Under the pieces are notes generated by a model. The model was not told the DNA's origin. It worked only from the letters and a program-made list of their open reading frames with translations, and searched no databases. Both the position numbers and the translations under genes were made by a program. 64,000 nucleotides of DNA from Limibacillus halophilus (GTDB taxonomy: Bacteria > Pseudomonadota > Alphaproteobacteria > Kiloniellales > CECT-8803), in contig NZ_JACHXA010000005.1 of the NCBI RefSeq assembly GCF_014191775.1, positions 124,001-188,000 of the forward strand. The letters run 5' to 3'. Below are positions 1-64,000 of the stretch, in pieces (positions within the stretch are counted from its first letter, which is position 1; each line of letters begins with the position of its first letter).

Positions 1-1
1 C

Positions 2-847
2 CAACAAGACAGCCGGCAAGCAAATCGACGGCTCGTTCGCAAGGCGATGAGCGCGCCGATCCTCTCGCGTGAACAAGAGAGGATGCTAGCCACGGCCTGG
101 GCCGTGGGTGGCGATGAAAAGGCGATGCATCAACTCGTGAGCGCGCACGCGCGCCTGGCGGTGAGCATATCCACCAAGTTTGGTGGCTATGGATTGCCGC
201 AATGGGATCTTATCCAGGAGGGTTTTGTGGGGCTGTTGCAAGCTGCGATGCGGTTCGACCCCAACCGCGACGTGCGCTTTTCCACCTATGCGGTCTGGTG
301 GATCCGGGCAGCGATCCAGGACTACATCCTGCGCAACTGGTCGATTGTTCGGATCGGTACGACCACGTCCGAGAAAAGCCTCTTCTTCAATCTTCGGCGC
401 TTACGGGCAAAGATCGCGAGAACGAGCAATCCCTACATGTCCTACGAAGCGGCGGGGCAGATTGCGGAGGAACTTAAGGTAAGGCCCGATCAGGTTCAGC
501 GAATGGAGGTCCGATTGGGGGTGCCTGATCTATCCGTCAATCTGCCGACTGGTGAAGACGGTGACATGGAGTACCAGGACACGATGATTGACAGCCGACC
601 TGGGCCAGAGGAGATCGTGACGGAACTACGCGATAACCAAACCCGGGCACAGTGGCTTAGTCAGGCGCTCAGGCGATTACCCCAACGCGAAGCCCGGATC
701 ATACGCCAGCGTCACCTCGGAGAGGGGGCGGTCACATTGGAAAACTTGGGACAGGAACTGGGCGTCAGCAAAGAGCGGGTCCGTCAACTTGAGCAACGCG
801 CGTTGAAGACCCTAAGGTCACTGCTCGCTGAGCGGATAGGGGAGTAG
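2..847 (+). CDS. rpoH: RNA polymerase heat-shock sigma factor RpoH (sigma-32 family), 5' end cut by window edge
   Basis: Directs RNA polymerase to heat-shock or oxidative-stress promoters. Numbered from the ATG at 47, region 2 runs through residues 21-105 (core-binding DLIQEG; region 2.4 RFSTYAVWWIR), the sigma-32-specific RpoH box with LFFNLRR lies at about 109-120, and the region 4 helix-turn-helix (VSKERVRQLEQRA) is near the C terminus. The frame stays open upstream to base 2 and encodes NRRLVRKA just before the ATG, which resembles the usual RpoH N-terminal pattern (FLREAM.AP.L.REEE). The true start therefore probably lies before this window. Two rpoH paralogues are common in alphaproteobacteria, and the sequence looks closer to the RpoH2 type; that subtype is inference. 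It converges with cpaA. Confidence 0.88.
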   Translation, partial: QQDSRQANRRLVRKAMSAPILSREQERMLATAWAVGGDEKAMHQLVSAHARLAVSISTKFGGYGLPQWDLIQEGFVGLLQAAMRFDPNRDVRFSTYAVWWIRAAIQDYILRNWSIVRIGTTTSEKSLFFNLRRLRAKIARTSNPYMSYEAAGQIAEELKVRPDQVQRMEVRLGVPDLSVNLPTGEDGDMEYQDTMIDSRPGPEEIVTELRDNQTRAQWLSQALRRLPQREARIIRQRHLGEGAVTLENLGQELGVSKERVRQLEQRALKTLRSLLAERIGE

Positions 848-868
848 CCGGTCAGTTCGTCGTTTAAT

Positions 869-1393
869 TTACTGCGCCAACCCTACTTCCAGCGTCAGGC
901 GGTAAGCCACGGTGACCGCGCCCGCGCAGATAGCTATTCCATACGGCAAGAAAATCATGCGTTTCTTGCCGTCTTCCTCGGTGATCTCGGGTGGGGGAAG
1001 GGGCATCCAGGGGATGCGTCGCAAACGATCAGCAACCAGGTAGCCCAAACCTAGGACACCACCGGCAATCGCCGTCACAAGTATCAGCGTGGAAAGGTGG
1101 GCAAGACCGGCCCAAAGCCCGGCCGCCGCCAAAAACTTCACGTCGCCTGCACCGATCAGTCCGCCAGCAAAAATCAGAAAGCCTATTGCCAGGATTCCGG
1201 CACCCACAGCTAGGCCTGATATCCAATCCACCGGAAAGGGCGCGCTCATGACGAAGATTGGGTAAAGCAAGGCGATTAGCAGCGTGAAGCTATTTGGAAT
1301 CTTCAATCGCTGAGCGTCTGTAACGGCACAGGCGAGCGATAGGGAAAAGAATCCGAACAAGCCGAGATAGGTTGCGAGGGATGAAAGCGTCAT
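869..1393 (-). CDS. cpaA: A24-family prepilin peptidase, CpaA-like
   Basis: Inner-membrane aspartic protease that removes the leader of type IVb (Flp/Tad) prepilins. The 174-residue protein is strongly hydrophobic with about five to six membrane segments. Both catalytic aspartates are visible: D26 in TDAQRLKIPN and D84 in the GAGDVK motif. It lacks the methyltransferase domain of PilD, as expected for CpaA/TadV. It lies just downstream of a Flp-like pilin gene on the same strand, so that pilin is its probable substrate. No other tad/cpa genes (cpaB, C, E, F, tadB, C) are in this window. Confidence 0.87.
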   Translation of the reverse strand: MTLSSLATYLGLFGFFSLSLACAVTDAQRLKIPNSFTLLIALLYPIFVMSAPFPVDWISGLAVGAGILAIGFLIFAGGLIGAGDVKFLAAAGLWAGLAHLSTLILVTAIAGGVLGLGYLVADRLRRIPWMPLPPPEITEEDGKKRMIFLPYGIAICAGAVTVAYRLTLEVGLAQ

Positions 1394-1439
1394 GGGTAAC
1401 CGATCTATAGTTTTATCTTTTTATAATGGAAAGAGGTCG

Positions 1440-1457
1440 CCGTGAATATCATCACGG
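1440..1457 (-). terminator. Hairpin between pilin and prepilin peptidase genes
   Basis: A perfect 6-bp inverted repeat (CCGTGA / TCACGG) with a 6-nt loop sits in the 71-bp gap after the pilin stop, read on the minus strand. The following bases are pyrimidine-rich (CTCTTTCC) but are not a clean U-tract. It may be an attenuator that keeps pilin expression above peptidase expression, or a 3'-end stabiliser. This is a structural prediction only. Confidence 0.35.
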
Positions 1458-1464
1458 TTGGCAA

Positions 1465-1641
1465 CTATAGAGGTTTTCCGTCCGCCATATGAGACTTGAA
1501 GGACACAAAAAAGTGTCCCAACTGACCGCCAAAGTCAGTCATGGCCAAAACAGCGAATATGACAGCCATTGCTGTAAGCAATCCCACCTCGGTGCGTGTT
1601 GCACCACTGTCCGTGGACAGAAAGGCGGCGGCGGCTTTCAT
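1465..1641 (-). CDS. Flp/Fap-type pilin subunit (divergent)
   Basis: A 58-residue protein with the layout of Flp pilins: a short positively charged leader, a glycine before the processing site, then one hydrophobic helix. The predicted cleavage is G13/A14 in SGATRTEVGLL, which keeps the conserved Glu at +5 (E18). The +6 Tyr of typical Flp pilins (EYGL) is Val here. The start at 1641 is preferred because AGGAGG lies 10 nt upstream; the ATG at 1650 is too close to it. Adjacency to the CpaA-like peptidase supports the assignment. The pilin assembly machinery is not in the window, so whether this makes a functional pilus is unknown. Confidence 0.72.
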   Translation of the reverse strand: MKAAAAFLSTDSGATRTEVGLLTAMAVIFAVLAMTDFGGQLGHFFVSFKSHMADGKPL

Positions 1642-1833
1642 CAAGAGCATTCCTCCTAGAGCAATCTCCTAAGGTTAACATTAAGCAAGGTAATATTAAC
1701 AAAGGCTTAAAGGAAATATCTGAAGTGTAGTCATAGTTTACGTTTCGGCGTTGCCTCCGGCCCCCTGAAAGGCTCATTCTAGACGCCTTGTTGACCAAAT
1801 TCAGTGGCGGTGTATCCGATGGGCAAAGAACCA

Positions 1834-2973
1834 ATGCATAGCCAGGCAGAGCAAATGAACCTTCGGGACCTAAGTATCTCGGAAGATGGCCGAACGCTTT
1901 GGCTGGATATGACTAGCGGGCGGCGGCTTCAGATACCGGCACTTCAGGTCCGCGACCTTTGTGATTGTGGTGCTTGCCGACATGCTAACGGACAGCGGCT
2001 TATTGACCTGGCCGCACTGCCGCAGGATCAGCGGATCGCGGCGGTTGAGGTTGGTGTCGATCACTGCAGCGCAATCGTCACTTTGTTGCCGGAAAGCCAC
2101 CGTGTTGAGCTAACGTTCGACCGGTTGGCCCAGTTGCTGTCAGCGCCGGAAGCGCAGCTCGCCGGCCGGGTGCCGGAAGCGCGTTTGTGGGATGCATCTC
2201 TTCCAGAATCACGCTTTCCTAAAGCTCGATATGCCGATATTGCTGGCGACCCTGCAGCACTGGCAAATTGGCTGGTCGGCATCCGGGATTATGGCTTTGC
2301 CCTCTTGGAGGAATGCGGCAGCACCACGGGCACCGTGCTAAGCGCAGTTGAATTATTTGGTTTCGTGCGCGAAACGAATTACGGCCGCCTTTTCGATGTG
2401 GTTGCTAAGCCGGACCCTAACAATCTGGCTTACACCGGTCTTGGTCTTGGACTACATACCGACAACCCCTACCGGGATCCGGTTCCGGGCATGCAGTTTC
2501 TTCACTGCCTGGAGGCCAGCGGGCAGGGCGGTGAAAGCCTTCTGGTCGATGGGTTCCGCGTAGCGCAGGACCTTCGCAGCGACAACCCAGAGGTCTTCGA
2601 GATACTGGCAAATACGTCTGTACCCTTTCGCTTCACCGACAGCACCGCCGATCTCCGGAGCAACCGACCACTTATCGAAATTGACGGTCAGGGCGGCCTG
2701 GTGGGCGTGCGTTACAACAATCGATCGCGCGCAGATCTACAATTATCGCCGCAACAACTGACAGCCTTTTATCAAGCCTATTCTGTTTTCGGGCGATTAC
2801 TGCACGATCCGACCTACATCATCTCATTCAAACTCAATGCAGGCAGTCTCTTCGTCGTTGATAACCGAAGGGTTCTACATGGTCGCGGCGCTTTTTCCGG
2901 AGGCCAGCGGCGATTGCAGGGGTGTTATGCCGATTGGGATGCATTGACCAGTTATGTGAATCTTCACCAGTGA
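1834..2973 (+). CDS. Fe(II)/2-oxoglutarate dioxygenase of the gamma-butyrobetaine hydroxylase family, TmpA-like
   Basis: Predicted to hydroxylate a trimethylammonium substrate using Fe(II), 2-oxoglutarate and O2. The N-terminal DUF971/GBBH-N domain carries Zn ligands C43, C45, C48 and H77. The C-terminal TauD-like domain has the HxD pair (H208, D210) and distal H349, with R360 a likely 2-oxoglutarate ligand. On its own it could be called gamma-butyrobetaine hydroxylase (carnitine synthesis). The next gene, 11 bp downstream, is an HD oxygenase, and that matches the known TmpA-TmpB pair in which TmpA hydroxylates 2-(trimethylammonio)ethylphosphonate. The TmpA reading is therefore inferred from context. 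The start is uncertain: GTG 1804 and ATGs 1819, 1834 and 1855 are all in frame with weak ribosome-binding sites. Confidence 0.8.
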   Translation: MHSQAEQMNLRDLSISEDGRTLWLDMTSGRRLQIPALQVRDLCDCGACRHANGQRLIDLAALPQDQRIAAVEVGVDHCSAIVTLLPESHRVELTFDRLAQLLSAPEAQLAGRVPEARLWDASLPESRFPKARYADIAGDPAALANWLVGIRDYGFALLEECGSTTGTVLSAVELFGFVRETNYGRLFDVVAKPDPNNLAYTGLGLGLHTDNPYRDPVPGMQFLHCLEASGQGGESLLVDGFRVAQDLRSDNPEVFEILANTSVPFRFTDSTADLRSNRPLIEIDGQGGLVGVRYNNRSRADLQLSPQQLTAFYQAYSVFGRLLHDPTYIISFKLNAGSLFVVDNRRVLHGRGAFSGGQRRLQGCYADWDALTSYVNLHQ

Positions 2974-2984
2974 GCCGTACGCCG

Positions 2985-3527
2985 ATGACAAAGGCCGCAT
3001 TTCTTGATCGTTTGCAGGCGCTATACGAAGGGCCAAATGGGGCGGAGCATTATGGCGAGGATGTCACTATTGCCGAACACATGCTCCAAAGCGCCGAGGC
3101 TGCGGCAAGGGAGGGGGCCCCAGAAACCTTGATTGCCGCCGCATTGTTGCATGACGTGGGGCATCTGCTAAGCGAGGGAAACCCTGATGACTGGCACCGG
3201 ATGCACGACGCCGCTGCGGGCGCTTTTCTGGAGGATTATTTCCCGCCAACAGTGGTAGAGCCGGTTCGACTCCATGTCGAAGCCAAACGTTATCTCTGCG
3301 CGCGCGACCCCGGTTATCATGACCGTCTGTCGCACGCTTCCCAGGTTACTCTGAAGCAGCAAGGCGGCCCGATGAGCGATTGTGAGGTCAGCGATTTCGA
3401 GGCAAACCCGCACAAGGCCGCTGCGCTCGCCGTGCGCAAATGGGACGAGGGTGGCAAGGAAGTGGGGCGCGATGTCCGTAGCTTTGCGGATTGGAGACGT
3501 TTGCTCGAAGCACAGATGACTGTCTGA
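2985..3527 (+). CDS. HD-domain mixed-valent di-iron oxygenase, PhnZ/TmpB-like
   Basis: Predicted to cleave the C-P bond of an alpha-hydroxyphosphonate, releasing phosphate. The 180-residue protein has all six di-iron ligands of the PhnZ/MIOX group: H32, H56-D57, H74, H97 and D154. A Tyr-Gly-Glu patch (Y23-E25) just before the first His resembles the substrate-gating Tyr/Glu of PhnZ. The ATG at 2985 is chosen because it follows the upstream stop by 11 bp; the frame is open further upstream but would overlap that gene. In the TmpAB pathway the product of this enzyme is glycine betaine plus phosphate. Generic HD phosphohydrolase is the alternative, but the tandem with a GBBH-type dioxygenase argues for the oxygenase. 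Confidence 0.8.
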   Translation: MTKAAFLDRLQALYEGPNGAEHYGEDVTIAEHMLQSAEAAAREGAPETLIAAALLHDVGHLLSEGNPDDWHRMHDAAAGAFLEDYFPPTVVEPVRLHVEAKRYLCARDPGYHDRLSHASQVTLKQQGGPMSDCEVSDFEANPHKAAALAVRKWDEGGKEVGRDVRSFADWRRLLEAQMTV

Positions 3528-3550
3528 TAGCGCGGGGGATGGGTGAAACA

Positions 3551-4381
3551 ATGACCTCCAAGGTAATGCTCGTCGTGATTGACGGATTAGGATTCCAGAC
3601 GGCGGTGGAGCACTGCGGCTTCCTGGAGAGCCTCGTCCAGGCAGGCAAGGCCCGGCGCTGGAAGATGGCCAGCGTGCTGCCTAGCCTATCCGTGCCAATT
3701 TATGAGACCTTGCATAGCGGCGTGCAGCCTCATGATCACGGCATCACGAGCAATGATAACGTGCGCATGACGGGGACGGATCATGTGTTCAAGGTGGCAC
3801 GTGCCCAAGGGCGCCGTACGGGGGCGGTGGCGCACTTCAATTTTTCCGAGCTTTTCAATCGCGCGCCCTTCGATCCTATTGAGGATATGGAGGTTAATGA
3901 CGAAAGTCGTTGCGTGCAGTACGGCCGCTTCTATCTGCAACATGGAAAGACTCGGTTCAACATCGGTTTGGCATCGGAAGCAGATCTATTGAACCAGGCG
4001 AGTATTCTGGTGCATCGCCATGCGCCGGATTATCTGCTTTTGCATTCTTCCGGGTGTGATTCCGTAGGCCACCTCTATGGCGGGGAGTCACCTGAGTACA
4101 AGAAACAGGCCTGGGCAACCGATGATCAGATTGCCCAGCACTTGCATCGCTGGCAGGGCGCCGGTTACCGCGTTTTGGTGACGGCCGATCATGGAATGTC
4201 CGCCTTTGGTCACCACGGCGGCAACACCGACGATGTGCGGATGGTCGCCTTCTACGATATAGGGCACCCAAAGGGGGGCGCGGCGCCGGAACTCGCGGAT
4301 CAGCTATCGGTAGCCCCAACCATCCTTGACCGAATGGGATTGAAAATTCCCAAGGCCATGACCGCGCCGCCGCTGCCCTAG
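3551..4381 (+). CDS. Alkaline-phosphatase-superfamily phosphodiesterase/phosphonate hydrolase-like enzyme
   Basis: The 276-residue protein shows the two-metal alkaline phosphatase fold. Visible ligands are D11 (VVIDGLG), a probable Ser nucleophile S47 in PSLSVP (aligned to the Thr of nucleotide pyrophosphatases), D170 and H174 (CDSVGH), D213-H214 (TADHGM) and H221/H222 (HHGG). It is shorter than phosphonoacetate hydrolase or NPP enzymes and has no signal peptide, so it probably acts in the cytoplasm. It starts 23 bp after the TmpB-like gene on the same strand and is likely co-transcribed. It may release a phosphonate head group from a diester or hydrolyse a related phosphonate; the substrate cannot be read from sequence. 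Upstream in-frame ATGs at 3491 and 3539 are less likely starts. Confidence 0.72.
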   Translation: MTSKVMLVVIDGLGFQTAVEHCGFLESLVQAGKARRWKMASVLPSLSVPIYETLHSGVQPHDHGITSNDNVRMTGTDHVFKVARAQGRRTGAVAHFNFSELFNRAPFDPIEDMEVNDESRCVQYGRFYLQHGKTRFNIGLASEADLLNQASILVHRHAPDYLLLHSSGCDSVGHLYGGESPEYKKQAWATDDQIAQHLHRWQGAGYRVLVTADHGMSAFGHHGGNTDDVRMVAFYDIGHPKGGAAPELADQLSVAPTILDRMGLKIPKAMTAPPLP

Positions 4382-4400
4382 CACCGGGAGTTGAAGCGGC

Positions 4401-5096
4401 TCAGGCCGGTTTGCCGACCGTTACTGCTAGAGCGGGGATGCCCTCAACGGTGGCCTCCAGACGGTCGCCCGGGACAAGTGCGGAAACCCCGGCCGGTGTG
4501 CCGGTAAAGATCAAGTCGCCTGCGTGTAGAGTGAACAACTCTGACAGCTTTGAAACGATCTCCGGGAGCTTCCAGATCATTTGGCCTACATCGCCTTCCT
4601 GGCGCAGTTCTCCATTGACTGTGAGTGCAATTCTGCCTCGCTCCATGCTGCCGCTCTGGTCTAGTGGCAGAAGCGTTCCACAGGGCGCGGCGCCGTCAAA
4701 AACCTTGCCAACCTCCCAGGGGCGGCCTTTTGATTTCGCCACTGCTTGAAGGTCGCGCCGGGTCAGATCAATACCCACGGCAAAGCCGAACAAATGTCCC
4801 ATTGCGGCGTCCAGCGGTATGTTGCGTCCGCCTTTTGCGATGGCAGCGACCAATTCCACTTCGTGATGGAGATCCTGAGTTCCTGGAGGATAGGCAAACG
4901 TGTTGCCATGCTGCACCAGAGCGCTGGGAGGTTTCATGAAGAAGAAGGGATCCTCACGGTCGGGATCGTGCCCCATTTCACGCACATGGTCGGCATAGTT
5001 GCGGCCAACGCAGTAAATATTATGAACCGGAAAGACAGCGTCATTGCCAGCGACCGGCAGGCTCGGATTATCCCAAAGTGGAAGTACAGTTTTCAT
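4401..5096 (-). CDS. Fumarylacetoacetate hydrolase (FAH) family protein, fumarylpyruvate hydrolase-like
   Basis: FAH-fold hydrolases cleave carbon-carbon bonds in acylpyruvates or decarboxylate oxaloacetate using one Mg or Mn ion. The 231-residue protein has the metal triad E79 and E81 (HHEVELV) and D110 (GIDLTRRD), plus the C-terminal FTGTPAGV loop. Its length fits the small FAHD1/fumarylpyruvate hydrolase class, which includes the gentisate-pathway enzyme NagK. No other aromatic-degradation genes are nearby, so the true substrate is open. The start at 5096 has GGA seven bases upstream; an ATG at 5108 is the alternative. It converges with the phosphodiesterase gene. Confidence 0.8.
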   Translation of the reverse strand: MKTVLPLWDNPSLPVAGNDAVFPVHNIYCVGRNYADHVREMGHDPDREDPFFFMKPPSALVQHGNTFAYPPGTQDLHHEVELVAAIAKGGRNIPLDAAMGHLFGFAVGIDLTRRDLQAVAKSKGRPWEVGKVFDGAAPCGTLLPLDQSGSMERGRIALTVNGELRQEGDVGQMIWKLPEIVSKLSELFTLHAGDLIFTGTPAGVSALVPGDRLEATVEGIPALAVTVGKPA

Positions 5097-5137
5097 TTTA
5101 ATTTCCATGTCTTATAGTAGTTTTATAAGGTTGCTCA

Positions 5138-5923
5138 TTAAAAGCTGTCATGCGACTGTGGTAGTGCAGGGCCCAGCGTGAATGCATCGGCGTGGATCTT
5201 GTTTTCCGGAAGCCCCTGCTCTTTGAGAAGCGCCACAGTGGCATCTACCATCGCGGGAGGCCCGGCGACATAGGCTTCGCTTTTGCTAAAGGCGCAAAGC
5301 TCCGCGGCATTTATATCTTCGGCAAGCGCGTCCGTCACTAATCCTGGTCGACACCCGTTGGTCAAACGGTGACCGTCGCCGGCGACAGGCACAAAGCGGA
5401 AATTGGAAAACTCTGCCTCAAGAGCGGCAAAATGATCGAGCATGTAGAGTTCATCGGTGCTTCGCACGCCAAAATAAAGCCGAACTTCGTGGTCCCAACC
5501 CGCCCGCAAAGCCTCTTCGATAATGCCTTTTATTGGAGCTAGCCCCGTGCCGCCGGCAATACCAAGGATAGGGCCAGTATGATCAGGGCGAAGCGTGCAG
5601 GCACCGAAAGGACCCTCGACATCGAACTCGTCGCCGGGTTGCAGCTCATTCTGCACGAAGCTGGAGGCTCCTCCATCTCCCTGGTCCCGAATATGAAACT
5701 CGAGGAAACCTTCGTCTGGTTGATTGGCTATGGAGTAGTCGCGCGGTTCAAACGTGCTGAGATAAAGGCGTAAATACTGCCCAGCCTTGAATCGAAAAGC
5801 GCTGCCTTCAGGCAATTCCAAACGAAGCCTACATACCTGAGAAGTAAGCGCATCCTTGGCGATGACCTTTGCTCTACCGCGAAAGGGAAGTGCGTGGTCC
5901 TTATTGTGGGGTGATATCGCCAT
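5138..5923 (-). CDS. FAD/NAD(P)-binding oxidoreductase, ferredoxin-reductase type without Fe-S domain
   Basis: Transfers electrons from NAD(P)H through FAD. The 261-residue protein contains the FAD-binding barrel with RDYS (R61, Y63, S64) and the Rossmann NAD motif GGTGLAP (about 124-130). Its C-terminal motif HADAF is typical of reductase components of ring-hydroxylating and multicomponent oxygenases. Those reductases usually carry an N- or C-terminal plant-type [2Fe-2S] domain with a CxxxxCxxC pattern, and none is present here. It lies directly upstream of the FAH-like gene with a gap of about 40 bp on the same strand. Its electron acceptor cannot be deduced. Confidence 0.75.
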   Translation of the reverse strand: MAISPHNKDHALPFRGRAKVIAKDALTSQVCRLRLELPEGSAFRFKAGQYLRLYLSTFEPRDYSIANQPDEGFLEFHIRDQGDGGASSFVQNELQPGDEFDVEGPFGACTLRPDHTGPILGIAGGTGLAPIKGIIEEALRAGWDHEVRLYFGVRSTDELYMLDHFAALEAEFSNFRFVPVAGDGHRLTNGCRPGLVTDALAEDINAAELCAFSKSEAYVAGPPAMVDATVALLKEQGLPENKIHADAFTLGPALPQSHDSF

Positions 5924-6003
5924 GAAGCCGTTCGGCGCTGCCTGCCATAAGAGGAAAAGGAACGCTTCTCCGGAGCTAAAGCATCCGGCGCCGCTGTTTC
6001 GGA

Positions 6004-6348
6004 TCAGTTAGCAACGCTAAAGCTTTCTCCGCAGCCACAACGCGCTGCCTCGTTGGGGTTTGAGAAAACGAAACCTGACTGAAGCTTGTCCTCGACATAA
6101 TCCATTTCGGTGCCGATCAGGAACATAACCGCCGTTGGATCAATGAAAATCCGGACGCCCTTGTCTTCGACGACATCCTCAAACTTCTTTTGATCCTTGG
6201 CGTACTCGACAAAATAAGACAGGCCTGAGCAGCCGCGCGTCTTCACACCGACACGCAAGCCCAGCACGGGTTCGTCGCCCGCAGCTGCCATCAGCTTCCG
6301 AACGCGTGCGGCCGCAGCATCGGTCAGCGTGATGAGGGATTGGGCCAT
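6004..6348 (-). CDS. sufA: Fe-S cluster carrier of the SufA/IscA/ErpA (HesB) family
   Basis: A-type carrier that receives clusters from SufBCD and passes them to apo-proteins. The 114-residue protein has the three conserved cysteines, C40 (RGCSGLSY) and C104/C106 (CGCGESF). The start at 6348 is chosen for its GGAG ribosome-binding site and normal family length; an upstream in-frame extension is not HesB-like. It is the last gene of the suf operon, about 89 bp after the DUF59 gene. The name sufA rather than iscA or erpA rests on operon context. Confidence 0.88.
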   Translation of the reverse strand: MAQSLITLTDAAAARVRKLMAAAGDEPVLGLRVGVKTRGCSGLSYFVEYAKDQKKFEDVVEDKGVRIFIDPTAVMFLIGTEMDYVEDKLQSGFVFSNPNEAARCGCGESFSVAN

Positions 6349-6437
6349 TCTGCAGTCTCCATCTGTGTTCTCGTAGGGTTGTACAGCCGTCTCTTTAGTC
6401 AAAGCGCAAAAATCATCATAGCGCTTTTCATATGGGA

Positions 6438-6887
6438 TCAGAAGATGCCCAGTGCCAGTCTTGCATCCTCTGTCATGCGCTCCTTGTCCCAAGGCGGATC
6501 CCAAGTCAGGGTCACTTCCACTTCACCGACGCCGTCCGCTTTGGCTACCGCCTCGGCAACCTGATAGGGCATCTCACCGGCGACCGGACAGGCCGGCGCG
6601 GTCAGGGTCATCAATAACGATACGGCGCCGTCGTCTTTCTGATCAATTTCGTAGATCAGTCCCAAATCATAAATGTTCACTGGAATCTCAGGGTCATAAA
6701 CGCTGCGCAACGCCTCTTCTATCTTCTCCCGGTTGGCGAGCGGCGTGCCCTTGGGCAATGCTTCGCCAGCCCGAGCGGTCAGACCCTCGGTATCCTCGCC
6801 TTCGCCCATGAAGTACATTGGGTGGCCGGGCATCATGGTCGTCTCTCCTTCATCATTCGCCAGTTGGTCCTCGTCGCCGTCATTCAT
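6438..6887 (-). CDS. sufT: SufT-like DUF59/MIP18 Fe-S assembly protein
   Basis: DUF59 (MIP18-family) proteins assist Fe-S cluster maturation; SufT is the stand-alone form in suf operons. The 149-residue protein has the family motif DPEIPVNIYDLGLIY (about 65-79) and the conserved TLTAPACP with C100. The ATG at 6887 overlaps the stop of the SufU-like gene as ATGA. A second in-frame ATG at 6836 has a stronger Shine-Dalgarno (AAGGAGA), and since the first 17 residues are acidic and look unconserved, that later start is possible. Role in this organism is inferred from family and operon. Confidence 0.87.
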   Translation of the reverse strand: MNDGDEDQLANDEGETTMMPGHPMYFMGEGEDTEGLTARAGEALPKGTPLANREKIEEALRSVYDPEIPVNIYDLGLIYEIDQKDDGAVSLLMTLTAPACPVAGEMPYQVAEAVAKADGVGEVEVTLTWDPPWDKERMTEDARLALGIF

Positions 6888-7354
6888 TCGGTCGAAATCT
6901 CCGCATCGCCTTTCAGGGCTGCATCCATCGTATGCCAAGCAAGCGTCGCGCACTTGACCCGCACCGGGAATGTCCGAACACCCGACAACACCTGCAGGCG
7001 CTCCACGGCATCGGCGTCTGTCGCCTCGGCTTCACTCAAATCGGCGTCGTCTTTGGTGCAGAGGTCGTGAAAACCATGGAACAGAGTTTCAGCCTCCTCA
7101 ACTGTCTTTCCTTTAAGAATTTCAGTCATCATTGAGGCAGATGCCATTGAAATTGCGCAACCTTTCCCAATAAAGGAAACATCTTCAATCAAGTTCTGGC
7201 CGTTCGTCAGCAGATAAACACTCAGGGTGTCGCCGCACATGGGGTTGTTGCCTTGCGCGTGGTGATTGGCATCCCCGATTCGGCGTAAATTACGAGGGTT
7301 CTTCCCGTGGTCGAGGATAACTTCCTGATAGAGTTCTCGCAGTTCGTCTAACAT
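6884..7354 (-). CDS. sufU: SufU/IscU-type Fe-S scaffold or sulfur-transfer protein
   Basis: IscU-fold protein that accepts sulfur from SufS. The 156-residue protein has C40-G-D42, C66 and C135, the three-cysteine layout with the extra spacer between Cys66 and Cys135 that marks SufU rather than IscU. In Gram-positives SufU is a Zn-dependent sulfurtransferase partner of SufS; in alphaproteobacterial suf operons it occupies the place of SufE. Its ATG overlaps the sufS stop by one base (TAATG), and its stop overlaps the next ATG, so translation is probably coupled. No sufE is present in the operon, which supports a sulfur-relay role. Confidence 0.88.
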   Translation of the reverse strand: MLDELRELYQEVILDHGKNPRNLRRIGDANHHAQGNNPMCGDTLSVYLLTNGQNLIEDVSFIGKGCAISMASASMMTEILKGKTVEEAETLFHGFHDLCTKDDADLSEAEATDADAVERLQVLSGVRTFPVRVKCATLAWHTMDAALKGDAEISTE

Positions 7355-8631
7355 TATCCAAAGAAATCCCTGACAGTTTGTAAGGCCTCAGCCAGGACAT
7401 CTACCTCGGCCGGCGTATTATACAAGCCGAAGGAAACGCGGGCCGTAGCAGATAGGCCAAAGCGATCCATGACCGGCTGTGCGCAGTGGTGTCCAGCGCG
7501 AAGGGCCACGCCGCTGCGATCTACAATCGTGCCGATGTCGTGCGCGTGCGCGCCCTCCAGCACGAAAGAAATGATGCCCGCCTTCTCCTTCGCCTTACCA
7601 ATGATCTGCAACCCTTCTATCGCTTCCAGCTTGCGCGTTGCGTAGGCCAGCAAGCCTTCCTCGTGTGCGGCAATGGCATTCATCCCGATGCTGTTCAGGT
7701 AATCGACCGCCGCGCCGAAGCCGACCGCCTCGATGATTGCGGGCGTGCCTGCCTCAAAGCGGTGAGGGGCGGCCTTGAACGTGGATTTCTCCAAGGTCAC
7801 CGTTGCGATCATGTCGCCGCCACCCTGATAAGGCGGAAGGCGGTTGAGCAGGTCTTTCTTGCCATAGAGCGCACCGATGCCGGTGGGCCCGTACATCTTG
7901 TGGCTGGAGAAAGCGTAGTAATCAGCATCCAGCTCCCGGACGTCGACCCGCATGTGCGGCAGGGCCTGGCACCCGTCAACCATCACCTGTGCGCCTGCGG
8001 CGTGCGCTTCCTGGATGATTTGCTTGAGCGGCGTGATGCTGCCGAGTGCGTTGGAAATATGAGTGACGGCTACTAGCTTCGTGCGAGGGGACAAAAGCCC
8101 GCGATAGGCGTCCATGTCGAAGTTGCCATCGTCGTCGATGGGCACGGCCTTGAGAACGATACCGCTGCGGTCCCTTAAGAACTGCCAGGGCACGATGTTG
8201 GAATGATGCTCCATCTCGGAGATGATGATTTCGTCGCCAGGCTGGACTTGGCTTGCAAAGCAAGCGGCCAGCATGTTGATGGCCTCCGTGGCGCCGCGTG
8301 TGAAGATGATCTCGTCGGGCGAGCCGGCATTGACGAAAGCCGCAACCCTCTCACGGGCCCCTTCGAAAAGGTCTGTGGCTTCCTGGCTCAGACGGTGAAC
8401 GCCCCGATGCACGTTGGAATAACTCTCCTCCATGACCCTGGTCATGGCATCAATGACCTGTCGTGGCTTCTGGGCGCTGGCTCCATTGTCCAGGTAAACC
8501 AACGGTCGGCCATAGACCTCTCGCTTCAGGATCGGGAAATCTTCACGCACGCGTTCGACATCAAAGGCTGCGATGGAGTTGTCGCCAGGTCTTGAGTCGT
8601 TCGGCAATGTCGGCGTTTTCAACAGGCTCAT
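7354..8631 (-). CDS. sufS: Cysteine desulfurase SufS
   Basis: PLP enzyme that takes sulfur from cysteine for Fe-S assembly. The 425-residue protein has the PLP lysine K245 (SSHKMYGP) and the active-site cysteine C383 in RAGHHCAQP, the short group II loop of SufS/CsdA rather than the longer IscS loop. The ATG at 8631 is chosen because AGGAGA precedes it and it overlaps the sufD stop as ATGA. An upstream in-frame extension inside sufD is not credible. It sits between sufD and the sufU-like gene. Confidence 0.95.
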   Translation of the reverse strand: MSLLKTPTLPNDSRPGDNSIAAFDVERVREDFPILKREVYGRPLVYLDNGASAQKPRQVIDAMTRVMEESYSNVHRGVHRLSQEATDLFEGARERVAAFVNAGSPDEIIFTRGATEAINMLAACFASQVQPGDEIIISEMEHHSNIVPWQFLRDRSGIVLKAVPIDDDGNFDMDAYRGLLSPRTKLVAVTHISNALGSITPLKQIIQEAHAAGAQVMVDGCQALPHMRVDVRELDADYYAFSSHKMYGPTGIGALYGKKDLLNRLPPYQGGGDMIATVTLEKSTFKAAPHRFEAGTPAIIEAVGFGAAVDYLNSIGMNAIAAHEEGLLAYATRKLEAIEGLQIIGKAKEKAGIISFVLEGAHAHDIGTIVDRSGVALRAGHHCAQPVMDRFGLSATARVSFGLYNTPAEVDVLAEALQTVRDFFG

Positions 8632-9965
8632 AGGTCTTCTCCTGTCATTGCCGCCAACTTGGCACCCAAACGGTCCGTCAGGCCGGCGCGCAGCGCAATG
8701 TCGCTGCAAAGCTCAACGGTATCGCGCAGAAATGCTTCAATCAGGAGCTTACGGGCCTGGTGGGGCGGAATTCCGCGACTGCGCAAGTAAAAGAGGGCGT
8801 CGGCATCCAGTTCTCCTACCGTTGCGCCATGAGAACACACGACATCATCGGCATAAATTTCCAACTCAGGCTTTGCATTGACCTCGGCCCCGCGTGACAG
8901 CAACAGCGCCCGATGAGATTGGTTGCCTTCTATTTTCTGGGCGTGCTTCTCAACTTTGATAAGCCCCTGGAAAACGCCGCGAGATTGCTGATCCAAGGCC
9001 CCCTTGATGACCTCGTCGCAGGAGGTGTGGGGCGCTAGATGATCGATTACGCTGGTAATGTCGCTGTGCTGGCGACCAGTTAGCAGATAGACGCCGTTCA
9101 GCTTGCAGGAAGAGCCTCCGCCCGCGAGCCGGATTCTGAAGTCCTCTCTCGCCACGGCAGCACCCAGAGCCAGCAGAAATCCCTCGTAACTCGCATCACG
9201 CTCGAGGCTTGCCTGGCTGTTCATAAAATAGTGGCTGCTGTGTGAAAGTTCTTGTAACCGCAAGTGCTTAAGAGCGCTTCCTGATGCTAAGCTAAACTCC
9301 GCGACGCCGTTTGAAAACGATGTGCCGCCCCCGAGATTTTGATGATGCTCAATCACGGTTGCCCGGCTGTTTGCCTCCAGCACCACCAACAAGCGTGGCT
9401 GGCTGGCCCGAACTTCGTTGGCCGCGGCGCTATAAAGGAAGATCAGTTCTACAGGTCGATCGAGTTCAAGACCTGAAGCGATCCTCAACACGGCGCCATC
9501 GGACAGAAAGGCGTTATTGAGGTCCAGCAGCGGCGCTTCCCGTTCTTCCGTTGCAATCTGCCCCAGTGAGCTTTGCAGCCATGCGGGTCGTTCGCCTTGG
9601 CTGATGATGCTCAAACCGTTGAGTGTCACCCCGTCGGGTATCCCGTCCAAACGGCTGGTTTGTTCTTGCAAGCGGCCATCGACGAAGACCAGCCTATAGC
9701 CGTGGGCATCATCGGCGAGGAGACTGGGAAGACGGTCGGGCAGGGCAAGCTCGGCCGAGCCGCCCGCATAATCCAGCTTGGCGAGTGCATTCAGGCTGGT
9801 GTACTTCCAGCTTTCCAGTTGCCGCGATGGCATACCCTTCTGGCGGAAGCGTTCAAGCGCTTGGTGCCGTGATTCGGCAAGCCAATCCTGGGCTGGAAGC
9901 GCGGCCGCTTCGGCACCAGCCCCGGATAGGGCGCCCATCAGTTTTTCTTCCACACTCGTCTGCAT
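8628..9965 (-). CDS. sufD: SufD, component of the SufBCD Fe-S scaffold complex
   Basis: Cytosolic beta-helix protein that pairs with SufB and binds SufC in the SufBC2D complex. The 445-residue product shows the C-terminal SufBD pattern (KLEIYADDVVCSHGATVG followed by FYLRSRGI), including the conserved His of SufD. The N-terminal region (SRQLESWKYT) is also typical. The ATG at 9965 is preferred over an in-frame TTG at 9998, although both ribosome-binding sites are weak. Its stop overlaps sufS. Confidence 0.94.
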   Translation of the reverse strand: MQTSVEEKLMGALSGAGAEAAALPAQDWLAESRHQALERFRQKGMPSRQLESWKYTSLNALAKLDYAGGSAELALPDRLPSLLADDAHGYRLVFVDGRLQEQTSRLDGIPDGVTLNGLSIISQGERPAWLQSSLGQIATEEREAPLLDLNNAFLSDGAVLRIASGLELDRPVELIFLYSAAANEVRASQPRLLVVLEANSRATVIEHHQNLGGGTSFSNGVAEFSLASGSALKHLRLQELSHSSHYFMNSQASLERDASYEGFLLALGAAVAREDFRIRLAGGGSSCKLNGVYLLTGRQHSDITSVIDHLAPHTSCDEVIKGALDQQSRGVFQGLIKVEKHAQKIEGNQSHRALLLSRGAEVNAKPELEIYADDVVCSHGATVGELDADALFYLRSRGIPPHQARKLLIEAFLRDTVELCSDIALRAGLTDRLGAKLAAMTGEDL

Positions 9966-10001
9966 AATCTTTTTTTCTTTCAAACCTCTATCGATCAACT
10001 T

Positions 10002-10751
10002 TCAAGCAGCGCTCTGCTTAAACTCCGCGTAACCGCTGGCCTCCAGCTCCTTGGCCAGTTCTTTGTCGCCGGAGCGAACGATGCGGCCTTGGGCCAGCAC
10101 ATGTACACGGTCCGGCACGATGTAATCCAGCAACCGCTGATAGTGAGTGATGATCAGGAACGAACGCTCCGGGCTACGCAGAGCGTTGACGCCCTCTGCG
10201 ACGGTTTTCAATGCGTCGATATCCAGCCCGCTGTCGGTTTCATCGAGAATGGCAAGGTTGGGTTCGAGCATCGCCATCTGCAGAACCTCGTTCCGCTTCT
10301 TCTCGCCGCCGGAAAACCCAGAGTTGACGGCACGCTTGAGCATGTCGTCTGACATATGAAGCTCCTTGCACTTGGCGCGCAGAATCTTGAGAAACTGCAT
10401 GGCGTCCATTTCGCCGTCACCACGCGCACGGCGCACCGCATTGACGGCTTCCTTAAGGAACGTCGAATTGAGCACTCCGGGAATTTCGACCGGGTATTGG
10501 AAAGCCAGGAAAACACCGGCGGCGGCGCGCTCCTCGGGCTCCATTTTCAGAAGGTTGGCACCGTTGAACAGAACCTCTCCTTCGGTTACCTCATAGCCTT
10601 CACGTCCTGTCAGAATGTATGACAGCGTGGACTTGCCTGAGCCATTCGGCCCCATGATCGCATTGACCTCACCGGCCGCGATCGTCAAGTCTATGCCTTT
10701 CAGGATTTCTTTCCCGTCAACGCTGGCATGAAGATTCTTTATTTCAAGCAT
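10002..10751 (-). CDS. sufC: SufC, ATPase of the SufBCD complex
   Basis: Soluble ABC-type ATPase that powers rearrangement of the SufBD scaffold. The 249-residue protein has Walker A GPNGSGKS (about 34-41), signature FSGGEKKRNE, Walker B LAILDETDSGLD and the H-loop ITHYQRLL. The EKKRNE signature extension and SDSGLD-like D-loop are characteristic of SufC and distinguish it from transport ATPases. It is 26 bp downstream of sufB and ends just before sufD. Confidence 0.96.
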   Translation of the reverse strand: MLEIKNLHASVDGKEILKGIDLTIAAGEVNAIMGPNGSGKSTLSYILTGREGYEVTEGEVLFNGANLLKMEPEERAAAGVFLAFQYPVEIPGVLNSTFLKEAVNAVRRARGDGEMDAMQFLKILRAKCKELHMSDDMLKRAVNSGFSGGEKKRNEVLQMAMLEPNLAILDETDSGLDIDALKTVAEGVNALRSPERSFLIITHYQRLLDYIVPDRVHVLAQGRIVRSGDKELAKELEASGYAEFKQSAA

Positions 10752-10777
10752 TTGATAGATTTCCCTAACCTAACTTA

Positions 10778-12235
<1,458 letters not shown>

Positions 12236-12252
12236 AAGTCAGTGCCTTCTGT

Positions 12253-12738
12253 TCAATCCGCGCGACCAGAGCTCTTGCCTGCCGAACTGGTTAAGGGGGC
12301 CGATACGGGTGAAACCGCCGGAAAATCAAAAAAAGATGCCGTCATCTCTTGCAGCGTCACCTCGTCCAACGCCGACTGTATGGCGTGATTGACCCTGTCC
12401 CACGTACCCCGCATCGGGCAGAGCGATTCAACGCCGCAGGAATCCGCCGACCCATCTACGCAAGCCGTCAGGGCAATTGGCCCTTCAATGGCCTCGATGA
12501 TGGCTGCAACGGAGATCTCCACGGCTGGCCGGGTCAAGGCGTAGCCGCCGCTGGCGCCGCGGTGAGACGTAATCAACCCACCCTTTGCCAGCAATGTCAG
12601 AACCTTTGAAACCGTCGGTAATGGAACGGCTGTATCCCTCGACAACTGTTGTGCAGAGAGTGTCGTCTGATCACCGCGCGTGGCCAGTTGTGTCATGACC
12701 ACGACGGCGTAGTCTGTCAGGCGATTCAGGCGGAACAT
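12253..12738 (-). CDS. Rrf2-family SUF operon regulator (IscR/SufR-like)
   Basis: Winged-helix transcription factor of the Rrf2 family, probably controlling the suf operon by sensing Fe-S status. The 161-residue protein has the Rrf2 helix-turn-helix (LSAQQLSRDTAVPLPTVSKVL) and the cluster-ligand region with C93, C101 and C107, spaced C-x7-C-x5-C, close to but longer than the C-x5-C-x5-C of E. coli IscR. This matches the SUF-system regulator subgroup of Rrf2 proteins. The ATG at 12738 follows GAGGA; an in-frame TTG at 12759 is less likely. As the first gene of the operon it is probably autoregulated. Confidence 0.88.
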   Translation of the reverse strand: MFRLNRLTDYAVVVMTQLATRGDQTTLSAQQLSRDTAVPLPTVSKVLTLLAKGGLITSHRGASGGYALTRPAVEISVAAIIEAIEGPIALTACVDGSADSCGVESLCPMRGTWDRVNHAIQSALDEVTLQEMTASFFDFPAVSPVSAPLTSSAGKSSGRAD

Positions 12739-13003
12739 CTTGTCCTCAATTCCTACCAATACGGTCGTGTATTACTCACTTATCGATTTCTTATCATAAA
12801 TCAAGAGTAAATTGGTATGAATTCAATGGAATCTTTCTTTCCTTTTAGGACTCTAGATGCATGCCGATGAGGTAACTCGCGTATTCGTGTCCAAAGGTTA
12901 CAGCCCATTCTATTGCACAAGTGACCCAGGGTAGAGACAGTGGCGGCGCGACGATTTGTCATAGCATTCCAAAGCAGAAAATACAGAACTGGAGCAATAC
13001 ACA

Positions 13004-13384
13004 ATGTCTGGACAAGGATTGGCACTTGCCGCCGTCATGCTTGTGGGAACGGCTTTCCTGCCAATTTCTGCCGGCGCGGCTGGGGACGCGGCGACGGGTG
13101 AGAAGCTCTTCAAGCGTAATTGTGCCGCTTGCCATACAACGGACGCAGGCAAGCACAGAGTGGGGCCAAGCCTGGCTGGGGTCGCTGGCCGCACTGCCGG
13201 TACTGCGGATGGATACCGGTATTCCTCTGCGATGGCCGGATATGGTGTGGTTTGGGATGCTGCAACGCTCGATACCTACCTGGCGGATCCACGCGGCACC
13301 GTGCCTGGAACCAAGATGACTTTTCGCGGTCTGAAGGAGCGACAGGACCGTGAAAATGTCATCACGTATTTGGAAACCCAGTAA
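13004..13384 (+). CDS. Class I c-type cytochrome (cytochrome c2/c552-like), periplasmic
   Basis: Soluble electron carrier. The 126-residue precursor has a signal peptide (about 1-25), heme-binding C40-A-A-C43-H44 and the distal ligand M105 (PGTKMTF). Length and the GPSLAGVAGR and YRYSSAM segments match mitochondrial-type cytochrome c2. It is followed 198 bp downstream by the P460-type gene on the same strand. An electron-transfer link between the two is possible but not shown. The ribosome-binding site is weak (GGAGCAATACACA). Confidence 0.9.
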   Translation: MSGQGLALAAVMLVGTAFLPISAGAAGDAATGEKLFKRNCAACHTTDAGKHRVGPSLAGVAGRTAGTADGYRYSSAMAGYGVVWDAATLDTYLADPRGTVPGTKMTFRGLKERQDRENVITYLETQ

Positions 13385-13411
13385 CGAGAGTAGATATCCG
13401 ATTGAAGACGA

Positions 13412-13447
13412 AGGCCGCCGATTGGTCGCGGCCTCGCGGTACCCGCG
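13412..13447 (+). terminator. Tandem hairpins after the cytochrome c gene
   Basis: Two perfect inverted repeats lie back to back: AGGCCGC / GCGGCCT (13412-13434, 9-nt loop) and CGCGG / CCGCG (13435-13447, 3-nt loop). They begin 28 bp after the cytochrome c stop. No U-tract follows, so this is not a classical intrinsic terminator. It may stabilise the 3' end or act with Rho. Confidence 0.35.
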
Positions 13448-13541
13448 AACTCTCTCACGACTTCGTGACGCAGCTTGATTTTCAAGCCACTGCGGGTCGC
13501 GCCTACGCTGAATGGGTGAACATTATTTTCCATAATCGATC

Positions 13542-13560
13542 ATTGACTGTGCTGGTCAAT
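13542..13560. promoter_or_regulatory. Inverted repeat upstream of the P460/CNPC gene, possible operator
   Basis: ATTGAC and GTCAAT form a perfect 6-bp dyad separated by 7 bp. It ends 22 bp before the ATG of the P460-type gene and just ahead of its GGGGAG ribosome-binding site. The spacing of the two centres (13 bp) suits a small dimeric regulator, though an mRNA hairpin is equally possible. No regulator is identified. Confidence 0.3.
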
Positions 13561-13582
13561 AGGTGGAAATCGGGGAGACATC

Positions 13583-14731
13583 ATGAGAAGCACTAAAGCG
13601 AGACTTTTGAACTCGACGGTCATGCCTTTGGCCTTAGCGGTTGGTGTGGCCGCGGGTGTCGGCGTAATCACAGTCGGATCGGTCATCGGTAGTACGGCAT
13701 CCCAGGCGGCGACAGCTACGAAAGTGCCTGTAGCAAAGGGGAGTTTGCCTCAAGCGCAACCAAAACCGCGGGCGCTTCAGCAGGCAGCCGGCTGCAATCC
13801 TTGCAATCCCTGTGCCGCTAAGACCTGTAATCCTTGCAGCCCTTGCGCGGCCGAGGGATGCAATCCTTGCAACCCCTGTGCCGCAGCGGCCTGCAATCCT
13901 TGCAATCCCTGTGGTGGTTGTAATCCCTGCGCCGCTGCCGGCGCGAAGAGTGCTTGCTTCGTGCCGCGACTGCAAAAGGCATCAGCTTGCAACCCCTGCA
14001 ACCCCTGTGCGGCCAAGGCCTGCAACCCCTGCAATCCTTGCGCGGCCAAGGCCTGCAATCCTTGCAGCCCCTGCGCTGCAGAAGGTTGTAACCCCTGTAA
14101 TCCTTGTGCGGCCAAGGCCTGCAACCCCTGTAATCCCTGTGCGGCCAAGGCCTGCAATCCCTGCAACCCCTGTGCCGCAGCGGCCTGCAATCCTTGCAAC
14201 CCCTGTGGTGGTTGCAATCCCTGTGCAGGCGGTGGCGTAGAGATCACGGATGCTGAAGCTGCGGCGGTCTATGGCTGCGCGATGGAAGAACTGCAAAAAG
14301 CCTATGGCAAGTCGGGCTCCGACATCGCGGCGTCCTATCAGTCATGGCGCCTTTACAGTAAGGTTCCCTACGTCTCCTTCACACACGGTGAACGCTACGT
14401 GACAAACTACGCGAACGCCGCGGCAAAAGCCTACGGTGCCTACGAAAGCTCCGGCGTGATGCCGGAGGGTGCAACGCTTGCTAAAGACAGCTTCTCGGTA
14501 ACAGCTGCGGGGCAGGTTAGTATCGGCCCGCTGTTTATCATGGAGAAGATGGGCGCCGGCTTCGCTGCCGAGACGAACGACTGGCGGTATTCCATGATCA
14601 TGCCGAATGGTGCGGTCTTTGGCGTCACCGGCGGCAAAGGGTCGGATAATGTGCAATTCTGCGCAGATTGCCACATGGCAACCGACACCGACTCAATGTT
14701 CTTCTTGCCCGAAGAATACCGGGTGAAATAG
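13583..14731 (+). CDS. Cytochrome P460-type heme protein with a large Cys-Asn-Pro-Cys repeat domain
   Basis: The 382-residue precursor has three parts. Residues 1-43 are a signal peptide or membrane anchor ending at SQA. Residues 71-214 are a repeat array of 11-residue units of the form [11 protein letters not shown], in two blocks separated by a short linker (about 120-135) and both ending in [14 protein letters not shown] count 38 cysteines before the C-terminal domain. Residues 215-382 resemble the cytochrome P460 family, with [19 protein letters not shown] and a C-terminal heme c motif C360-A-D-C363-H364 followed by [11 protein letters not shown]460 enzymes oxidise hydroxylamine or related substrates in the periplasm. 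The catalytic crosslinking Lys cannot be assigned by eye. The role of the CNPC array (metal binding, disulfide network or wall anchoring) is unknown. A GGGGAG ribosome-binding site precedes the ATG. Confidence 0.78.
13793..14224 (+). repeat. In-frame 33-bp tandem repeats encoding [11 protein letters not shown] units
   Basis: The 432-bp tract inside the P460-type gene consists of 33-bp units encoding CNPC(N/S)PCAA(K/A/E)(A/G). There are four units in the first block (about 13793-13936) and seven in the second (about 13988-14224), each block closing with a GGCNPC variant. The order AAEG then AAAA or AAKA recurs in both blocks, so a segment duplication is likely. Synonymous third-base variation between units (tgc/tgt, aat/aac, cct/ccc) shows that the array is not freshly expanded. 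Confidence 0.9.
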
Positions 14732-14741
14732 CCACGTATCG

Positions 14742-15263
14742 ATGCTTACTGTCGGTATCGGCGATTCTGCGGCGGCAAGGGTTCATTTCCTTGCCGCCGT
14801 CTTCTTATCGGCCTTATCCCTAGTCATTCCCAATCATGGTCGAGCCGATTTTTCGGACGGCCTGGCTGCTTATGACGCCGGCCAATATTCACAAGCTGTT
14901 CAATTTTGGAATCCTCTAGCCTTGGCTGGGGACAGAGATGCGCTGGTGGCAATGGCGGAACTGTTGGAAAGGGGGCAAGGGGTAGGAAAAGACATTTCCG
15001 CTGCGCGTCGGTATTACCGTTTGGCGGCCCAGGCGGGCAGTGTCGTTGCGCAGATTAATCTAGCGGATTATCTGGAGCGGGGAGCAGGCGGCGAAGCCGA
15101 TTACGTAGAAGCACTGGTTTGGTACGGCATAGCCGCCCGAAAGAGGAACCGCTGGGCTTGCGCGCAGTATAATCGCTTGTACTTGGGTTCCGGCACGGTG
15201 GCGCGGCAAGCGGCTGATAACCTGCTTCAAGATATCCTCCGGGACTTTCCTGCCCTGCAATAG
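14742..15263 (+). CDS. Secreted Sel1-repeat protein
   Basis: The 173-residue protein has an N-terminal signal-like stretch (about 15-35, ending GRA) and two or three Sel1-type TPR repeats, seen as [38 protein letters not shown] and [10 protein letters not shown] segments. Sel1 proteins act as adaptors in periplasmic or envelope processes. It begins 10 bp after the P460 stop and may be co-transcribed. Its N-terminal repeat resembles that of the larger Sel1-SPOR protein at 38.3 kb. Specific function unknown. Confidence 0.75.
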
Positions 15264-15315
15264 GCTGCTATTTGTTCCCCGGTATTCGATCCGATCTTAC
15301 AAGAGGAAAGCGCCA

Positions 15316-15948
15316 ATGAACCAGGGCGTCACTGTCATCGATCATCCGCTTGTTCAGCACAAGTTGACCTGGATGCGGCGCAAGGAAACCTCAAGCCCGA
15401 ACTTTCGAACCCTGCTACGCGAGATAAGCCTGCTAATGGCTTACGAGTTGACACGCGATCTACCTTTAACGGATCAGCCGATCGAAACGCCTGTGAGCGA
15501 AACCATTGGGCATGTAATCGACGGCAAAAAATTCTGCCTCATCTCCATTCTGCGGGCGGGAAATGGTTTGCTTGAGGGGATGTTGGACTTGGTTCCCAAT
15601 GCCGTTGTAGGACACATCGGCCTATACCGCGATCACGAGACACTGGAAGCGATTGAGTACTATTTCAAGGTGCCGGGCCATCTTGAGGAACGGCGGGTCA
15701 TCGTTGTCGATCCCATGCTGGCTACTGGTCATACATCTGTTGCCGCGATCACGCGTTTGAAGAAAGCCGGGGCGCAGGATATTCGCTTCGCCTGTCTGCT
15801 TGCAGCCCCCGAGGGCATCAAGGAAATGCGCGCGGCGCATCCCGATGTACCGATCTTCACAGCCTCGATCGATGAGTGTTTGAATGAGAACAGTTACATC
15901 GTCCCTGGGCTCGGCGATGCGGGCGATCGTATATACGGTACGAAGTAG
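15316..15948 (+). CDS. upp: Uracil phosphoribosyltransferase
   Basis: Converts uracil plus PRPP to UMP in pyrimidine salvage. The 210-residue protein has the PRPP-binding loop [12 protein letters not shown] (about 135-146), the SILRAGNGL segment and the C-terminal uracil-binding [22 protein letters not shown] ribosome-binding site precedes the ATG. It converges with the cdd-deoA-MFS operon, whose last stop codon begins at the very next base, placing all three salvage enzymes together. Confidence 0.97.
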
Positions 15949-17112
15949 TCAGGCGTCGCCAAGGCGCCCACCAAGCTTTATCCAAAGGTGCCATATCACC
16001 AGGACCGCGATTAACGAAACCAATGTCATGGCATAATAGGCCGCGCTTGAGTAAGCGCTATAGAGTGTACCGGACAACAGCATAGCTAGGCCCATCGTTG
16101 CGCCAACGGCAGCAGAATAGAGGCTCTGCGCGCTGGCAGCCTTGTCTTCGGGGAGGAGATCGGACAGCAGATGCATGGTGCCGAGATGGGCCGCCCCGAA
16201 TGTCAGCGCATGAAGCACTTGGAAAAATGCCAGTGGTAGCAGCGAGTCGGTCAAACCCATCACTGTCCAGCGAAATACACCGGCAATTCCGGCGATCGCT
16301 AGAAAGCTGAGGGGGGATATATGGGTTAACAACCGACGGCCCAGGAAGAACAGGAAGATTTCTGCGATTACGCCTTCCGCCCAAAGCCCGGCCACCAATG
16401 TTTCGCTCATACCCACAGACCGCCAGTGTATGGCGGAGAAGGCGTAATAGACAGCATGGCTCGCCTGCAAGAGCGCTCCGGCGAGTAAAAGCCAAAGAAA
16501 GCCATTATGGCGGAGGAGGGAGAGCCAGCTACGCCGCTCAATGCTGGCTGCTCCTGATCGCAACGGCAGCAAGAGCACAGAGAATCCGGTAACTGCGATA
16601 CCTGCACAAAACACCCAGACGATAACATTGGGCCCCTGGGTCTCGACCGCGCGTCCGGTTGCCAGTACTGCCAGAATGAATGTTAAAGACCCCCAAAGAC
16701 GGGCGCGGCCGTAATCCATCCCACTTTGGCGAACCGCCCGCATCGCCTGGCTCTCGCCCAGGGGTATCAAGGGTTGAAACAGCGCAAACCCCAGAATCTG
16801 CAATGCGAGAAGCAGCCAATAGTTGTGGCTGAGTGCCATGGTCGCGATCAAACACAGGCTGCCAATTGCGCAAAAGGCGAGAAGTGCCCGAAGATTCCGG
16901 GACCGATCCGCCAGTGTCCCGGCGAAGGGTGTTGCCAAAATTTTTGCCCAAGTGGTGGCAGCCAGGAAAAAGGCGATCTCATTTGCGCTTAGGCCCTTGG
17001 AATCGAGCCAGATAGGCCAGAAGGGAAGTTGCACTCCTGCGGCAAAGAACAACGCGCCATAGTAGAGGCTAAATCTGGGCCCAGGCATTGCGACCGATTT
17101 AGAGATGCTCAT
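15949..17112 (-). CDS. MFS transporter (MFS_1-like/PPP family), possible nucleoside or nucleobase carrier
   Basis: Inner-membrane secondary transporter with about 12 hydrophobic segments in 387 residues. The loop between helices 2 and 3 has the MFS-type ATPFAGTLADRS motif. The sequence style fits the MFS_1-like group that includes HcaT and nucleoside:H+ symporter relatives. Its ATG at 17112 overlaps the deoA stop as ATGA, so it is translationally coupled to thymidine phosphorylase. That context suggests nucleoside uptake, which is inference. It ends immediately adjacent to the upp stop. Confidence 0.82.
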   Translation of the reverse strand: MSISKSVAMPGPRFSLYYGALFFAAGVQLPFWPIWLDSKGLSANEIAFFLAATTWAKILATPFAGTLADRSRNLRALLAFCAIGSLCLIATMALSHNYWLLLALQILGFALFQPLIPLGESQAMRAVRQSGMDYGRARLWGSLTFILAVLATGRAVETQGPNVIVWVFCAGIAVTGFSVLLLPLRSGAASIERRSWLSLLRHNGFLWLLLAGALLQASHAVYYAFSAIHWRSVGMSETLVAGLWAEGVIAEIFLFFLGRRLLTHISPLSFLAIAGIAGVFRWTVMGLTDSLLPLAFFQVLHALTFGAAHLGTMHLLSDLLPEDKAASAQSLYSAAVGATMGLAMLLSGTLYSAYSSAAYYAMTLVSLIAVLVIWHLWIKLGGRLGDA

Positions 17113-18428
17113 GAATCGACCTGGGATATCACCACTGAGGATGGGGCAGGGCACTCTGAGGCAAAGACGATAGCGGAGCGGTAGGCATCGCAGGCAATTT
17201 CAGCAGATTCCGGATCATTGGAAACAACCTCGGCAATGGGTTGACCGAATTCGACCCTACTGCCCAGCGGTAGAATGTTACGAAAACCCACGCTGTGATC
17301 GATTCTGTCTTGACGCTGTTTGCGACCACCACCGAGCGCCATGACCGCAAGCCCCAAGGCCTGCGCATCGCAGGATGAAAGATAGCCGGTCGCCCCAGCA
17401 GTAACGGGGCGTCGGACCGAAGCAACCCTAAGGTGTTGCTCAGCCCGTTCAATAAGATCTGTGGGGCCGCCGAGTGCTGCGACCATGCGACCAAAGGTTT
17501 CGGCGGCACTGCCATTATCCAACGCCGTCAGCAAAGCGGTTTTGGCCATTTTCGAGTCTGGATGAAGACCGGCCATTTCCAATGCAGCCGCGCCCAGTTC
17601 CAATGTGACTTCCAACAATCGTGATTCGCGCTGTTTTCCGGCGAGAAAATCAATGCTTTCCAAGACCTCAAGTGTGTTCCCGACCGTCAACCCCAACGGC
17701 TCGTTCATATCCGTCAGCAGGGCACGGACAGGCAGGCCAGCCTTGTTGCCACTTTCAACCAGAGACGTGGCAAGAGCCTTGGCACTGTCCAAGTCCTTCA
17801 TGAAGGCCCCGCTGCCTACCTTGACGTCCATCACCAGGTGATCAAGCCCAGCCGCGATTTTCTTCGAAAGGACGGACGCTGTTATAAGAGGGATGGATTC
17901 AACCGTCGCCGTGACGTCCCGGATGGCATAGAGCTTCCGATCCGCCGGCGCCAATTCTGCGGTTTGGCCGACAATGGCACACTGGGCTTGCGCCACCACC
18001 GCCTGGAATTTTTCTAGAGATGGTTGGGTATCATAGCCTGGAATGGAATCGAGTTTATCCAGCGTTCCCCCGGTATGTCCCAGGCCACGCCCGGCGATCA
18101 TAGGAACTCTCGCACCACAGCTCGCAAGCAAAGGCGCCAGAATTAAGCTTACCTTATCGCCGACACCGCCGGTCGAATGCTTGTCGAGAGTGACCTGGTC
18201 ATTATCGGGCCAGAAAAGCCGCTGTCCAGAGTTCGCCATAGCGAGCGTGAGGGCGCCGGTTTCATCGCGGCTCATGCCTTGAAAATATACAGCCATGGCG
18301 AAAGCCGCCGCTTGTGAGTCTTCCAGCGCTCCAGAGGCCATGGCGTTGATGAATTGCGTGATCTCCTTGCCGGAAAGGGTTTTTCCGTCGCGCTTGGTGC
18401 GAATGACTTCCTGAGGGAAGAATTCCAT
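17109..18428 (-). CDS. deoA: Thymidine phosphorylase
   Basis: Phosphorolyses thymidine or deoxyuridine to the base and 2-deoxyribose-1-phosphate. The 439-residue protein has the glycosyltransferase family 3 signature near KHSTGGVGDKVSLILAPL, MIAGRGLGHTGGTLDKLDSIPGY and DVKVGSGAFM, all at the expected positions. It lies between cdd and the MFS gene on the same strand, 35 bp after the cdd stop. With cdd it forms a deoxycytidine-to-thymine/uracil route feeding upp. Confidence 0.96.
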   Translation of the reverse strand: MEFFPQEVIRTKRDGKTLSGKEITQFINAMASGALEDSQAAAFAMAVYFQGMSRDETGALTLAMANSGQRLFWPDNDQVTLDKHSTGGVGDKVSLILAPLLASCGARVPMIAGRGLGHTGGTLDKLDSIPGYDTQPSLEKFQAVVAQAQCAIVGQTAELAPADRKLYAIRDVTATVESIPLITASVLSKKIAAGLDHLVMDVKVGSGAFMKDLDSAKALATSLVESGNKAGLPVRALLTDMNEPLGLTVGNTLEVLESIDFLAGKQRESRLLEVTLELGAAALEMAGLHPDSKMAKTALLTALDNGSAAETFGRMVAALGGPTDLIERAEQHLRVASVRRPVTAGATGYLSSCDAQALGLAVMALGGGRKQRQDRIDHSVGFRNILPLGSRVEFGQPIAEVVSNDPESAEIACDAYRSAIVFASECPAPSSVVISQVDS

Positions 18429-18463
18429 GGTGTCACGCTTTCGATTTTACTCTGTGCGCCGTT

Positions 18464-18880
18464 TCACCCATCGTTTTGCCGACCAAAGGCTTGCGGCAGC
18501 AATTCGCCGAGCGTAAAGGCCTTTCGCAATTCCTCTGGGCTGCAAATGAACACCGGTGTTTCCGGCCCAGCAAATTCACGCAACCGCTGTCGGCAGCCGC
18601 CGCAAGGTGTGCAAAGCCGGTCGCCCTGGGCGACAATCACGACAGCCGTTATGTTGCGATCACCTGCGGCGACCATTTGCGATATCGCACCGGTTTCCGC
18701 GCAGGCACCCTCCGGGTAGCTGGCATTCTCGACATTGCATCCGACAAAATAGCGCCCGTCGGATGAGCGGATGCAGGCACCAACCGGAAAGCCGGAGTAA
18801 GGGGCATGGGCATTGTCCCGCGCTTGCCGAGCCAAACGCAGCATCTCCGGGTCGAATGTCTCCAAGTCCTGTCGATTCAT
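18464..18880 (-). CDS. cdd: Cytidine deaminase
   Basis: Zn enzyme that deaminates cytidine and deoxycytidine. The 138-residue protein belongs to the small homotetrameric class, with the catalytic CAETGAI (Cys-Ala-Glu) and the PCGGCRQ Zn-binding motif, plus the substrate-contacting NVENASYPEG. It is the first gene of the salvage operon and lies 9 bp downstream of the livF stop on the same strand, so the liv genes could read into it. Confidence 0.95.
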   Translation of the reverse strand: MNRQDLETFDPEMLRLARQARDNAHAPYSGFPVGACIRSSDGRYFVGCNVENASYPEGACAETGAISQMVAAGDRNITAVVIVAQGDRLCTPCGGCRQRLREFAGPETPVFICSPEELRKAFTLGELLPQAFGRQNDG

Positions 18881-18889
18881 GCCGTCTCC

Positions 18890-19603
18890 TCAGACACCAA
18901 GGTAGCTCTGCGTCAGGTCGGCATTGCGCCGCATATCATCGCTATTGCCCTGCCATACAACCCGACCCCGTTCCAGGATCACGTGGTGATCGGCCATGTC
19001 CGCGAGGGCGCTTACGTGTTTGTCGATGACCAGCAATGCCAAACCTTGAGCTTTCAATTCGGCCAAGGTAGACCAAATTTCATCGCGAATCAGGGGCGCC
19101 AGGCCTTCGGTGGCTTCGTCGAGTATCAGTAATCGTGGATTGGTCATCAGGGCTCGGGCAATGGCCAGCATCTGCTGTTCGCCGCCGGAGAGTTGATTGC
19201 CCCAGTGGGCGGAGCGTTCCCGCAATATCGGGAAGAGGGCCATGACCCGGTCCAGGGTCCAGGGCCTCTCAGGCTGTTCGCCGGCACTGTGCGGTAATCT
19301 AGCTGTGGCGATGAGGTTCTCTCTCACAGTCAGGTTCGGGAATATCTGCCGTCCTTCCGGTACAAGGCCCAACCCGGTACGGGCAATCCGGTAGGATGCC
19401 TTGCCCGCGATACTGCGCCCCGCGAAATTGATCACTCCACTTTTTGGCTTCAGCAGTCCCATGATACAGCGCACGGTCGTGGTTTTGCCCATACCATTGC
19501 GGCCCAGAAGTGTCACAAGTTCTCCCGATCCGATTGTCAGATCGACGCCAAACAAAACCTGGCTTTCGTTATAGGCCGCCTCAAGACCGTGCACTTCAAG
19601 CAT
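18890..19603 (-). CDS. livF: Branched-chain amino acid-type ABC transporter ATPase LivF
   Basis: One of two ATPases of a HAAT-family importer. The 237-residue protein has Walker A LGRNGMGKTT, the signature LSGGEQQMLAIARAL and Walker B LLILDEATEGLAP, the last being characteristic of LivF. The H-loop is VIDKHVSAL, the usual LivF form. The start at 19603 follows AGGAGA and overlaps the livG end by 8 bp. It is the final gene of the liv operon. Confidence 0.92.
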   Translation of the reverse strand: MLEVHGLEAAYNESQVLFGVDLTIGSGELVTLLGRNGMGKTTTVRCIMGLLKPKSGVINFAGRSIAGKASYRIARTGLGLVPEGRQIFPNLTVRENLIATARLPHSAGEQPERPWTLDRVMALFPILRERSAHWGNQLSGGEQQMLAIARALMTNPRLLILDEATEGLAPLIRDEIWSTLAELKAQGLALLVIDKHVSALADMADHHVILERGRVVWQGNSDDMRRNADLTQSYLGV

Positions 19604-20363
19604 CGGCGATCTCCTCATGGCCAGCGCCGAGATAGGCCTCGCGAACCAAAGAATCCTGGCGGATTGCATCCGGCGTGCCATTGGCGATCACACGCCCGCC
19701 TGCGAGAACCGAGATCCGGTCGGCCAACGCAAACACGGCGTCCATATCATGCTCGATCAACAATATTGGCGCGGTCATGCGTAAGCGTGACAGCAGTATG
19801 ATCATGCGTTGGCTGTCCTCACGGCCCATGCCGGCCATGGGCTCATCCAGCAGGAGTACCTTCGGCGCTTGAGCGAGCGCCATGGCCAACTCGAGTTGTC
19901 GGCGCTCTCCGTGCGCCAAACTGGAAGCACGCTGGTCCGCGCGCATTATCAGGCCAACCTTGCGGAGCGATTCGCGCGCTTCGTCGTTAAGCGGGTAGTC
20001 CTTGACGGTGGGTTGCCAGAAACGAAAGGAATGGCCCTGTCTTGCCTGCACCGCCAACGCCACGTTCTGTTGTGCAGTGAAGTGGGGGAAGATCGAGGTT
20101 ATCTGAAACGTGCGGGCCATGCCTAACAGCGCTCGCTGCGGGGCGCTTGAACGGGTCACATCACGACCCAGCAGTTTGACGGTGCCGCTGTCAGGTTTCA
20201 GCAGCCCGGAAAGGAGGTTGATCAAGGTGGACTTACCCGCACCGTTCGGGCCAATGACGGCGTGAATCTCACCGGGGAGCAGGTCAAGGTCGACGGCGTC
20301 ACAAGCTGCTATGGCTCCATAGCGGCGGCTTAGGCTCCTGGCTTGCAGCAGTGCCTCAGTCAT
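19596..20363 (-). CDS. livG: Branched-chain amino acid-type ABC transporter ATPase LivG
   Basis: Second ATPase of the importer. The 255-residue protein has Walker A GPNGAGKST, a LivG-type signature region SLAHGERRQLELAMAL and Walker B VLLLDEPMAGMG, with H-loop LIEHDMDAVF. The LAHGERR signature and the DEPMAGM sequence are diagnostic for LivG. Its ATG overlaps the livM stop by 8 bp (ATGACTGA), and livF overlaps its own end in the same way. Confidence 0.94.
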   Translation of the reverse strand: MTEALLQARSLSRRYGAIAACDAVDLDLLPGEIHAVIGPNGAGKSTLINLLSGLLKPDSGTVKLLGRDVTRSSAPQRALLGMARTFQITSIFPHFTAQQNVALAVQARQGHSFRFWQPTVKDYPLNDEARESLRKVGLIMRADQRASSLAHGERRQLELAMALAQAPKVLLLDEPMAGMGREDSQRMIILLSRLRMTAPILLIEHDMDAVFALADRISVLAGGRVIANGTPDAIRQDSLVREAYLGAGHEEIADA

Positions 20364-21336
20364 GCCCGCTCTCCCTACCGCCGATCCAACCCCATAGGCC
20401 GCTGCGTGCGAACAACACGATAAAGATCAACAAGGGCCCCAGGAATATCATCCAGTGCGTTGTCCAAGCCGACAGCACTTCCTCCAGCGCGATGTAGGCC
20501 AGAGCGCCGAGGATAGGTCCAAGAAGACTGCCGATGCCACCCAGGATCACGATAACCAGCAATTCACCGGAAAGGTGCCAAGATAGTAAGCCCGGACTGA
20601 TGAATTCCGTGTGGTTTGCCATCAAAGCGCCGGATAGGCCACCAATTGCACCGGCGAGAGTAAAGGCGACGAGCTTATAGCGATAAACCGGGAATCCGAG
20701 CGCCAGCATTCTCTGCTCGTTATCGCGCGCGCCCTTGAGCACCATTCCAAAACGGGAACGGACAACGCGTCCGAGAAACAGCACGACCAAGGCGGTCAGC
20801 GCCAGTGTCAGATAGTAGAATTGCCGGTCATCCGTGAGGTCGAGCGCCGGCAAGGTAGAGCGGCTCCAAAGTGACAGGCCATCCTCACCGCCATAGTCGC
20901 GAAAGGAGATGAAAAGAAAGAAGAGCATCTGCGCGAAGGCCAGCGTGATCATGATGAAGTAAATACCGCTGGTGCGTAGGCAAATCGCACCTATAAGCAG
21001 CGCCAGAATCCCCGAAACGAGCATTGCCAAAGGCCAGGCGATCAGAGCTTCTTCGGTCGCACTCCATTGAATGAATCCCAGGGATATAGGGCTCCCTAGC
21101 GTCGCGTGGTAACTCAGTATGCCAACGATATAGGCGCCAGCGCCCAAAAAGGCCGCGTGCCCAAAGCTGACCATCCCGCCAAAACCCAAGATGAAATTGA
21201 GGCTGCTGGCGGCAATTCCCAAGATTAGTATCCGCGTGGCAATTCCCGTGACATAGCCGTAACCCAATGCCTCTGCAACGAAAGGCAGAACCAGGAAGAA
21301 GAGGAGGAGGAGTGTGGCGTACTTGCGGTCAACCAT
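20356..21336 (-). CDS. livM: Branched-chain amino acid-type ABC transporter permease LivM
   Basis: Inner-membrane permease with about ten hydrophobic segments in 326 residues. The family signature is seen in LNFILGFGGMVSFGHAAFLGAGAY and GIYFIMITLAFAQ near the middle, and in the coupling-helix region with GGIGSLLGPILGA. It pairs with LivH to form the channel. It overlaps the livH stop by 8 bp (ATGGTTGA). Confidence 0.94.
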   Translation of the reverse strand: MVDRKYATLLLLFFLVLPFVAEALGYGYVTGIATRILILGIAASSLNFILGFGGMVSFGHAAFLGAGAYIVGILSYHATLGSPISLGFIQWSATEEALIAWPLAMLVSGILALLIGAICLRTSGIYFIMITLAFAQMLFFLFISFRDYGGEDGLSLWSRSTLPALDLTDDRQFYYLTLALTALVVLFLGRVVRSRFGMVLKGARDNEQRMLALGFPVYRYKLVAFTLAGAIGGLSGALMANHTEFISPGLLSWHLSGELLVIVILGGIGSLLGPILGALAYIALEEVLSAWTTHWMIFLGPLLIFIVLFARSGLWGWIGGRESGHD

Positions 21337-22243
21337 GCGCGCGGAACAGCCCCTGCGGTTTTACGAAGAGCACCAATGCCATCAACATGTAAATCGACAT
21401 GGAAGAAAGCGCCGATCCCATGCCATCAGCGCGCGAGGGATCCATAATCAAACGCAAGGCGGTCGGCAAGAACGAGCGCCCCAAGGTATCGACAAGCCCA
21501 ACCAATATTGAGCCGATCAAAGCGCCGCGGATCGAGCCGATGCCACCAATCACGATGACCACGAAAACCTGTATCAGGATAGCTTCGCCCATCCCCATTT
21601 CGACAGAGTAGACGGGTCCAGCCATGACGCCTGCGAGGCCAGCGAGCATCGCTCCGATTCCAAAAACGATTGTGTACAAGAGCCCCACGTTGACGCCCAA
21701 GGCACCGACCATTTCTCGATTGGAGGCACCAGCGCGAATTAGCATGCCGATTCGCGTGCGTTGGGTCAGAAAATAGAGGAATAACGCGACAAGCAACCCC
21801 ACTAGGATTATCGCGAGGCGATAGGCGGGATAGGGAATGCCGGGCAGCAGTTCCACCGACCCGTTCAGAAACTCTGGGACATCCAAAAACACCGGCCGAG
21901 GCCCCCAGAGCACTCGCACCAACTCGTTGAAGAACAGGATCAAACCAAAGGTAGCCAACACTTGGTCAAGGTGGTGGCGGGGGTAAAGCCGCCGCAGCAC
22001 GATAACTTCGACCAGCATGCCGACCAGCATCGTGGCGGGTAAGGCGATCGCCAGACCGATCATGAAGGAGCCGCTCCAGCTCGTGACGGCCGCCGTCACG
22101 AAGGCACCAACCATATAAAGCGAACCATGCGCTAGATTGACGAGATTCATAATGCCCAGAACCAAGGTCAGTCCCGCCGCTAAAAGAAACAGCATGACAC
22201 CGAACTGCAAGCCGTTGAGAATTTGCTCCAGCAGAAGAAGCAT
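21329..22243 (-). CDS. livH: Branched-chain amino acid-type ABC transporter permease LivH
   Basis: Inner-membrane permease, 304 residues and about eight hydrophobic segments. It has the LivH opening pattern (LLEQILNGLQFGVMLFL), MNLVNLAHGSLYMVGAF, and the coupling segment VIGGIGSIRGALIGSI. It is separated from the upstream binding-protein gene by 76 bp containing a strong hairpin, which should reduce its expression relative to the binding protein. Substrate cannot be set by the permease sequence. Confidence 0.93.
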   Translation of the reverse strand: MLLLLEQILNGLQFGVMLFLLAAGLTLVLGIMNLVNLAHGSLYMVGAFVTAAVTSWSGSFMIGLAIALPATMLVGMLVEVIVLRRLYPRHHLDQVLATFGLILFFNELVRVLWGPRPVFLDVPEFLNGSVELLPGIPYPAYRLAIILVGLLVALFLYFLTQRTRIGMLIRAGASNREMVGALGVNVGLLYTIVFGIGAMLAGLAGVMAGPVYSVEMGMGEAILIQVFVVIVIGGIGSIRGALIGSILVGLVDTLGRSFLPTALRLIMDPSRADGMGSALSSMSIYMLMALVLFVKPQGLFRAHG

Positions 22244-22263
22244 TGTGGTTGTGGGCCCCCATC

Positions 22264-22302
22264 AAAGGAAAAGGCAGGAGCGGCCTTAATGCCGCCCCTG
22301 CC
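22264..22302 (-). terminator. Intercistronic hairpin/attenuator between livJ-like and livH genes
   Basis: On the minus strand GGCAGG, one mismatch, GCGGC, a 6-nt loop, GCCGC and CCTGCC form a 12-position stem with a single A/C mismatch, followed by TTTTCCTT. This is a good intrinsic terminator shape, placed right after the binding-protein stop. Partial termination here would give the usual excess of periplasmic binding protein over membrane subunits. Confidence 0.7.
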
Positions 22303-22319
22303 TCTAAAATAGCAAGGCT

Positions 22320-23501
22320 TTAGAGCTTGCAGTCTGCGGCATAGGCGTCCTGATGATCGTGGAACGCTTTGCCAATGATTTCATTGGTCAGAACATCGCC
22401 TTCTTTGATCACCCGACGCACGTAAATATCCTGTATCGGGTGATTGTTGTTCCCAAAACGGAATTCACCCCGGACGGAATCGAAATTGGCGGCTTTGATT
22501 GCTGCCCGCAGCGCGTCCTTGTCCGAAACGTTACCACCGGTAGCCGACAAAGCGCTGGCTATCAGTCGGGCCGCATCATACCCCTGGCTTGCATAAAGCG
22601 ACGGCAGGCGACCGTAGGCTTTCTGGAAATCGGCAACAAAGCGATTATTCGCTTCGTTGTTCAGGTCCTTGTTCCACTGCGAGGAATTGATAACGCCTAG
22701 AGCTGCATCTCCCACTGCGCCCAGTATCGCCTGATCGAAGGAGAATGCCGGCCCATACAGAGGGACGGATTTATCCAACCCGGCTTGATTATACTGCTTG
22801 ATGAAGGAGATACCCATGCCGCCGGGCAGGAAGAAAAACACGGCGTCGGGGGAAGCATCGCGAACTTGCGCGATCTCGGCGGCGTAGTCGGTCTGACCAA
22901 GCTTCGTATAGAGTTCGCCTTTGATGTCGCCTTTGTAGTAGCGCTTGAAGCCTGTAAGAGCATCTTGGCCAGCAGGGTAATTCGGCGCCAGGATAAAGGC
23001 GCTGCCGACGCCACGGTCCTGGAGATACTGGCCGATGGCCTCATGCAGATTGTCATTTTGCCAGGCAACGTTGAAGTAATTTGCATTGCACCCGGCGCCA
23101 GCAAGCAGCGAGGGGCCTGCATTCGGGCTGATGTAGATAATGTCGTCGCGTACCACCTTGGGGACAATGGCGATGGCTAAGTTGGACCAAACAAGGCCAG
23201 TCATGATGTCGACCTGATCGCGATCGACCATTCGCGAAGCAATCTCCGTTGCGCGGTCCGGCTCACGGGCGTCGTCTTCAATAATCAGCTCGATCTCCGC
23301 GCCTCCTAGCTTGCCGCCCTCTTGATCAACCGCCAACTGGAAGCCGTCGCGAATGTCGATACCCAATGCGCTGCCACCGCCCGAGAGCGTGGTGATCATG
23401 CCTATCTTGACGGCCTCTGCCTTTGCCGTTGCAACTGTGGCGGCACCCCAACTCAATACGATGGCTGCCGATACAGCTATGCTCTTCAAACCAAATTTCA
23501 T
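22320..23501 (-). CDS. Periplasmic substrate-binding protein of a HAAT (LivJ-like) ABC transporter
   Basis: The 393-residue precursor has a signal peptide (about 1-27, ending ATAKA) and the type I periplasmic-binding fold of leucine/isoleucine/valine-binding proteins (KIGMITTLSGGGSALGIDIRDG near the N terminus, DQVDIMTGLVWSN in the middle). It is the first gene of the operon. The family binds branched-chain amino acids but also amides, urea or aromatic acids, and the pocket cannot be read reliably here, so the ligand is left open. Confidence 0.87.
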   Translation of the reverse strand: MKFGLKSIAVSAAIVLSWGAATVATAKAEAVKIGMITTLSGGGSALGIDIRDGFQLAVDQEGGKLGGAEIELIIEDDAREPDRATEIASRMVDRDQVDIMTGLVWSNLAIAIVPKVVRDDIIYISPNAGPSLLAGAGCNANYFNVAWQNDNLHEAIGQYLQDRGVGSAFILAPNYPAGQDALTGFKRYYKGDIKGELYTKLGQTDYAAEIAQVRDASPDAVFFFLPGGMGISFIKQYNQAGLDKSVPLYGPAFSFDQAILGAVGDAALGVINSSQWNKDLNNEANNRFVADFQKAYGRLPSLYASQGYDAARLIASALSATGGNVSDKDALRAAIKAANFDSVRGEFRFGNNNHPIQDIYVRRVIKEGDVLTNEIIGKAFHDHQDAYAADCKL

Positions 23502-23668
23502 GGGACCTCTAGCCTCCCCTGCGGTTGTTTGTCATGCCCGAAAGCGCGAAATCCTATCGCATAGGCAGTCCGGGCCAAAGAGGAAAGCGGAGCATCAAAG
23601 GATCATCTTTGCTTAGTCGACTATAAAATCCGTAAGGTTCCAATGGTTCAAACATTAGGGATTACGTG

Positions 23669-24739
23669 ATGAAACTTCCCGAACTAATGAGCGGTATGCT
23701 TCTAACAGGCCATGGCGGCCTCGATAAACTTCAGTGGCGCGATAACATTCCGGTGCCAAAACCAGAGCACAATGAAGTGCTGGTCGAGGTGCTCGCCTCG
23801 TCGGTTAACAATACCGACATCAACACGCGTATTGCCTGGTATTCGAAGTCGGTGCGTGGCGATACGGCTTCTGCGTCAAAGCAGGTCGCCGAGGCCGCCG
23901 AGGCCGATGGCGCTTGGTCAGGGGAGCCCTTGGTTTTCCCACGCATCCAGGGCGCCGACTGCTGCGGTCGAATTGTGGCTGTTGGAAGAGATGTTCCCGA
24001 GAGCAGGATCGGTGAGCGCGTGCTGTTGCGCGCGATGCAGACGGTCAAGACGGAGAGTGGTGAACTGCAATGCAGGACACTCGGTTCGGAGAGCGACGGT
24101 GCGTTTGCTCAGTACACCAAGGTATCTTCCTTCGATGCTTTACCGGTTAACTGTGACTGGACCGACGAGGAACTGGCCTCGATCCCTTGTGCCTACTCCA
24201 CGGCGGAGGGGATGCTGCAGCGTATCGCGTTGGGCGCGGAGCGCGTTTTGATAACGGGCGCATCCGGAGGAGTCGGCTCCGCTGCGGTGCAGCTGGCAAA
24301 ACGACGAGGTGCGCATGTTGCGGCTATGATCAACCCATCGAAAGCCAAAGCATTGGGCGACATCGGTGCCGATGAAATCGTCGGGCGAGACGATCCACTC
24401 CCTAAGGACTTCTTCGACGCTGTTGTCGATCTGACCGCGGGCCCGCGCTGGCCGGATATGATTACCGCACTACGGCGCGGCGGCCGTTATGTTGCATCGG
24501 GGGCGATTGCCGGTCCGCTGGTGGAGTTGGATGTACGCACGCTTTATCTCCGAGACTTGAGCCTCTTTGGATCAACGCTCCAGCCGGATCGGATACTGCC
24601 CGACGTCATCAGTTACATCGAACGCGGCGAACTAAGGCCGCTAATCGCCAGGGAGTTTCCACTCAAGGAACTTCAGGCTGCGCAGACAGCCTTCCTTAAA
24701 AAGGATTTCGTTGGGAAGATCGCGATCCGGCACGTCTAG
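23669..24739 (+). CDS. Zinc-type alcohol dehydrogenase/quinone oxidoreductase (MDR superfamily)
   Basis: NAD(P)H-dependent oxidoreductase of 356 residues. The GroES-like N-terminal domain (about 30-150) is followed by a Rossmann domain with VLITGASGGVGSAAVQLAKRRGA. The QGADCCGRIVAVG and SDGAFAQYTKV segments fit MDR proteins. The ASSVNNTDINTR segment, where catalytic Zn enzymes would have a Cys, has Asn-Asn-Thr, so it is more like the Zn-free quinone reductase group. The start at 23669 has TTAGGG eight bases upstream; GTG 23666 is adjacent and in frame. Substrate unknown. It stands alone, divergent from the liv operon. Confidence 0.8.
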   Translation: MKLPELMSGMLLTGHGGLDKLQWRDNIPVPKPEHNEVLVEVLASSVNNTDINTRIAWYSKSVRGDTASASKQVAEAAEADGAWSGEPLVFPRIQGADCCGRIVAVGRDVPESRIGERVLLRAMQTVKTESGELQCRTLGSESDGAFAQYTKVSSFDALPVNCDWTDEELASIPCAYSTAEGMLQRIALGAERVLITGASGGVGSAAVQLAKRRGAHVAAMINPSKAKALGDIGADEIVGRDDPLPKDFFDAVVDLTAGPRWPDMITALRRGGRYVASGAIAGPLVELDVRTLYLRDLSLFGSTLQPDRILPDVISYIERGELRPLIAREFPLKELQAAQTAFLKKDFVGKIAIRHV

Positions 24740-24766
24740 AACGGCCGGATCGAATGTGCAGCGCCG

Positions 24767-26299
24767 TTAAGCAACCAGCGGGACGGGGCGGAGCAAGAAG
24801 GCCGGAGTATCGTCACCGAAAGGCGTGGTGTAACGATCCGAACGGTTCTTACTGCTGCTCTGCGGTTTGCTTTCAGTTTTCTTTCCAGCACGTGCAGGCG
24901 TTTTTGGCTTTGCTTCTGTTTTTGCTTCGACATTTGCTTCAGGCATGGTGCCATCTTCGGCTACAGAAGCCTTGGGCGAGGCCTTAGAGGTAGATTTGCG
25001 ACGACGGCTGCGGGCGGGCTTGGTTGCGGCTGACTTTTCGGTGCTCAACTCCGCTGCGGCTTCCTGCGGCGTAGTAGCGGCTTGTTTCTCAGCCTCGGTT
25101 TCCACGGAAGCTTCGGTCATGTTCCTGCCCACGTTTGCCTCCTCGGCTTGTTGCGGCTTTGCTACGTCCGTACTTGTGCCGTCGAGCTTCAACTCTTCGA
25201 TCTTGCGTTTTAACATGCGTTCGACAGCTGCCAACAGCTTTCCGTCTTCCGATGTCGCGATCGTAAAGGACGCACCGCTGCGGCCCGCGCGACCCGTGCG
25301 CCCGATCCGGTGAATATAGTCTTCGGCATGGCTGGGAACATCGAAATTAAAGACGTGAGATACCGCCGGAATATCCAATCCTCTGGCGGCAACGTCCGAG
25401 CACACCAGGAATTTGATTTTCCCTTTGCGAAAATCATCCAGGGTTTCCATTCGCTTGGGCTGAGCCATGTCACCGTGTAACGCTTGGGCGTCGTACCCAT
25501 GCCGCTCCAAGGAGCGCCTCAGGATATCCACATCACGCTTGCGATTGCAGAAAATCAAAGCGGTCTGAATTTCTTCCCGCTCAATCAACTGCCTTAGCAT
25601 AGCACGCTTTGCCTGGGGTTCGCGTCGGCAGCGCACGAGGCGCTGTACGACCGTTTCCGCGGGCGATGCGGGTGGCGCGACGGATATTTCCTTCGGGTTC
25701 AACAGGAACTTGTCTGCCAGTTTCTTGATCTCCGGCGGCATCGTTGCGGAGAAGAACAGCGTCTGGTGCGGGAAGGGCAGGCGGGCCACAATCTTCTCGA
25801 CGTCGGGAATGAAGCCCATATCCAGCATGCGATCAGCTTCGTCGATAACCAGGATGCGTGCGTCGGCCATAATGATCTTGCCGCGCTCGAATAGGTCGAT
25901 CAGACGACCTGGCGTGGCTATCAAGACGTCGACGCCTCGGTCGAGTTTCTTTTCCTGCTGAGCCATGGACTCGCCACCAATCAGCAGCGCCATGGAAAGC
26001 TTGTGATGACTGCCGTATTTCTCAAAGCTTTCGCCAACCTGGGCGGCAAGCTCGCGCGTCGGCTCAAGAATGAGCGAGCGCGGCATCCTTGCCTTTGCGC
26101 GGCCGGAAGCGAGAATATCGATCATTGGAAGGGTGAAGGATGCCGTTTTTCCCGTGCCTGTTTGGGCGCAGCCGAGGACATCACGTCCCATCAGCACGTA
26201 GGGAATGGCTTTTTCCTGAATCGGGGTAGGCTTGTCATAGCCAAGCTCACCCACGGCTTGAACCAGTTCGTGGCTCAAGCCAAGGTCATTAAAACTCAT
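24767..26299 (-). CDS. rhlE: DEAD-box ATP-dependent RNA helicase, RhlE-like
   Basis: RNA helicase of 510 residues. Motifs in order: Q motif (KPTPIQEKAIP), motif I AQTGTGKT (45-52), PTRELAAQ, motif II DEADRMLDMGF, SATMP, and C-terminal motifs SDVAARGLDIP and HRIGRTGRAG. After about residue 375 comes a long low-complexity tail of about 130 residues rich in Ala, Glu, Lys and Thr, common in proteobacterial RhlE and probably an RNA-binding or disordered extension. RhlE is favoured over other DEAD-box types by the GRD VLGCAQTGTGKTASF core and tail layout; the exact paralogue is uncertain. Confidence 0.9.
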   Translation of the reverse strand: MSFNDLGLSHELVQAVGELGYDKPTPIQEKAIPYVLMGRDVLGCAQTGTGKTASFTLPMIDILASGRAKARMPRSLILEPTRELAAQVGESFEKYGSHHKLSMALLIGGESMAQQEKKLDRGVDVLIATPGRLIDLFERGKIIMADARILVIDEADRMLDMGFIPDVEKIVARLPFPHQTLFFSATMPPEIKKLADKFLLNPKEISVAPPASPAETVVQRLVRCRREPQAKRAMLRQLIEREEIQTALIFCNRKRDVDILRRSLERHGYDAQALHGDMAQPKRMETLDDFRKGKIKFLVCSDVAARGLDIPAVSHVFNFDVPSHAEDYIHRIGRTGRAGRSGASFTIATSEDGKLLAAVERMLKRKIEELKLDGTSTDVAKPQQAEEANVGRNMTEASVETEAEKQAATTPQEAAAELSTEKSAATKPARSRRRKSTSKASPKASVAEDGTMPEANVEAKTEAKPKTPARAGKKTESKPQSSSKNRSDRYTTPFGDDTPAFLLRPVPLVA

Positions 26300-26514
26300 G
26301 AACTCTCTTTTACTGGATTGATTTTCTTAACTCAGTTCAAAAGGCGAAAAAATTTCTGCCTCAACTGGCCGCTAATATAAGAACAAAGCCGCTAAAGTCA
26401 ATTAAACCCTTGTTAAAGGGAAATCAAACGTCAGTGACTGTTGCTTCAACCCCATCAGTGTGGACTATGCGAGCTGACCGAATGAACGCGATACAAGGTA
26501 AAAGGATGGAAGAG

Positions 26515-27219
26515 ATGACTGCAGAGCCCATGCAACTGGCATTGTTGCCAGGCCTCCTTTGCGATGCTGAGCTTTGGAGGCCGCAGATCGAAGGGCTTTC
26601 GGATATTGCTGAGTGTCATGTGGCCGATTTCAAGAGCCAGCAGACGGTTGGCGAAATGGCGGCCACGGTTCTCGATCAGATGCCGGGCACTTTCTGTTTG
26701 GCCGGGCTTTCCATGGGCGGTTATGTCGCACTTGAGATTATGCGCCGTGCGCCAGAGCGTGTTCAGCGGTTGGCGTTGCTGGACACAACCGCACGCGCAG
26801 ACAGCGCCGAACAAACACGTCGCCGTCGTGGGCTGATACAACTTGCGGAAAAAGGCAACTTCAAAGGTGTGACGCCGCGGCTCCTACCGATGCTGATCGC
26901 TGAGCGGTTTCTCGAAAATGACGAACTGAAGTCTGTCATTTTGGGGATGGCCGGACGCATAGGGCGCGATGGGTTTCTTAATCAGCAAAAGGCCATCATG
27001 ACGCGGCCTGACAGCTTGCAAGAATTGGCGGGAATCAAGGTGCCGACGCTGGTGCTCTGTGGGCGCGATGACGTTTTGACACCGCCTGACCGGCACGAGG
27101 AAATGGCGGCGGCGATTATGGATGCCGATCTGGTGGTTCTGGGCGGTTGCGGACACCTCTCCAGTTTGGAGCGACCCGCTGACGTGACGGCTGCACTCAG
27201 GTGTTGGTTGCTACGTTAG
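26515..27219 (+). CDS. Alpha/beta-fold hydrolase
   Basis: Predicted esterase-like enzyme of 234 residues. The nucleophile elbow GLSMGG holds S66, the acid is probably D186 in CGRDDVLTP, and the base is H214 in GGCGHLSSLERP. The oxyanion region LLPGLLCDAELW is normal. The start at 26515 is preferred since AAAAGG lies nine bases upstream, while the ATG at 26506 is directly adjacent to that purine run. Substrate unknown. Its stop codon overlaps the convergent lipoprotein gene by a few bases. Confidence 0.82.
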   Translation: MTAEPMQLALLPGLLCDAELWRPQIEGLSDIAECHVADFKSQQTVGEMAATVLDQMPGTFCLAGLSMGGYVALEIMRRAPERVQRLALLDTTARADSAEQTRRRRGLIQLAEKGNFKGVTPRLLPMLIAERFLENDELKSVILGMAGRIGRDGFLNQQKAIMTRPDSLQELAGIKVPTLVLCGRDDVLTPPDRHEEMAAAIMDADLVVLGGCGHLSSLERPADVTAALRCWLLR

Positions 27220-27821
27220 TCTAGCCAGTTAGCCCGGCGGGAATCGTCTTGATTCGGGTCGTAGTGCGGCATGATCACATAGGCCATCCGTCGCAAGAGA
27301 TTTGACAGCGGCAATGATCGTGGCCTGTCCGGGCGTGCCACTGCGCCACTGGCGGTACTCATCAGTCGATCTCCAATACAAAGTGCCATCAGCACACGCA
27401 TTTGCAGGGGATCGGTTGCGACTGGCTGGCCGGGCTCTCTACAAACGATCTCGCTCTTTGCACCTGGCGTCGCATCCAGCAAAACGACAAGTCGGTAAGG
27501 GGATGCGTAGCCGTCGGGCTTCTCAGCCTCGGTAAAGAAGGGAAAGTCCTGGCCCGAGGGGGCGCCATAGAGCATATCGGCGATTACGGTTCCTAACTCC
27601 TGGTCCGACGCAGCAAAGGGGTTGTTTGGGAGCTCCAGCAGCATGCCGCCGCGGCTTGCTGCATAGTTCCGGGCTTCCGGGTTGTAGGCGTCCAATCGAT
27701 GATTATAGATCACCCATCCGCTACCGGCTGGCGCTGTACAGCCGGCCAGCATTGTCAGCAATACACCGGCCAGCAGGCCAGTCGCCCGCGCCTTAACCAG
27801 CCGGTTCCTACGAGCGGTCAT
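27216..27821 (-). CDS. Uncharacterised lipoprotein
   Basis: The 201-residue precursor has a lipoprotein signal with lipobox LAGC (TMLAGCTAP). The mature part shows no motif I recognise; it contains a hydrophobic patch (YRLVVLLDATPG), two further cysteines (IVCREPG, MALCIGDR) and an acidic C terminus. The ATG at 27821 gives a proper lipoprotein signal; earlier in-frame starts would add unlikely N-terminal residues. It lies directly downstream of parE in the other orientation sense, on the same strand, with no obvious functional link. Confidence 0.65.
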   Translation of the reverse strand: MTARRNRLVKARATGLLAGVLLTMLAGCTAPAGSGWVIYNHRLDAYNPEARNYAASRGGMLLELPNNPFAASDQELGTVIADMLYGAPSGQDFPFFTEAEKPDGYASPYRLVVLLDATPGAKSEIVCREPGQPVATDPLQMRVLMALCIGDRLMSTASGAVARPDRPRSLPLSNLLRRMAYVIMPHYDPNQDDSRRANWLD

Positions 27822-27898
27822 GACGATTATATGCTCCAGGATTTGTCTCATGAGGCGGATTTTAGCAGACCCCGCCAATCGCTGCACCGTCATGTTGA

Positions 27899-29890
27899 TC
27901 AGATGTCGAGCTCTTCAACGAAGCGCGCATGCTCTTGTATGAAGGCAAATCGCAACTCTGGTTTGCGCCCCATCAACTGCTCGACGATATCTCCGGCCCG
28001 GCGCTGTTCACCGATCGGGTCGACATCATCCGGTTCGACAACCGTCACACGCAAGAGCGTCCGCGTGGCGGGGTCCATTGTTGTTTCCTTCAATTGCTTG
28101 GGCGGCATTTCGCCCAATCCTTTGAATCGACTGATCTCGACCTTTCCCTTACCTTTGAATTCCCGCTCAATGAGTTCTTCTTTATGGAGGTCGTCGCGGG
28201 CGTAGAAACTCTTACTGCCTTGCGTCAGTCGGTAGAGTGGGGGCTGAGCCAGATAAAGCCGTCCTGCATCAATGATTCCAGGCATTTCCCTATAGAAGAA
28301 GGTCATCAACAAGGATGCGATATGTGCGCCGTCCACGTCGGCATCAGTCATGATAATGACACGCTCATAGCGCAGTTTATCCTTGTCGAAGGAACCTCGG
28401 GTTCCGCAGCCAAGGGCTTGTACCAAGTCGTTCAGTTCCTGGTTCTGCTTCAGCTTGTCGCTGGTTGCGCTGGCGACGTTCAAAATCTTACCGCGCAGTG
28501 GCAGAATGGCTTGCACATCACGGCTGCGCGCCTGTTTTGCAGATCCGCCCGCGGAATCGCCTTCGACAAGAAAAATCTCGGTACCTTCAGCGCGGCTGCG
28601 TGAACAATCGGCCAGCTTTCCGGGCAAACGCAGCTTTCGGCTGGTTGCGGTTTTGCGGTTAAGTTCTTTTTCCTGGCGGCGGCGCAACCGGTCCTCGGCA
28701 CGTTCGATGATGCGCTCCAGCACCAAGCGGGACTGCTCGGGGTCGCCCGACAGCCAGTGATCGACGTGATCCTTTACAACGGTTTCCACCAATCGCGTGG
28801 CTTCCGGGGACGCGAGTTTTTCCTTGGTTTGCCCTTGAAACTGCGGCTCGCGGATAAAAACCGAGAGCAGGGACATCGCGCCACCGAAAACATCGTCCGC
28901 GGTGATCTGCTGCGCCTTCTTGACGCCGATCATCTCGCCATACGCCTTGAAGGCGCGCAACACCGCCTGGCGGAACCCCTGTTCGTGGCTGCCTCCTTCA
29001 GGCGTCGGGATGGTGTTGCAGTAGGAGTTTAGAAAAGCGTTCTCGTCAGCAGGCCAACTCATTGCCCATTCTGCGCGCCCCTTGTCTTCAGGGAAGGCCG
29101 CTTCACCTGCCAACACATTTGGTGACAGGTTTCGACGCTGGCCCAGGGACGCTTGCAGGAAATCTCTCAAACCATCGGGAAAATGGAGGATGTCATTCGG
29201 TGGCGTGCTGTCGTCTCCCAGCAACAACCCCGGTGCGCATGCCCAACGAATCTCGACACCCTTGAACAGGTAGGCCTTTGATCGGGTCATACGATAGAGT
29301 GTTGCCGGCTTGAAACGCGCAGTGGGGCCAAAAATCTCCGGGTCCGCGTGGAATGTCACGGTCGTCCCACGCCGGTTATGAACCGGGCCGCAGTCCTCCA
29401 ACGCGCTAACCGGATGCCCTTGACTGTAAGATTGTCGCCAGAGTTTCCGATCGCGCGCGACCTCGACGACCAAGCGGTCGGCTAGTGCATTGACAACTGA
29501 TAAGCCGACACCGTGAAGACCACCTGAAGTAGCATAAGCCTTCCCACCGAATTTCCCGCCTGAGTGGAGTGTCGTGAGGATCACTTCCAATGCTGACTTG
29601 TCACGGTATTTAGGGTGTGGGTCGACTGGAATGCCGCGTCCGTTGTCACGTACCGTCACACAGCCGTCTTCGGACATTTCCAGCTCGATCCGGCTCGCAT
29701 GGCCCGCAACTGCTTCGTCCATGGCATTGTCCAGAACTTCGGCTGCAAGATGGTGAAGGGCCCGCTCGTCGGTGCCGCCAATGTACATACCCGGACGACG
29801 GCGTACTGGCTCCAAACCCTCAAGAACTTCAATGTCCTTGGCGCTATAGCCATCGTCTTTATGGGCTAGATTCTGGAAGAGATCGCTCAT
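27899..29890 (-). CDS. parE: DNA topoisomerase IV subunit B
   Basis: ATPase subunit of topoisomerase IV, which decatenates daughter chromosomes together with ParC. The 663-residue protein has the GHKL ATP-binding domain (EVLDNAMDEAVAGHA, DNGRGIPVD, GGLHGVGLSVVNALA) and the TOPRIM domain with LVEGDSAGGSAKQ, PLRGKILNV and the DADVDGAHI acidic motif. The ParE rather than GyrB reading rests on length and on motifs such as FGGKAYATSGGLHG. The start at 29890 (MSDLFQ) is preferred over an upstream extension. Confidence 0.94.
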   Translation of the reverse strand: MSDLFQNLAHKDDGYSAKDIEVLEGLEPVRRRPGMYIGGTDERALHHLAAEVLDNAMDEAVAGHASRIELEMSEDGCVTVRDNGRGIPVDPHPKYRDKSALEVILTTLHSGGKFGGKAYATSGGLHGVGLSVVNALADRLVVEVARDRKLWRQSYSQGHPVSALEDCGPVHNRRGTTVTFHADPEIFGPTARFKPATLYRMTRSKAYLFKGVEIRWACAPGLLLGDDSTPPNDILHFPDGLRDFLQASLGQRRNLSPNVLAGEAAFPEDKGRAEWAMSWPADENAFLNSYCNTIPTPEGGSHEQGFRQAVLRAFKAYGEMIGVKKAQQITADDVFGGAMSLLSVFIREPQFQGQTKEKLASPEATRLVETVVKDHVDHWLSGDPEQSRLVLERIIERAEDRLRRRQEKELNRKTATSRKLRLPGKLADCSRSRAEGTEIFLVEGDSAGGSAKQARSRDVQAILPLRGKILNVASATSDKLKQNQELNDLVQALGCGTRGSFDKDKLRYERVIIMTDADVDGAHIASLLMTFFYREMPGIIDAGRLYLAQPPLYRLTQGSKSFYARDDLHKEELIEREFKGKGKVEISRFKGLGEMPPKQLKETTMDPATRTLLRVTVVEPDDVDPIGEQRRAGDIVEQLMGRKPELRFAFIQEHARFVEELDI

Positions 29891-29987
29891 AAGCCGCATT
29901 ATAGGAGCCCCGAGGGGTGGAGCAAGCAAATGCTGTGGCATTTGCATCCCCAATCTACTAGATATTGGCTTTTATTGGGGGAAAATC

Positions 29988-30380
29988 ATGGATGAAGAGA
30001 TTAGGCCGCCGGATCGGGAGCCCGCTCTCAGGACTCTGGCCATGCCGGGCGATGCGAATCCAAACGGTGATATCTTTGGCGGTTGGGTCCTTGCGCAGAT
30101 GGATCTGGCCGGGGCCGTTCCAGCAGTCAAGCGCGCGCGCGGTAGGGTCGCAACGGTGGCCATTGATGCTATGCGATTTCACCGGCCCATTTTCGTTGGC
30201 GATCTGGTGAGTTGTTACGCGACAATTCTCGCTGAGGGCGCAACGTCGATGCAGGTTCGGGTTGAAACCTGGGTCGAAAGAAGCGCTGGAGATGAGATCA
30301 TGAAGGTGACCGAAGGTATGTTCGTTTATGTCGCCATTGATGCTGATGGCGGGAAAAGACCGCTACCAGTACGCGAATGA
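29988..30380 (+). CDS. Acyl-CoA thioesterase, YciA-type hot-dog fold
   Basis: Hydrolyses acyl-CoA thioesters. The 130-residue protein has the YciA/acyl-CoA hydrolase segments PGDANPNGDIFGGWVLAQMD (catalytic Asn and Asp region) and the ATVAIDAMRFHRPIFVGD strand pair. Short length fits the small hexameric YciA class. A GGGGGAAAATC ribosome-binding site precedes the ATG. It is divergent from parE and may share its promoter region. Confidence 0.9.
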   Translation: MDEEIRPPDREPALRTLAMPGDANPNGDIFGGWVLAQMDLAGAVPAVKRARGRVATVAIDAMRFHRPIFVGDLVSCYATILAEGATSMQVRVETWVERSAGDEIMKVTEGMFVYVAIDADGGKRPLPVRE

Positions 30381-30417
30381 CTTTATTTTTTGAACAGGTG
30401 CTGCGATAGTATGCATT

Positions 30418-30789
30418 ATGAAGCGAACGATCGTCACATTTTTATTGATGCTGATTTCGGTTTTCACAGCACAGGCCTTTGCGGCCGAAGCCGATATTGT
30501 AGACGCGGTTGCTTATAAAGATCGTAACAACACCTGGCGCTTTGATGTGACGGTCGCCCACGCGGATGCTGGCTGGGAACACTATGCGGATCGCTGGGAG
30601 GTAATGGGGCCGGACGATACAGTCTTGGCGACACGGGTAATCTATCACCCGCACGTCACGGAGCAACCCTTCACACGGTCTTTGGAGAACGTGCATATAC
30701 CGGATGACGTTAAGGTCGTTCGGGTGAGGGCACGTGACTCGATTCATGGCTATGGCGGCAAGGAGTTCGAGATTGAACTGCGGCGCTGA
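30418..30789 (+). CDS. Small secreted protein of unknown function
   Basis: The 123-residue precursor has a clear signal peptide (about 1-23, ending AFAAEA). The mature domain of about 100 residues is rich in aromatic and charged positions (WRFDVTVAHADAGWEHYADRWEV) and predicted mostly beta. I do not recognise a characterised family. It follows the thioesterase by 37 bp and is followed by a strong terminator shared with glnA. Confidence 0.75.
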   Translation: MKRTIVTFLLMLISVFTAQAFAAEADIVDAVAYKDRNNTWRFDVTVAHADAGWEHYADRWEVMGPDDTVLATRVIYHPHVTEQPFTRSLENVHIPDDVKVVRVRARDSIHGYGGKEFEIELRR

Positions 30790-30817
30790 ATAGCGGATTG
30801 GCCTCGCTGGAATAGAA

Positions 30818-30846
30818 GGGGCCGCCTGGAAAGGCGGCCCCATTTT
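30818..30846 (+). terminator. Intrinsic terminator after the small secreted protein gene
   Basis: GGGGCCGCCT and AGGCGGCCCC form a perfect 10-bp GC-rich stem with a GGAA tetraloop, followed by ATTTTCGTT. It ends the plus-strand transcript. The convergent glnA transcript ends 20-50 bp away, and the symmetric stem could also help terminate it, though the U-tract on that side is poor. Confidence 0.88.
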
Positions 30847-30867
30847 CGTTCGGTTGTTAGAATTGTA

Positions 30868-32277
30868 TCAGGACGAATAATACATCTGGAACTCGATTGG
30901 GTGCGGAGCATGCTCAAAAGCGTAAATCTCCTCCCATTTGATATCGATGTAGCCTTCGATCTGATCCTTGTCGAACACGTCACCCTGTAACAGGAAGTCG
31001 TGATCGTCGGTCAAAGCTGTTAATGCTTCACGCAAGGAGCCGCAAACGGTCGGAATGTCCTTTAGTTCCTCGGCCGGCAGATCGTAGAGGTTCTTGTCCA
31101 TTGGGTCGCCGGGATGGATCTTGTTCTTGATCCCATCGATGCCAGCCATGAGCATTGCCGTGTATGCGAGGTAAGGGTTGGCAATAGCGTCCGGGAAGCG
31201 AATCTCGACGCGTTTGGCTTTTGGGCCGGCGCCGAAGGGAATGCGACAGGAGGCCGAACGGTTGCGGCTTGAATAGGCCAATAGCACAGGCGCTTCAAAA
31301 CCGGGCACCAGGCGCTTGTAGCTGTTGGTGCTGGGGTTGGTGAAAGCATTCAAGGCGCGGGCGTGCTTGATGATGCCGCCGATGTAGTAGAGTGCCATCT
31401 CCGAAAGGCCCGCATAGCCGTCACCTGCAAACAAGGGCTTGCCGTCTTTCCAAATCGACTGGTGAACGTGCATGCCGGATCCGTTATCGCCGTAAACCGG
31501 CTTTGGCATGAAAGTAGCCGTCTTGCCATAGGAATGGGCAACGTTGTGGACGACATACTTGTAGATCTGCATGTTGTCGGCGCATTTGAGCAGGGTATCG
31601 TACTTGATACCCAGTTCATGCTGGCTGGGCGCCACTTCATGGTGATGCTTTTCTACGTTGACGCCCATCTCCTTCATGACCGTCACCATCTCTGCACGCA
31701 GGTCGGTGCCTGAGTCGACGGGAGGCACGGGGAAGTAGCCGCCCTTTACCACCGGTCGGTGTCCCATGTTTCCCGCCTCATACTCGACGCCGGACATATA
31801 GGGGCCTTCTTCGCTTTCGAATTGGAAGAAGGAGTGGTTCATGTTGACCCCGAAGCGCACGTCGTCGAACACGAAGAACTCTGCTTCTGGTCCGAACACG
31901 GCAGTATCGCCAATGCCGGAAGACTGCAGGTAGGCAAGGCCCTTTTTCGCAGTCGTGCGCGGATCACGGTTGTAGGGCTGGCCGGTCGAAGGCTCCAAGA
32001 CATCACAGGTCAGGATCAACTGCGGTTGTGCAGCAAAGGGATCCATCACAGCGGTGGAGAGATCCGGCAGCAGTGCCATATCGGACTCGTTGATTGCCTT
32101 CCATCCGGCGATGGAAGAGCCATCGAACATGATACCCTCGGTCAGCATTTCTTCGTCTACCGTATCGATGTGCTGAGCGACGTGCTGCCATTTGCCGCGT
32201 GGATCTGAAAAACGGAAATCGACGTATTTCACGTCGTTTTCCTTGATCATATCTAGAACTTTTTTGACCTCGGACAT
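30868..32277 (-). CDS. glnA: Glutamine synthetase type I
   Basis: Joins ammonia and glutamate to make glutamine. The 469-residue protein has the GSI signatures: FDGSSIAGW, the ATP-binding [25 protein letters not shown] and the adenylylation site tyrosine in [10 protein letters not shown] at about residue 397. The presence of that site predicts covalent control by GlnE. It follows glnB by 53 bp on the same strand, so it is probably transcribed from the sigma-54 promoter upstream of glnB. Confidence 0.97.
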
Positions 32278-32330
32278 GATGGTTCCTCTTTGTGGTAGGG
32301 GTTTTCTAAAGGGTTGGGTGTATGCCCGGC

Positions 32331-32750
<420 letters not shown>

Positions 32751-32888
32751 TTAGTATAAATGGCAGAAATCCTCATCAACTTAGCCGTGGGTGGGCGCTC
32801 TCTATTGGCTCGCAGTTCTTTTCTGCACAAAAAATAGGCAGGGTGCCGTGGCGCTGTGCAGTATACAGCAGTCAAAGGGTTGCCCGTT

Positions 32889-34073
32889 CTATTCCTGGTG
32901 AGATTCAAGCCACTCCTGTATGCGCTGCAATGCTATTTCGATGTTCTCCATCGAGTTTGCATAAGATAGACGAACATAGCCTTCGCCGTGCGCGCCGAAC
33001 GAGGTTCCGGCAATTGTTGCCACCCCAGCCTGATCAAGAAGGCCCAATTCGACCTGTTTGGCCGTTAATCCAGTATTTGCGATGTTTGGAAAAGCGTAAA
33101 AGGCTCCACCTGGTTCCACACATGAGACGCCGGGTATCTGGTTCAATCGCTCGACAAGGAAACGCCGACGGGCATCAAATGCCCGCTGCATGCCGTCGAC
33201 GCTGTCTTGTGGCCCTTCTAGGGCCGCAATGCCCGCAAATTGTGCAGCCGCGTTGACACAGGAGTTGCTGTTGACCGCGAGTCTGGTAGCCCCTTCGACC
33301 AATTGTTTGGGCCAGACACCATATCCCATCCGCCATCCGGTCATTGCGTAAGTCTTACTCCAACCTTCCAGAAGAATCAGTCGGTCTTCCAACTCTGGAT
33401 AGCTCAGAAGGCTGGTATGCTTGCGGCCATCATAAAGCAATCTGCTGTAAATCTCGTCGGACAGGATAGCGACCTTTGGAAACGCTTCGAGCCCGCGCAC
33501 CAGATTATCGATCTCGGATTTCTCTGTGACCCCCCCGGTCGGATTGGCTGGTGAGTTGAGAATTATGAGCCGTGTTTTGACGGTAATAAGGCTGAGTAGC
33601 GTTTCGGCATCGAAACCAAAGCCATTCTTCTCAAGTAAGGGCAGGGGGACAGGTTTTGCACCGGTAAAACGGATCATGGACTCATAAATCGGAAAGCCGG
33701 GATTAGGATAGATGATCTCGGCACCGGGTTCCCCAAACATCAGAATCGCAAAAAACATGGTGACCTTACCGCCGGGTACCACCACGACCCGCGAAGGATC
33801 CACGTCTGCTGCGTACTGTTTATGCAGGTATGCGGAAACAGCCTCCCGAAGCGATGGAATTCCGTTGGCGGGCGTATAACCGTGCTGGCCGTCATGCAAG
33901 GCCTTGACCGCTGCTTCCACAATATGGTCGGGCGTAAGGAAGTCAGGCTGACCAATACCAAGGTTGATGATGGAACGGCCCTGGGCCTCTAACGCCTTGG
34001 CACGGGCTAGAACTTCGAAAGCAGTTTCTGTACCCAGTCGTGACATGGCATTGGCTTGTTGCAGCGTCGTCAT
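32889..34073 (-). CDS. PLP-dependent class I/II aminotransferase, aspartate aminotransferase-like
   Basis: Transaminase of 394 residues, fold type I. The PLP lysine lies in the SKTYAMTGWRMGY motif near residue 240; NSPANPTGG, the DEIYSRLLYDG segment and the C-terminal RLSYANSMENI arginine motif are present. This pattern matches subgroup I-gamma aspartate/alanine-type enzymes. The exact amino donor is not readable. It is monocistronic between glnB and tRNA-His. Confidence 0.88.
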   Translation of the reverse strand: MTTLQQANAMSRLGTETAFEVLARAKALEAQGRSIINLGIGQPDFLTPDHIVEAAVKALHDGQHGYTPANGIPSLREAVSAYLHKQYAADVDPSRVVVVPGGKVTMFFAILMFGEPGAEIIYPNPGFPIYESMIRFTGAKPVPLPLLEKNGFGFDAETLLSLITVKTRLIILNSPANPTGGVTEKSEIDNLVRGLEAFPKVAILSDEIYSRLLYDGRKHTSLLSYPELEDRLILLEGWSKTYAMTGWRMGYGVWPKQLVEGATRLAVNSNSCVNAAAQFAGIAALEGPQDSVDGMQRAFDARRRFLVERLNQIPGVSCVEPGGAFYAFPNIANTGLTAKQVELGLLDQAGVATIAGTSFGAHGEGYVRLSYANSMENIEIALQRIQEWLESHQE

Positions 34074-34301
34074 TCTCTATTCGCCCATCTCCGGTTGGTG
34101 TTTCGTGAAGCTAGGCCGTAGGAGGATCGCTCGGCAAGGATTCTCATCGGCCCACAGCCTCTAATGTGCGTTTGCCCTATCGGGCCAGAACAGCCGAAAG
34201 GGCTAATTTTTGTAACGGAGGGAAAGTACTGGTTCCCGGGCCGCCGACTGAATGGCCAACGTCTCAGCAGGCTGAACGCAGGCCGCTAATCAAGGGGATA
34301 C

Positions 34302-34330
34302 TTGACGGCAGCAGGGGGAGCCTTTAAGAC
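34302..34330 (+). promoter_or_regulatory. Sigma-70 promoter of tRNA-His
   Basis: TTGACG, a 17-bp spacer and TAAGAC precede the tRNA by 29 bp. The -35 matches five of six consensus bases. The -10 is weak by E. coli standards but has the same TA-A/G-GAC form seen before the other tRNA genes in this window. Confidence 0.6.
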
Positions 34331-34358
34331 GCGGCATTACTGAGATGTCTTCGCTGTG

Positions 34359-34435
34359 GTGGCTGTAGCTCAGTTGGTTAGAGCGCCTGGTTGTGGTCCA
34401 GGAGGTCGTGGGTTCAAATCCCATCAGCCACCCCA
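34359..34435 (+). tRNA. tRNA-His (anticodon GTG)
   Basis: A 7-bp acceptor stem (GTGGCTG / CAGCCAC), D-arm AGCTCAGTTGGTTAGAGC, anticodon stem around TTGTGGT with anticodon GTG, and a TPC arm with GGTTCAAATCC. The discriminator is C73 with an encoded CCA. The base at 34358 is a G that can serve as the His-specific G-1 opposite C73. Confidence 0.97.
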
Positions 34436-34487
34436 CTATTTCTGATGAACCCCGACAGATACGACCCTTCGTCCCCAGCAAGAGGGA

Positions 34488-36338
34488 TTAGGCAACAGCA
34501 TAGTCGTTGTCGTGATTGTCGCTGCAGCTAAGGGGCAATTCGATTGTGACTTTCAGCCCCTTCTTTCCCTGCTCCAAGCGCATCTTGCCGCCCATTTCCT
34601 TAACGATATCGCTGCTGATCGCCAACCCCAGGCCTGTTCCTTTACCGGCGGGTTTTGTGGTGAAATAGCGCTCTGTCGCGCGCGTCATCAGGGGGCCGGG
34701 GATGCCGCCGCCGCTATCTTCCAATATGCAGCAGAGTCCAAAGTCATTTCTGACAAGCGATACGAGAATGTAGGAGTCGGATGAGCCGCCTGCCGCTGCC
34801 TTTCCACTCTCTATGGCATCAATGCTGTTGGTCAGGAGATTGAGCAAGACCTGTTCGAAAAGGATCGGATGGCCGCGCACCAACGGTGGGGCCTCTCCAG
34901 AAGAGTATTGCAGTGTGATCCCAGCCTGTTCCAACCTGTGCTGGATCAGCATGAGGGCTGCTTTCATACTCTCACGCGGATCGAAGGCAAAGCGCTGATC
35001 GTCAACCTTGCGGCCAAACACCCGCAAATGATCAATAATAGTCCGGATGCGCTCGCTGTTATTGGCGAGCCGGTTCATTTTATCACTCAGATAGCGCCTT
35101 ATCTCCTGCTCCGTAAGAGTTCTATCCTCAAGGGCGCTGAGTGTGTTTTGTACGGCGAGATCGATAACCGCCAGCGGCTGTTTCAGCTCGTGCGCGATGC
35201 TGGTGGATATGTCGCCCAGAGTTGCGAGTTTTGACGTTTGGATGGCAATTTGCTCGGCGATTTTCTTCTCACTGATGTCTCGACCGACCAGCATGTATTC
35301 GCTGGGCCGGCCCTGGTTGTCAAAGAAGGCCCGGATTGTTGCCTGTATCCATCTCAGCTCCTGTTTCCCGCCATTGATGCGGCAGTTTATCTCCTGTGTT
35401 TCACTTGTCGGGCTTAGTTTGGAGAGCGCCGTTTCAATGATGTTGCAGTCTTCCGCCGGCACCAGATTTGTCGGGCGGGTTCCAATTAGATCCCCCAGGC
35501 GGATGCCGACGATGTCTTGGAAAGCCTTGTTGGCGAACTGCAAGCGAAAATTCTTATCAAGGCGGCAGATCGCTTCGCTTTGCGTTTCAACGATGCTGCG
35601 ATAGCGGGCTTCGCTTTCTGCCAGCAGTCGACGCTGCTTATCGATCTCCGCAACGAGTTCGTTGAAACGACTGTAGAGGGGGGTCAATTCACGACCCGCA
35701 TCAACATCGGCGAGAAGCGTGACATGGTCGCTTGAGGTGCCAATCGTTCTCAATCCTTCCACCAGCCTTTCAAAGGGCCTCATGATCTCGCGCATCAGGC
35801 GTCGGGAGATCAGCGTGGCGATCAAGATCGATACGACCAGGATGGGCAACATGAACTTGATCGTGTGAAGAAACCAAGAGGCAAAGCATTCGACTCTGAT
35901 TATCAGACCGAGTCGTCCAACTACTTCTCCGGCAGCCTTTATTTCCCTGCTGATGTGAACTTGGTTGAACCTAACGGGTGTCTCTATCGACCGGGTCTCC
36001 GTCCCGTGAAACGTGTCGATATATGTCGGGTCACCGAAGATCGCGAAAATTGTTCCGTCATTACGAAATATATAAGCCGCCCGCACCGAAGGCTTCAACG
36101 CCAGCGATTGGATGACTTCCTCCGCAGCGAGTTCGTTTTCGAATACGATAGCCGCCGCCAGATTCTGGATCAGGATATCAGCGATGGCCGTGGCTTCGTC
36201 GATCGCGGTGACCCGGTTTCGATCATACTGAAACAAGCTGAACGTCAGATTAGCGACGAGGAGCGCCAGAACCGTTGTTGCAAGTGATGCCCTGAGCAAG
36301 CGCTGCAACAAGCTGTGCCCCATCCAAACACCCATCAT
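34488..36338 (-). CDS. Membrane histidine kinase with CHASE8-like sensor, HAMP and PAS domains
   Basis: Sensor kinase of 616 residues. Order: TM1 about 17-38; periplasmic CHASE8-like region about 40-150 (ENELAAEEVIQSLALKPSVRAAYIF and VHISREIKAAGEVVGRLGLII are typical); TM2 about 155-178; HAMP about 179-235; PAS about 245-360; then HisKA with H383 in SIAHELKQPL, the N box around N504, the G1 box DSGGGIP (541-547) and the G2 box GKGTGLGL (566-572). It overlaps the YfiR-like gene by ATGA, so the periplasmic protein very probably acts on this sensor. The partner regulator is encoded upstream in the same operon. Confidence 0.85.
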   Translation of the reverse strand: MMGVWMGHSLLQRLLRASLATTVLALLVANLTFSLFQYDRNRVTAIDEATAIADILIQNLAAAIVFENELAAEEVIQSLALKPSVRAAYIFRNDGTIFAIFGDPTYIDTFHGTETRSIETPVRFNQVHISREIKAAGEVVGRLGLIIRVECFASWFLHTIKFMLPILVVSILIATLISRRLMREIMRPFERLVEGLRTIGTSSDHVTLLADVDAGRELTPLYSRFNELVAEIDKQRRLLAESEARYRSIVETQSEAICRLDKNFRLQFANKAFQDIVGIRLGDLIGTRPTNLVPAEDCNIIETALSKLSPTSETQEINCRINGGKQELRWIQATIRAFFDNQGRPSEYMLVGRDISEKKIAEQIAIQTSKLATLGDISTSIAHELKQPLAVIDLAVQNTLSALEDRTLTEQEIRRYLSDKMNRLANNSERIRTIIDHLRVFGRKVDDQRFAFDPRESMKAALMLIQHRLEQAGITLQYSSGEAPPLVRGHPILFEQVLLNLLTNSIDAIESGKAAAGGSSDSYILVSLVRNDFGLCCILEDSGGGIPGPLMTRATERYFTTKPAGKGTGLGLAISSDIVKEMGGKMRLEQGKKGLKVTIELPLSCSDNHDNDYAVA

Positions 36339-36991
36339 GGCACGCTCCCATGACTGCGGCTCAGGCCAAGACGCATGAGGGCTTGGGCCAAATGGATGCC
36401 CGTTTGTTGGAGCGCCGCCGCGTTGATCTTGAAGAAGGCTGTGTTTTCATTGCGGATCAGTTCAAATGCGCCGCCATTTTGCGCAAAACCCTCGGCATCA
36501 CTGACGAGCGCAATAGGTAGATCACGAATGGGGTCCAGAATGTATGGAAGGTCACCGCTGTCTTCTGCGGTCAGGTAAAGAACATGACATCCTTCCAGAT
36601 GCTCATAGTTGTGAATCTGCCGCATGACGACCCGGCGCCCATTGATTCTTCGAATGGCGGAGCCCAATGCGCCGGGTTCGTTGGGAAGGATTATCACATT
36701 TGGTTTGCTGCAAATTTTTACAGGTGCGTACTGGTCCGTGAAGGCGCGGGACGGCCAAGCGGAAAAGCGCACCAAATTGATGATGGCCCAGCCCCTGACT
36801 TCTTCGGGGCTTCGCTTGTGTTGCCAATCATGGTGATCGCGGTGCCAGGCGGTGGCAGGGACGGGAAGCAGAAGGCAGAGCACCAAGAATATCCGCCACC
36901 ACCGCCCTCGGCTTCCCAACGGCGCGACGGTGCGTGATGCCCCGGCCACCACGGTATCATGACGCCGAAGGGTTTCGGATAGGCTGGCCAT
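36335..36991 (-). CDS. YfiR-like (DUF4154) periplasmic protein
   Basis: The 218-residue precursor has an unusually long, basic N-terminal region before its membrane-spanning signal (about 28-48, IFLVLCLLLPVPATAWH). The mature part resembles YfiR: NLVRFSAWP near the start, a central CSKP/LEGCHVLYL pair of cysteines, and ALVSDAEGFAQNGGAFELI then FFKINAAALQQTGI..LAQALMRLGL at the end. In Pseudomonas, YfiR is the periplasmic repressor of the CHASE8 diguanylate cyclase YfiN. Here the neighbour is a CHASE8-type kinase, so an analogous inhibitor role is inferred. Confidence 0.78.
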   Translation of the reverse strand: MASLSETLRRHDTVVAGASRTVAPLGSRGRWWRIFLVLCLLLPVPATAWHRDHHDWQHKRSPEEVRGWAIINLVRFSAWPSRAFTDQYAPVKICSKPNVIILPNEPGALGSAIRRINGRRVVMRQIHNYEHLEGCHVLYLTAEDSGDLPYILDPIRDLPIALVSDAEGFAQNGGAFELIRNENTAFFKINAAALQQTGIHLAQALMRLGLSRSHGSVP

Positions 36992-37031
36992 TTCTTTGGG
37001 CTCTGCCTTACGCTTTCAATCTAGATTCAGC

Positions 37032-37859
37032 TTATGAAGTTTCTTTCACTTTGGTTTCAACGACTTCGGGTGTGAATAGATAACCTCTACTGCGAACCGT
37101 CTTGATCATTATTGGACCTTTATGACGGTCTTCCAGTTTCTTCCTGAGACGGGCGACGAGATTATCGATGCTGCGATCGAGCGGCGACCAGCGTCGGTTG
37201 TAAACATACTCCAACAAAAGGTCGCGGGAGAGGAGTTGCCCCGGTCTGATGAGAAACGCCTCGAGCAACATGTACTCAGCCGTCGTAAGATCAACGAATT
37301 CACCATCTGGGCGCATTAAGGTTCGGCTACGCCCATCGGCCTGCCAACCTAAAAAATCCCATACGCGATTGCTGGCGCGGATGCCACTTACCCTGGCGAT
37401 CGCATGGCGGCGAATAACGGCTTTGATTCGTGCTTGCAACTCACGGAAATCAAAAGGTTTGCTAATGTAGTCGTCCGCCCCGATCTCAAGGCCGACAACT
37501 CGGTCCACCACGTCGTTGCGGCCGGTAATTATGATTATGGGTACATTGGACCGGGCGCGAACTTCGCGGGTTAGCGTGATGCCATCGTCACCCGGGATCA
37601 TGAGATCGAGCAGGATCAGATCGAATGGGAGCTTGCCGCCGGAGTTCCGAAGAGTGCGCCCATCTGCGTAACTGGTTACAACGAATCCGTGCCGTTGAAG
37701 ATATTCGGCAAGCTCGGCACGAAGATCGGACTCATCTTCTATAAGTAAGATACGATTTAGCAGCGTCCCGTTGGTTTCGTTGTTGAGTCCTTCATCGATG
37801 ATGTGGTCTTTGCCGGGATTCTTTGTGTCCCGGTCTTGTGTCGTTTGGCTATTGTACAC
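37032..37859 (-). CDS. OmpR/PhoB-family response regulator
   Basis: The 275-residue protein has a receiver domain with phosphorylation site D85 (LILLDLMIPG), conserved Thr in IITGRND and K134 (ISKPFDF), followed by a winged-helix DNA-binding domain (about 165-265) with the RRWSPLDRSIDNLVARLRKKL recognition region. A GTG start at 37859 is chosen for its ideal AAAGGAG ribosome-binding site; the frame is open further upstream. It carries a 35-residue polar N-terminal extension before the receiver, which is unusual. It is the first gene of the operon with the YfiR-like protein and the kinase. Confidence 0.87.
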   Translation of the reverse strand: MYNSQTTQDRDTKNPGKDHIIDEGLNNETNGTLLNRILLIEDESDLRAELAEYLQRHGFVVTSYADGRTLRNSGGKLPFDLILLDLMIPGDDGITLTREVRARSNVPIIIITGRNDVVDRVVGLEIGADDYISKPFDFRELQARIKAVIRRHAIARVSGIRASNRVWDFLGWQADGRSRTLMRPDGEFVDLTTAEYMLLEAFLIRPGQLLSRDLLLEYVYNRRWSPLDRSIDNLVARLRKKLEDRHKGPIMIKTVRSRGYLFTPEVVETKVKETS

Positions 37860-38272
37860 GCCAATACTCCTTTCACCCTGAGACGCCACAGTCAATTCCC
37901 GATGGAATAGATGCAGCAGTCCAGCCCCCTCCAAACGGCAAAGCACCGTCTGGGATCTAAAAAAACCTTGTTGGAGAGATGGCGCCAGAACGACTTGGTT
38001 CTTTTCTGGGTTCTATTCCGGCTTTCACGATAGTTGCCCCCTCAAGGTATTTTCTTTTTTACGTCTCTTGTGTCCGAGACAGCCCTTTTTACCAAGTTTT
38101 GTCAGATTACCAAATTCATATGTTTGTGAAAATTAAAAAAACTAATACGAGAATCTTAGGAAAATTCGATGCAAGGTAAGCTGATCCTTGGTTAACTGAG
38201 ATATAGTTTTTCCGAGAGACTGGCACTTTGTTTGTCGGTTTGTGTGTTGGTGCCCGTGAGGAGGAATATTGA
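37860..38272. other. Intergenic region, divergent promoters expected
   Basis: This 413-bp stretch separates two divergent transcription units and is AT-richer than its surroundings. Open frames of up to about 66 codons exist but have no ribosome-binding site or recognisable product. A TGGCAC-N5-TTGTC sequence at 38221 partly resembles a sigma-54 site upstream of the Sel1-SPOR gene, but the -12 GC is missing. I see no RNA gene. Confidence 0.6.
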
Positions 38273-39412
38273 ATGCATAAGACTGCGGCTTTTGGATTAT
38301 TGCTCCTGGCCGCTGCCGTTTTGGTCTTACCAACGTCTACGGCTCTCGCGAATTACGAACAAGGGTTGCGCGCATTCAATGCGGCGGCCTACGCGCAGGC
38401 TGAAACCATATGGGAACCTTTGGCGGAAGACGGTGACGCGCGCGCGCAGTACGCGCTGGGCGTACTTTATGAAACGAAGGCCGGCGCTGACGAGGTGGTC
38501 CTTGAAAAAGCGATCCATTGGTACAGCCGCGCAGCCGCGCAGAATCACCCAGATGCTTTGACAAACTTGGGTGGGCTCTATGCGCAAGGGTCGGGTGTCG
38601 CGCGGGATACCACAAAGGCTTTCTCGCTTTGGTCACGGGCCGCGAACCTCGGCAATGCGCTCGCTGCCTACAACCTCGGTCTTGCTTACTATCGAGGGGA
38701 GGGGGTCCTGGCAGACATTGCCAAGTCGCGCGAATGGTTCAAGCAATCCGCCGAGTCCGGTTTGGCAGATGCGCAGTTTGCAATGGGGCAGGTTTATCTG
38801 TTGGGGGTCGGGGTCGATGCGGACAGTGTTGCGGCGCTTACCTGGTTCTCGCTGGCGGAGCGGCAGGGCCACGAGGCGGCTGCCGAGGAAGCCCGCAAAT
38901 TGCGAGAGACCGGCGTTGGGCTGCAGGAAGAAATGGCTGCCTCAACGGAGATAGAAGAGAGGACCGATAGTGTTGCCGTTGTGGAAGCGGCTGCGCCCAA
39001 ACCCAATGAAGAAATTCTACCCGACGACGCGCAATCGGCCATAGTTGAACCAAGTCAGACGGATGTCCCGGCGCCACAAGTGATAGAACAGCAAGCTTCT
39101 GTATCGGCACCTGTTGAACCGGCTGCAGAGAGCGGGGCGGACGACGACGCCTCCTTAGGATCGGACAAGGGAATTGTCGTTTGGTTGGGTACATTCGGCG
39201 ACAGGGACGACGCGGAGGAGTTCCGCCGCAAGACACTGGCCCTGTACAAAGGTCTTTTTGCAGGACATCCAATCAGCATTGTGCCATTGGGAGGGAGCAG
39301 CGGCTACCGGGTGTTTGCGCAGGGTATGGTCGATGGGGCGGATGCCGAAGTTTTCTGCAGAACGCTTCGGGCCGGTATTGAAAATGCCTACTGTGCAGCG
39401 CTCGCGCTCTAA
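38273..39412 (+). CDS. Secreted Sel1-repeat protein with C-terminal SPOR domain
   Basis: The 379-residue precursor has a signal peptide (about 1-25). Four or five Sel1 repeats follow (about 28-210), seen as AQYALGVLYETKAG, ALTNLGGLYAQGSGVARD, AAYNLGLAYYRGEGVLAD and AQFAMGQVYLLGVGVDAD. A long acidic, proline-containing linker (about 215-300) leads to a SPOR domain (about 300-379, GIVVWLGTFGDRDDAEEFRRK to CAALAL). SPOR domains bind denuded septal peptidoglycan, so the protein is probably periplasmic and division-related. GAGGAGG provides a strong ribosome-binding site. Confidence 0.88.
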   Translation: MHKTAAFGLLLLAAAVLVLPTSTALANYEQGLRAFNAAAYAQAETIWEPLAEDGDARAQYALGVLYETKAGADEVVLEKAIHWYSRAAAQNHPDALTNLGGLYAQGSGVARDTTKAFSLWSRAANLGNALAAYNLGLAYYRGEGVLADIAKSREWFKQSAESGLADAQFAMGQVYLLGVGVDADSVAALTWFSLAERQGHEAAAEEARKLRETGVGLQEEMAASTEIEERTDSVAVVEAAAPKPNEEILPDDAQSAIVEPSQTDVPAPQVIEQQASVSAPVEPAAESGADDDASLGSDKGIVVWLGTFGDRDDAEEFRRKTLALYKGLFAGHPISIVPLGGSSGYRVFAQGMVDGADAEVFCRTLRAGIENAYCAALAL

Positions 39413-39487
39413 GGACAGTGCTTTGCAATACAAGATCGCCAAGCGTGCGATTCATGAACAACGGATAGGTAAAAGGAAGAATCCAGC

Positions 39488-40264
39488 ATGGCCAATAACC
39501 TTAAATCTCGGATGCACAACGGCGAGCAGTTGCTCGGTTTCTGGCTTGAACTGTTCAGCCCGATGGCGGCCGAGGTCATGGCCGAAGCTGGGTACAATTG
39601 CGCGATGCTCGACATGGAGCACGGGCCGGGCGGCTTCCTGGATTGTATTTCTGTGATGCAGGCCATGAAGGGGACCGACTGCGTGCCGCTGGTCCGCGTG
39701 CCTTGGAATGATCACGTTGCGATCAAACGCTCTTTGGATGCTGGTGCGCGCGGTATCATGGTGCCTTCCGTAGATAGTGCCGAGCAGGCGCGTCAGGCAG
39801 TCGCGGCCTGCCGCTATGCGCCCGGGGGCAGACGGGGAAACGCTGCCTCCATTATTCGCGCTTCCGGATATGGCGTGAATGCGGCCGAGTACCTGAATAC
39901 GATTCAAGACGAGCTGCTCGTCATTTGTCAGATAGAAACTCGTAAAGCTGTTGAAAGCGCCGCCGCAATTGCTGAGGTTGAAGGAGTGGACATGTTGTTT
40001 GTCGGTCCCTCTGACCTTTCCACGGAAATGGGGCTGATAGGGCAGGTCGACCACCCGCAGGTTCATGAAGCAATTGCGAAGGTGGAGGCTGCCGCAAAGT
40101 CTGCTGGAAAGCTAATTGGCCATATTCCGACGCCAAAGCGGCCGGTAAAACTGCTTGTGGAAAGCGGAGCCAGTTTGATTTTGACGGATGCCGACGTTGC
40201 GCTGCTGCGCAATGGCGCTAGGAACTCCATCGAAGCCTTTCGCAGCCTCACAGGAACCATATAG
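39488..40264 (+). CDS. HpcH/HpaI-family aldolase (class II, metal-dependent)
   Basis: Pyruvate-type aldolase/citrate-lyase-fold enzyme of 258 residues. The (beta/alpha)8 signatures include GFWLELFSP, LDMEHGPGGF, PLVRVPW, GARGIMVPSV, QIETRKAV with the metal-ligand Glu, and FVGPSDLSTEMGL with the metal-ligand Asp. Such enzymes cleave 2-keto-4-hydroxy acids from aromatic or sugar catabolism. The neighbours (Sel1-SPOR, nnr) give no substrate hint, so only the family is called. Confidence 0.88.
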   Translation: MANNLKSRMHNGEQLLGFWLELFSPMAAEVMAEAGYNCAMLDMEHGPGGFLDCISVMQAMKGTDCVPLVRVPWNDHVAIKRSLDAGARGIMVPSVDSAEQARQAVAACRYAPGGRRGNAASIIRASGYGVNAAEYLNTIQDELLVICQIETRKAVESAAAIAEVEGVDMLFVGPSDLSTEMGLIGQVDHPQVHEAIAKVEAAAKSAGKLIGHIPTPKRPVKLLVESGASLILTDADVALLRNGARNSIEAFRSLTGTI

Positions 40265-40277
40265 GGGACGGGGTCTC

Positions 40278-41804
40278 ATGTCAGATCGGCCTTTAGGCAG
40301 GGTGAACGCCCCTGGCCCGGCCCTTCTGACGGGCGAGCAAATGGCTGTCGCCGATCGAATGACCATCGCAGCCGGCACCAAAGGTGAGGTCCTGATGGAG
40401 AACGCCGGCGCCGCGGTTGCAGCCCTCATCCAAGAGCGTTGGAATTCGATGACAACGCTGGTTCTTTGCGGGCCCGGAAACAATGGTGGCGATGGCTTCG
40501 TGGTTGCTCGGCGCCTGCAGGATGCGGGCTGGCCGGTCACGGTGATGAGCGCGTGTGACGTAAAGGCACTTCGAGGTGATGCTGCTATTCACGCTGAGCG
40601 CTGGCAAGGGGTAGTCGAGCCGCTTGCCCCCCAGGTTCCGGAAGGTGTCGGTTTGATCGTCGACGGGTTGTTCGGCGCTGGTCTTTCCAGACCGCTAGCT
40701 GGAGTAACAAAGGATGTAGTCGCGGCTGTAAACCGTTCCTCCGCTTCGGTCGTTGCGATCGATATCCCGAGCGGCGTGAGCGGTGATAGTGGCGAGGTGC
40801 TGGGCACTAGCGCAATCGAAGCAGACGTCACCGTGACATTCTTCCGTGCCAAGCCGGGTCATTACCTTTTGCCGGGACGGCAGTTGGTCGGTGACCTTGT
40901 TGTGTCCGACATCGGAATTGATGCTGCAATACTGTCGGGTATCGGCCCGGAGTGCTGGCTCAATGGGCCGGATGCGTGGATCTCCTGTTTCCCCTGGCGC
41001 AGACCCGACAGCCACAAGTATCACCATGGACACCTGGTTATCGGTGCTGGAGATACAATGACCGGAGCCGCCTGTCTGGCTGCTCGCGCGGCCCAGCGCG
41101 CCGGTGCCGGATTGGTCACGCTGGCAGGTGCGCGCAGCGTTTTTCCGATGCTTGCGCTCGCCGGGCCGAGCACGTTGCTGGCGTCGGTAGAGAACGCTGA
41201 GGATTGGGCAAATCTTCTGGCTGACCAGCGGATCAACTGCATTCTTTTAGGGCCAGGGCTGGGCGTCGGTGCGGACACACGCGAAAAGGTTCTTGCCTGC
41301 ATGGCGCAAGATGGCACGCGAGGCATGGTTCTTGACGCCGACGCGCTCACGTCATTCCAAGACAAGGCTGATCTATTGTTTCAATCCATCCCGGGGAAGA
41401 CCGTGATGACGCCACATGCCGGCGAGTTCGCGCGTTTGTTCCCTGATGCGTCCAAGGCGCCAAATGGCGGAAAGCTCAAGCGCGCACGCGATGCGGCGCA
41501 GCGTGCCGGCGCCGTTATCGTCTTGAAAGGCTATGACACCGTCGTGGCGGCTCCCGACGGCAGGGCGATAATCAACGCCAACGCGCCGCCGTGGTTGGCA
41601 ACCGCGGGCAGTGGTGACGTGCTGGCGGGGTTCATAGCCGCCTTGATGGCTCAGGGCATGCCAGCTTTCGAGGCCGCAGCTGCTGCGGTTTGGCTGCATG
41701 GTGAAGCAGCCGGCTTGTTCGGTCCCGGACTGATCGCCGAAGATTTGCCCGATGTTCTTCCTGAAGTGTTGCAGCATTTGGCGCCGTATCACTCGGCTGT
41801 TTAA
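40278..41804 (+). CDS. nnr: Bifunctional NAD(P)H-hydrate epimerase / ADP-dependent dehydratase
   Basis: Repairs hydrated NADH and NADPH. The 508-residue protein has an N-terminal YjeF_N epimerase domain (about 10-215, with LCGPGNNGGDGFVVARRL and DGLFGAGLSRPL) and a C-terminal carbohydrate-kinase-like dehydratase domain (about 230-500, with ILLGPGLG, MTPHAGEFARLF, TAGSGDVLAGFIAAL). Fusion of the two is normal in proteobacteria. The start at 40278 follows GGGGACGGGG. It begins 13 bp after the aldolase stop and may share its transcript. Confidence 0.95.
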   Translation: MSDRPLGRVNAPGPALLTGEQMAVADRMTIAAGTKGEVLMENAGAAVAALIQERWNSMTTLVLCGPGNNGGDGFVVARRLQDAGWPVTVMSACDVKALRGDAAIHAERWQGVVEPLAPQVPEGVGLIVDGLFGAGLSRPLAGVTKDVVAAVNRSSASVVAIDIPSGVSGDSGEVLGTSAIEADVTVTFFRAKPGHYLLPGRQLVGDLVVSDIGIDAAILSGIGPECWLNGPDAWISCFPWRRPDSHKYHHGHLVIGAGDTMTGAACLAARAAQRAGAGLVTLAGARSVFPMLALAGPSTLLASVENAEDWANLLADQRINCILLGPGLGVGADTREKVLACMAQDGTRGMVLDADALTSFQDKADLLFQSIPGKTVMTPHAGEFARLFPDASKAPNGGKLKRARDAAQRAGAVIVLKGYDTVVAAPDGRAIINANAPPWLATAGSGDVLAGFIAALMAQGMPAFEAAAAAVWLHGEAAGLFGPGLIAEDLPDVLPEVLQHLAPYHSAV

Positions 41805-42017
41805 CAATGTTTTAATTGAATCGCGGTTACCTTTTTCGCGGAGGGTTCTTTCCAGGAGCCGGAAACTAACGGATGTGAAAGGGGAAAAGCATTGCACGTC
41901 AACGCCTTCCCTAATATAAATCAAGGTGATCTGTCGGTAAGGCAGTCTGCGCCCGTTCGTAAAACAGAGCTTTGTAACAAAAGCCGTTGGGGCAGGATGT
42001 GGGGGCTAGGTGAGCGG

Positions 42018-42287
42018 ATGATTTCCGATTCTCGCGTCATTGGGCTGTTTCGCAAGAGCCGCTTTGCTGCGGAGATTGTGCCGGGGGCCCGCTTTCGTCA
42101 TATCAGTTCAAAAGTAATCGAAACCGCCGAGGTGTTGGCTATTACCGCCGATCCAATGGGAATTCCGCATGTGCGGTTCACGGTGGTTATTGAAAGTCGC
42201 TACCGGTCGCCTGTGGAAACCGGCCCTAGAATGCTTAACTTGCAGAGTTTCACAGAGCGATTCAGCGACCCAGTGCATTCGGCCTGA
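42018..42287 (+). CDS. Small conserved alphaproteobacterial protein of unknown function
   Basis: A short protein of about 89 residues (from the ATG at 42018) with a central segment AEVLAITADPMGIPHVRFTV that resembles small conserved hypothetical proteins in related genomes. It is mixed alpha/beta with no signal, TM or Cys motif. The start is uncertain: ATG 41997 and a TTG at 41892 with a good AAAGGGG upstream would lengthen it. It lies between nnr and the AceE-like gene. Confidence 0.55.
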   Translation: MISDSRVIGLFRKSRFAAEIVPGARFRHISSKVIETAEVLAITADPMGIPHVRFTVVIESRYRSPVETGPRMLNLQSFTERFSDPVHSA

Positions 42288-42457
42288 ATGTAATCAGCAC
42301 GGTTCTACAAACTGTTTTCCAGTCGATGGATTATTGTGGTCCTACCGCGTTGCGTCGCCCGGCGCTGCGGGGCAGACTGCTGCTCATTGGGCAGGTCTGC
42401 GCCTTAACCACTCTTATTGGATGGGCGGGCTGCCAGGCGAGTTGATGGAGGAGTCGC

Positions 42458-44923
42458 GTGGCTAAGAAGACGGCGGGCACTATTCTGACCCGTGACATTG
42501 GGAATGAAAGTCGGCTCCCGGGTGAAGATCAGTTGGCATGTCTTCGGGAGTTGGAAAAGAAGATTCTATGGCTTTCCGCCTGGACCATTCATAACGCCAA
42601 CCATCTCCGTCCGAGCCGCGATGGCTTGAAGGTCGGCGGCCACCAGGCTTCCTGCGCATCCCTGGTAACGGTGATGACCGCGCTTTATTTTCACGTCCTA
42701 CGGCCGCAAGACAGGATCGCAGTGAAGCCGCACGCCTCTCCGGTGTTTCATGCAATACAGTATCTGTTCGGCAACCAAACCCTGGAAAAGCTGCAGGATT
42801 TCCGCGCGATGGGCGGCGCTCAATCCTACCCGTCGCGCACGAAGGACATAGATGACGTCGATATCTCAACCGGGTCGGTGGGGTTGGGCGTCGCAATGAC
42901 CTCTTTTGTCAGCTTGGTTCAAGACTACGTCCGGCTCAAAAACCTAATCGATGGTGACCGTCCCTGGGGGCGAGCCGTTGCACTGGTGGGCGATGCGGAA
43001 CTGGACGAAGGCAACGTTTATGAGGCCTTGCTGGAAGGCTGGAAGCACGACCTTCGAAACACCTGGTGGGTGATCGACTACAACCGGCAGAGCCTGGATG
43101 CGGTGGTAACAGATCGCTTGTTCGGCCAAATCGACAAACTGTTCGATAACATGGGCTGGCGCGTGGAGACGCTCAAGTACGGGAAGAAATTGCAGGCCGC
43201 CTTTGAAAAGCTGGGCGGCGGAGCCTTGCGTAGTTGGATTGATGATTGCCCGAATTCACTTTATTCCGCACTGGTCTTTAAAGGCGGTGCTGCTTGGCGC
43301 AAGCAGCTCCAAGTAGATATTGGCTCTGCCAGTGGCGTGCGCGGTTTGCTTGATGACTATGACGACGCGGCGCTGCATGGATTGATGAGTAATCTTGCAG
43401 GGCACGACCTGGAAACGGTTCTAGAGGCTTTCACTGCGGCCCAAAGCGAAACGCCGACCTGCTTCATCACCTACACGATCAAGGGGTACAATCTACCTTT
43501 TGCCGGACATAAGGATAACCACGCGGGCCTCATGAACCCGGATCAGATGCAACTTTTCCAGGAAAGCATGGGCGTGCCGCCGGGCCAGGAATGGGATAAG
43601 TTCGCCGGATTGCAGCAACCCGCGGAAAAGCTCCAGGCTTATATCAAAGCGGTGCCCTTCAATGCGGAGGGAACGCGCCGCTACAAAGCCGATTATGTTC
43701 CTGTCCCAGAAGCGTTTCCGCGGCCTGTCGGTGAACGCATGTCGACTCAGGAAGGTTTCGGCAAAATTCTGGCCGACCTCGCCCGTGAGGACAGCCAACT
43801 CGCGAGCCGAATCATCACGACCTCTCCCGATGTTACCGTCTCGACGAATCTTGGAGGCTGGGTCAATAGACGCGGCATATTCGATCGCCGTGGACGCGAG
43901 GACGTGTTCAAGGAACAAAAGGTCGTGTCGGCCCAACGTTGGGCTTTGTCGCCTCAGGGGCAACACCTGGAGCTGGGAATTGCCGAGAACAATCTGTTTA
44001 CATTGCTGGCGGCTCTCGGGCTGTCGCACTCGCTATTTGGCGCTCGCCTTCTGCCGATTGGAACCCTCTACGACCCCTTTATTTGCCGCGGTCTGGACGC
44101 CTTGAATTATGCCTGCTACCAGGATGCCCGTTTTATCGTCGTTGCGACGCCATCCGGTATTACGCTGGCTCCCGAAGGAGGCGCGCACCAGTCGGTCGGC
44201 ACGCCGCTGATCGGCATGGCACAGGACGGTTTGGTGTCCTTCGAGCCTGCATTTGTTGATGAGCTTTCCGCCATTCTGCGCTGGGGATTTGATTATCTTC
44301 AGCGCGACGGCAGCCTGCGTAGTGACAGGGGAACGGAGCTACAGGAGAACGAAGGTGACTGGCAGCGAGATATCAACGGCGGCTCGCTGTATATGCGTCT
44401 GTCGACACGCCAGTTGGTGCAACCCGAACGCAGTCTAACGGCACGGGTGGAAAAGCAGATCATCGAAGGCGGTTATTGGCTGCGCGAACCTGAAAACGGT
44501 GCGGAACTGGCGATTATTTACAGTGGTGCGATCGCCCCAGAGGCGTTGGAGGCCTTTGATTCAATAGCCGATGAGGTGCCTGGGGCGGGTTTGCTCGCCG
44601 TGACCTCGGCAGACCGGCTCAATGCCGGCTGGCATGCTGCGGAAAAGGCCCGAAGGGCTGGGCATCGTAACGCCGTATCAGCGGTTGAACGACTCCTTGC
44701 ACCGCTGGCGCCGGATGCTGGGCTTGTAACAGTGATTGACGGTCATCCGGCTACTCTGGAATGGCTTGGCGCTGTCCGCGGTCACAGTCTTCAGGCGTTG
44801 GGTGTCGAGCATTTTGGCCAATCTGGTGACCTACCCGATCTCTATCGCCAATATGGGTTGGATGCGGAAGCAATTGTCGATGCCGCAGCGGCTGTTTTGT
44901 TAGATCGTCTGCGCCGCAGGTGA
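42458..44923 (+). CDS. AceE-like homodimeric pyruvate dehydrogenase E1 / transketolase-family enzyme
   Basis: Thiamine-diphosphate enzyme of 821 residues, shorter than AceE (about 887). Visible features are HLRPSRDGLKVGGHQASCAS, the ThDP-binding GDAELDEGN (with NR further on), the DISTGSVGLG and EGGAHQSVGTPLI regions and a conserved GVQ-type C-terminal domain. GTG start with ATGGAGGAG upstream. No E2 or E3 gene is nearby, and alphaproteobacteria normally use a two-subunit E1, so this protein may be an extra E1 with a different 2-oxoacid or a dedicated transketolase-like role. Confidence 0.8.
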   Translation: MAKKTAGTILTRDIGNESRLPGEDQLACLRELEKKILWLSAWTIHNANHLRPSRDGLKVGGHQASCASLVTVMTALYFHVLRPQDRIAVKPHASPVFHAIQYLFGNQTLEKLQDFRAMGGAQSYPSRTKDIDDVDISTGSVGLGVAMTSFVSLVQDYVRLKNLIDGDRPWGRAVALVGDAELDEGNVYEALLEGWKHDLRNTWWVIDYNRQSLDAVVTDRLFGQIDKLFDNMGWRVETLKYGKKLQAAFEKLGGGALRSWIDDCPNSLYSALVFKGGAAWRKQLQVDIGSASGVRGLLDDYDDAALHGLMSNLAGHDLETVLEAFTAAQSETPTCFITYTIKGYNLPFAGHKDNHAGLMNPDQMQLFQESMGVPPGQEWDKFAGLQQPAEKLQAYIKAVPFNAEGTRRYKADYVPVPEAFPRPVGERMSTQEGFGKILADLAREDSQLASRIITTSPDVTVSTNLGGWVNRRGIFDRRGREDVFKEQKVVSAQRWALSPQGQHLELGIAENNLFTLLAALGLSHSLFGARLLPIGTLYDPFICRGLDALNYACYQDARFIVVATPSGITLAPEGGAHQSVGTPLIGMAQDGLVSFEPAFVDELSAILRWGFDYLQRDGSLRSDRGTELQENEGDWQRDINGGSLYMRLSTRQLVQPERSLTARVEKQIIEGGYWLREPENGAELAIIYSGAIAPEALEAFDSIADEVPGAGLLAVTSADRLNAGWHAAEKARRAGHRNAVSAVERLLAPLAPDAGLVTVIDGHPATLEWLGAVRGHSLQALGVEHFGQSGDLPDLYRQYGLDAEAIVDAAAAVLLDRLRRR

Positions 44924-44955
44924 GGGTCTTTCAAAAAAAAAGGCCGTCGGCGCAG

Positions 44956-44983
44956 TTGCCATGCAGGGTAACGATGTTGTAAA
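44956..44983 (+). promoter_or_regulatory. Probable promoter of tRNA-Leu
   Basis: TTGCCA, a 16-bp spacer and TGTAAA lie 42 bp upstream of the tRNA. The match to consensus is moderate, and the -10 differs from the TA-A/G-GAC form of the other tRNA promoters here. Assigned by position. Confidence 0.4.
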
Positions 44984-45025
44984 CCGCGCTGCTCGCAGAC
45001 ATTTGTCGCGGGGCAGGCGTGTCAT

Positions 45026-45110
<85 letters not shown>

Positions 45111-45224
45111 CGAGGTGCGCTACGAACGAACAGGGAAAGCGGCGGCGGCCCGAGTGCAAGCGCTGTTTCCCGTAAAGAGAGTTTGGATTTCAAGGGCTTC
45201 GAGGCAAGAAAGGCCGGGTTCCCA

Positions 45225-46742
45225 ATGCAGGTAAACGAGATCAATTCCGAAGGCTTGAAGCGCGAGTTCGCGGTTACTATCAGCGCCACCGATATCGACC
45301 AGAAAGTCGAGACTCGGCTGAAGGAAGTCGGCACCACGGTTCGTATTCCAGGGTTCCGGCCCGGCAAGGTGCCGATGAAGATGCTGCGCAGCCGTTACGG
45401 ACAGGCAGTGATGGGCGAAGTTTTGGAGCGCGCAGTCAATGACGGCACGAACCAAGCGCTGAGTGAACGCGGCTTACGGCCAGCGGTTCAGCCCAAGATT
45501 GAGGTTACGAAGTTCGAGGAGGGCGAGGATCTCGAGTTCAAGATCGAGATCGAACTTCTGCCCGATGTTGAGCCTGTTGATTTCGCGACCATAGAGATTG
45601 AGCGTATCAAGCTGTCCGTGCCTGATGATGAAGTTCAGCAGGCGCTTGAGAACCTGGCCAGCCAGCAGAAAGCCACTAAGCCGCTCGCCAAGCCACGCGC
45701 AGCAAAGAAGGACGATGTTCTCGTCATTGATTTCCGCGGCTCGGTTGATGGTGAAGAACTGCCAGGCATGGCAGCGGAAGACCACAATCTCGAGTTGGGC
45801 TCCAACCGGTTTGTCGAGGGCTTCGAGGATCAACTGATCGGCGCAAAGGCCGGTGATGAAAAGACCGTCACCGTTACCTTCCCGAAAACTTATATGAACG
45901 ACAAGCTGGCTGGCCGAGAAGCGGTTTTCCAGGTGACGGTGAAAGAGGTTCTGGAGACCGAGCCCCAGCCGATCGATGACACTTTTGCCGAAAAGCTCGG
46001 CGAGGAATCGCTGGACGCGCTGAAAGAACGTGTGCGTGAACAGATCGCCGGTGAGTACGAGGGCCTGACACGAGCGCGCATGAAAAGGGAGTTGCTGGAC
46101 AAGCTTGCCGAAGCACACAGCTTCCAGGTTCCCGCGAGCATGGTCGAGAATGAATTCGAGGTTATCTGGCAGCAGGTGCAACAGGACCGCGAAAAGGGCG
46201 ACATCGACCCCGAGGACAAGGACAAGTCCGAAGACGAGCTTAAGGCCGAGTACCGCACGATCGCGGAGCGTCGGGTACGTCTTGGGCTGCTGCTCTCCGA
46301 AGTCGGCCGGGCGCACAAGATCGAAGTGACGCAGGACGAGTTGAACCGTGCGTTGTTGCAGGAGGCACAACGTCATCCGGGCCATGAGCGGGAAGTCTTC
46401 GAGTTTTTCCAGAAAAACCCGCAGGCGATGGACAACCTCCGCGCACCGGTGTTCGAGGATAAGGTCATCGACTACATCGTAGAGTTGGCGAAGGTTTCCG
46501 AGCGCAACATGACAGCCGAGGAATTGCGTCAGGAGATGGTGGCGGAAAGCGAAGCTTCCGCGGCCGATGACAAAGCCTCGAAAGCGCCGGCGAAGAAAAA
46601 GGCGGCAGCCAAGAAGCCAGCGGCAAAAAAGGCGGCGGCAAAGAAAGCAGCGCCTAAGGCCGCCGATGCGAAAGCCGACGCGGCGGAGAAGGCTCCGGCT
46701 AAAAAGAAAGCGCCGGCCAAGAAGCCGACGAAAGGCGACTGA
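45225..46742 (+). CDS. tig: Trigger factor, ribosome-associated chaperone
   Basis: Binds nascent chains at the ribosome exit and has peptidyl-prolyl isomerase activity. The 505-residue protein has the ribosome-docking GFRPGKVP (F44, R45, K48; canonical FRK), an FKBP-type PPIase domain (about 150-240) and the helical C-terminal cradle. From about residue 447 a roughly 58-residue tail of Ala, Lys and Pro (AAKK-like repeats) extends beyond the usual about 430-450 residues. The ATG at 45225 begins MQVNEINSEG; the frame upstream runs through tRNA-Leu and is not coding. First gene of the tig-clpP-clpX-lon block. Confidence 0.95.
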   Translation: MQVNEINSEGLKREFAVTISATDIDQKVETRLKEVGTTVRIPGFRPGKVPMKMLRSRYGQAVMGEVLERAVNDGTNQALSERGLRPAVQPKIEVTKFEEGEDLEFKIEIELLPDVEPVDFATIEIERIKLSVPDDEVQQALENLASQQKATKPLAKPRAAKKDDVLVIDFRGSVDGEELPGMAAEDHNLELGSNRFVEGFEDQLIGAKAGDEKTVTVTFPKTYMNDKLAGREAVFQVTVKEVLETEPQPIDDTFAEKLGEESLDALKERVREQIAGEYEGLTRARMKRELLDKLAEAHSFQVPASMVENEFEVIWQQVQQDREKGDIDPEDKDKSEDELKAEYRTIAERRVRLGLLLSEVGRAHKIEVTQDELNRALLQEAQRHPGHEREVFEFFQKNPQAMDNLRAPVFEDKVIDYIVELAKVSERNMTAEELRQEMVAESEASAADDKASKAPAKKKAAAKKPAAKKAAAKKAAPKAADAKADAAEKAPAKKKAPAKKPTKGD

Positions 46743-46753
46743 TCTTGGGGTTT

Positions 46754-46792
46754 GGGAAGGGTGGGGGCTTTTGAAAAGCCGAACCGCTTCCC
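46754..46792 (+). terminator. Structured hairpin between tig and clpP
   Basis: GGGAAG pairs with CTTCCC around an inner perfect GGCTTTT / AAAAGCC stem, giving a compound hairpin of about 39 nt in the 93-bp gap. No U-tract follows. It may cause partial termination or protect the tig mRNA 3' end; it could also be an attenuator ahead of clpP. Confidence 0.4.
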
Positions 46793-46835
46793 AGATCTTG
46801 AGTGTGGAGGTTCATGAAAACGAGGAGCAGCACAG

Positions 46836-47492
46836 GTGAGTAACGATATCCAGATGAATTACCTCATTCCCATGGTGGTCGAGCAGACCAACAGGGGCGA
46901 GCGCTCCTATGATATCTACTCGCGCTTGCTTAAAGAGCGGATCATCTTCCTGACCGGCCCCATCAATGATGCAGTGGCGAGTCTGGTGTGTGCGCAGCTC
47001 CTGTTTCTTGAGTCTGAAAGCCCCGAAAAGGATATCTCCTTTTACATCAATTCACCGGGAGGTGTCGTAACGGCCGGTTTGGCTATTTATGACACCATGC
47101 AATACATCCGGCCGAACGTCTCGACCCTGTGCATCGGTCAGGCCGCTTCTGCCGGATCGCTGTTGCTCTGCGCGGGTGCTAAGGGTAAGCGCTTTGCTTT
47201 GCCCAATGCGCGCGTGATGGTCCATCAGCCCTCGGGCGGGTTCCAGGGGCAAGCTACGGATATTGAGATTCATGCGCGTGAGATTCTCTCGATTCGTCGC
47301 CGATTGAACGAAATTTACGTCGAACATACCGGGCAGCCGATCGAGGCAATTGAGGAAGCTATGGAGCGTGATCGCTTTCTCAATCCGGAAGACGCCCAGA
47401 AGTTTGGTTTGATCGATAGCGTGGTGCAGCAACACAGCATTCCCGGTGCTGACAAGGATAAAGGAGAAGGCAAGGGCTCTGATGATCGTTGA
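46836..47492 (+). CDS. clpP: ATP-dependent Clp protease proteolytic subunit
   Basis: Serine protease that forms the tetradecameric chamber. The 218-residue protein has the catalytic S105 ([11 protein letters not shown]), H130 (MVHQPSGG) and an Asp about residue 179. The GTG start at 46836 follows GAGGAG. It precedes clpX, which supplies the unfoldase, with 134 bp between. Confidence 0.97.
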
Positions 47493-47626
47493 GCCAATTT
47501 GCCGATCCGGACGATAGAGGTGTTACAGGTGCCTCCTTGCCCGGTCGAAGGTCGTGGGATTTTTCATTGTGCGGCTTCGATCGACTTGTCTAACATACTA
47601 GTGGACGAAAGTGCCGAGCGGAGATC

Positions 47627-48892
47627 ATGACTAAAAGCAGCGGCAACGATTCGAAGAACACCCTTTACTGCTCTTTCTGCGGAAAGAGCCAGCACGAGGT
47701 GCGCAAACTTATTGCCGGGCCTACAGTGTTCATCTGCGACGAGTGCGTCGAACTCTGCATGGACATCATCCGGGAAGAAAGTAAGTCCGCGTTGCCGAAG
47801 GCAGGGGACGGCGTTCCCTCGCCGGGCGATATCTGCTCGGTTCTGGATGATTACGTCATTGGGCAGTTCCACGCCAAGCGGGTCCTTTCCGTCGCGGTGC
47901 ATAATCACTACAAGCGCCTCGCTCATGGTCAGAAGCACAACGATGTGGAGCTGTCGAAATCCAACATTCTGCTGGTTGGACCGACCGGTTGCGGCAAGAC
48001 GCTTCTGGCACAGACACTGGCGCGCATTCTGGACGTACCCTTCACTATGGCCGATGCGACCACGCTGACCGAAGCGGGTTATGTCGGTGAGGATGTCGAG
48101 AATATCATTCTGAAGCTGCTGCAGTCCGCCGACTACAATGTCGAGAAGGCGCAGCGCGGTATCGTATATATCGACGAGGTCGATAAGATCAGTCGTAAGT
48201 CCGATAATCCTTCGATAACGCGGGATGTCTCTGGTGAGGGCGTTCAGCAAGCATTGTTGAAGATTATGGAAGGCACCGTGGCTTCCGTGCCACCGCAGGG
48301 CGGACGTAAACATCCTCAACAGGAATTCCTCCAGGTCGATACGACAAACATCCTGTTTATCTGCGGCGGCGCCTTCGCTGGTTTGGAACGCCTGATCGCC
48401 GGCCGTAACAAGGGCTCGTCGATTGGGTTTGGGGCTGACGTGCGCGGCCCGGACCAGCGCACGACAGGTGAGATTCTCCGTGAGGTCGAGCCGGAAGATT
48501 TGTTGCGGTTTGGTCTGATCCCGGAGTTCGTCGGCCGTCTTCCGGTCGTGGCGACCTTGGAAGACTTGGATGAAGTCGCACTCATTGAGATTCTTACCAA
48601 ACCGAAGAATGCGCTGGTAAAGCAGTACCAGCGGCTATTCGATATGGAGAGCGTCCGTCTCGATTTTACCGACGATGCGCTTCAGGCCATCGCGAAAAAA
48701 GCCATCGCCCGCAAAACTGGCGCCCGTGGGCTGCGTTCGATCATGGAGGGAATCCTACTTGATCCAATGTATGAACTGCCTGGACTTGAAGGCGTTGAGG
48801 AGATGGTAATCAATCGTGAGGTTGTTGAAGGACGCGCAAAGCCGCTGCAAATCTACACTGATCGCCGTGAAGACGTCGGTAGCAGCGCTTAA
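47627..48892 (+). CDS. clpX: ATP-dependent Clp protease ATPase subunit ClpX
   Basis: AAA+ unfoldase that feeds ClpP. The 421-residue protein has the N-terminal Cys4 zinc-binding domain (YCSFCGKSQ and [10 protein letters not shown]), Walker A GPTGCGKT, Walker B YIDEVDKI and the IGF-type ClpP-docking loop ([14 protein letters not shown] contains IGF). Length and the [20 protein letters not shown] tail are normal. Confidence 0.97.
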
Positions 48893-48916
48893 TCGTCCGA
48901 TTCCCGTTTCTTGGCA

Positions 48917-48945
48917 CTTGAAGACGGGCTGTTTTCTGCCCAGTT
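48917..48945 (+). promoter_or_regulatory. Candidate sigma-32 (RpoH) promoter of lon
   Basis: CTTGAA, a 15-bp spacer and GCCCAGTT lie about 107 bp before the lon ATG. This fits the heat-shock consensus CTTGAA-N13-15-CCCCATnT at 6 of 6 and about 5 of 7 positions. Lon is a known RpoH regulon member in many proteobacteria, so the match is credible. An internal promoter here would let lon be induced apart from clpX. Confidence 0.5.
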
Positions 48946-49051
48946 CTGTTGTGACCACGCCGTTTGATCCAATGCGATGGACGGCGCGCCGTGAGGCTCC
49001 GCCCATAATGGGGAATGTCCAAGAACGGCAGGCGAAGTGAAAAGAGGAACC

Positions 49052-51457
49052 ATGGCCGATACTTCAACTGTGACTCAATTTCCGGTGCTCCCGCTTCGGG
49101 ATATCGTTGTTTTTCCACACATGATCGTTCCGCTTTTCGTGGGTCGCGACAAATCTGTGCGCGCTCTGGAAGACGTGATGAAAGATGATAAACAGATTCT
49201 CCTTGTGACGCAGCGCGACGCCGCGCAGGACGATCCGCAGACCGAAGACATCTACCGGATCGGAACCATCGGGACTGTTCTGCAACTGCTAAAGCTGCCC
49301 GACGGCACCGTGAAGGTGTTGGTCGAAGGCAGCCGCCGCGCCAAGATCACGGAGTTTGTGGAGAACGAAGCCTTTTTCTTGGCCAACGCCGAATCCTTGG
49401 AAGAGGAGAGGGGCGATGAGCGCGAGCTCGACGCGCTGGCCCGGACCGTGGTGACCGAGTTTGAGCAGTACATCAAGCTCAACAAGAAGATTCCGCCGGA
49501 GGTGCTTTCCTCCGTGAACCAGATCGAAGAGCCAAGCAAGCTCGCCGATACGGTCTCCTCGCATCTCAATCTTAAGATTGCGGAAAAGCAGGAGCTTCTG
49601 GAGCTCCCGCGAGTCGCCGACCGTCTGGAAAAAGTTTATGCCTTCATGGAGAACGAGATCGGCGTTCTTCAAGTTGAAAAGCGTATCCGCAACCGCGTCA
49701 AACGCCAGATGGAGAAAACCCAGCGCGAGTACTATCTGAATGAGCAGATGAAGGCGATTCAGAAGGAGCTTGGCGAGGGCGAAGACGGCAAGGATGAGCT
49801 CACTGAGCTCGAAGAAAAAATCAAGAAGACCCGTTTCTCCAAGGAAGCGAGGGAAAAGGCTGTGGCCGAGATGCGTAAGCTCCGGTCGATGAGCCCCATG
49901 TCAGCCGAAGCGACGGTGGTCCGGAATTACCTTGACTGGCTGGTGGCCTTGCCTTGGAAAAAGCGCACGAAAGTCCGGCATGATTTGAAGCTGGCGCAGG
50001 AAGTTCTTGATCGCGATCACTATGGCTTGGAAAAGGTCAAAGAACGCATCCTTGAGTATCTCGCCGTTCAGGGCCGGATGAAGAAGGTTCGCGGCGCCAT
50101 TCTCTGCCTTGTGGGACCGCCTGGAGTGGGCAAGACCTCGTTGGGTAAGTCGATGGCGGAAGCCACGGGCCGCAAGTTTGTGCGAATCAGCCTGGGCGGC
50201 GTGCGCGACGAGGCTGAAATCAGAGGCCACCGTCGGACATACATCGGGTCGATGCCCGGCAAAATCGTCCAGAGCATGAAGAAGGCCGGAAGCTCCAATC
50301 CGCTTTTCCTCCTCGATGAGGTGGACAAATTGGGTGCCGATTGGCGGGGCGATCCTTCCTCTGCCTTGCTGGAGGTTCTTGATCCCGAACAGAACAACAC
50401 ATTCAGCGATCATTACCTGGAGGTGGATTACGACCTGTCAGACGTAATGTTTGTGACTACGGCCAACACCCTGCGGATGCCGCAGCCTTTGTTGGATCGG
50501 ATGGAGATCATTCGCATCCCGGGCTACACCGAGGATGAGAAGGTTGAGATCGCCAAGCGTCATTTGATCTCGAAGCAGATGAAGGATCATGGGCTCAAGG
50601 GCGATGAGTGGTCTATTGGCGATGATGCACTTAGGTTGCTGATCCAGCGCTATACGCGTGAGGCCGGTGTGCGCAACCTGGAGCGCGAGATTGCCAATCT
50701 CACCCGCAAGGCCGTCAAGGAAATCGCCATGGATGGCGTGACCGAGGTGGTAATTACGGTGGAGAACCTGGACAAGTACGCAGGCATTCCTCGTTTCCGC
50801 CACAGTGAGGCGGAACTGGAAGACCTAGTCGGTGTTTCCACTGGACTGGCCTGGACGGAAGTAGGCGGCGAGATCCTGCAAATCGAAGCTGTGACCGTGC
50901 CCGGTAAAGGCAAGGTGATTTCGACCGGCAAGCTTGGCGATGTCATGAAGGAATCAATTCAGGCAGCGGAATCATACGTGAAAAGCCGCGCAATTGAATT
51001 TGGTATCAAACCGACTCTCTTCGAGCGCAAGGATATCCACGTACACGTGCCAGAGGGTGCGACACCTAAGGACGGACCGTCTGCCGGCGTCGCGATGATC
51101 ACTGCAATCGTGTCGGCGTTGAGCGGAATCCCCATCCGACGCGAAGTGGGAATGACGGGTGAAATCACCCTGCGCGGGCGTGTGTTGCCGATCGGCGGCC
51201 TGAAAGAGAAGCTGCTGGCAGCCTTGCGTGCCGGGATGAAGACCGTCTTGATACCCAAGGAGAACGAAAAAGACCTTGCGGATATCCCGGAGAATGTTCG
51301 CTCCAAGCTTGATATCCGGCCAGTTGAAACCGTCGATGAGGTTCTAGAAGTCGCTTTGACGAAGAAGCCGACTCCAATTGAGTGGAACGAGGAAGAAGTC
51401 GAAAAGGCGGCTTTGGCCAAGAAGGAAGGCGACCATAAAGAGGTTGTAACGCACTGA
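49052..51457 (+). CDS. lon: ATP-dependent protease Lon
   Basis: Cytosolic AAA+ serine protease. The 801-residue protein has the N-terminal LON substrate-binding domain, Walker [10 protein letters not shown], Walker [10 protein letters not shown] and the Ser-Lys dyad region ([36 protein letters not shown]). The ATG at 49052 is chosen because AGAGGA precedes it; an in-frame start at 49037 lies 15 bp earlier. Follows clpX by 159 bp. Confidence 0.97.
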
Positions 51458-51468
51458 TATGCCGAGTC

Positions 51469-51510
51469 GCGGGAGAAATCTTCGGAAATCCGCAGATTTC
51501 TCCCGCTTTC
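51469..51510 (+). terminator. Intrinsic terminator after lon
   Basis: GCGGGAGAAATC and GATTTCTCCCGC form a perfect 12-bp stem with a 14-nt loop, followed by TTTCC. It lies 12 bp after the lon stop and separates the protease block from hup. Confidence 0.85.
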
Positions 51511-51627
51511 CACAGGCTGACGCGTTGACGTTCCGGTTTTTGAAGGCTTACACTCTTTTTGTCTCGTAGCGTTTTTCGCTCCGTGAATTCCGTTATTCCC
51601 ACAGGCATTGGATGGGGGGTTTTCGAC

Positions 51628-51900
51628 GTGAACAAAAACGATCTTGTCAGCGCGGTCGCTAGCAGCACTGGTCTTTCTAAGGCTGATAGTGCAAAGGCCG
51701 TCGACGCTGTATTTGATTCGATCACTGACGCATTGAAGTCCGGGGGCGATGTTCGCCTCGTTGGTTTCGGTAATTTCGCCGTTACCAAACGGGCAGCTTC
51801 CGAAGGGCGGAATCCCCGCACGGGTGAGAAGATAAAGATTCCGGCCTCCAATCAGCCGAAGTTCAAGGCTGGTAAGGCCCTCAAGGACGCTGTTAACTAA
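51628..51900 (+). CDS. hupB: HU-family DNA-binding protein
   Basis: Nucleoid protein that bends DNA. The 90-residue protein starts with GTG (VNKNDLV), eleven bases after a GGATGGGGGG run, and has the HU motif [29 protein letters not shown] (spread over the beta-arm) and C-terminal [14 protein letters not shown]. The usual 90-residue length supports this start over an upstream one. The gene is bracketed by two strong terminators, so it is a separate transcription unit. Confidence 0.95.
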
Positions 51901-51924
51901 GCGTACTTGGTATGGATCGATGGG

Positions 51925-51958
51925 ACGGCCGCTTACCGCAATGCGGGGCGGCCGTTTT
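51925..51958 (+). terminator. Intrinsic terminator after hupB
   Basis: ACGGCCGC and GCGGCCGT form a perfect 8-bp stem, with an inner CCGC / GCGG stem, followed by TTTTC. It begins 24 bp after the hupB stop and ends the transcript before tRNA-Val. Confidence 0.88.
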
Positions 51959-51960
51959 CA

Positions 51961-51989
51961 TTGCCGTGGCGCTTATTTCGCGGTAAGAA
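51961..51989 (+). promoter_or_regulatory. Sigma-70 promoter of tRNA-Val
   Basis: TTGCCG, a 17-bp spacer and TAAGAA lie 31 bp upstream of the tRNA and directly after the hupB terminator. The form resembles the promoter before tRNA-His. Confidence 0.55.
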
Positions 51990-52020
51990 CCTGTCCGCAG
52001 AATCACATTAGCGAGTTAGT

Positions 52021-52096
52021 GGGCGGTTAGCTCAGTTGGTAGAGCATCTCGTTTACACCGAGAGGGTCGGCAGTTCGAGCCTGTCACCGCCCACCA
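52021..52096 (+). tRNA. tRNA-Val (anticodon TAC)
   Basis: A 76-nt tRNA with acceptor stem GGGCGGT / ACCGCCC, D-arm TAGCTCAGTTGGTAGAGC, anticodon loop TTTACAC (anticodon TAC), TPC arm GCAGTTCGAGCCTGT-like and encoded CCA. Confidence 0.97.
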
Positions 52097-52155
52097 TTAT
52101 TCTTTGAATTCTTCAGATTAGCTCGGCCTCCTGATTGGACAATCGTTTTGGCGGT

Positions 52156-52770
52156 TCAAGCGCTCCAGGAAAAGGGGGCGAAATGTCCGTTTCGAGTGCC
52201 GCTAGAATCTTCCCAATCGATCCCAAAAGCGTGGAACTTGCTGCTTGTTGCCCGAGCGAGGGCAAGCTTGGAGGACACCGGGTGGAAAGCGTTCTCCAAA
52301 TACAATGGCTCGCCTTCCTTGACGGCGCTTGCCAGGCCTTCCAACGTTTGTTCGACCAATTCACCAGCTTTGACGGCATAGCTCATTCCGGCTTTCTCGA
52401 AGCGGATTGAGCGCTGTTCGATACCCACAACCGCTCCAACAAGCGGCGCCAGCGCCGCCATTGGTCCGCCTTCCGCCCCCGTGGCAATAGCGCTGATAGC
52501 GGCGAGTTGATCCTCGTTTGCCTTGTCGTCGACTATCAGTCCGACTTTGAGATTGCCCTCGATCATGGGGCCAGGCGAATGCAGCAGTACGATGAAGGCC
52601 AGGCCGTCCAGGGAGACTCCACCTTTCTTCCCCTTATCGATTTGCATAGCGATGGCCGCCTTGCAATCGCCCTCCGTTGGCTTCGCAGTAAGGTTGGAAC
52701 TGATGCAGGGACAGAGGAACGCGCAGTTGCACGTCTCCATGTACTGCCCTTCGATGTGCCAAGCGCTCAT
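52156..52770 (-). CDS. DUF1326 domain-containing protein
   Basis: The 204-residue protein matches the DUF1326 pattern, with an N-terminal GQYMETCNCAFLCPCISS stretch carrying four closely spaced cysteines and the mid-protein IEQRSIRFEKAGMSYAV and EGEPLYLENAFHP segments. No signal or TM segment. Function of the family is not established; the Cys cluster suggests metal or redox binding. The start at 52770 follows AGGGAGAGG. It is a lone gene, with an inverted repeat 48 bp upstream. Confidence 0.82.
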   Translation of the reverse strand: MSAWHIEGQYMETCNCAFLCPCISSNLTAKPTEGDCKAAIAMQIDKGKKGGVSLDGLAFIVLLHSPGPMIEGNLKVGLIVDDKANEDQLAAISAIATGAEGGPMAALAPLVGAVVGIEQRSIRFEKAGMSYAVKAGELVEQTLEGLASAVKEGEPLYLENAFHPVSSKLALARATSSKFHAFGIDWEDSSGTRNGHFAPFSWSA

Positions 52771-52817
52771 CACGACCTCTCCCTCTAGTGAAAGAAGGAA
52801 TGGTATTGCAAAGAGAC

Positions 52818-52837
52818 CGATACTGGAACAGGTATCG
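52818..52837. promoter_or_regulatory. Inverted repeat upstream of the DUF1326 gene, possible operator
   Basis: CGATAC and GTATCG form a perfect 6-bp dyad with an 8-bp spacer, centred about 57 bp before the DUF1326 start. The spacing is suited to a small helix-turn-helix dimer. No cognate regulator is evident nearby. Confidence 0.3.
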
Positions 52838-53206
52838 TGATCGGCGGAAGTCCGCGCACAGTCTTTCCGATATTTTCCGGATAAGCGCTAGGATCGAGCG
52901 TGGCCCATCTTTGGGTGAATGGAGAAGAAGGCCACGCTCGGCGCCGGAAGATCGATCTGCGAGGAATGATCTAGCGCAACTGTAATTTGGGAAATATTGT
53001 AACGAACGTCAAAAAATAAATTTTCACGTTCCCGTGTCCGACAACCTGGAGGCAAGAGGAGAGAAAATTCTGGACCTCAAGGTGGAAATTTCCTGAAAAA
53101 CATCATAGTTACGGCTCGTTTTTAATAAATTTTTATATTCTTTTTATCGCCAAATCGGGGCCGTCTCGTGGATAACTAAAAAAAATAAAACACAGTGAGA
53201 TTTGAG

Positions 53207-53320
53207 ATGATGAGCGACAGCCCGTTTCTACCCGGTTTCCTTTTTACCGTCGGCATAATAGGCCTTGCGGCCTATTTCTTTTTCGATGATCTTGCCGACG
53301 CTGTAACACGCCTGCTCTGA
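53207..53320 (+). CDS. Possible 37-residue single-span membrane protein
   Basis: ATGATGAGC opens a frame of 37 codons encoding one hydrophobic segment (FLPGFLFTVGIIGLAAYFFF) followed by an acidic, amphipathic end (DDLADAVTRLL). GTGAGATTTGAG lies just upstream as a weak ribosome-binding site. It sits in an AT-rich gap and has protein-like composition, but no conservation can be checked here. Confidence 0.4.
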   Translation: MMSDSPFLPGFLFTVGIIGLAAYFFFDDLADAVTRLL

Positions 53321-53598
53321 GCAGTAGGATTCGGGCGAGATCACCGGCAATCGTCCTTCGCTAAGGTAGGTGATAGAGATTTTACCGCGGCTGATATTCA
53401 GCCGCCTTTTCGTTTTGCGGAAACTGGCCTTCTGGCTTACTTCCTATGCGTTTTTCGCTATCTAATCGTTTGGCAACGACGCTCGACGAGACGAAAACCT
53501 GCGCGCTTGTTCGCGGGATGATTGACTTTGCGGCCCAGTTCGTTTGCAGTCATTGGACAAATAAAAAGACGCTGTAAACCGTACAGGGAGGAAACAAG

Positions 53599-55338
53599 AT
53601 GCGCCGAAAGTTACTTGTGTCAGCATTAACCGCTGCTGTGTTCGCCTATGCCGGGCCCAGTTTTGCGGGTTCGGCCGAGGCCGAGAAGTGGGCGAAGGAC
53701 GAGTTCCAGCCGACGACACTATCCGCTGAAGAGCAGAAAGCGGAACTGCAATGGTTCGTCGATGCGGCAAAGCCCTTTGCAGGGATGGAAATCAACGTTC
53801 TGTCTGAAACAATTCCAACCCACGAGTACGAATCCAAAGTCCTGACGAAGGCCTTCGAAGAGATTACCGGGATCAAGGTTAATCATCAGCTACTTGGTGA
53901 AGGTGAAGTCGTTCAGGCCGTGCAAACCCAGATGCAAACAGGTCGGAACCTCTACGACGCTTACATCAATGATTCCGACTTGATTGGGACACACTCTCGC
54001 TTGCAGCTGGCGGTCAATCTCACTGACTGGATGGAGGGCGAGGGCAAGGATGTCACGTTGCCGACCCTTGATGTTGATGATTTCATTGGCAAATCCTTCA
54101 CGACCGGTCCGGATGGAAAGCTCTATCAGCTTCCCGACCAGCAGTTCGCCAATCTTTACTGGTTCCGTTACGACTGGTTCGAGCGCCCCGATCTGAAGGC
54201 TAGGTTCAAGGAAGCTTACGGTTATGACCTTGGCGTGCCGGTTAATTGGTCAGCCTACGAGGACATCGCCGAGTTCTTCTCTGAGAAGGTCAAGGAGATC
54301 GATGGGGTTCGTGTTTACGGCCATATGGACTATGGCAAGCGTGCGCCGGACTTGGGTTGGCGCATGACGGACGCCTGGCTGTCGATGGCCGGCGCCGGCT
54401 CTAAAGGATTGCCGAACGGGCGCCCGATCGACGAGTGGGGCATTCGCATGGAAGAGAATTCCTGCAACCCTGCAGGTGCGTCAATCTCGCGTGGCGGCGG
54501 CACGAACGGGCCAGCGGCTGTCTATGCGATCCGTAAATGGGACGAGTGGCTGCGCAAGTACGCGCCTCCAGGCGCGGCAGACTATGATTTCTATCAATCC
54601 TTGCCGGCGCTTGCGACCGGCAACGTAGCCCAGCAGATTTTCTGGTACACGGCTTTTACCGCAACGATGGTTGCGCCTAAGAGTGAAGGCAACAACACGG
54701 TCGATGACGCCGGAAAGCCTTTGTGGCGCATGGCGCCATCGCCGCACGGCCCTTATTGGGAAGATGGGCAAAAGCTCGGCTATCAGGATGCAGGTTCCTG
54801 GACGTTGTTCAAATCAACGCCGGTTGATCGTCGTAAGGCCGCTTGGCTTTACGCTCAGTTCACGGTCTCCAAATCGGTTTCGCTCAAGAAGAGCCATGTC
54901 GGTCTGACCATCATCCGCGATTCCGATATTCGCCATCAGTCCTTTACCGACCGGGCACCCAACTTGGGCGGCTTGGTGGAATTCTATCGCTCGCCGGACC
55001 GGGTGAACTGGACTCCAACGGGCGTCAACGTACCTGACTATCCCAAGCTGGCGCAGCTTTGGTGGCAGAACATTGGTGACGTCAACTCCGGCGCATTCAC
55101 GCCGCAAGAGGCTATGGATCGTCTGGCCGAGCAGATGGACCAGGTTATGGCGCGTATGCAGCAGGCCGACGAACGTGCCGGAACTTATGGTGGTTGTGGA
55201 CCGCGCCTGAACGAGGAGATGGATGCGGCCGCCTGGCTTGGCAAGCCGGGTGGACCGAAAGCTCTGTTGGCAAACGAGAAGCCGCAGGGTGAGACCATCC
55301 CCTACGATGAGTTGGTTGCCCGCTGGAGCGCCAACTAA
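53599..55338 (+). CDS. glpV: Glycerol ABC transporter substrate-binding protein (GlpV-like)
   Basis: The 579-residue precursor has a signal peptide (about 1-25, ending SFAGS) and the type I extracellular solute-binding fold. It is longer than typical sugar-binding proteins, as known for GlpV of Rhizobium leguminosarum. Its position ahead of two ATPases, two permeases and a small DUF2160 protein matches the glpVSTPQU glycerol uptake layout. AGGGAGGAAACAAG gives a strong ribosome-binding site. No glpD, glpK or glpR lies within the window. Confidence 0.85.
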   Translation: MRRKLLVSALTAAVFAYAGPSFAGSAEAEKWAKDEFQPTTLSAEEQKAELQWFVDAAKPFAGMEINVLSETIPTHEYESKVLTKAFEEITGIKVNHQLLGEGEVVQAVQTQMQTGRNLYDAYINDSDLIGTHSRLQLAVNLTDWMEGEGKDVTLPTLDVDDFIGKSFTTGPDGKLYQLPDQQFANLYWFRYDWFERPDLKARFKEAYGYDLGVPVNWSAYEDIAEFFSEKVKEIDGVRVYGHMDYGKRAPDLGWRMTDAWLSMAGAGSKGLPNGRPIDEWGIRMEENSCNPAGASISRGGGTNGPAAVYAIRKWDEWLRKYAPPGAADYDFYQSLPALATGNVAQQIFWYTAFTATMVAPKSEGNNTVDDAGKPLWRMAPSPHGPYWEDGQKLGYQDAGSWTLFKSTPVDRRKAAWLYAQFTVSKSVSLKKSHVGLTIIRDSDIRHQSFTDRAPNLGGLVEFYRSPDRVNWTPTGVNVPDYPKLAQLWWQNIGDVNSGAFTPQEAMDRLAEQMDQVMARMQQADERAGTYGGCGPRLNEEMDAAAWLGKPGGPKALLANEKPQGETIPYDELVARWSAN

Positions 55339-55450
55339 AAGCCAGACAGTGTGCGTCGTGGCCCGAAGTTCCGACAAGGGGCTTCGGGTCCGGCGCACCT
55401 GTCATGGCTTTCTCGAATATACTGTCCTCCAAGGGGGCTTGCTTACCACC

Positions 55451-56518
55451 ATGGCTCTGGAACTCAGGAACGTCGTCAAGCGTGTCGGCGCCGAAACCCA
55501 CATATATGAAACGTCGCTGATGCTGAAGGAGGGGGGCTTTAACATCCTCCTCGGCACCACGTTGTCGGGCAAGACGACGCTCATGCAATTGATGGCTGGC
55601 CTGGAGCGTCCAACCTCGGGCGAGGTGTGGTTCGAGGGCCGCGACGTCACCGGCGTTGCGGTTCAAAAGCGTAACGTATCGATGGTCTATCAACAGTTCA
55701 TCAATTATCCAAACCTGTCGGTGTTCGAGAACATAGCCTCACCGCTGCGCGTTGCGCGCTTGAGCGAACCCGAGATCAGGTCCCGCGTTGCGGCGATGGC
55801 CGAACTGTTGCGGCTAACCCCGATGTTGCAGCGCCGGCCAAGCCAGCTATCCGGTGGTCAACAGCAGCGCACTGCGTTGGCGCGTGCTCTGGTGAAGGAT
55901 TCCGATTTGGTTTTGCTGGATGAACCACTAGCGAACCTGGACTATAAGTTGCGCGAGGAACTACGGGACGAGCTTCCGAAACTTTTCGCCGATAGAAACT
56001 GTACCGTGGTTTACGCGACGACGGAGCCCACCGAGGCATTGCTGCTGGGCGGCCATACCGCGACTCTTGATGAAGGCAGGGTAACTCAGTTCGGGGAAAC
56101 GTCGGAGGTCTATCGCAAACCGTGGGATCTGCGCTCGGCGCGGGTCTTCTCCGATCCACCGATCAACACGGCACCCGTTGCCAAGCAAGGGGCCGAGTTT
56201 GTACTGAACGAGGCTGTGCGCTGGCCGGTGGGCGAGCGCTTTGCCGGGTTGCCGGAAGGGCGCTACACCGTTGGGATCAGACCGCATCATTTGTCACCAA
56301 CACCGCAATCTGAACGCGCCATAGCGATCGAAGGTCGGGTTCAGGTGACCGAGCTCAGCGGCTCCGAGAGTATCGTTCATTTTTCCGTAGAGAAGGGCGC
56401 CTGGGTATCGCAAGCCCACGGCATTCATGCGTTTCGCGTGGGAGAAACCGCGCGTTTGTTCATCGATGTCTCCCAGTGCCTTTACTTCGATCAGGACGAA
56501 AAGCGGATCACGCTATGA
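55451..56518 (+). CDS. glpS: Glycerol ABC transporter ATPase GlpS (degenerate H-loop)
   Basis: One of two ATPases of the GlpSTPQV transporter. The 355-residue protein has Walker A G35-TTLSG-K41-T42 (unusual TTLS interior), Q-loop Q81, an intact LSGGQ signature (133-137) and Walker B DE (157-158). At the H-loop the conserved His is replaced: VYATTEP has T191 where the sister ATPase has H199. This should impair hydrolysis at the site formed by its own Walker motifs. The C-terminal TOBE-like region is present. Start at 55451 (MALELRN). Confidence 0.86.
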   Translation: MALELRNVVKRVGAETHIYETSLMLKEGGFNILLGTTLSGKTTLMQLMAGLERPTSGEVWFEGRDVTGVAVQKRNVSMVYQQFINYPNLSVFENIASPLRVARLSEPEIRSRVAAMAELLRLTPMLQRRPSQLSGGQQQRTALARALVKDSDLVLLDEPLANLDYKLREELRDELPKLFADRNCTVVYATTEPTEALLLGGHTATLDEGRVTQFGETSEVYRKPWDLRSARVFSDPPINTAPVAKQGAEFVLNEAVRWPVGERFAGLPEGRYTVGIRPHHLSPTPQSERAIAIEGRVQVTELSGSESIVHFSVEKGAWVSQAHGIHAFRVGETARLFIDVSQCLYFDQDEKRITL

Positions 56519-56576
56519 CAGACGGCCTGGAAAAGAGCGTTTCTTGTTTCGCATCGCAAGGTAGGGAGGCGCTCTA

Positions 56577-57644
56577 ATGGCGATGCTCGAATTGAAGGAC
56601 CTGAGACACAGTTATGTGAAGCAGCCCGAGGCAGAGGACGATTGGGCGCTCAAGCAGGTCGACATGCGCTGGGAAGACGGCGGGGCCTATGCCCTTCTTG
56701 GGCCATCGGGCTGCGGTAAGACCACTTTGCTCAACATAATCTCGGGGTTGGTGCGACCGACGGAGGGGCGGGTTTTTTTTGGCGAGCGTGACGTGACTGA
56801 TTTACCGACAGACGAACGAAACATTGCTCAGGTGTTTCAGTTTCCGGTGATCTACGACACGATGACGGTATACGACAACTTGGCTTTTCCTCTGCGCAAC
56901 AGGGGCGTAGCCGCACCCGAGGTTGATAGCCGGGTTCGTGAGATAGCGGCCATGTTGGACCTAACGGAGATGCTGGCGCGGCGGGCTTCCGGGTTGACGG
57001 CAGACGGCAAGCAAAAGATTTCGCTTGGCCGCGGGTTGGTTCGAGCCGACGTGAGTGCAATCATGTTCGACGAACCGCTGACGGTTATCGATCCTCACTT
57101 AAAGTGGCTCCTGCGCTCGAAATTGAAGGAACTTCATCAGGAAGTCGGCGCAACCATGATCTATGTGACTCACGATCAGACCGAGGCTTTGACATTTGCC
57201 GATCAAGTGGTGGTGATGCACGAGGGCAGGGTCGTGCAGTTCGGCACGCCGGTCGAACTTTTCGAGCGGCCCCGCCATACCTTTGTCGGGCATTTCATCG
57301 GTTCTCCCGGCATGAACCTTTTGCCCTGCGAACTGGACAACGGCAGGCCGCAGTTCTTTGGGCATAGTATCGAAACCGGGTCCGGCGCGCTTGCCACAAC
57401 GGATGTGGCCGCGCTTGAAATCGGCGTAAGGCCGGAGTTCGTTTCCTTCGCCGAAGAAGGCATTCCGGTGGAGGTTATAAAAGTCAGCGATGCGGGCCGC
57501 TACAGTGTGGTGGAGACCCGACACCGCGATGTAATCATCAAGCTGTTGCTTCAGGAGGGCGAGAGAATTCCCTCCGAGAAGGCGGCTGTGCGTTTTGATC
57601 CCGGCCATACCTGGATTTACGCGGACGGATGGGTGCAGTCATGA
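56577..57644 (+). CDS. glpT: Glycerol ABC transporter ATPase GlpT (degenerate signature)
   Basis: Second ATPase of the transporter. The 355-residue protein has a canonical Walker A G42-PSGCG-K48-T49, Walker B DE (165-166) and the intact H-loop H199 (VTHDQTEAL). Its signature is altered: where GlpS has LSGGQQQR, this protein has LTADGKQK (140-147). In a GlpS-GlpT dimer each ATP site uses the Walker motifs of one subunit and the signature of the other, so GlpT Walker plus GlpS LSGGQ would be the competent site. Start after GGGAGGCGC. Confidence 0.87.
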   Translation: MAMLELKDLRHSYVKQPEAEDDWALKQVDMRWEDGGAYALLGPSGCGKTTLLNIISGLVRPTEGRVFFGERDVTDLPTDERNIAQVFQFPVIYDTMTVYDNLAFPLRNRGVAAPEVDSRVREIAAMLDLTEMLARRASGLTADGKQKISLGRGLVRADVSAIMFDEPLTVIDPHLKWLLRSKLKELHQEVGATMIYVTHDQTEALTFADQVVVMHEGRVVQFGTPVELFERPRHTFVGHFIGSPGMNLLPCELDNGRPQFFGHSIETGSGALATTDVAALEIGVRPEFVSFAEEGIPVEVIKVSDAGRYSVVETRHRDVIIKLLLQEGERIPSEKAAVRFDPGHTWIYADGWVQS

Positions 57645-57654
57645 GGCGTAGCCG

Positions 57655-58518
57655 ATGAAGAAAACCGTTAATCAAAAGGCTTGGTTCTTTGTGCTGCCTG
57701 TCGTCTTGCTGGTGGCCTTCAATGCCATCATCCCTTTGATGACGGTGGTGAACTATTCGGTTCAAGAGACTTTTGGCGACAATATTTTCTTCTGGGAAGG
57801 GGTCACGTGGTACGAGCAAATTCTCCATTCCGACCGATTCCATGACGCGCTTTTGCGCCAACTCCTTTTTACCGGCATCATTCTGGTTATCCAGATCCCT
57901 TTGGGGGTCGCAATCGCGCTCGCCATGCCGCGTAAAGGCCCTTGGGTGTCTGTCTGCTTGGTCTTGATGGCGCTACCGCTGCTGATCCCCTGGAACGTGG
58001 TCGGCGCTATCTGGAATATCTTTGCTTTGCCGGATATCGGCCTGCTGGGCCGCTCCATCAACGCACTGGGATTCGATTACAATTATACCCAGGACCCATT
58101 GGCGGCCTGGGCAACCGTGGTCCTGATGGATGTTTGGCACTGGACGTCCTTGGTCGTGTTGCTGGCCTATGCAGGACTGATTTCAATCCCCGATGCCTAC
58201 TATCAAGCGGCCAAGATTGATGGCGCTCATGCCTGGGCGGTATTTCGCTATATTCAGCTCCCAAAAATGAAACGTGTCCTAACGATCGCCGTACTGCTGC
58301 GCTTCATGGACAGCTTCATGATTTATACAGAGCCGTTCGTATTGACCGGCGGCGGTCCGGGCAACGCAACGACGTTCCTATCCATTGATCTGGTGAAGAT
58401 TGCCTTGGGGCAGTTCGATCTTGGCCCAGCGGCCGCGATGTCGCTTATCTACTTCCTGATTATCCTGCTGCTGAGTTGGGTTTTCTATACCCTGATGATG
58501 CGGAATGAGGAGCAGTGA
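57655..58518 (+). CDS. glpP: Glycerol ABC transporter permease GlpP
   Basis: MalF-like inner-membrane permease of 287 residues with six predicted helices. The EAA coupling loop is seen near DAYYQAAKIDGAHAWAVFRYIQLPKMKRV, the standard position before the last two helices. It begins 10 bp after glpT and its last four bases overlap glpQ as ATGA, showing tight coupling. Confidence 0.88.
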   Translation: MKKTVNQKAWFFVLPVVLLVAFNAIIPLMTVVNYSVQETFGDNIFFWEGVTWYEQILHSDRFHDALLRQLLFTGIILVIQIPLGVAIALAMPRKGPWVSVCLVLMALPLLIPWNVVGAIWNIFALPDIGLLGRSINALGFDYNYTQDPLAAWATVVLMDVWHWTSLVVLLAYAGLISIPDAYYQAAKIDGAHAWAVFRYIQLPKMKRVLTIAVLLRFMDSFMIYTEPFVLTGGGPGNATTFLSIDLVKIALGQFDLGPAAAMSLIYFLIILLLSWVFYTLMMRNEEQ

Positions 58519-59318
58519 TGAGACGTTTTACCTGGCTTGTGCCGACGCTCTACATCTTCTTTCTGATGCTGCCAATCTATTGGCTGCTCAACATGTCGTT
58601 CAAAACAACGAACGAGATTCTGGGCGGATTCTCGCTCTGGCCGCAGGAGTTCACGCTAGAGAATTACATTAAAATTTTCACCGATCCGACCTGGTACAAC
58701 GGCTACATCAATTCAATTCTGTATGTCGGCCTGAACACGGTGATTTCGGTCTCGGTGGCGCTGCCGGCGGCCTACGCCTTTTCACGGTACCGGTTCCTCG
58801 GCGACAAGCACCTGTTCTTCTGGCTCCTGACTAACCGCATGGCCCCTCCGGCAGTTTTCGCCCTGCCATTTTTCCAACTGTATTCGGCTGTCGGCCTATT
58901 TGATACGCATATCGCCGTCGCCCTGGCTCATGCCCTTTTCAACATTCCTCTTGCCGTGTGGATTCTCGAGGGGTTCATGTCGGGAGTGCCCAAGGAGTTG
59001 GACGAGACGGCCTATGTCGACGGGTACTCCTTCTGGCGCTTTTTCTTTAAAATTTTCGTGCCGACGATCACTGCCGGTATTGGTGTCGCCGCTTTCTTCT
59101 GCTTCATGTTCTCCTGGGTAGAACTGCTTTTGGCAAAAACCCTGACGTCTGTCGCAGCTAAACCTATAGCGGCCACGATGACACGAACGGCCAGCACCTC
59201 CGGGTATGAATTGGGATTACTGGCTGCGGCAGGCGCTCTAACCATCGTGCCGGGGGCGTTTGTTATCTATTTCGTCCGCAACTACATTGCCAAGGGCTTT
59301 GCCCTCGGGCGGGTTTAG
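58515..59318 (+). CDS. glpQ: Glycerol ABC transporter permease GlpQ
   Basis: MalG-like permease of 267 residues, about six helices. The coupling loop is visible as VPKELDETAYVDGYSFWRFFFKIFVPTI. It overlaps glpP by ATGA and forms the channel with it. Family assignment rests on the operon, since individual permeases of this class are not substrate-specific by sequence. Confidence 0.88.
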   Translation: MMRRFTWLVPTLYIFFLMLPIYWLLNMSFKTTNEILGGFSLWPQEFTLENYIKIFTDPTWYNGYINSILYVGLNTVISVSVALPAAYAFSRYRFLGDKHLFFWLLTNRMAPPAVFALPFFQLYSAVGLFDTHIAVALAHALFNIPLAVWILEGFMSGVPKELDETAYVDGYSFWRFFFKIFVPTITAGIGVAAFFCFMFSWVELLLAKTLTSVAAKPIAATMTRTASTSGYELGLLAAAGALTIVPGAFVIYFVRNYIAKGFALGRV

Positions 59319-59343
59319 GCAAGAGAGCGGGGAGGCTAGAGCG

Positions 59344-59628
59344 ATGTTTTCACTTTCCTGGATGGCCTGGACCCTTCCCACTGCGGCGTTTTTCGTCTTT
59401 ATCGTCTGTTGCCTCGCCGGCATGGCGGTGTGGGAGCATTACGTCCCCGGAGGCTCGCCGCGCCGAGGCGTGCTTGGGCTGGAAACCACCCGCGGGGATC
59501 GGTTGTTCATTTCCCTGATCGGTGCTGCCTATGTATTCCTCGGTTGGTTATGGGTAATGGGTACGCCGCTTTGGGCGCCTTTGGCACTTTCTATTCTGCT
59601 TGCCTTCGCAGTGTTCCGTTGGGTCTGA
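59344..59628 (+). CDS. glpU: DUF2160 small membrane protein GlpU
   Basis: The 94-residue protein has about three hydrophobic segments (FVFIVCCLAGMAVWE, FISLIGAAYVFLGWLWVMG, APLALSILLAFAVFRW) and fits the DUF2160/GlpU proteins of rhizobial glycerol operons. It follows glpQ by 25 bp; the ATG at 59344 lies 7 bp after GGCTAGA. Its role in the transporter is not established. Confidence 0.82.
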   Translation: MFSLSWMAWTLPTAAFFVFIVCCLAGMAVWEHYVPGGSPRRGVLGLETTRGDRLFISLIGAAYVFLGWLWVMGTPLWAPLALSILLAFAVFRWV

Positions 59629-59738
59629 AGCCGTCTTTAGTTTCACGCAACTGTGTTTTCACTTGATGGAGCCGGAGGCTGCCGTCCCCTGTGGAATACC
59701 ATAGTCTCTCAGCTTGATGGTCGAGCGGAGTCCACCCC

Positions 59739-60260
59739 TTGTCGCTACTCAGTTGGTCCGTTCTGATATTCCTACTCGCGCTTGCAGGGTGCGCCGTGCC
59801 GAACGCCGAGAGACAGCTGGCCGAGCCGCCACTGGAGGTCGGTCGGGTTATTTCAGGCGAGGTATCTGTGGTCCGAGCGGATGTCTTGCGGATTGAGGGC
59901 CACGAACTTGCGCTTGTCGGGATTCTGGCTCCGCCGGTCGGACAGCGTTGCATTCGACCGGGCGGCAAGCGTTTCGACTGCGGTTTGATAGCTCAAACGG
60001 CATTGATGGACCTGACGGCGGGTGCGACGGCTCATTGTCGAATCGCACCTGGAACCGATGATGCGGGGCTACAATATGCCCGCTGCAGTATTCAGGGATA
60101 TGATCTTTCGGAAGGCATGGTCTACACGGGCTGGGCGATCGCTTGGCCGCGCACCTTGCAACCTCTTCGCAGGCTTGAAGCAGGAGCCCGCAAGGATCGG
60201 CGTGGTATGTGGAACGGACGATTCGTGCCAGATTGGTTGCCTTCATTGGAGGGGGTATAG
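59739..60260 (+). CDS. Lipoprotein with staphylococcal-nuclease-like fold
   Basis: The 173-residue precursor has a lipobox LAGC (FLLALAGCAVP). The mature domain has SNase-like elements: LRIEGHELALVGILAPP in the first strand pair and the C-terminal EAGARKDRRGMWNGRFVPDWL typical of thermonuclease-fold proteins. The catalytic Arg-Glu-Arg triad is not clearly preserved, so it may be a non-enzymatic SNase-fold protein like succinoglycan-related ExoI-type proteins. TTG start, with CGGAG eight bases upstream. It follows glpU by 110 bp. Confidence 0.6.
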   Translation: MSLLSWSVLIFLLALAGCAVPNAERQLAEPPLEVGRVISGEVSVVRADVLRIEGHELALVGILAPPVGQRCIRPGGKRFDCGLIAQTALMDLTAGATAHCRIAPGTDDAGLQYARCSIQGYDLSEGMVYTGWAIAWPRTLQPLRRLEAGARKDRRGMWNGRFVPDWLPSLEGV

Positions 60261-60302
60261 GGCAGTGTGAAAAAAAGCCTCCGGGAAATTGCCCCTAGTT
60301 GC

Positions 60303-60331
60303 TTGACAGGGGTGGGGGGCTAGAGTAGACC
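60303..60331 (+). promoter_or_regulatory. Sigma-70 promoter of tRNA-Asp
   Basis: TTGACA, a 17-bp spacer and TAGACC lie 41 bp upstream of the tRNA. The -35 is a perfect match. The -10 shares the TA-A/G-GAC form seen before tRNA-His. Confidence 0.65.
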
Positions 60332-60371
60332 ACGCCTGCGCCGCGGCAGAGCGGCGCGCCCTTCAAAGTAA

Positions 60372-60448
60372 GGGGGTGTAGCTCAGTCGGTTAGAGCGCT
60401 GGCCTGTCACGCCAGAGGCCGCGGGTTCGAGTCCCGTCACTCCCGCCA
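60372..60448 (+). tRNA. tRNA-Asp (anticodon GTC)
   Basis: A 77-nt tRNA with acceptor stem GGGGGTG / CACTCCC (one G-T wobble), D-arm TAGCTCAGTCGGTTAGAGC, anticodon loop CTGTCAC with anticodon GTC, TPC arm GGTTCGAGTCC, discriminator G and encoded CCA. Confidence 0.97.
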
Positions 60449-60608
60449 CTTTCCCTAAACAAGATTGAATCCCCAGCCGTTCCGCGTAGGCTTTTCCGTG
60501 AAAGACGGCATATGGCCAGCGTCGCTTTCTTCAATTGGTGGCTCCGTTGTGGTACAGGTCTATCGATGGCGCATAACAATATAAGAAGCGCCGGAAAGTC
60601 GGGGGGCG

Positions 60609-61487
60609 TTGGATACTTTCTTCGTACTGCTAGGAGCTCAGAAAGCGGGAACGAGTTGGCTCGGTCGTGTGCTTTCCGCACACCCCGACGTCTTTATGCC
60701 TGCCACTCAGGAAATTCACTACTTCGACACTAAACACGGGTTTTATGACAAGAATGAAACCTTATACCGTCGCCTGGGGTATGTGGAGCAGCGTCTCGCA
60801 AAGGCGGAAGCAGCCTCTCCGGAGAATGTGGCCAGCATAGTTGAGCTACGGGATCAGATAGAGATGCTGATCGACGCCGATTCCGACGACGCCTACCGGG
60901 CGTTTTTTGAGCGCTTTGGCAATGGCTACAAAGTTTGTGGGGAGAAAACGCCAAACTACAGCGTGCTGCCTCAAACAGCGTTCGATGAAATGGCGCGGGT
61001 TTACCCGGACGCCCGAATGATGTTCATCCTCCGCAATCCTGTGGACCGTTTTTGGAGCCAGTTTAGGTTCCATGCCGATAGAGCGGAAAAGTCCGGTCGC
61101 CGCTTGAGCAGATTCACCGATCCCTTCGCCGCCCTTCGCCGAGGCTCTTTTGCGGTGAAGAGCGATTATCCGGCGGTCTTACGCAAAATGTTGTTCGCGA
61201 CCGGGCGGGATCGCTGCTTCATTGAATACTATGAGAGAATTACCAATCTGCCCGATGCTGTTCGAGCGCTCTTTGAGTTTTTGAACCTGAGGCCAATTCC
61301 AACGCAGGAATTGGAGACTTGGCAGGCGCGCAAGGTCAATACGAGCCCTGCAATGGAAATGCCTGAAAAACTTCGTCGTGCCGCCGTTCAGGAGTTAAGG
61401 CCAGTCTATGATTATGTATTTTCGCATATGGCAGGCGAGCCTCCCGCACAGTGGCTGCGAGATTATAACACCGCTTTGCCCGACTAG
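60609..61487 (+). CDS. PAPS-dependent sulfotransferase family protein
   Basis: Transfers sulfate from PAPS. The 292-residue protein has the 5'-phosphosulfate-binding loop GAQKAGTSWL (9-18) and the 3'-phosphate-binding RNPVDRFWSQF (R142, S150). The acceptor is unknown; bacterial homologues sulfate carbohydrates or lipids. The only nearby start is TTG at 60609, with GGAAAG about ten bases upstream. It stands alone between tRNA-Asp and the complex I operon. Confidence 0.8.
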   Translation: MDTFFVLLGAQKAGTSWLGRVLSAHPDVFMPATQEIHYFDTKHGFYDKNETLYRRLGYVEQRLAKAEAASPENVASIVELRDQIEMLIDADSDDAYRAFFERFGNGYKVCGEKTPNYSVLPQTAFDEMARVYPDARMMFILRNPVDRFWSQFRFHADRAEKSGRRLSRFTDPFAALRRGSFAVKSDYPAVLRKMLFATGRDRCFIEYYERITNLPDAVRALFEFLNLRPIPTQELETWQARKVNTSPAMEMPEKLRRAAVQELRPVYDYVFSHMAGEPPAQWLRDYNTALPD

Positions 61488-61725
61488 CCGCTCCTCGGCT
61501 CTGCTTCGGGTCATAGGGTCGGGGCATAAAATTTTTCTCTCTTTGCGCCTTGCAGCGCTGTCGCACGTCGCTATAGTCGGCGCCGCGGGAACTATGGCAC
61601 ACCGTCGCGTGAAGCCTTAGTCTAGCAAGTGAGGCGCCGCCTTGGATCGCCCTCTGGACGAAGGCGCCGAACTTGGCTATTCCCTGTGGCGCCTTGGTCA
61701 CCGCACGGGCCGTTGGAGCAATAGA

Positions 61726-62091
61726 ATGAATGAGTTCTTGGTCGAATATCTGCCGGTATTGATTTTCATCGGAATAGCCATTGGGCTTGCCGCTGTGATG
61801 GTGGGTGCTTCATACGTCGTTGCGCCGCAACGGCCCGACGCGGACAAACTGTCGGCCTACGAATCCGGATTCGAAGCTTTCGACGATGCGCGGAGCCGTT
61901 TCGATGTGCGGTTCTACCTCGTCACATTGCTATTTATTATATTCGATCTTGAAATCGCTTTTCTGTTTCCCTGGGCAGTGAGCCTTGGCGAAATAGGTGT
62001 CTTTGGGTTCTGGTCGATGGTGATTTTTCTCGGCGTTTTGACGATCGGGTTTGTCTACGAGTGGAAAAAGGGAGCGTTGGAATGGGAGTGA
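61726..62091 (+). CDS. nuoA: NADH-quinone oxidoreductase subunit A
   Basis: Small membrane subunit of complex I. The 121-residue protein has three helices and the NuoA signature [40 protein letters not shown] (positions within about 45-85). The ATG at 61726 is preferred over an upstream in-frame extension. It overlaps nuoB by 10 bp. Confidence 0.96.
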
Positions 62092-62636
62092 AAATCCCCG
62101 TCGTGGCTGCAAATGAAGCGCCCTTGGCTCCCGGCGTCCAACAGGATGCCCTTTTAAAGACCGTGACCAACGAGTTGGAAGACAAAGGGTTCGTCGTCGC
62201 GCAACTGGACAAGCTGGCTGCTTGGGCGCAATCCGGGTCGCTTTGGCCCATGACCTTTGGGTTGGCCTGTTGCGCCGTGGAAATGATGCATACCGCCTGT
62301 AGTCGTTATGATCTGGATCGATTCGGGATGGTGTTCAGACCGAGCCCGCGGCAGTCGGATGTGATGATCGTGGCCGGCACTTTGTGCAATAAGATGGCGC
62401 CCGCACTGCGCAAGGTCTACGACCAGATGGCCGAACCGCGCTATGTGATTTCGATGGGCTCCTGTGCCAATGGAGGGGGGTATTACCACTATTCCTACTC
62501 TGTTGTGCGTGGATGTGACCGAATCGTACCTGTTGATATTTACGTACCCGGCTGTCCGCCAACCGCCGAGGCGCTGCTCTATGGCGTTTTACAGTTGCAG
62601 AAGAAGATACGTCGGCAGGGCGGCCTGTCCCGCTAA
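62082..62636 (+). CDS. nuoB: NADH-quinone oxidoreductase subunit B
   Basis: Carries cluster N2 of complex I. The 184-residue protein has the four ligands C63-C64 (LACCAVEM), C128 (GSCANGG) and C158 (VPGCPP). It begins within the nuoA end and is followed 32 bp later by nuoC. Confidence 0.96.
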
Positions 62637-62668
62637 TCGTTTCAACCCGGGAAATGAGAAGGGCTTTC

Positions 62669-63304
62669 ATGCTAGAAGCCTTGAAAGAGCTGGCAGATTA
62701 CCTTGAGGCGAGCAGGCCTCGTGAGGTCTTGCGCAGCGAAATTGCATACGACGAGCTGGTGATTTGGACCGGTAAGGACGGGCTGGTTAAGCTGATGAGC
62801 TTCCTGCGCGATGATCAGAACTGCAAATTCAAGCAGATTTCCGACATCACTGCGGTCGACTACCCGGCCCGTGAACAACGTTTCGAGCTCGTCTACAACC
62901 TGTTGTCCTTTGCCCACAACATGCGGCTGCGCGTCAAACTTGCCGTGGGCGATGAAGAGTCCGTGCCTTCGCTGACACCGCTTTATCCCGGCGCGAATTG
63001 GTTCGAGCGAGAAGTATGGGACCTCTTTGGTATTTATTTTGATAACCACCCGGACTTGCGCCGCATCCTCACGGATTATGGATTTGAAGGCCATCCTTTG
63101 CGCAAGGATTTCCCGCTGACCGGCCATGTCGAATTACGCTACGACGAAACGCAAAAGCGGGTTGTCTACGAACCTGTCAAGTTGGTTCAGGATTTCCGCA
63201 CCTTCGATTTTGTGAGTCCATGGGAGGGAATGTTGCGCTTGCCCGGTGATGAAAAGGCGGAGAAACCGGCCGCGAGCAAATCCGGTAAGGAGGGGGCATC
63301 CTGA
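62669..63304 (+). CDS. nuoC: NADH-quinone oxidoreductase subunit C
   Basis: Peripheral 30-kDa-type subunit of complex I. The 211-residue protein has the signature [40 protein letters not shown] across its middle. An in-frame ATG at 62654 is a possible earlier start. It is separate from nuoD, as in alphaproteobacteria and mitochondria rather than E. coli. The stop overlaps nuoD by one base. Confidence 0.95.
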
Positions 63305-64000
63305 TGGCTGAAACTAAAATCCGCCCCTTCACGCTTAATTTCGGTCCTCAACACCCCGCAGCGCACGGTGTATTGCGTCTTGTTCTGGAAATGGACGGTG
63401 AAGTCATCGAGCGCGCCGATCCTCACATCGGATTGTTGCACCGGGGGACGGAAAAGCTCATCGAATACAAAACCTACCTTCAGGCGGTGCCGTATTTTGA
63501 TCGGTTGGACTATGTCGCACCGATGTCGCAAGAACACGCCTTTAGTCTGGCAACCGAGAAATTGCTAGGGATCGAAGTGCCGCTGAGAGGGCAGTACGTC
63601 CGCGTGCTGTACTGCGAGATATCAAGGATTTTGAATCACCTGCTGAACGTCGCGACTTTCGCGCTGGACGTTGGCGCTATGACGCCGATTCTCTGGATGT
63701 TCGAAGAACGTGAAAAGCTCATGGAGTTCTACGAGCGGGCATCGGGAGCGAGACTTCACGCCGCCTATTTCCGTCCGGGTGGCGTGCATCAAGACCTGCC
63801 TGCCAGTTTGCTGGCCGATATTGCGACCTGGTCCAAAGGGTTTGAGAAATTGCTGGACGATGTCGAGGATCTGTTGACCGACAACCGTATATTCCGCCAG
63901 CGGACTGTCGATATCGGGGTGGTTACCGCGGACGATTGCTATGCTTGGGGCTTTAGCGGACCGATGCTGCGAGGTTCGGGCGTGGCCTGGGATCTTCGAA
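63304..64000 (+). CDS. nuoD: NADH-quinone oxidoreductase subunit D, truncated by window end
   Basis: The first 232 codons of the 49-kDa subunit of complex I are present, with no stop before the window edge. The [22 protein letters not shown] opening and [12 protein letters not shown], plus [20 protein letters not shown], identify it clearly. The ATG overlaps the nuoC stop as TGATG. Confidence 0.96.

Follow-up and report, generated by a model that had tools for sequence, protein, structure and literature searches.

The window, namely the whole 64,000-nucleotide stretch of Limibacillus halophilus DNA analysed herein, carries at positions 13583..14731 an open reading frame with an ATG start, encoding a protein of 382 residues in which a cysteine array precedes a cytochrome P460 domain, and for which 80 homologous fusions were identified. 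All the features of the window given with coordinates below, for this gene and its two immediate neighbours, lie on the plus strand. The combination of a two-block array with P460 at 13583-14731, first noticed in a sequence-only reading of this DNA, was confirmed. From the N-terminus, the protein consists of a hydrophobic leader similar to an export signal (residues 1-43; 13583..13711), array block 1 of CNPC units (residues 71-116; 13793..13930), a central linker with the sequence CFVPRL (residues 118-135; 13934..13987), array block 2 of CNPC units (residues 136-215; 13988..14227), and the P460 domain (14240..14728). The leader was judged by crude hydropathy, from which the protein is predicted to be exported. 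The immediate downstream neighbour encodes a Sel1-repeat protein (PF08238; 14742..15263), and about 200 bp upstream ends the gene for a class I cytochrome c (PF00034, E 1.7e-13; 13004..13384), a possible redox partner. Farther upstream are located the genes that we label as an Rrf2-like regulator (12253-12759) and suf-like (7354-12235); a relative of the Rrf2-like regulator was also detected in 6 other array-P460 loci.

Residues 71-215 include 38 cysteines among 145 residues, one of which sits in the linker, and the previous count of 37 cysteines in 144 array residues is thus correct. The unit CNPC[NS]PC appears 11 times, starting at residues 71, 82, 93 and 104 in the first block and at residues 136, 147, 158, 169, 180, 191 and 202 in the second. 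Block 2 repeats the succession of unit variants seen in the first block, with AAKA units added, so that the description of the array as two duplicated blocks is a fair one. Tandem Repeats Finder (TRF) analysis gave a period of 33 with 12.7 copies and 68% matches. The codon differences among the array units, counted for 55 unit pairs over seven unit codons, are 162 synonymous and 18 non-synonymous; as the synonymous differences are in such excess, it is the protein sequence of the array that is kept, and by this measure the window array is judged to be more than the product of chance or recent slippage. The view that the array arose by neutral expansion of low-complexity sequence and has no function agrees with the wide variation in repeat number described below, but it conflicts with the synonymous excess between units, with the presence of at least 15 array cysteines in each of the 81 family members and with the strict co-occurrence of partner genes; it was rejected on the synonymous excess, and we give it hardly any credence.

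No family of Pfam or NCBIfam covers the array, neither in the window protein nor in a stand-alone array protein of 94 residues (L002), and the literature search for CNPCNPC, NPCAAK and 'cytochrome P460' together with 'cysteine-rich' gave no paper, a weak negative as such motifs are seldom printed and subscription titles were mostly uncovered. As far as these databases and this literature extend, the array does not correspond to a common domain that has already been characterised.

The C-terminal domain was assigned by Pfam to PF16694 with an E-value of 1.6e-6 and a score of 28.9 bits against the cut-off of 27. The heme c attachment motif CADCH, as noticed before, is present in this domain at 14660..14674. 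After alignment of the domains from the 81 array-P460 proteins (alignment A1), a total of 19 columns were found to be invariant, three of them being the Cys and His positions of CxxCH; K82, occupied by Lys in all 81 sequences (14483..14485 in the window), is among the other 16. A PDB search with the single window sequence yielded four rows with E-values from 0.027 to 0.92, none of which was P460, and the profile of the 81 domains recovered P460 and cytochrome c'-beta entries weakly (E 0.0003 to 0.23). In these profile alignments of weak E-value, K82 falls on a Lys of 2je2 (Nitrosomonas europaea P460, E 0.23) and of 8gar (E 0.18), on a Met of 7s5o (E 0.0003), and on a Phe of 7ead (E 0.054). The residues described for the cross-link position, in the available part of a review (PMC11928373), are Lys70 in P460 and Met79 and Phe61 in cytochromes c'-beta. 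Judged from the alignments, the window Lys occupies the heme cross-link position, in which we refer to the position alone and not to the bond itself. Glu at A1 position 102 (14543..14545), found in 80 of the 81 sequences, is a candidate distal carboxylate placed by one alignment only: that with 7ead puts it on the distal Gly82, while in those with 2je2 and 7s5o it does not coincide with the distal residue, the distal assignments being taken from the same part of that review. In P460, a distal carboxylate is required for the oxidation of NH2OH.

The AF2 model of the P460 domain (m3ff57376ba36) was obtained with pLDDT of 94.6. Foldseek search with this model gave 8 matches at E <= 0.001, every one of which is P460 or cytochrome c'-beta, and in VIA-align the first 17 entries, with Z from 8.4 to 12.8 and rmsd of 2.9-3.9 over 122-128 residues, all belong to the same two groups, the next row having Z of 4.9. 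Profile, fold and key residue all agree with the P460 identity proposed for the C-terminal part by the sequence-only reading, and the window gene is best read as coding for an exported heme-c enzyme of P460 type that carries a cysteine-array tail.

Using the whole fusion as the query, we found 210 relatives in genome contigs and kept the best 80, a set that leans toward full fusions because of the query used. All of these 80 best-ranked relatives, as well as the window protein (81/81), carry array and P460 in one frame, and the question raised earlier, whether CNPC arrays exist in other P460 proteins, is hereby answered in the affirmative. Across the 81 members the array is 51-335 residues long (median 153), with 15-88 Cys (median 35) and 8-55 CxPC (median 18). 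A total of 61 members have the linker motif C-x-[VI]-P-[RGK]-[LMF], and 47 have a hydrophobic leader, defined as a run of 15 residues whose mean KD is >= 2.0 within the first 60 residues. The members come from Kiloniellaceae, Rhodospirillales, Sneathiella, Anderseniella, Pelagibius, Hyphomicrobiales and 'Alphaproteobacteria', with some recorded as 'Proteobacteria' only, and their names point to sources that are chiefly marine. Isolates named among these loci include Pelagibius litoralis DSM 21314, Sneathiella chungangensis KCTC 32476 and Aestuariispira insulae CECT 8488, and in the Aestuariispira locus (L024) DUF6969, a partner described below, adjoins the array gene. The subfamily also includes P460 domains that have no array, and some arrays are short, such as those with 6 Cys ahead of the P460 domain in G027 and with four Cys in L149. 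Of seven second P460 copies examined in array genomes, four lack an array, two contain two NPC apiece and the remaining one has a short array. In two cases (G097:C3:65448-66158 and G206:C10:22361-23065) the array motifs are located inside the P460 match, which is split at profile position 95-99. The array unit may also be a variant of 10 residues or CGAC rather than CNPC; CGAC or CGAK units replace CNPC in L122/L172 (G184), L133/L158 (G064) and L134/L263 (G007), indicating that Asn-Pro is not essential and that the close spacing of Cys is what is retained.

A relative of the window cytochrome c was detected by tblastn within 3 kb in 19 of the 81 array-P460 loci, and one of the Sel1-repeat protein in 9; the proposal that the upstream cytochrome c serves as electron acceptor is thus possible for the window but not general for the family. 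In the fetched flanks of the 81 loci, we found a protein of the DUF6969 family in 43, a protein similar to FGE/SUMF1 in 34, and a small stand-alone cysteine array, lacking CxxCH, in 32, with at least one of these three in 54 loci; these counts are lower bounds since many loci stop at contig edges. DUF6969 and the FGE-like protein are both present in 28 loci, and in 15 of the 28 their genes are on the same strand less than 200 bp apart, with a 4-bp overlap in four. The genome from which the window derives contains all four parts at three separate places, the array-P460 gene on contig C5, a stand-alone array of 94 residues on C9, and adjacent FGE-like and DUF6969 genes on C11. Less frequent neighbours include a small protein without family match that we read as cupredoxin-like (11 loci), another without family match read as SNase-like (11 loci), and a Sulf_transp (YeeE/YedE-like) protein (14 loci; for instance L072 2870-4036), the last of which may hint at sulfur chemistry.

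Cysteine arrays were also found beside DUF6969 in fusion with SoxA/TsdA-type cytochrome c (PF21342) at four loci, three from other classes (L214, L218 and L221) and one from the same class (L227), and in L214 and L218 alike the cytochrome c heme domain is flanked by array at either end. Such freedom of position, N-terminal in the P460 family, flanking in these cytochromes c (L214, L218), and internal in the split P460 matches of G097 and G206, would be expected if the array were mainly structural, either a flexible or cross-linked envelope tether for display of the heme domain or a path for electrons between hemes. This reading is nevertheless improbable in our estimate, as it does not account for the stand-alone arrays, which have no heme motif to display in 32 of the 81 loci and which also lie beside DUF6969, as does the array of 77 residues in L216.

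The association of arrays with DUF6969 was analysed using a sample of 289 alphaproteobacterial genomes together with 14 control genomes, in which DUF6969 was present in 62 of the former and in none of the latter. The motif CNPCNPC was detected in 19 of the 289 genomes, 17 of them with DUF6969, and NPCAAKNPC in 18, all with DUF6969 (18/18); either motif was found in 29 genomes, of which 27 contain DUF6969, compared with 62/289 overall (Fisher 1.2e-18, a value that overstates independence because the genomes are related). In one of the two exceptions, G158, the two CNPCNPC matches represent the same ORF of 61 residues at two places, which does not look like an exported array and is kept in the 29; the other, G124, is an assembly of about 410 contigs, in which the array contig of 4.2 kb carries an FGE-like match. 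P460 domains of the window subfamily are present in 38 of the 289 genomes, 27 with array, 9 without array and 2 not classifiable. DUF6969 was identified in 25 of the 27 genomes with array-bearing P460 and in none of the 9 with array-less P460 (Fisher 5.8e-7, again for genomes that are related), the two lacking it being G124 and G007, the latter assembled in about 810 contigs. This comparison excludes G034 (with DUF6969) and G226 (without), in which the P460 matches are broken, and includes G105 and G097 as array-bearing on the basis of motif positions beside the P460 matches. In terms of gene content, the link of DUF6969 is to the array and not to P460.

The same association is seen at the level of gene proximity. 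An array gene is present in 28 of 60 DUF6969 regions, 17 from 44 genomes of the class without CNPCNPC and 11 from 16 further regions of the phylum draw, as compared with none of 20 control regions, which were hand-picked elsewhere in DUF6969 genomes. The distance from DUF6969 to the nearest array ranges from 21 to 2537 bp with a median of 302. For this count we employed a rule of our own, [NSDG]PC >= 4, PC[AGS][AGPTS] >= 4 or CxxC >= 8, with Arg below 12%; 44 of the 45 motif-negative DUF6969 genomes were examined, G071, with a DUF6969 fragment at a contig edge, being left out. In total, 40 of the 62 DUF6969 genomes have some array, 27 by the two motifs, 11 by the looser rule and 2 by further inspection, and for the other 22 no array was detected with the two exact motifs genome-wide and the looser rule near DUF6969. 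Likewise, no array was found within 4-5 kb of DUF6969 on two Azospirillum plasmids and on pSymB of S. meliloti 1021 (L271, L272 and L273). DUF6969 is thus broader than the arrays, and it may act on other substrates or serve a further purpose. On both Azospirillum plasmids, DUF6969 adjoins the genes for Mla-type lipid transport. Although the relatedness of the genomes makes the Fisher values too small, many families are represented in the draw, and arrays are carried by two heme domains that are unrelated to each other. The array, either standing alone or attached to P460 or to another cytochrome c, looks like a component of a larger and apparently undescribed system together with DUF6969 and the FGE-like protein, and as a shared element of this system, which the sequence-only reading had overlooked, it is not primarily an accessory of P460.

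DUF6969 is identical with PF22308, to which one member was assigned with E of 3.6e-83. The alignment of 35 sequences (A4) indicates that H63, H81, H83, H92, H94, H126, E60 and E89 are invariant, within the pattern HxH...E-x-G-HxH, and this His-rich core looks like a metal-binding site. By the crude measure, a hydrophobic leader was found in none of 43 DUF6969 proteins. The AF2 model was obtained with pLDDT of 93.7, and no significant counterpart was found for it in either the PDB or the viral library, the best Foldseek E-values being 0.97 (PDB) and 0.084 (viral library) and the VIA-align Z at most 2.8, which is not in itself proof of a new fold; the sequence profile against PDB gave a single row with E of 0.74. 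The literature search for DUF6969 retrieved no paper, a weak negative with subscription titles mostly uncovered. We read DUF6969 as a metalloprotein of the cytoplasm and, most probably, an enzyme.

The second partner belongs to PF03781, with E of 1.8e-43 and 3.3e-46 for two members and 1.4e-42 for that of the window genome, and 24 of 34 members have a hydrophobic leader. At the threshold of E <= 1e-60, this protein is present in 20 of the 289 genomes, 18 of which contain DUF6969. FGE recognises CxPxR, and CxP is abundant in the array. Sequence matches of the partner in PDB include FGE, EgtB, OvsA, PvdO, PorK and ToxD, the best being ToxD, and in the alignment A2 the sequence C269-G-x-C272 is near-invariant. 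This CGxC presumably stands where the Cys pair of FGE would be, and the usual copper-cysteine spacing of FGE is, we assume, absent. FGE oxidises peptidyl-Cys with copper, according to the available parts of two reports (PMC4505483, PMC12123546). Besides the PF03781 domain that they share, the partner seems to differ from FGE in its Cys pattern and its closest match is ToxD, and FGE-type chemistry on the array is for this reason only a lead.

From the observed anatomy of the fusion, its P460 fold, the position of the Lys, the co-occurrence and the gene proximity, we infer that the array family depends on DUF6969, which would modify or load with metal the array cysteines before export, and that the array would then act as a metal or thiol reservoir next to heme. 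We assign this reading a probability of roughly 0.4. Weighing against it are the 22 DUF6969 genomes for which no array was detected by the searches above, the dispersal of the parts over three places in the window genome, the failure of the DUF6969 model to match any solved protein, the atypical Cys spacing that the FGE-like protein seems to have, and an MNIO relative in 3 of the DUF6969 regions. Since DUF6969 carries no leader and the array does, action before export is the simplest mechanism: DUF6969 would act on the cysteines in the cytoplasm, and the leader-bearing FGE-like protein may act on, or bind to, the same cysteines outside. The array in the periplasm would form a dense reservoir, either for soft metals such as copper or of thiols reactive with sulfur or NO, tethered close to a heme at which hydroxylamine or NO is handled. 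Alternatively, the array could be an unmodified thiol reservoir, similar to metallothionein or switching between disulfides, for which DUF6969 would be a chaperone, regulator or metal supplier making no covalent change. The density of CxxC, the range of 8-55 CxPC and the tolerance for the 10-residue variant and CGAC units all fit such a loose store, and the link to DUF6969 is then accounted for without new chemistry, but it is left unexplained why a leaderless DUF6969 so tightly tracks an exported array and for what reason it is accompanied by a member of the FGE family, in which Cys-oxidising proteins occur; we regard this alternative as only somewhat less probable than the preceding reading.

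Action of DUF6969 on the array before export, the reading that we prefer, has a stronger form, in which DUF6969 would found a new enzyme fold and introduce a post-translational modification or a metal centre on the Cys of exported tandem arrays, these serving both as free peptides and as prosthetic tails of heme-c enzymes (P460 and the cytochrome c of SoxA/TsdA type) and so making up a novel class of modified Cys peptides within redox enzymes; this form we put forward only tentatively. In either form, a Pfam family of unknown function, DUF6969, for which no solved-structure match was found, gains a definite candidate substrate, and a DUF6969-dependent change of the array cysteines is predicted in a testable manner. 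If true, there would be an MNIO-independent route to exported Cys-rich handlers of metal or sulfur in Pseudomonadota, and such Cys peptides would be seen to be incorporated into heme enzymes, including one from a family whose chemistry with hydroxylamine and NO is known.

The peptides of the bufferin and captophorin type are modified by MNIO enzymes (DUF692) inside the cell and exported afterwards, and we take an EGKCG-type core motif to be their hallmark. It could be proposed that the CNPC arrays are substrates of these known enzymes, since bufferins are Cys-rich copper peptides (in the parts of PMC13097082 and PMC12538549 at hand), the window genome has one MNIO, and an MNIO relative is present in 3 DUF6969 regions (L148, L219 and L227). 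This single MNIO match (PF05114) is, however, located in a separate cluster of bufferin type, apart from the CNPC arrays; tblastn with its sequence (E <= 1e-4), which a distant MNIO could escape, gave no MNIO match either in the window or in any of the 80 array loci, and EGKCG is absent from all of 113 array proteins (0/113). Membership of the arrays in the bufferin/MNIO group was rejected on these three grounds, and we consider it very improbable. The cluster itself (L230 4172-6859, on G000:C1) contains the MNIO gene, identified by family match, and other genes that we take to be those for a Cys peptide, a DUF2063-like and a DoxX-like protein.

Among the known systems, the cytochromes P460 (NeP460 and McP460, of the P460/cytochrome c'-beta superfamily) share with the window protein the fold, CxxCH and the position of the cross-link Lys, and possibly the distal carboxylate for which the Glu above is a candidate, and differ by lacking its 145-residue cysteine array; the main text of a 2025 review on P460, in the part available, includes neither the word 'fusion' nor 'repeat' (PMC11928373). 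Bacterial metallothioneins are high in Cys content and follow a soft-metal logic. The arrays are comparable to them in both respects, but are distinct in their leader, their regular tandem units, the fusion to heme domains and the lack of a Pfam match to the array. With bufferins and captophorins, as described in the parts of PMC13097082 and PMC12538549 at hand, the arrays would share the logic of a Cys-rich peptide served by a dedicated modifying enzyme, and they differ in having DUF6969 as the putative helper, in the frequent fusion to heme proteins and in carrying up to 55 CxPC. By this analogy, the system of array and DUF6969 is best read as following a bufferin-like logic with a different set of proteins.
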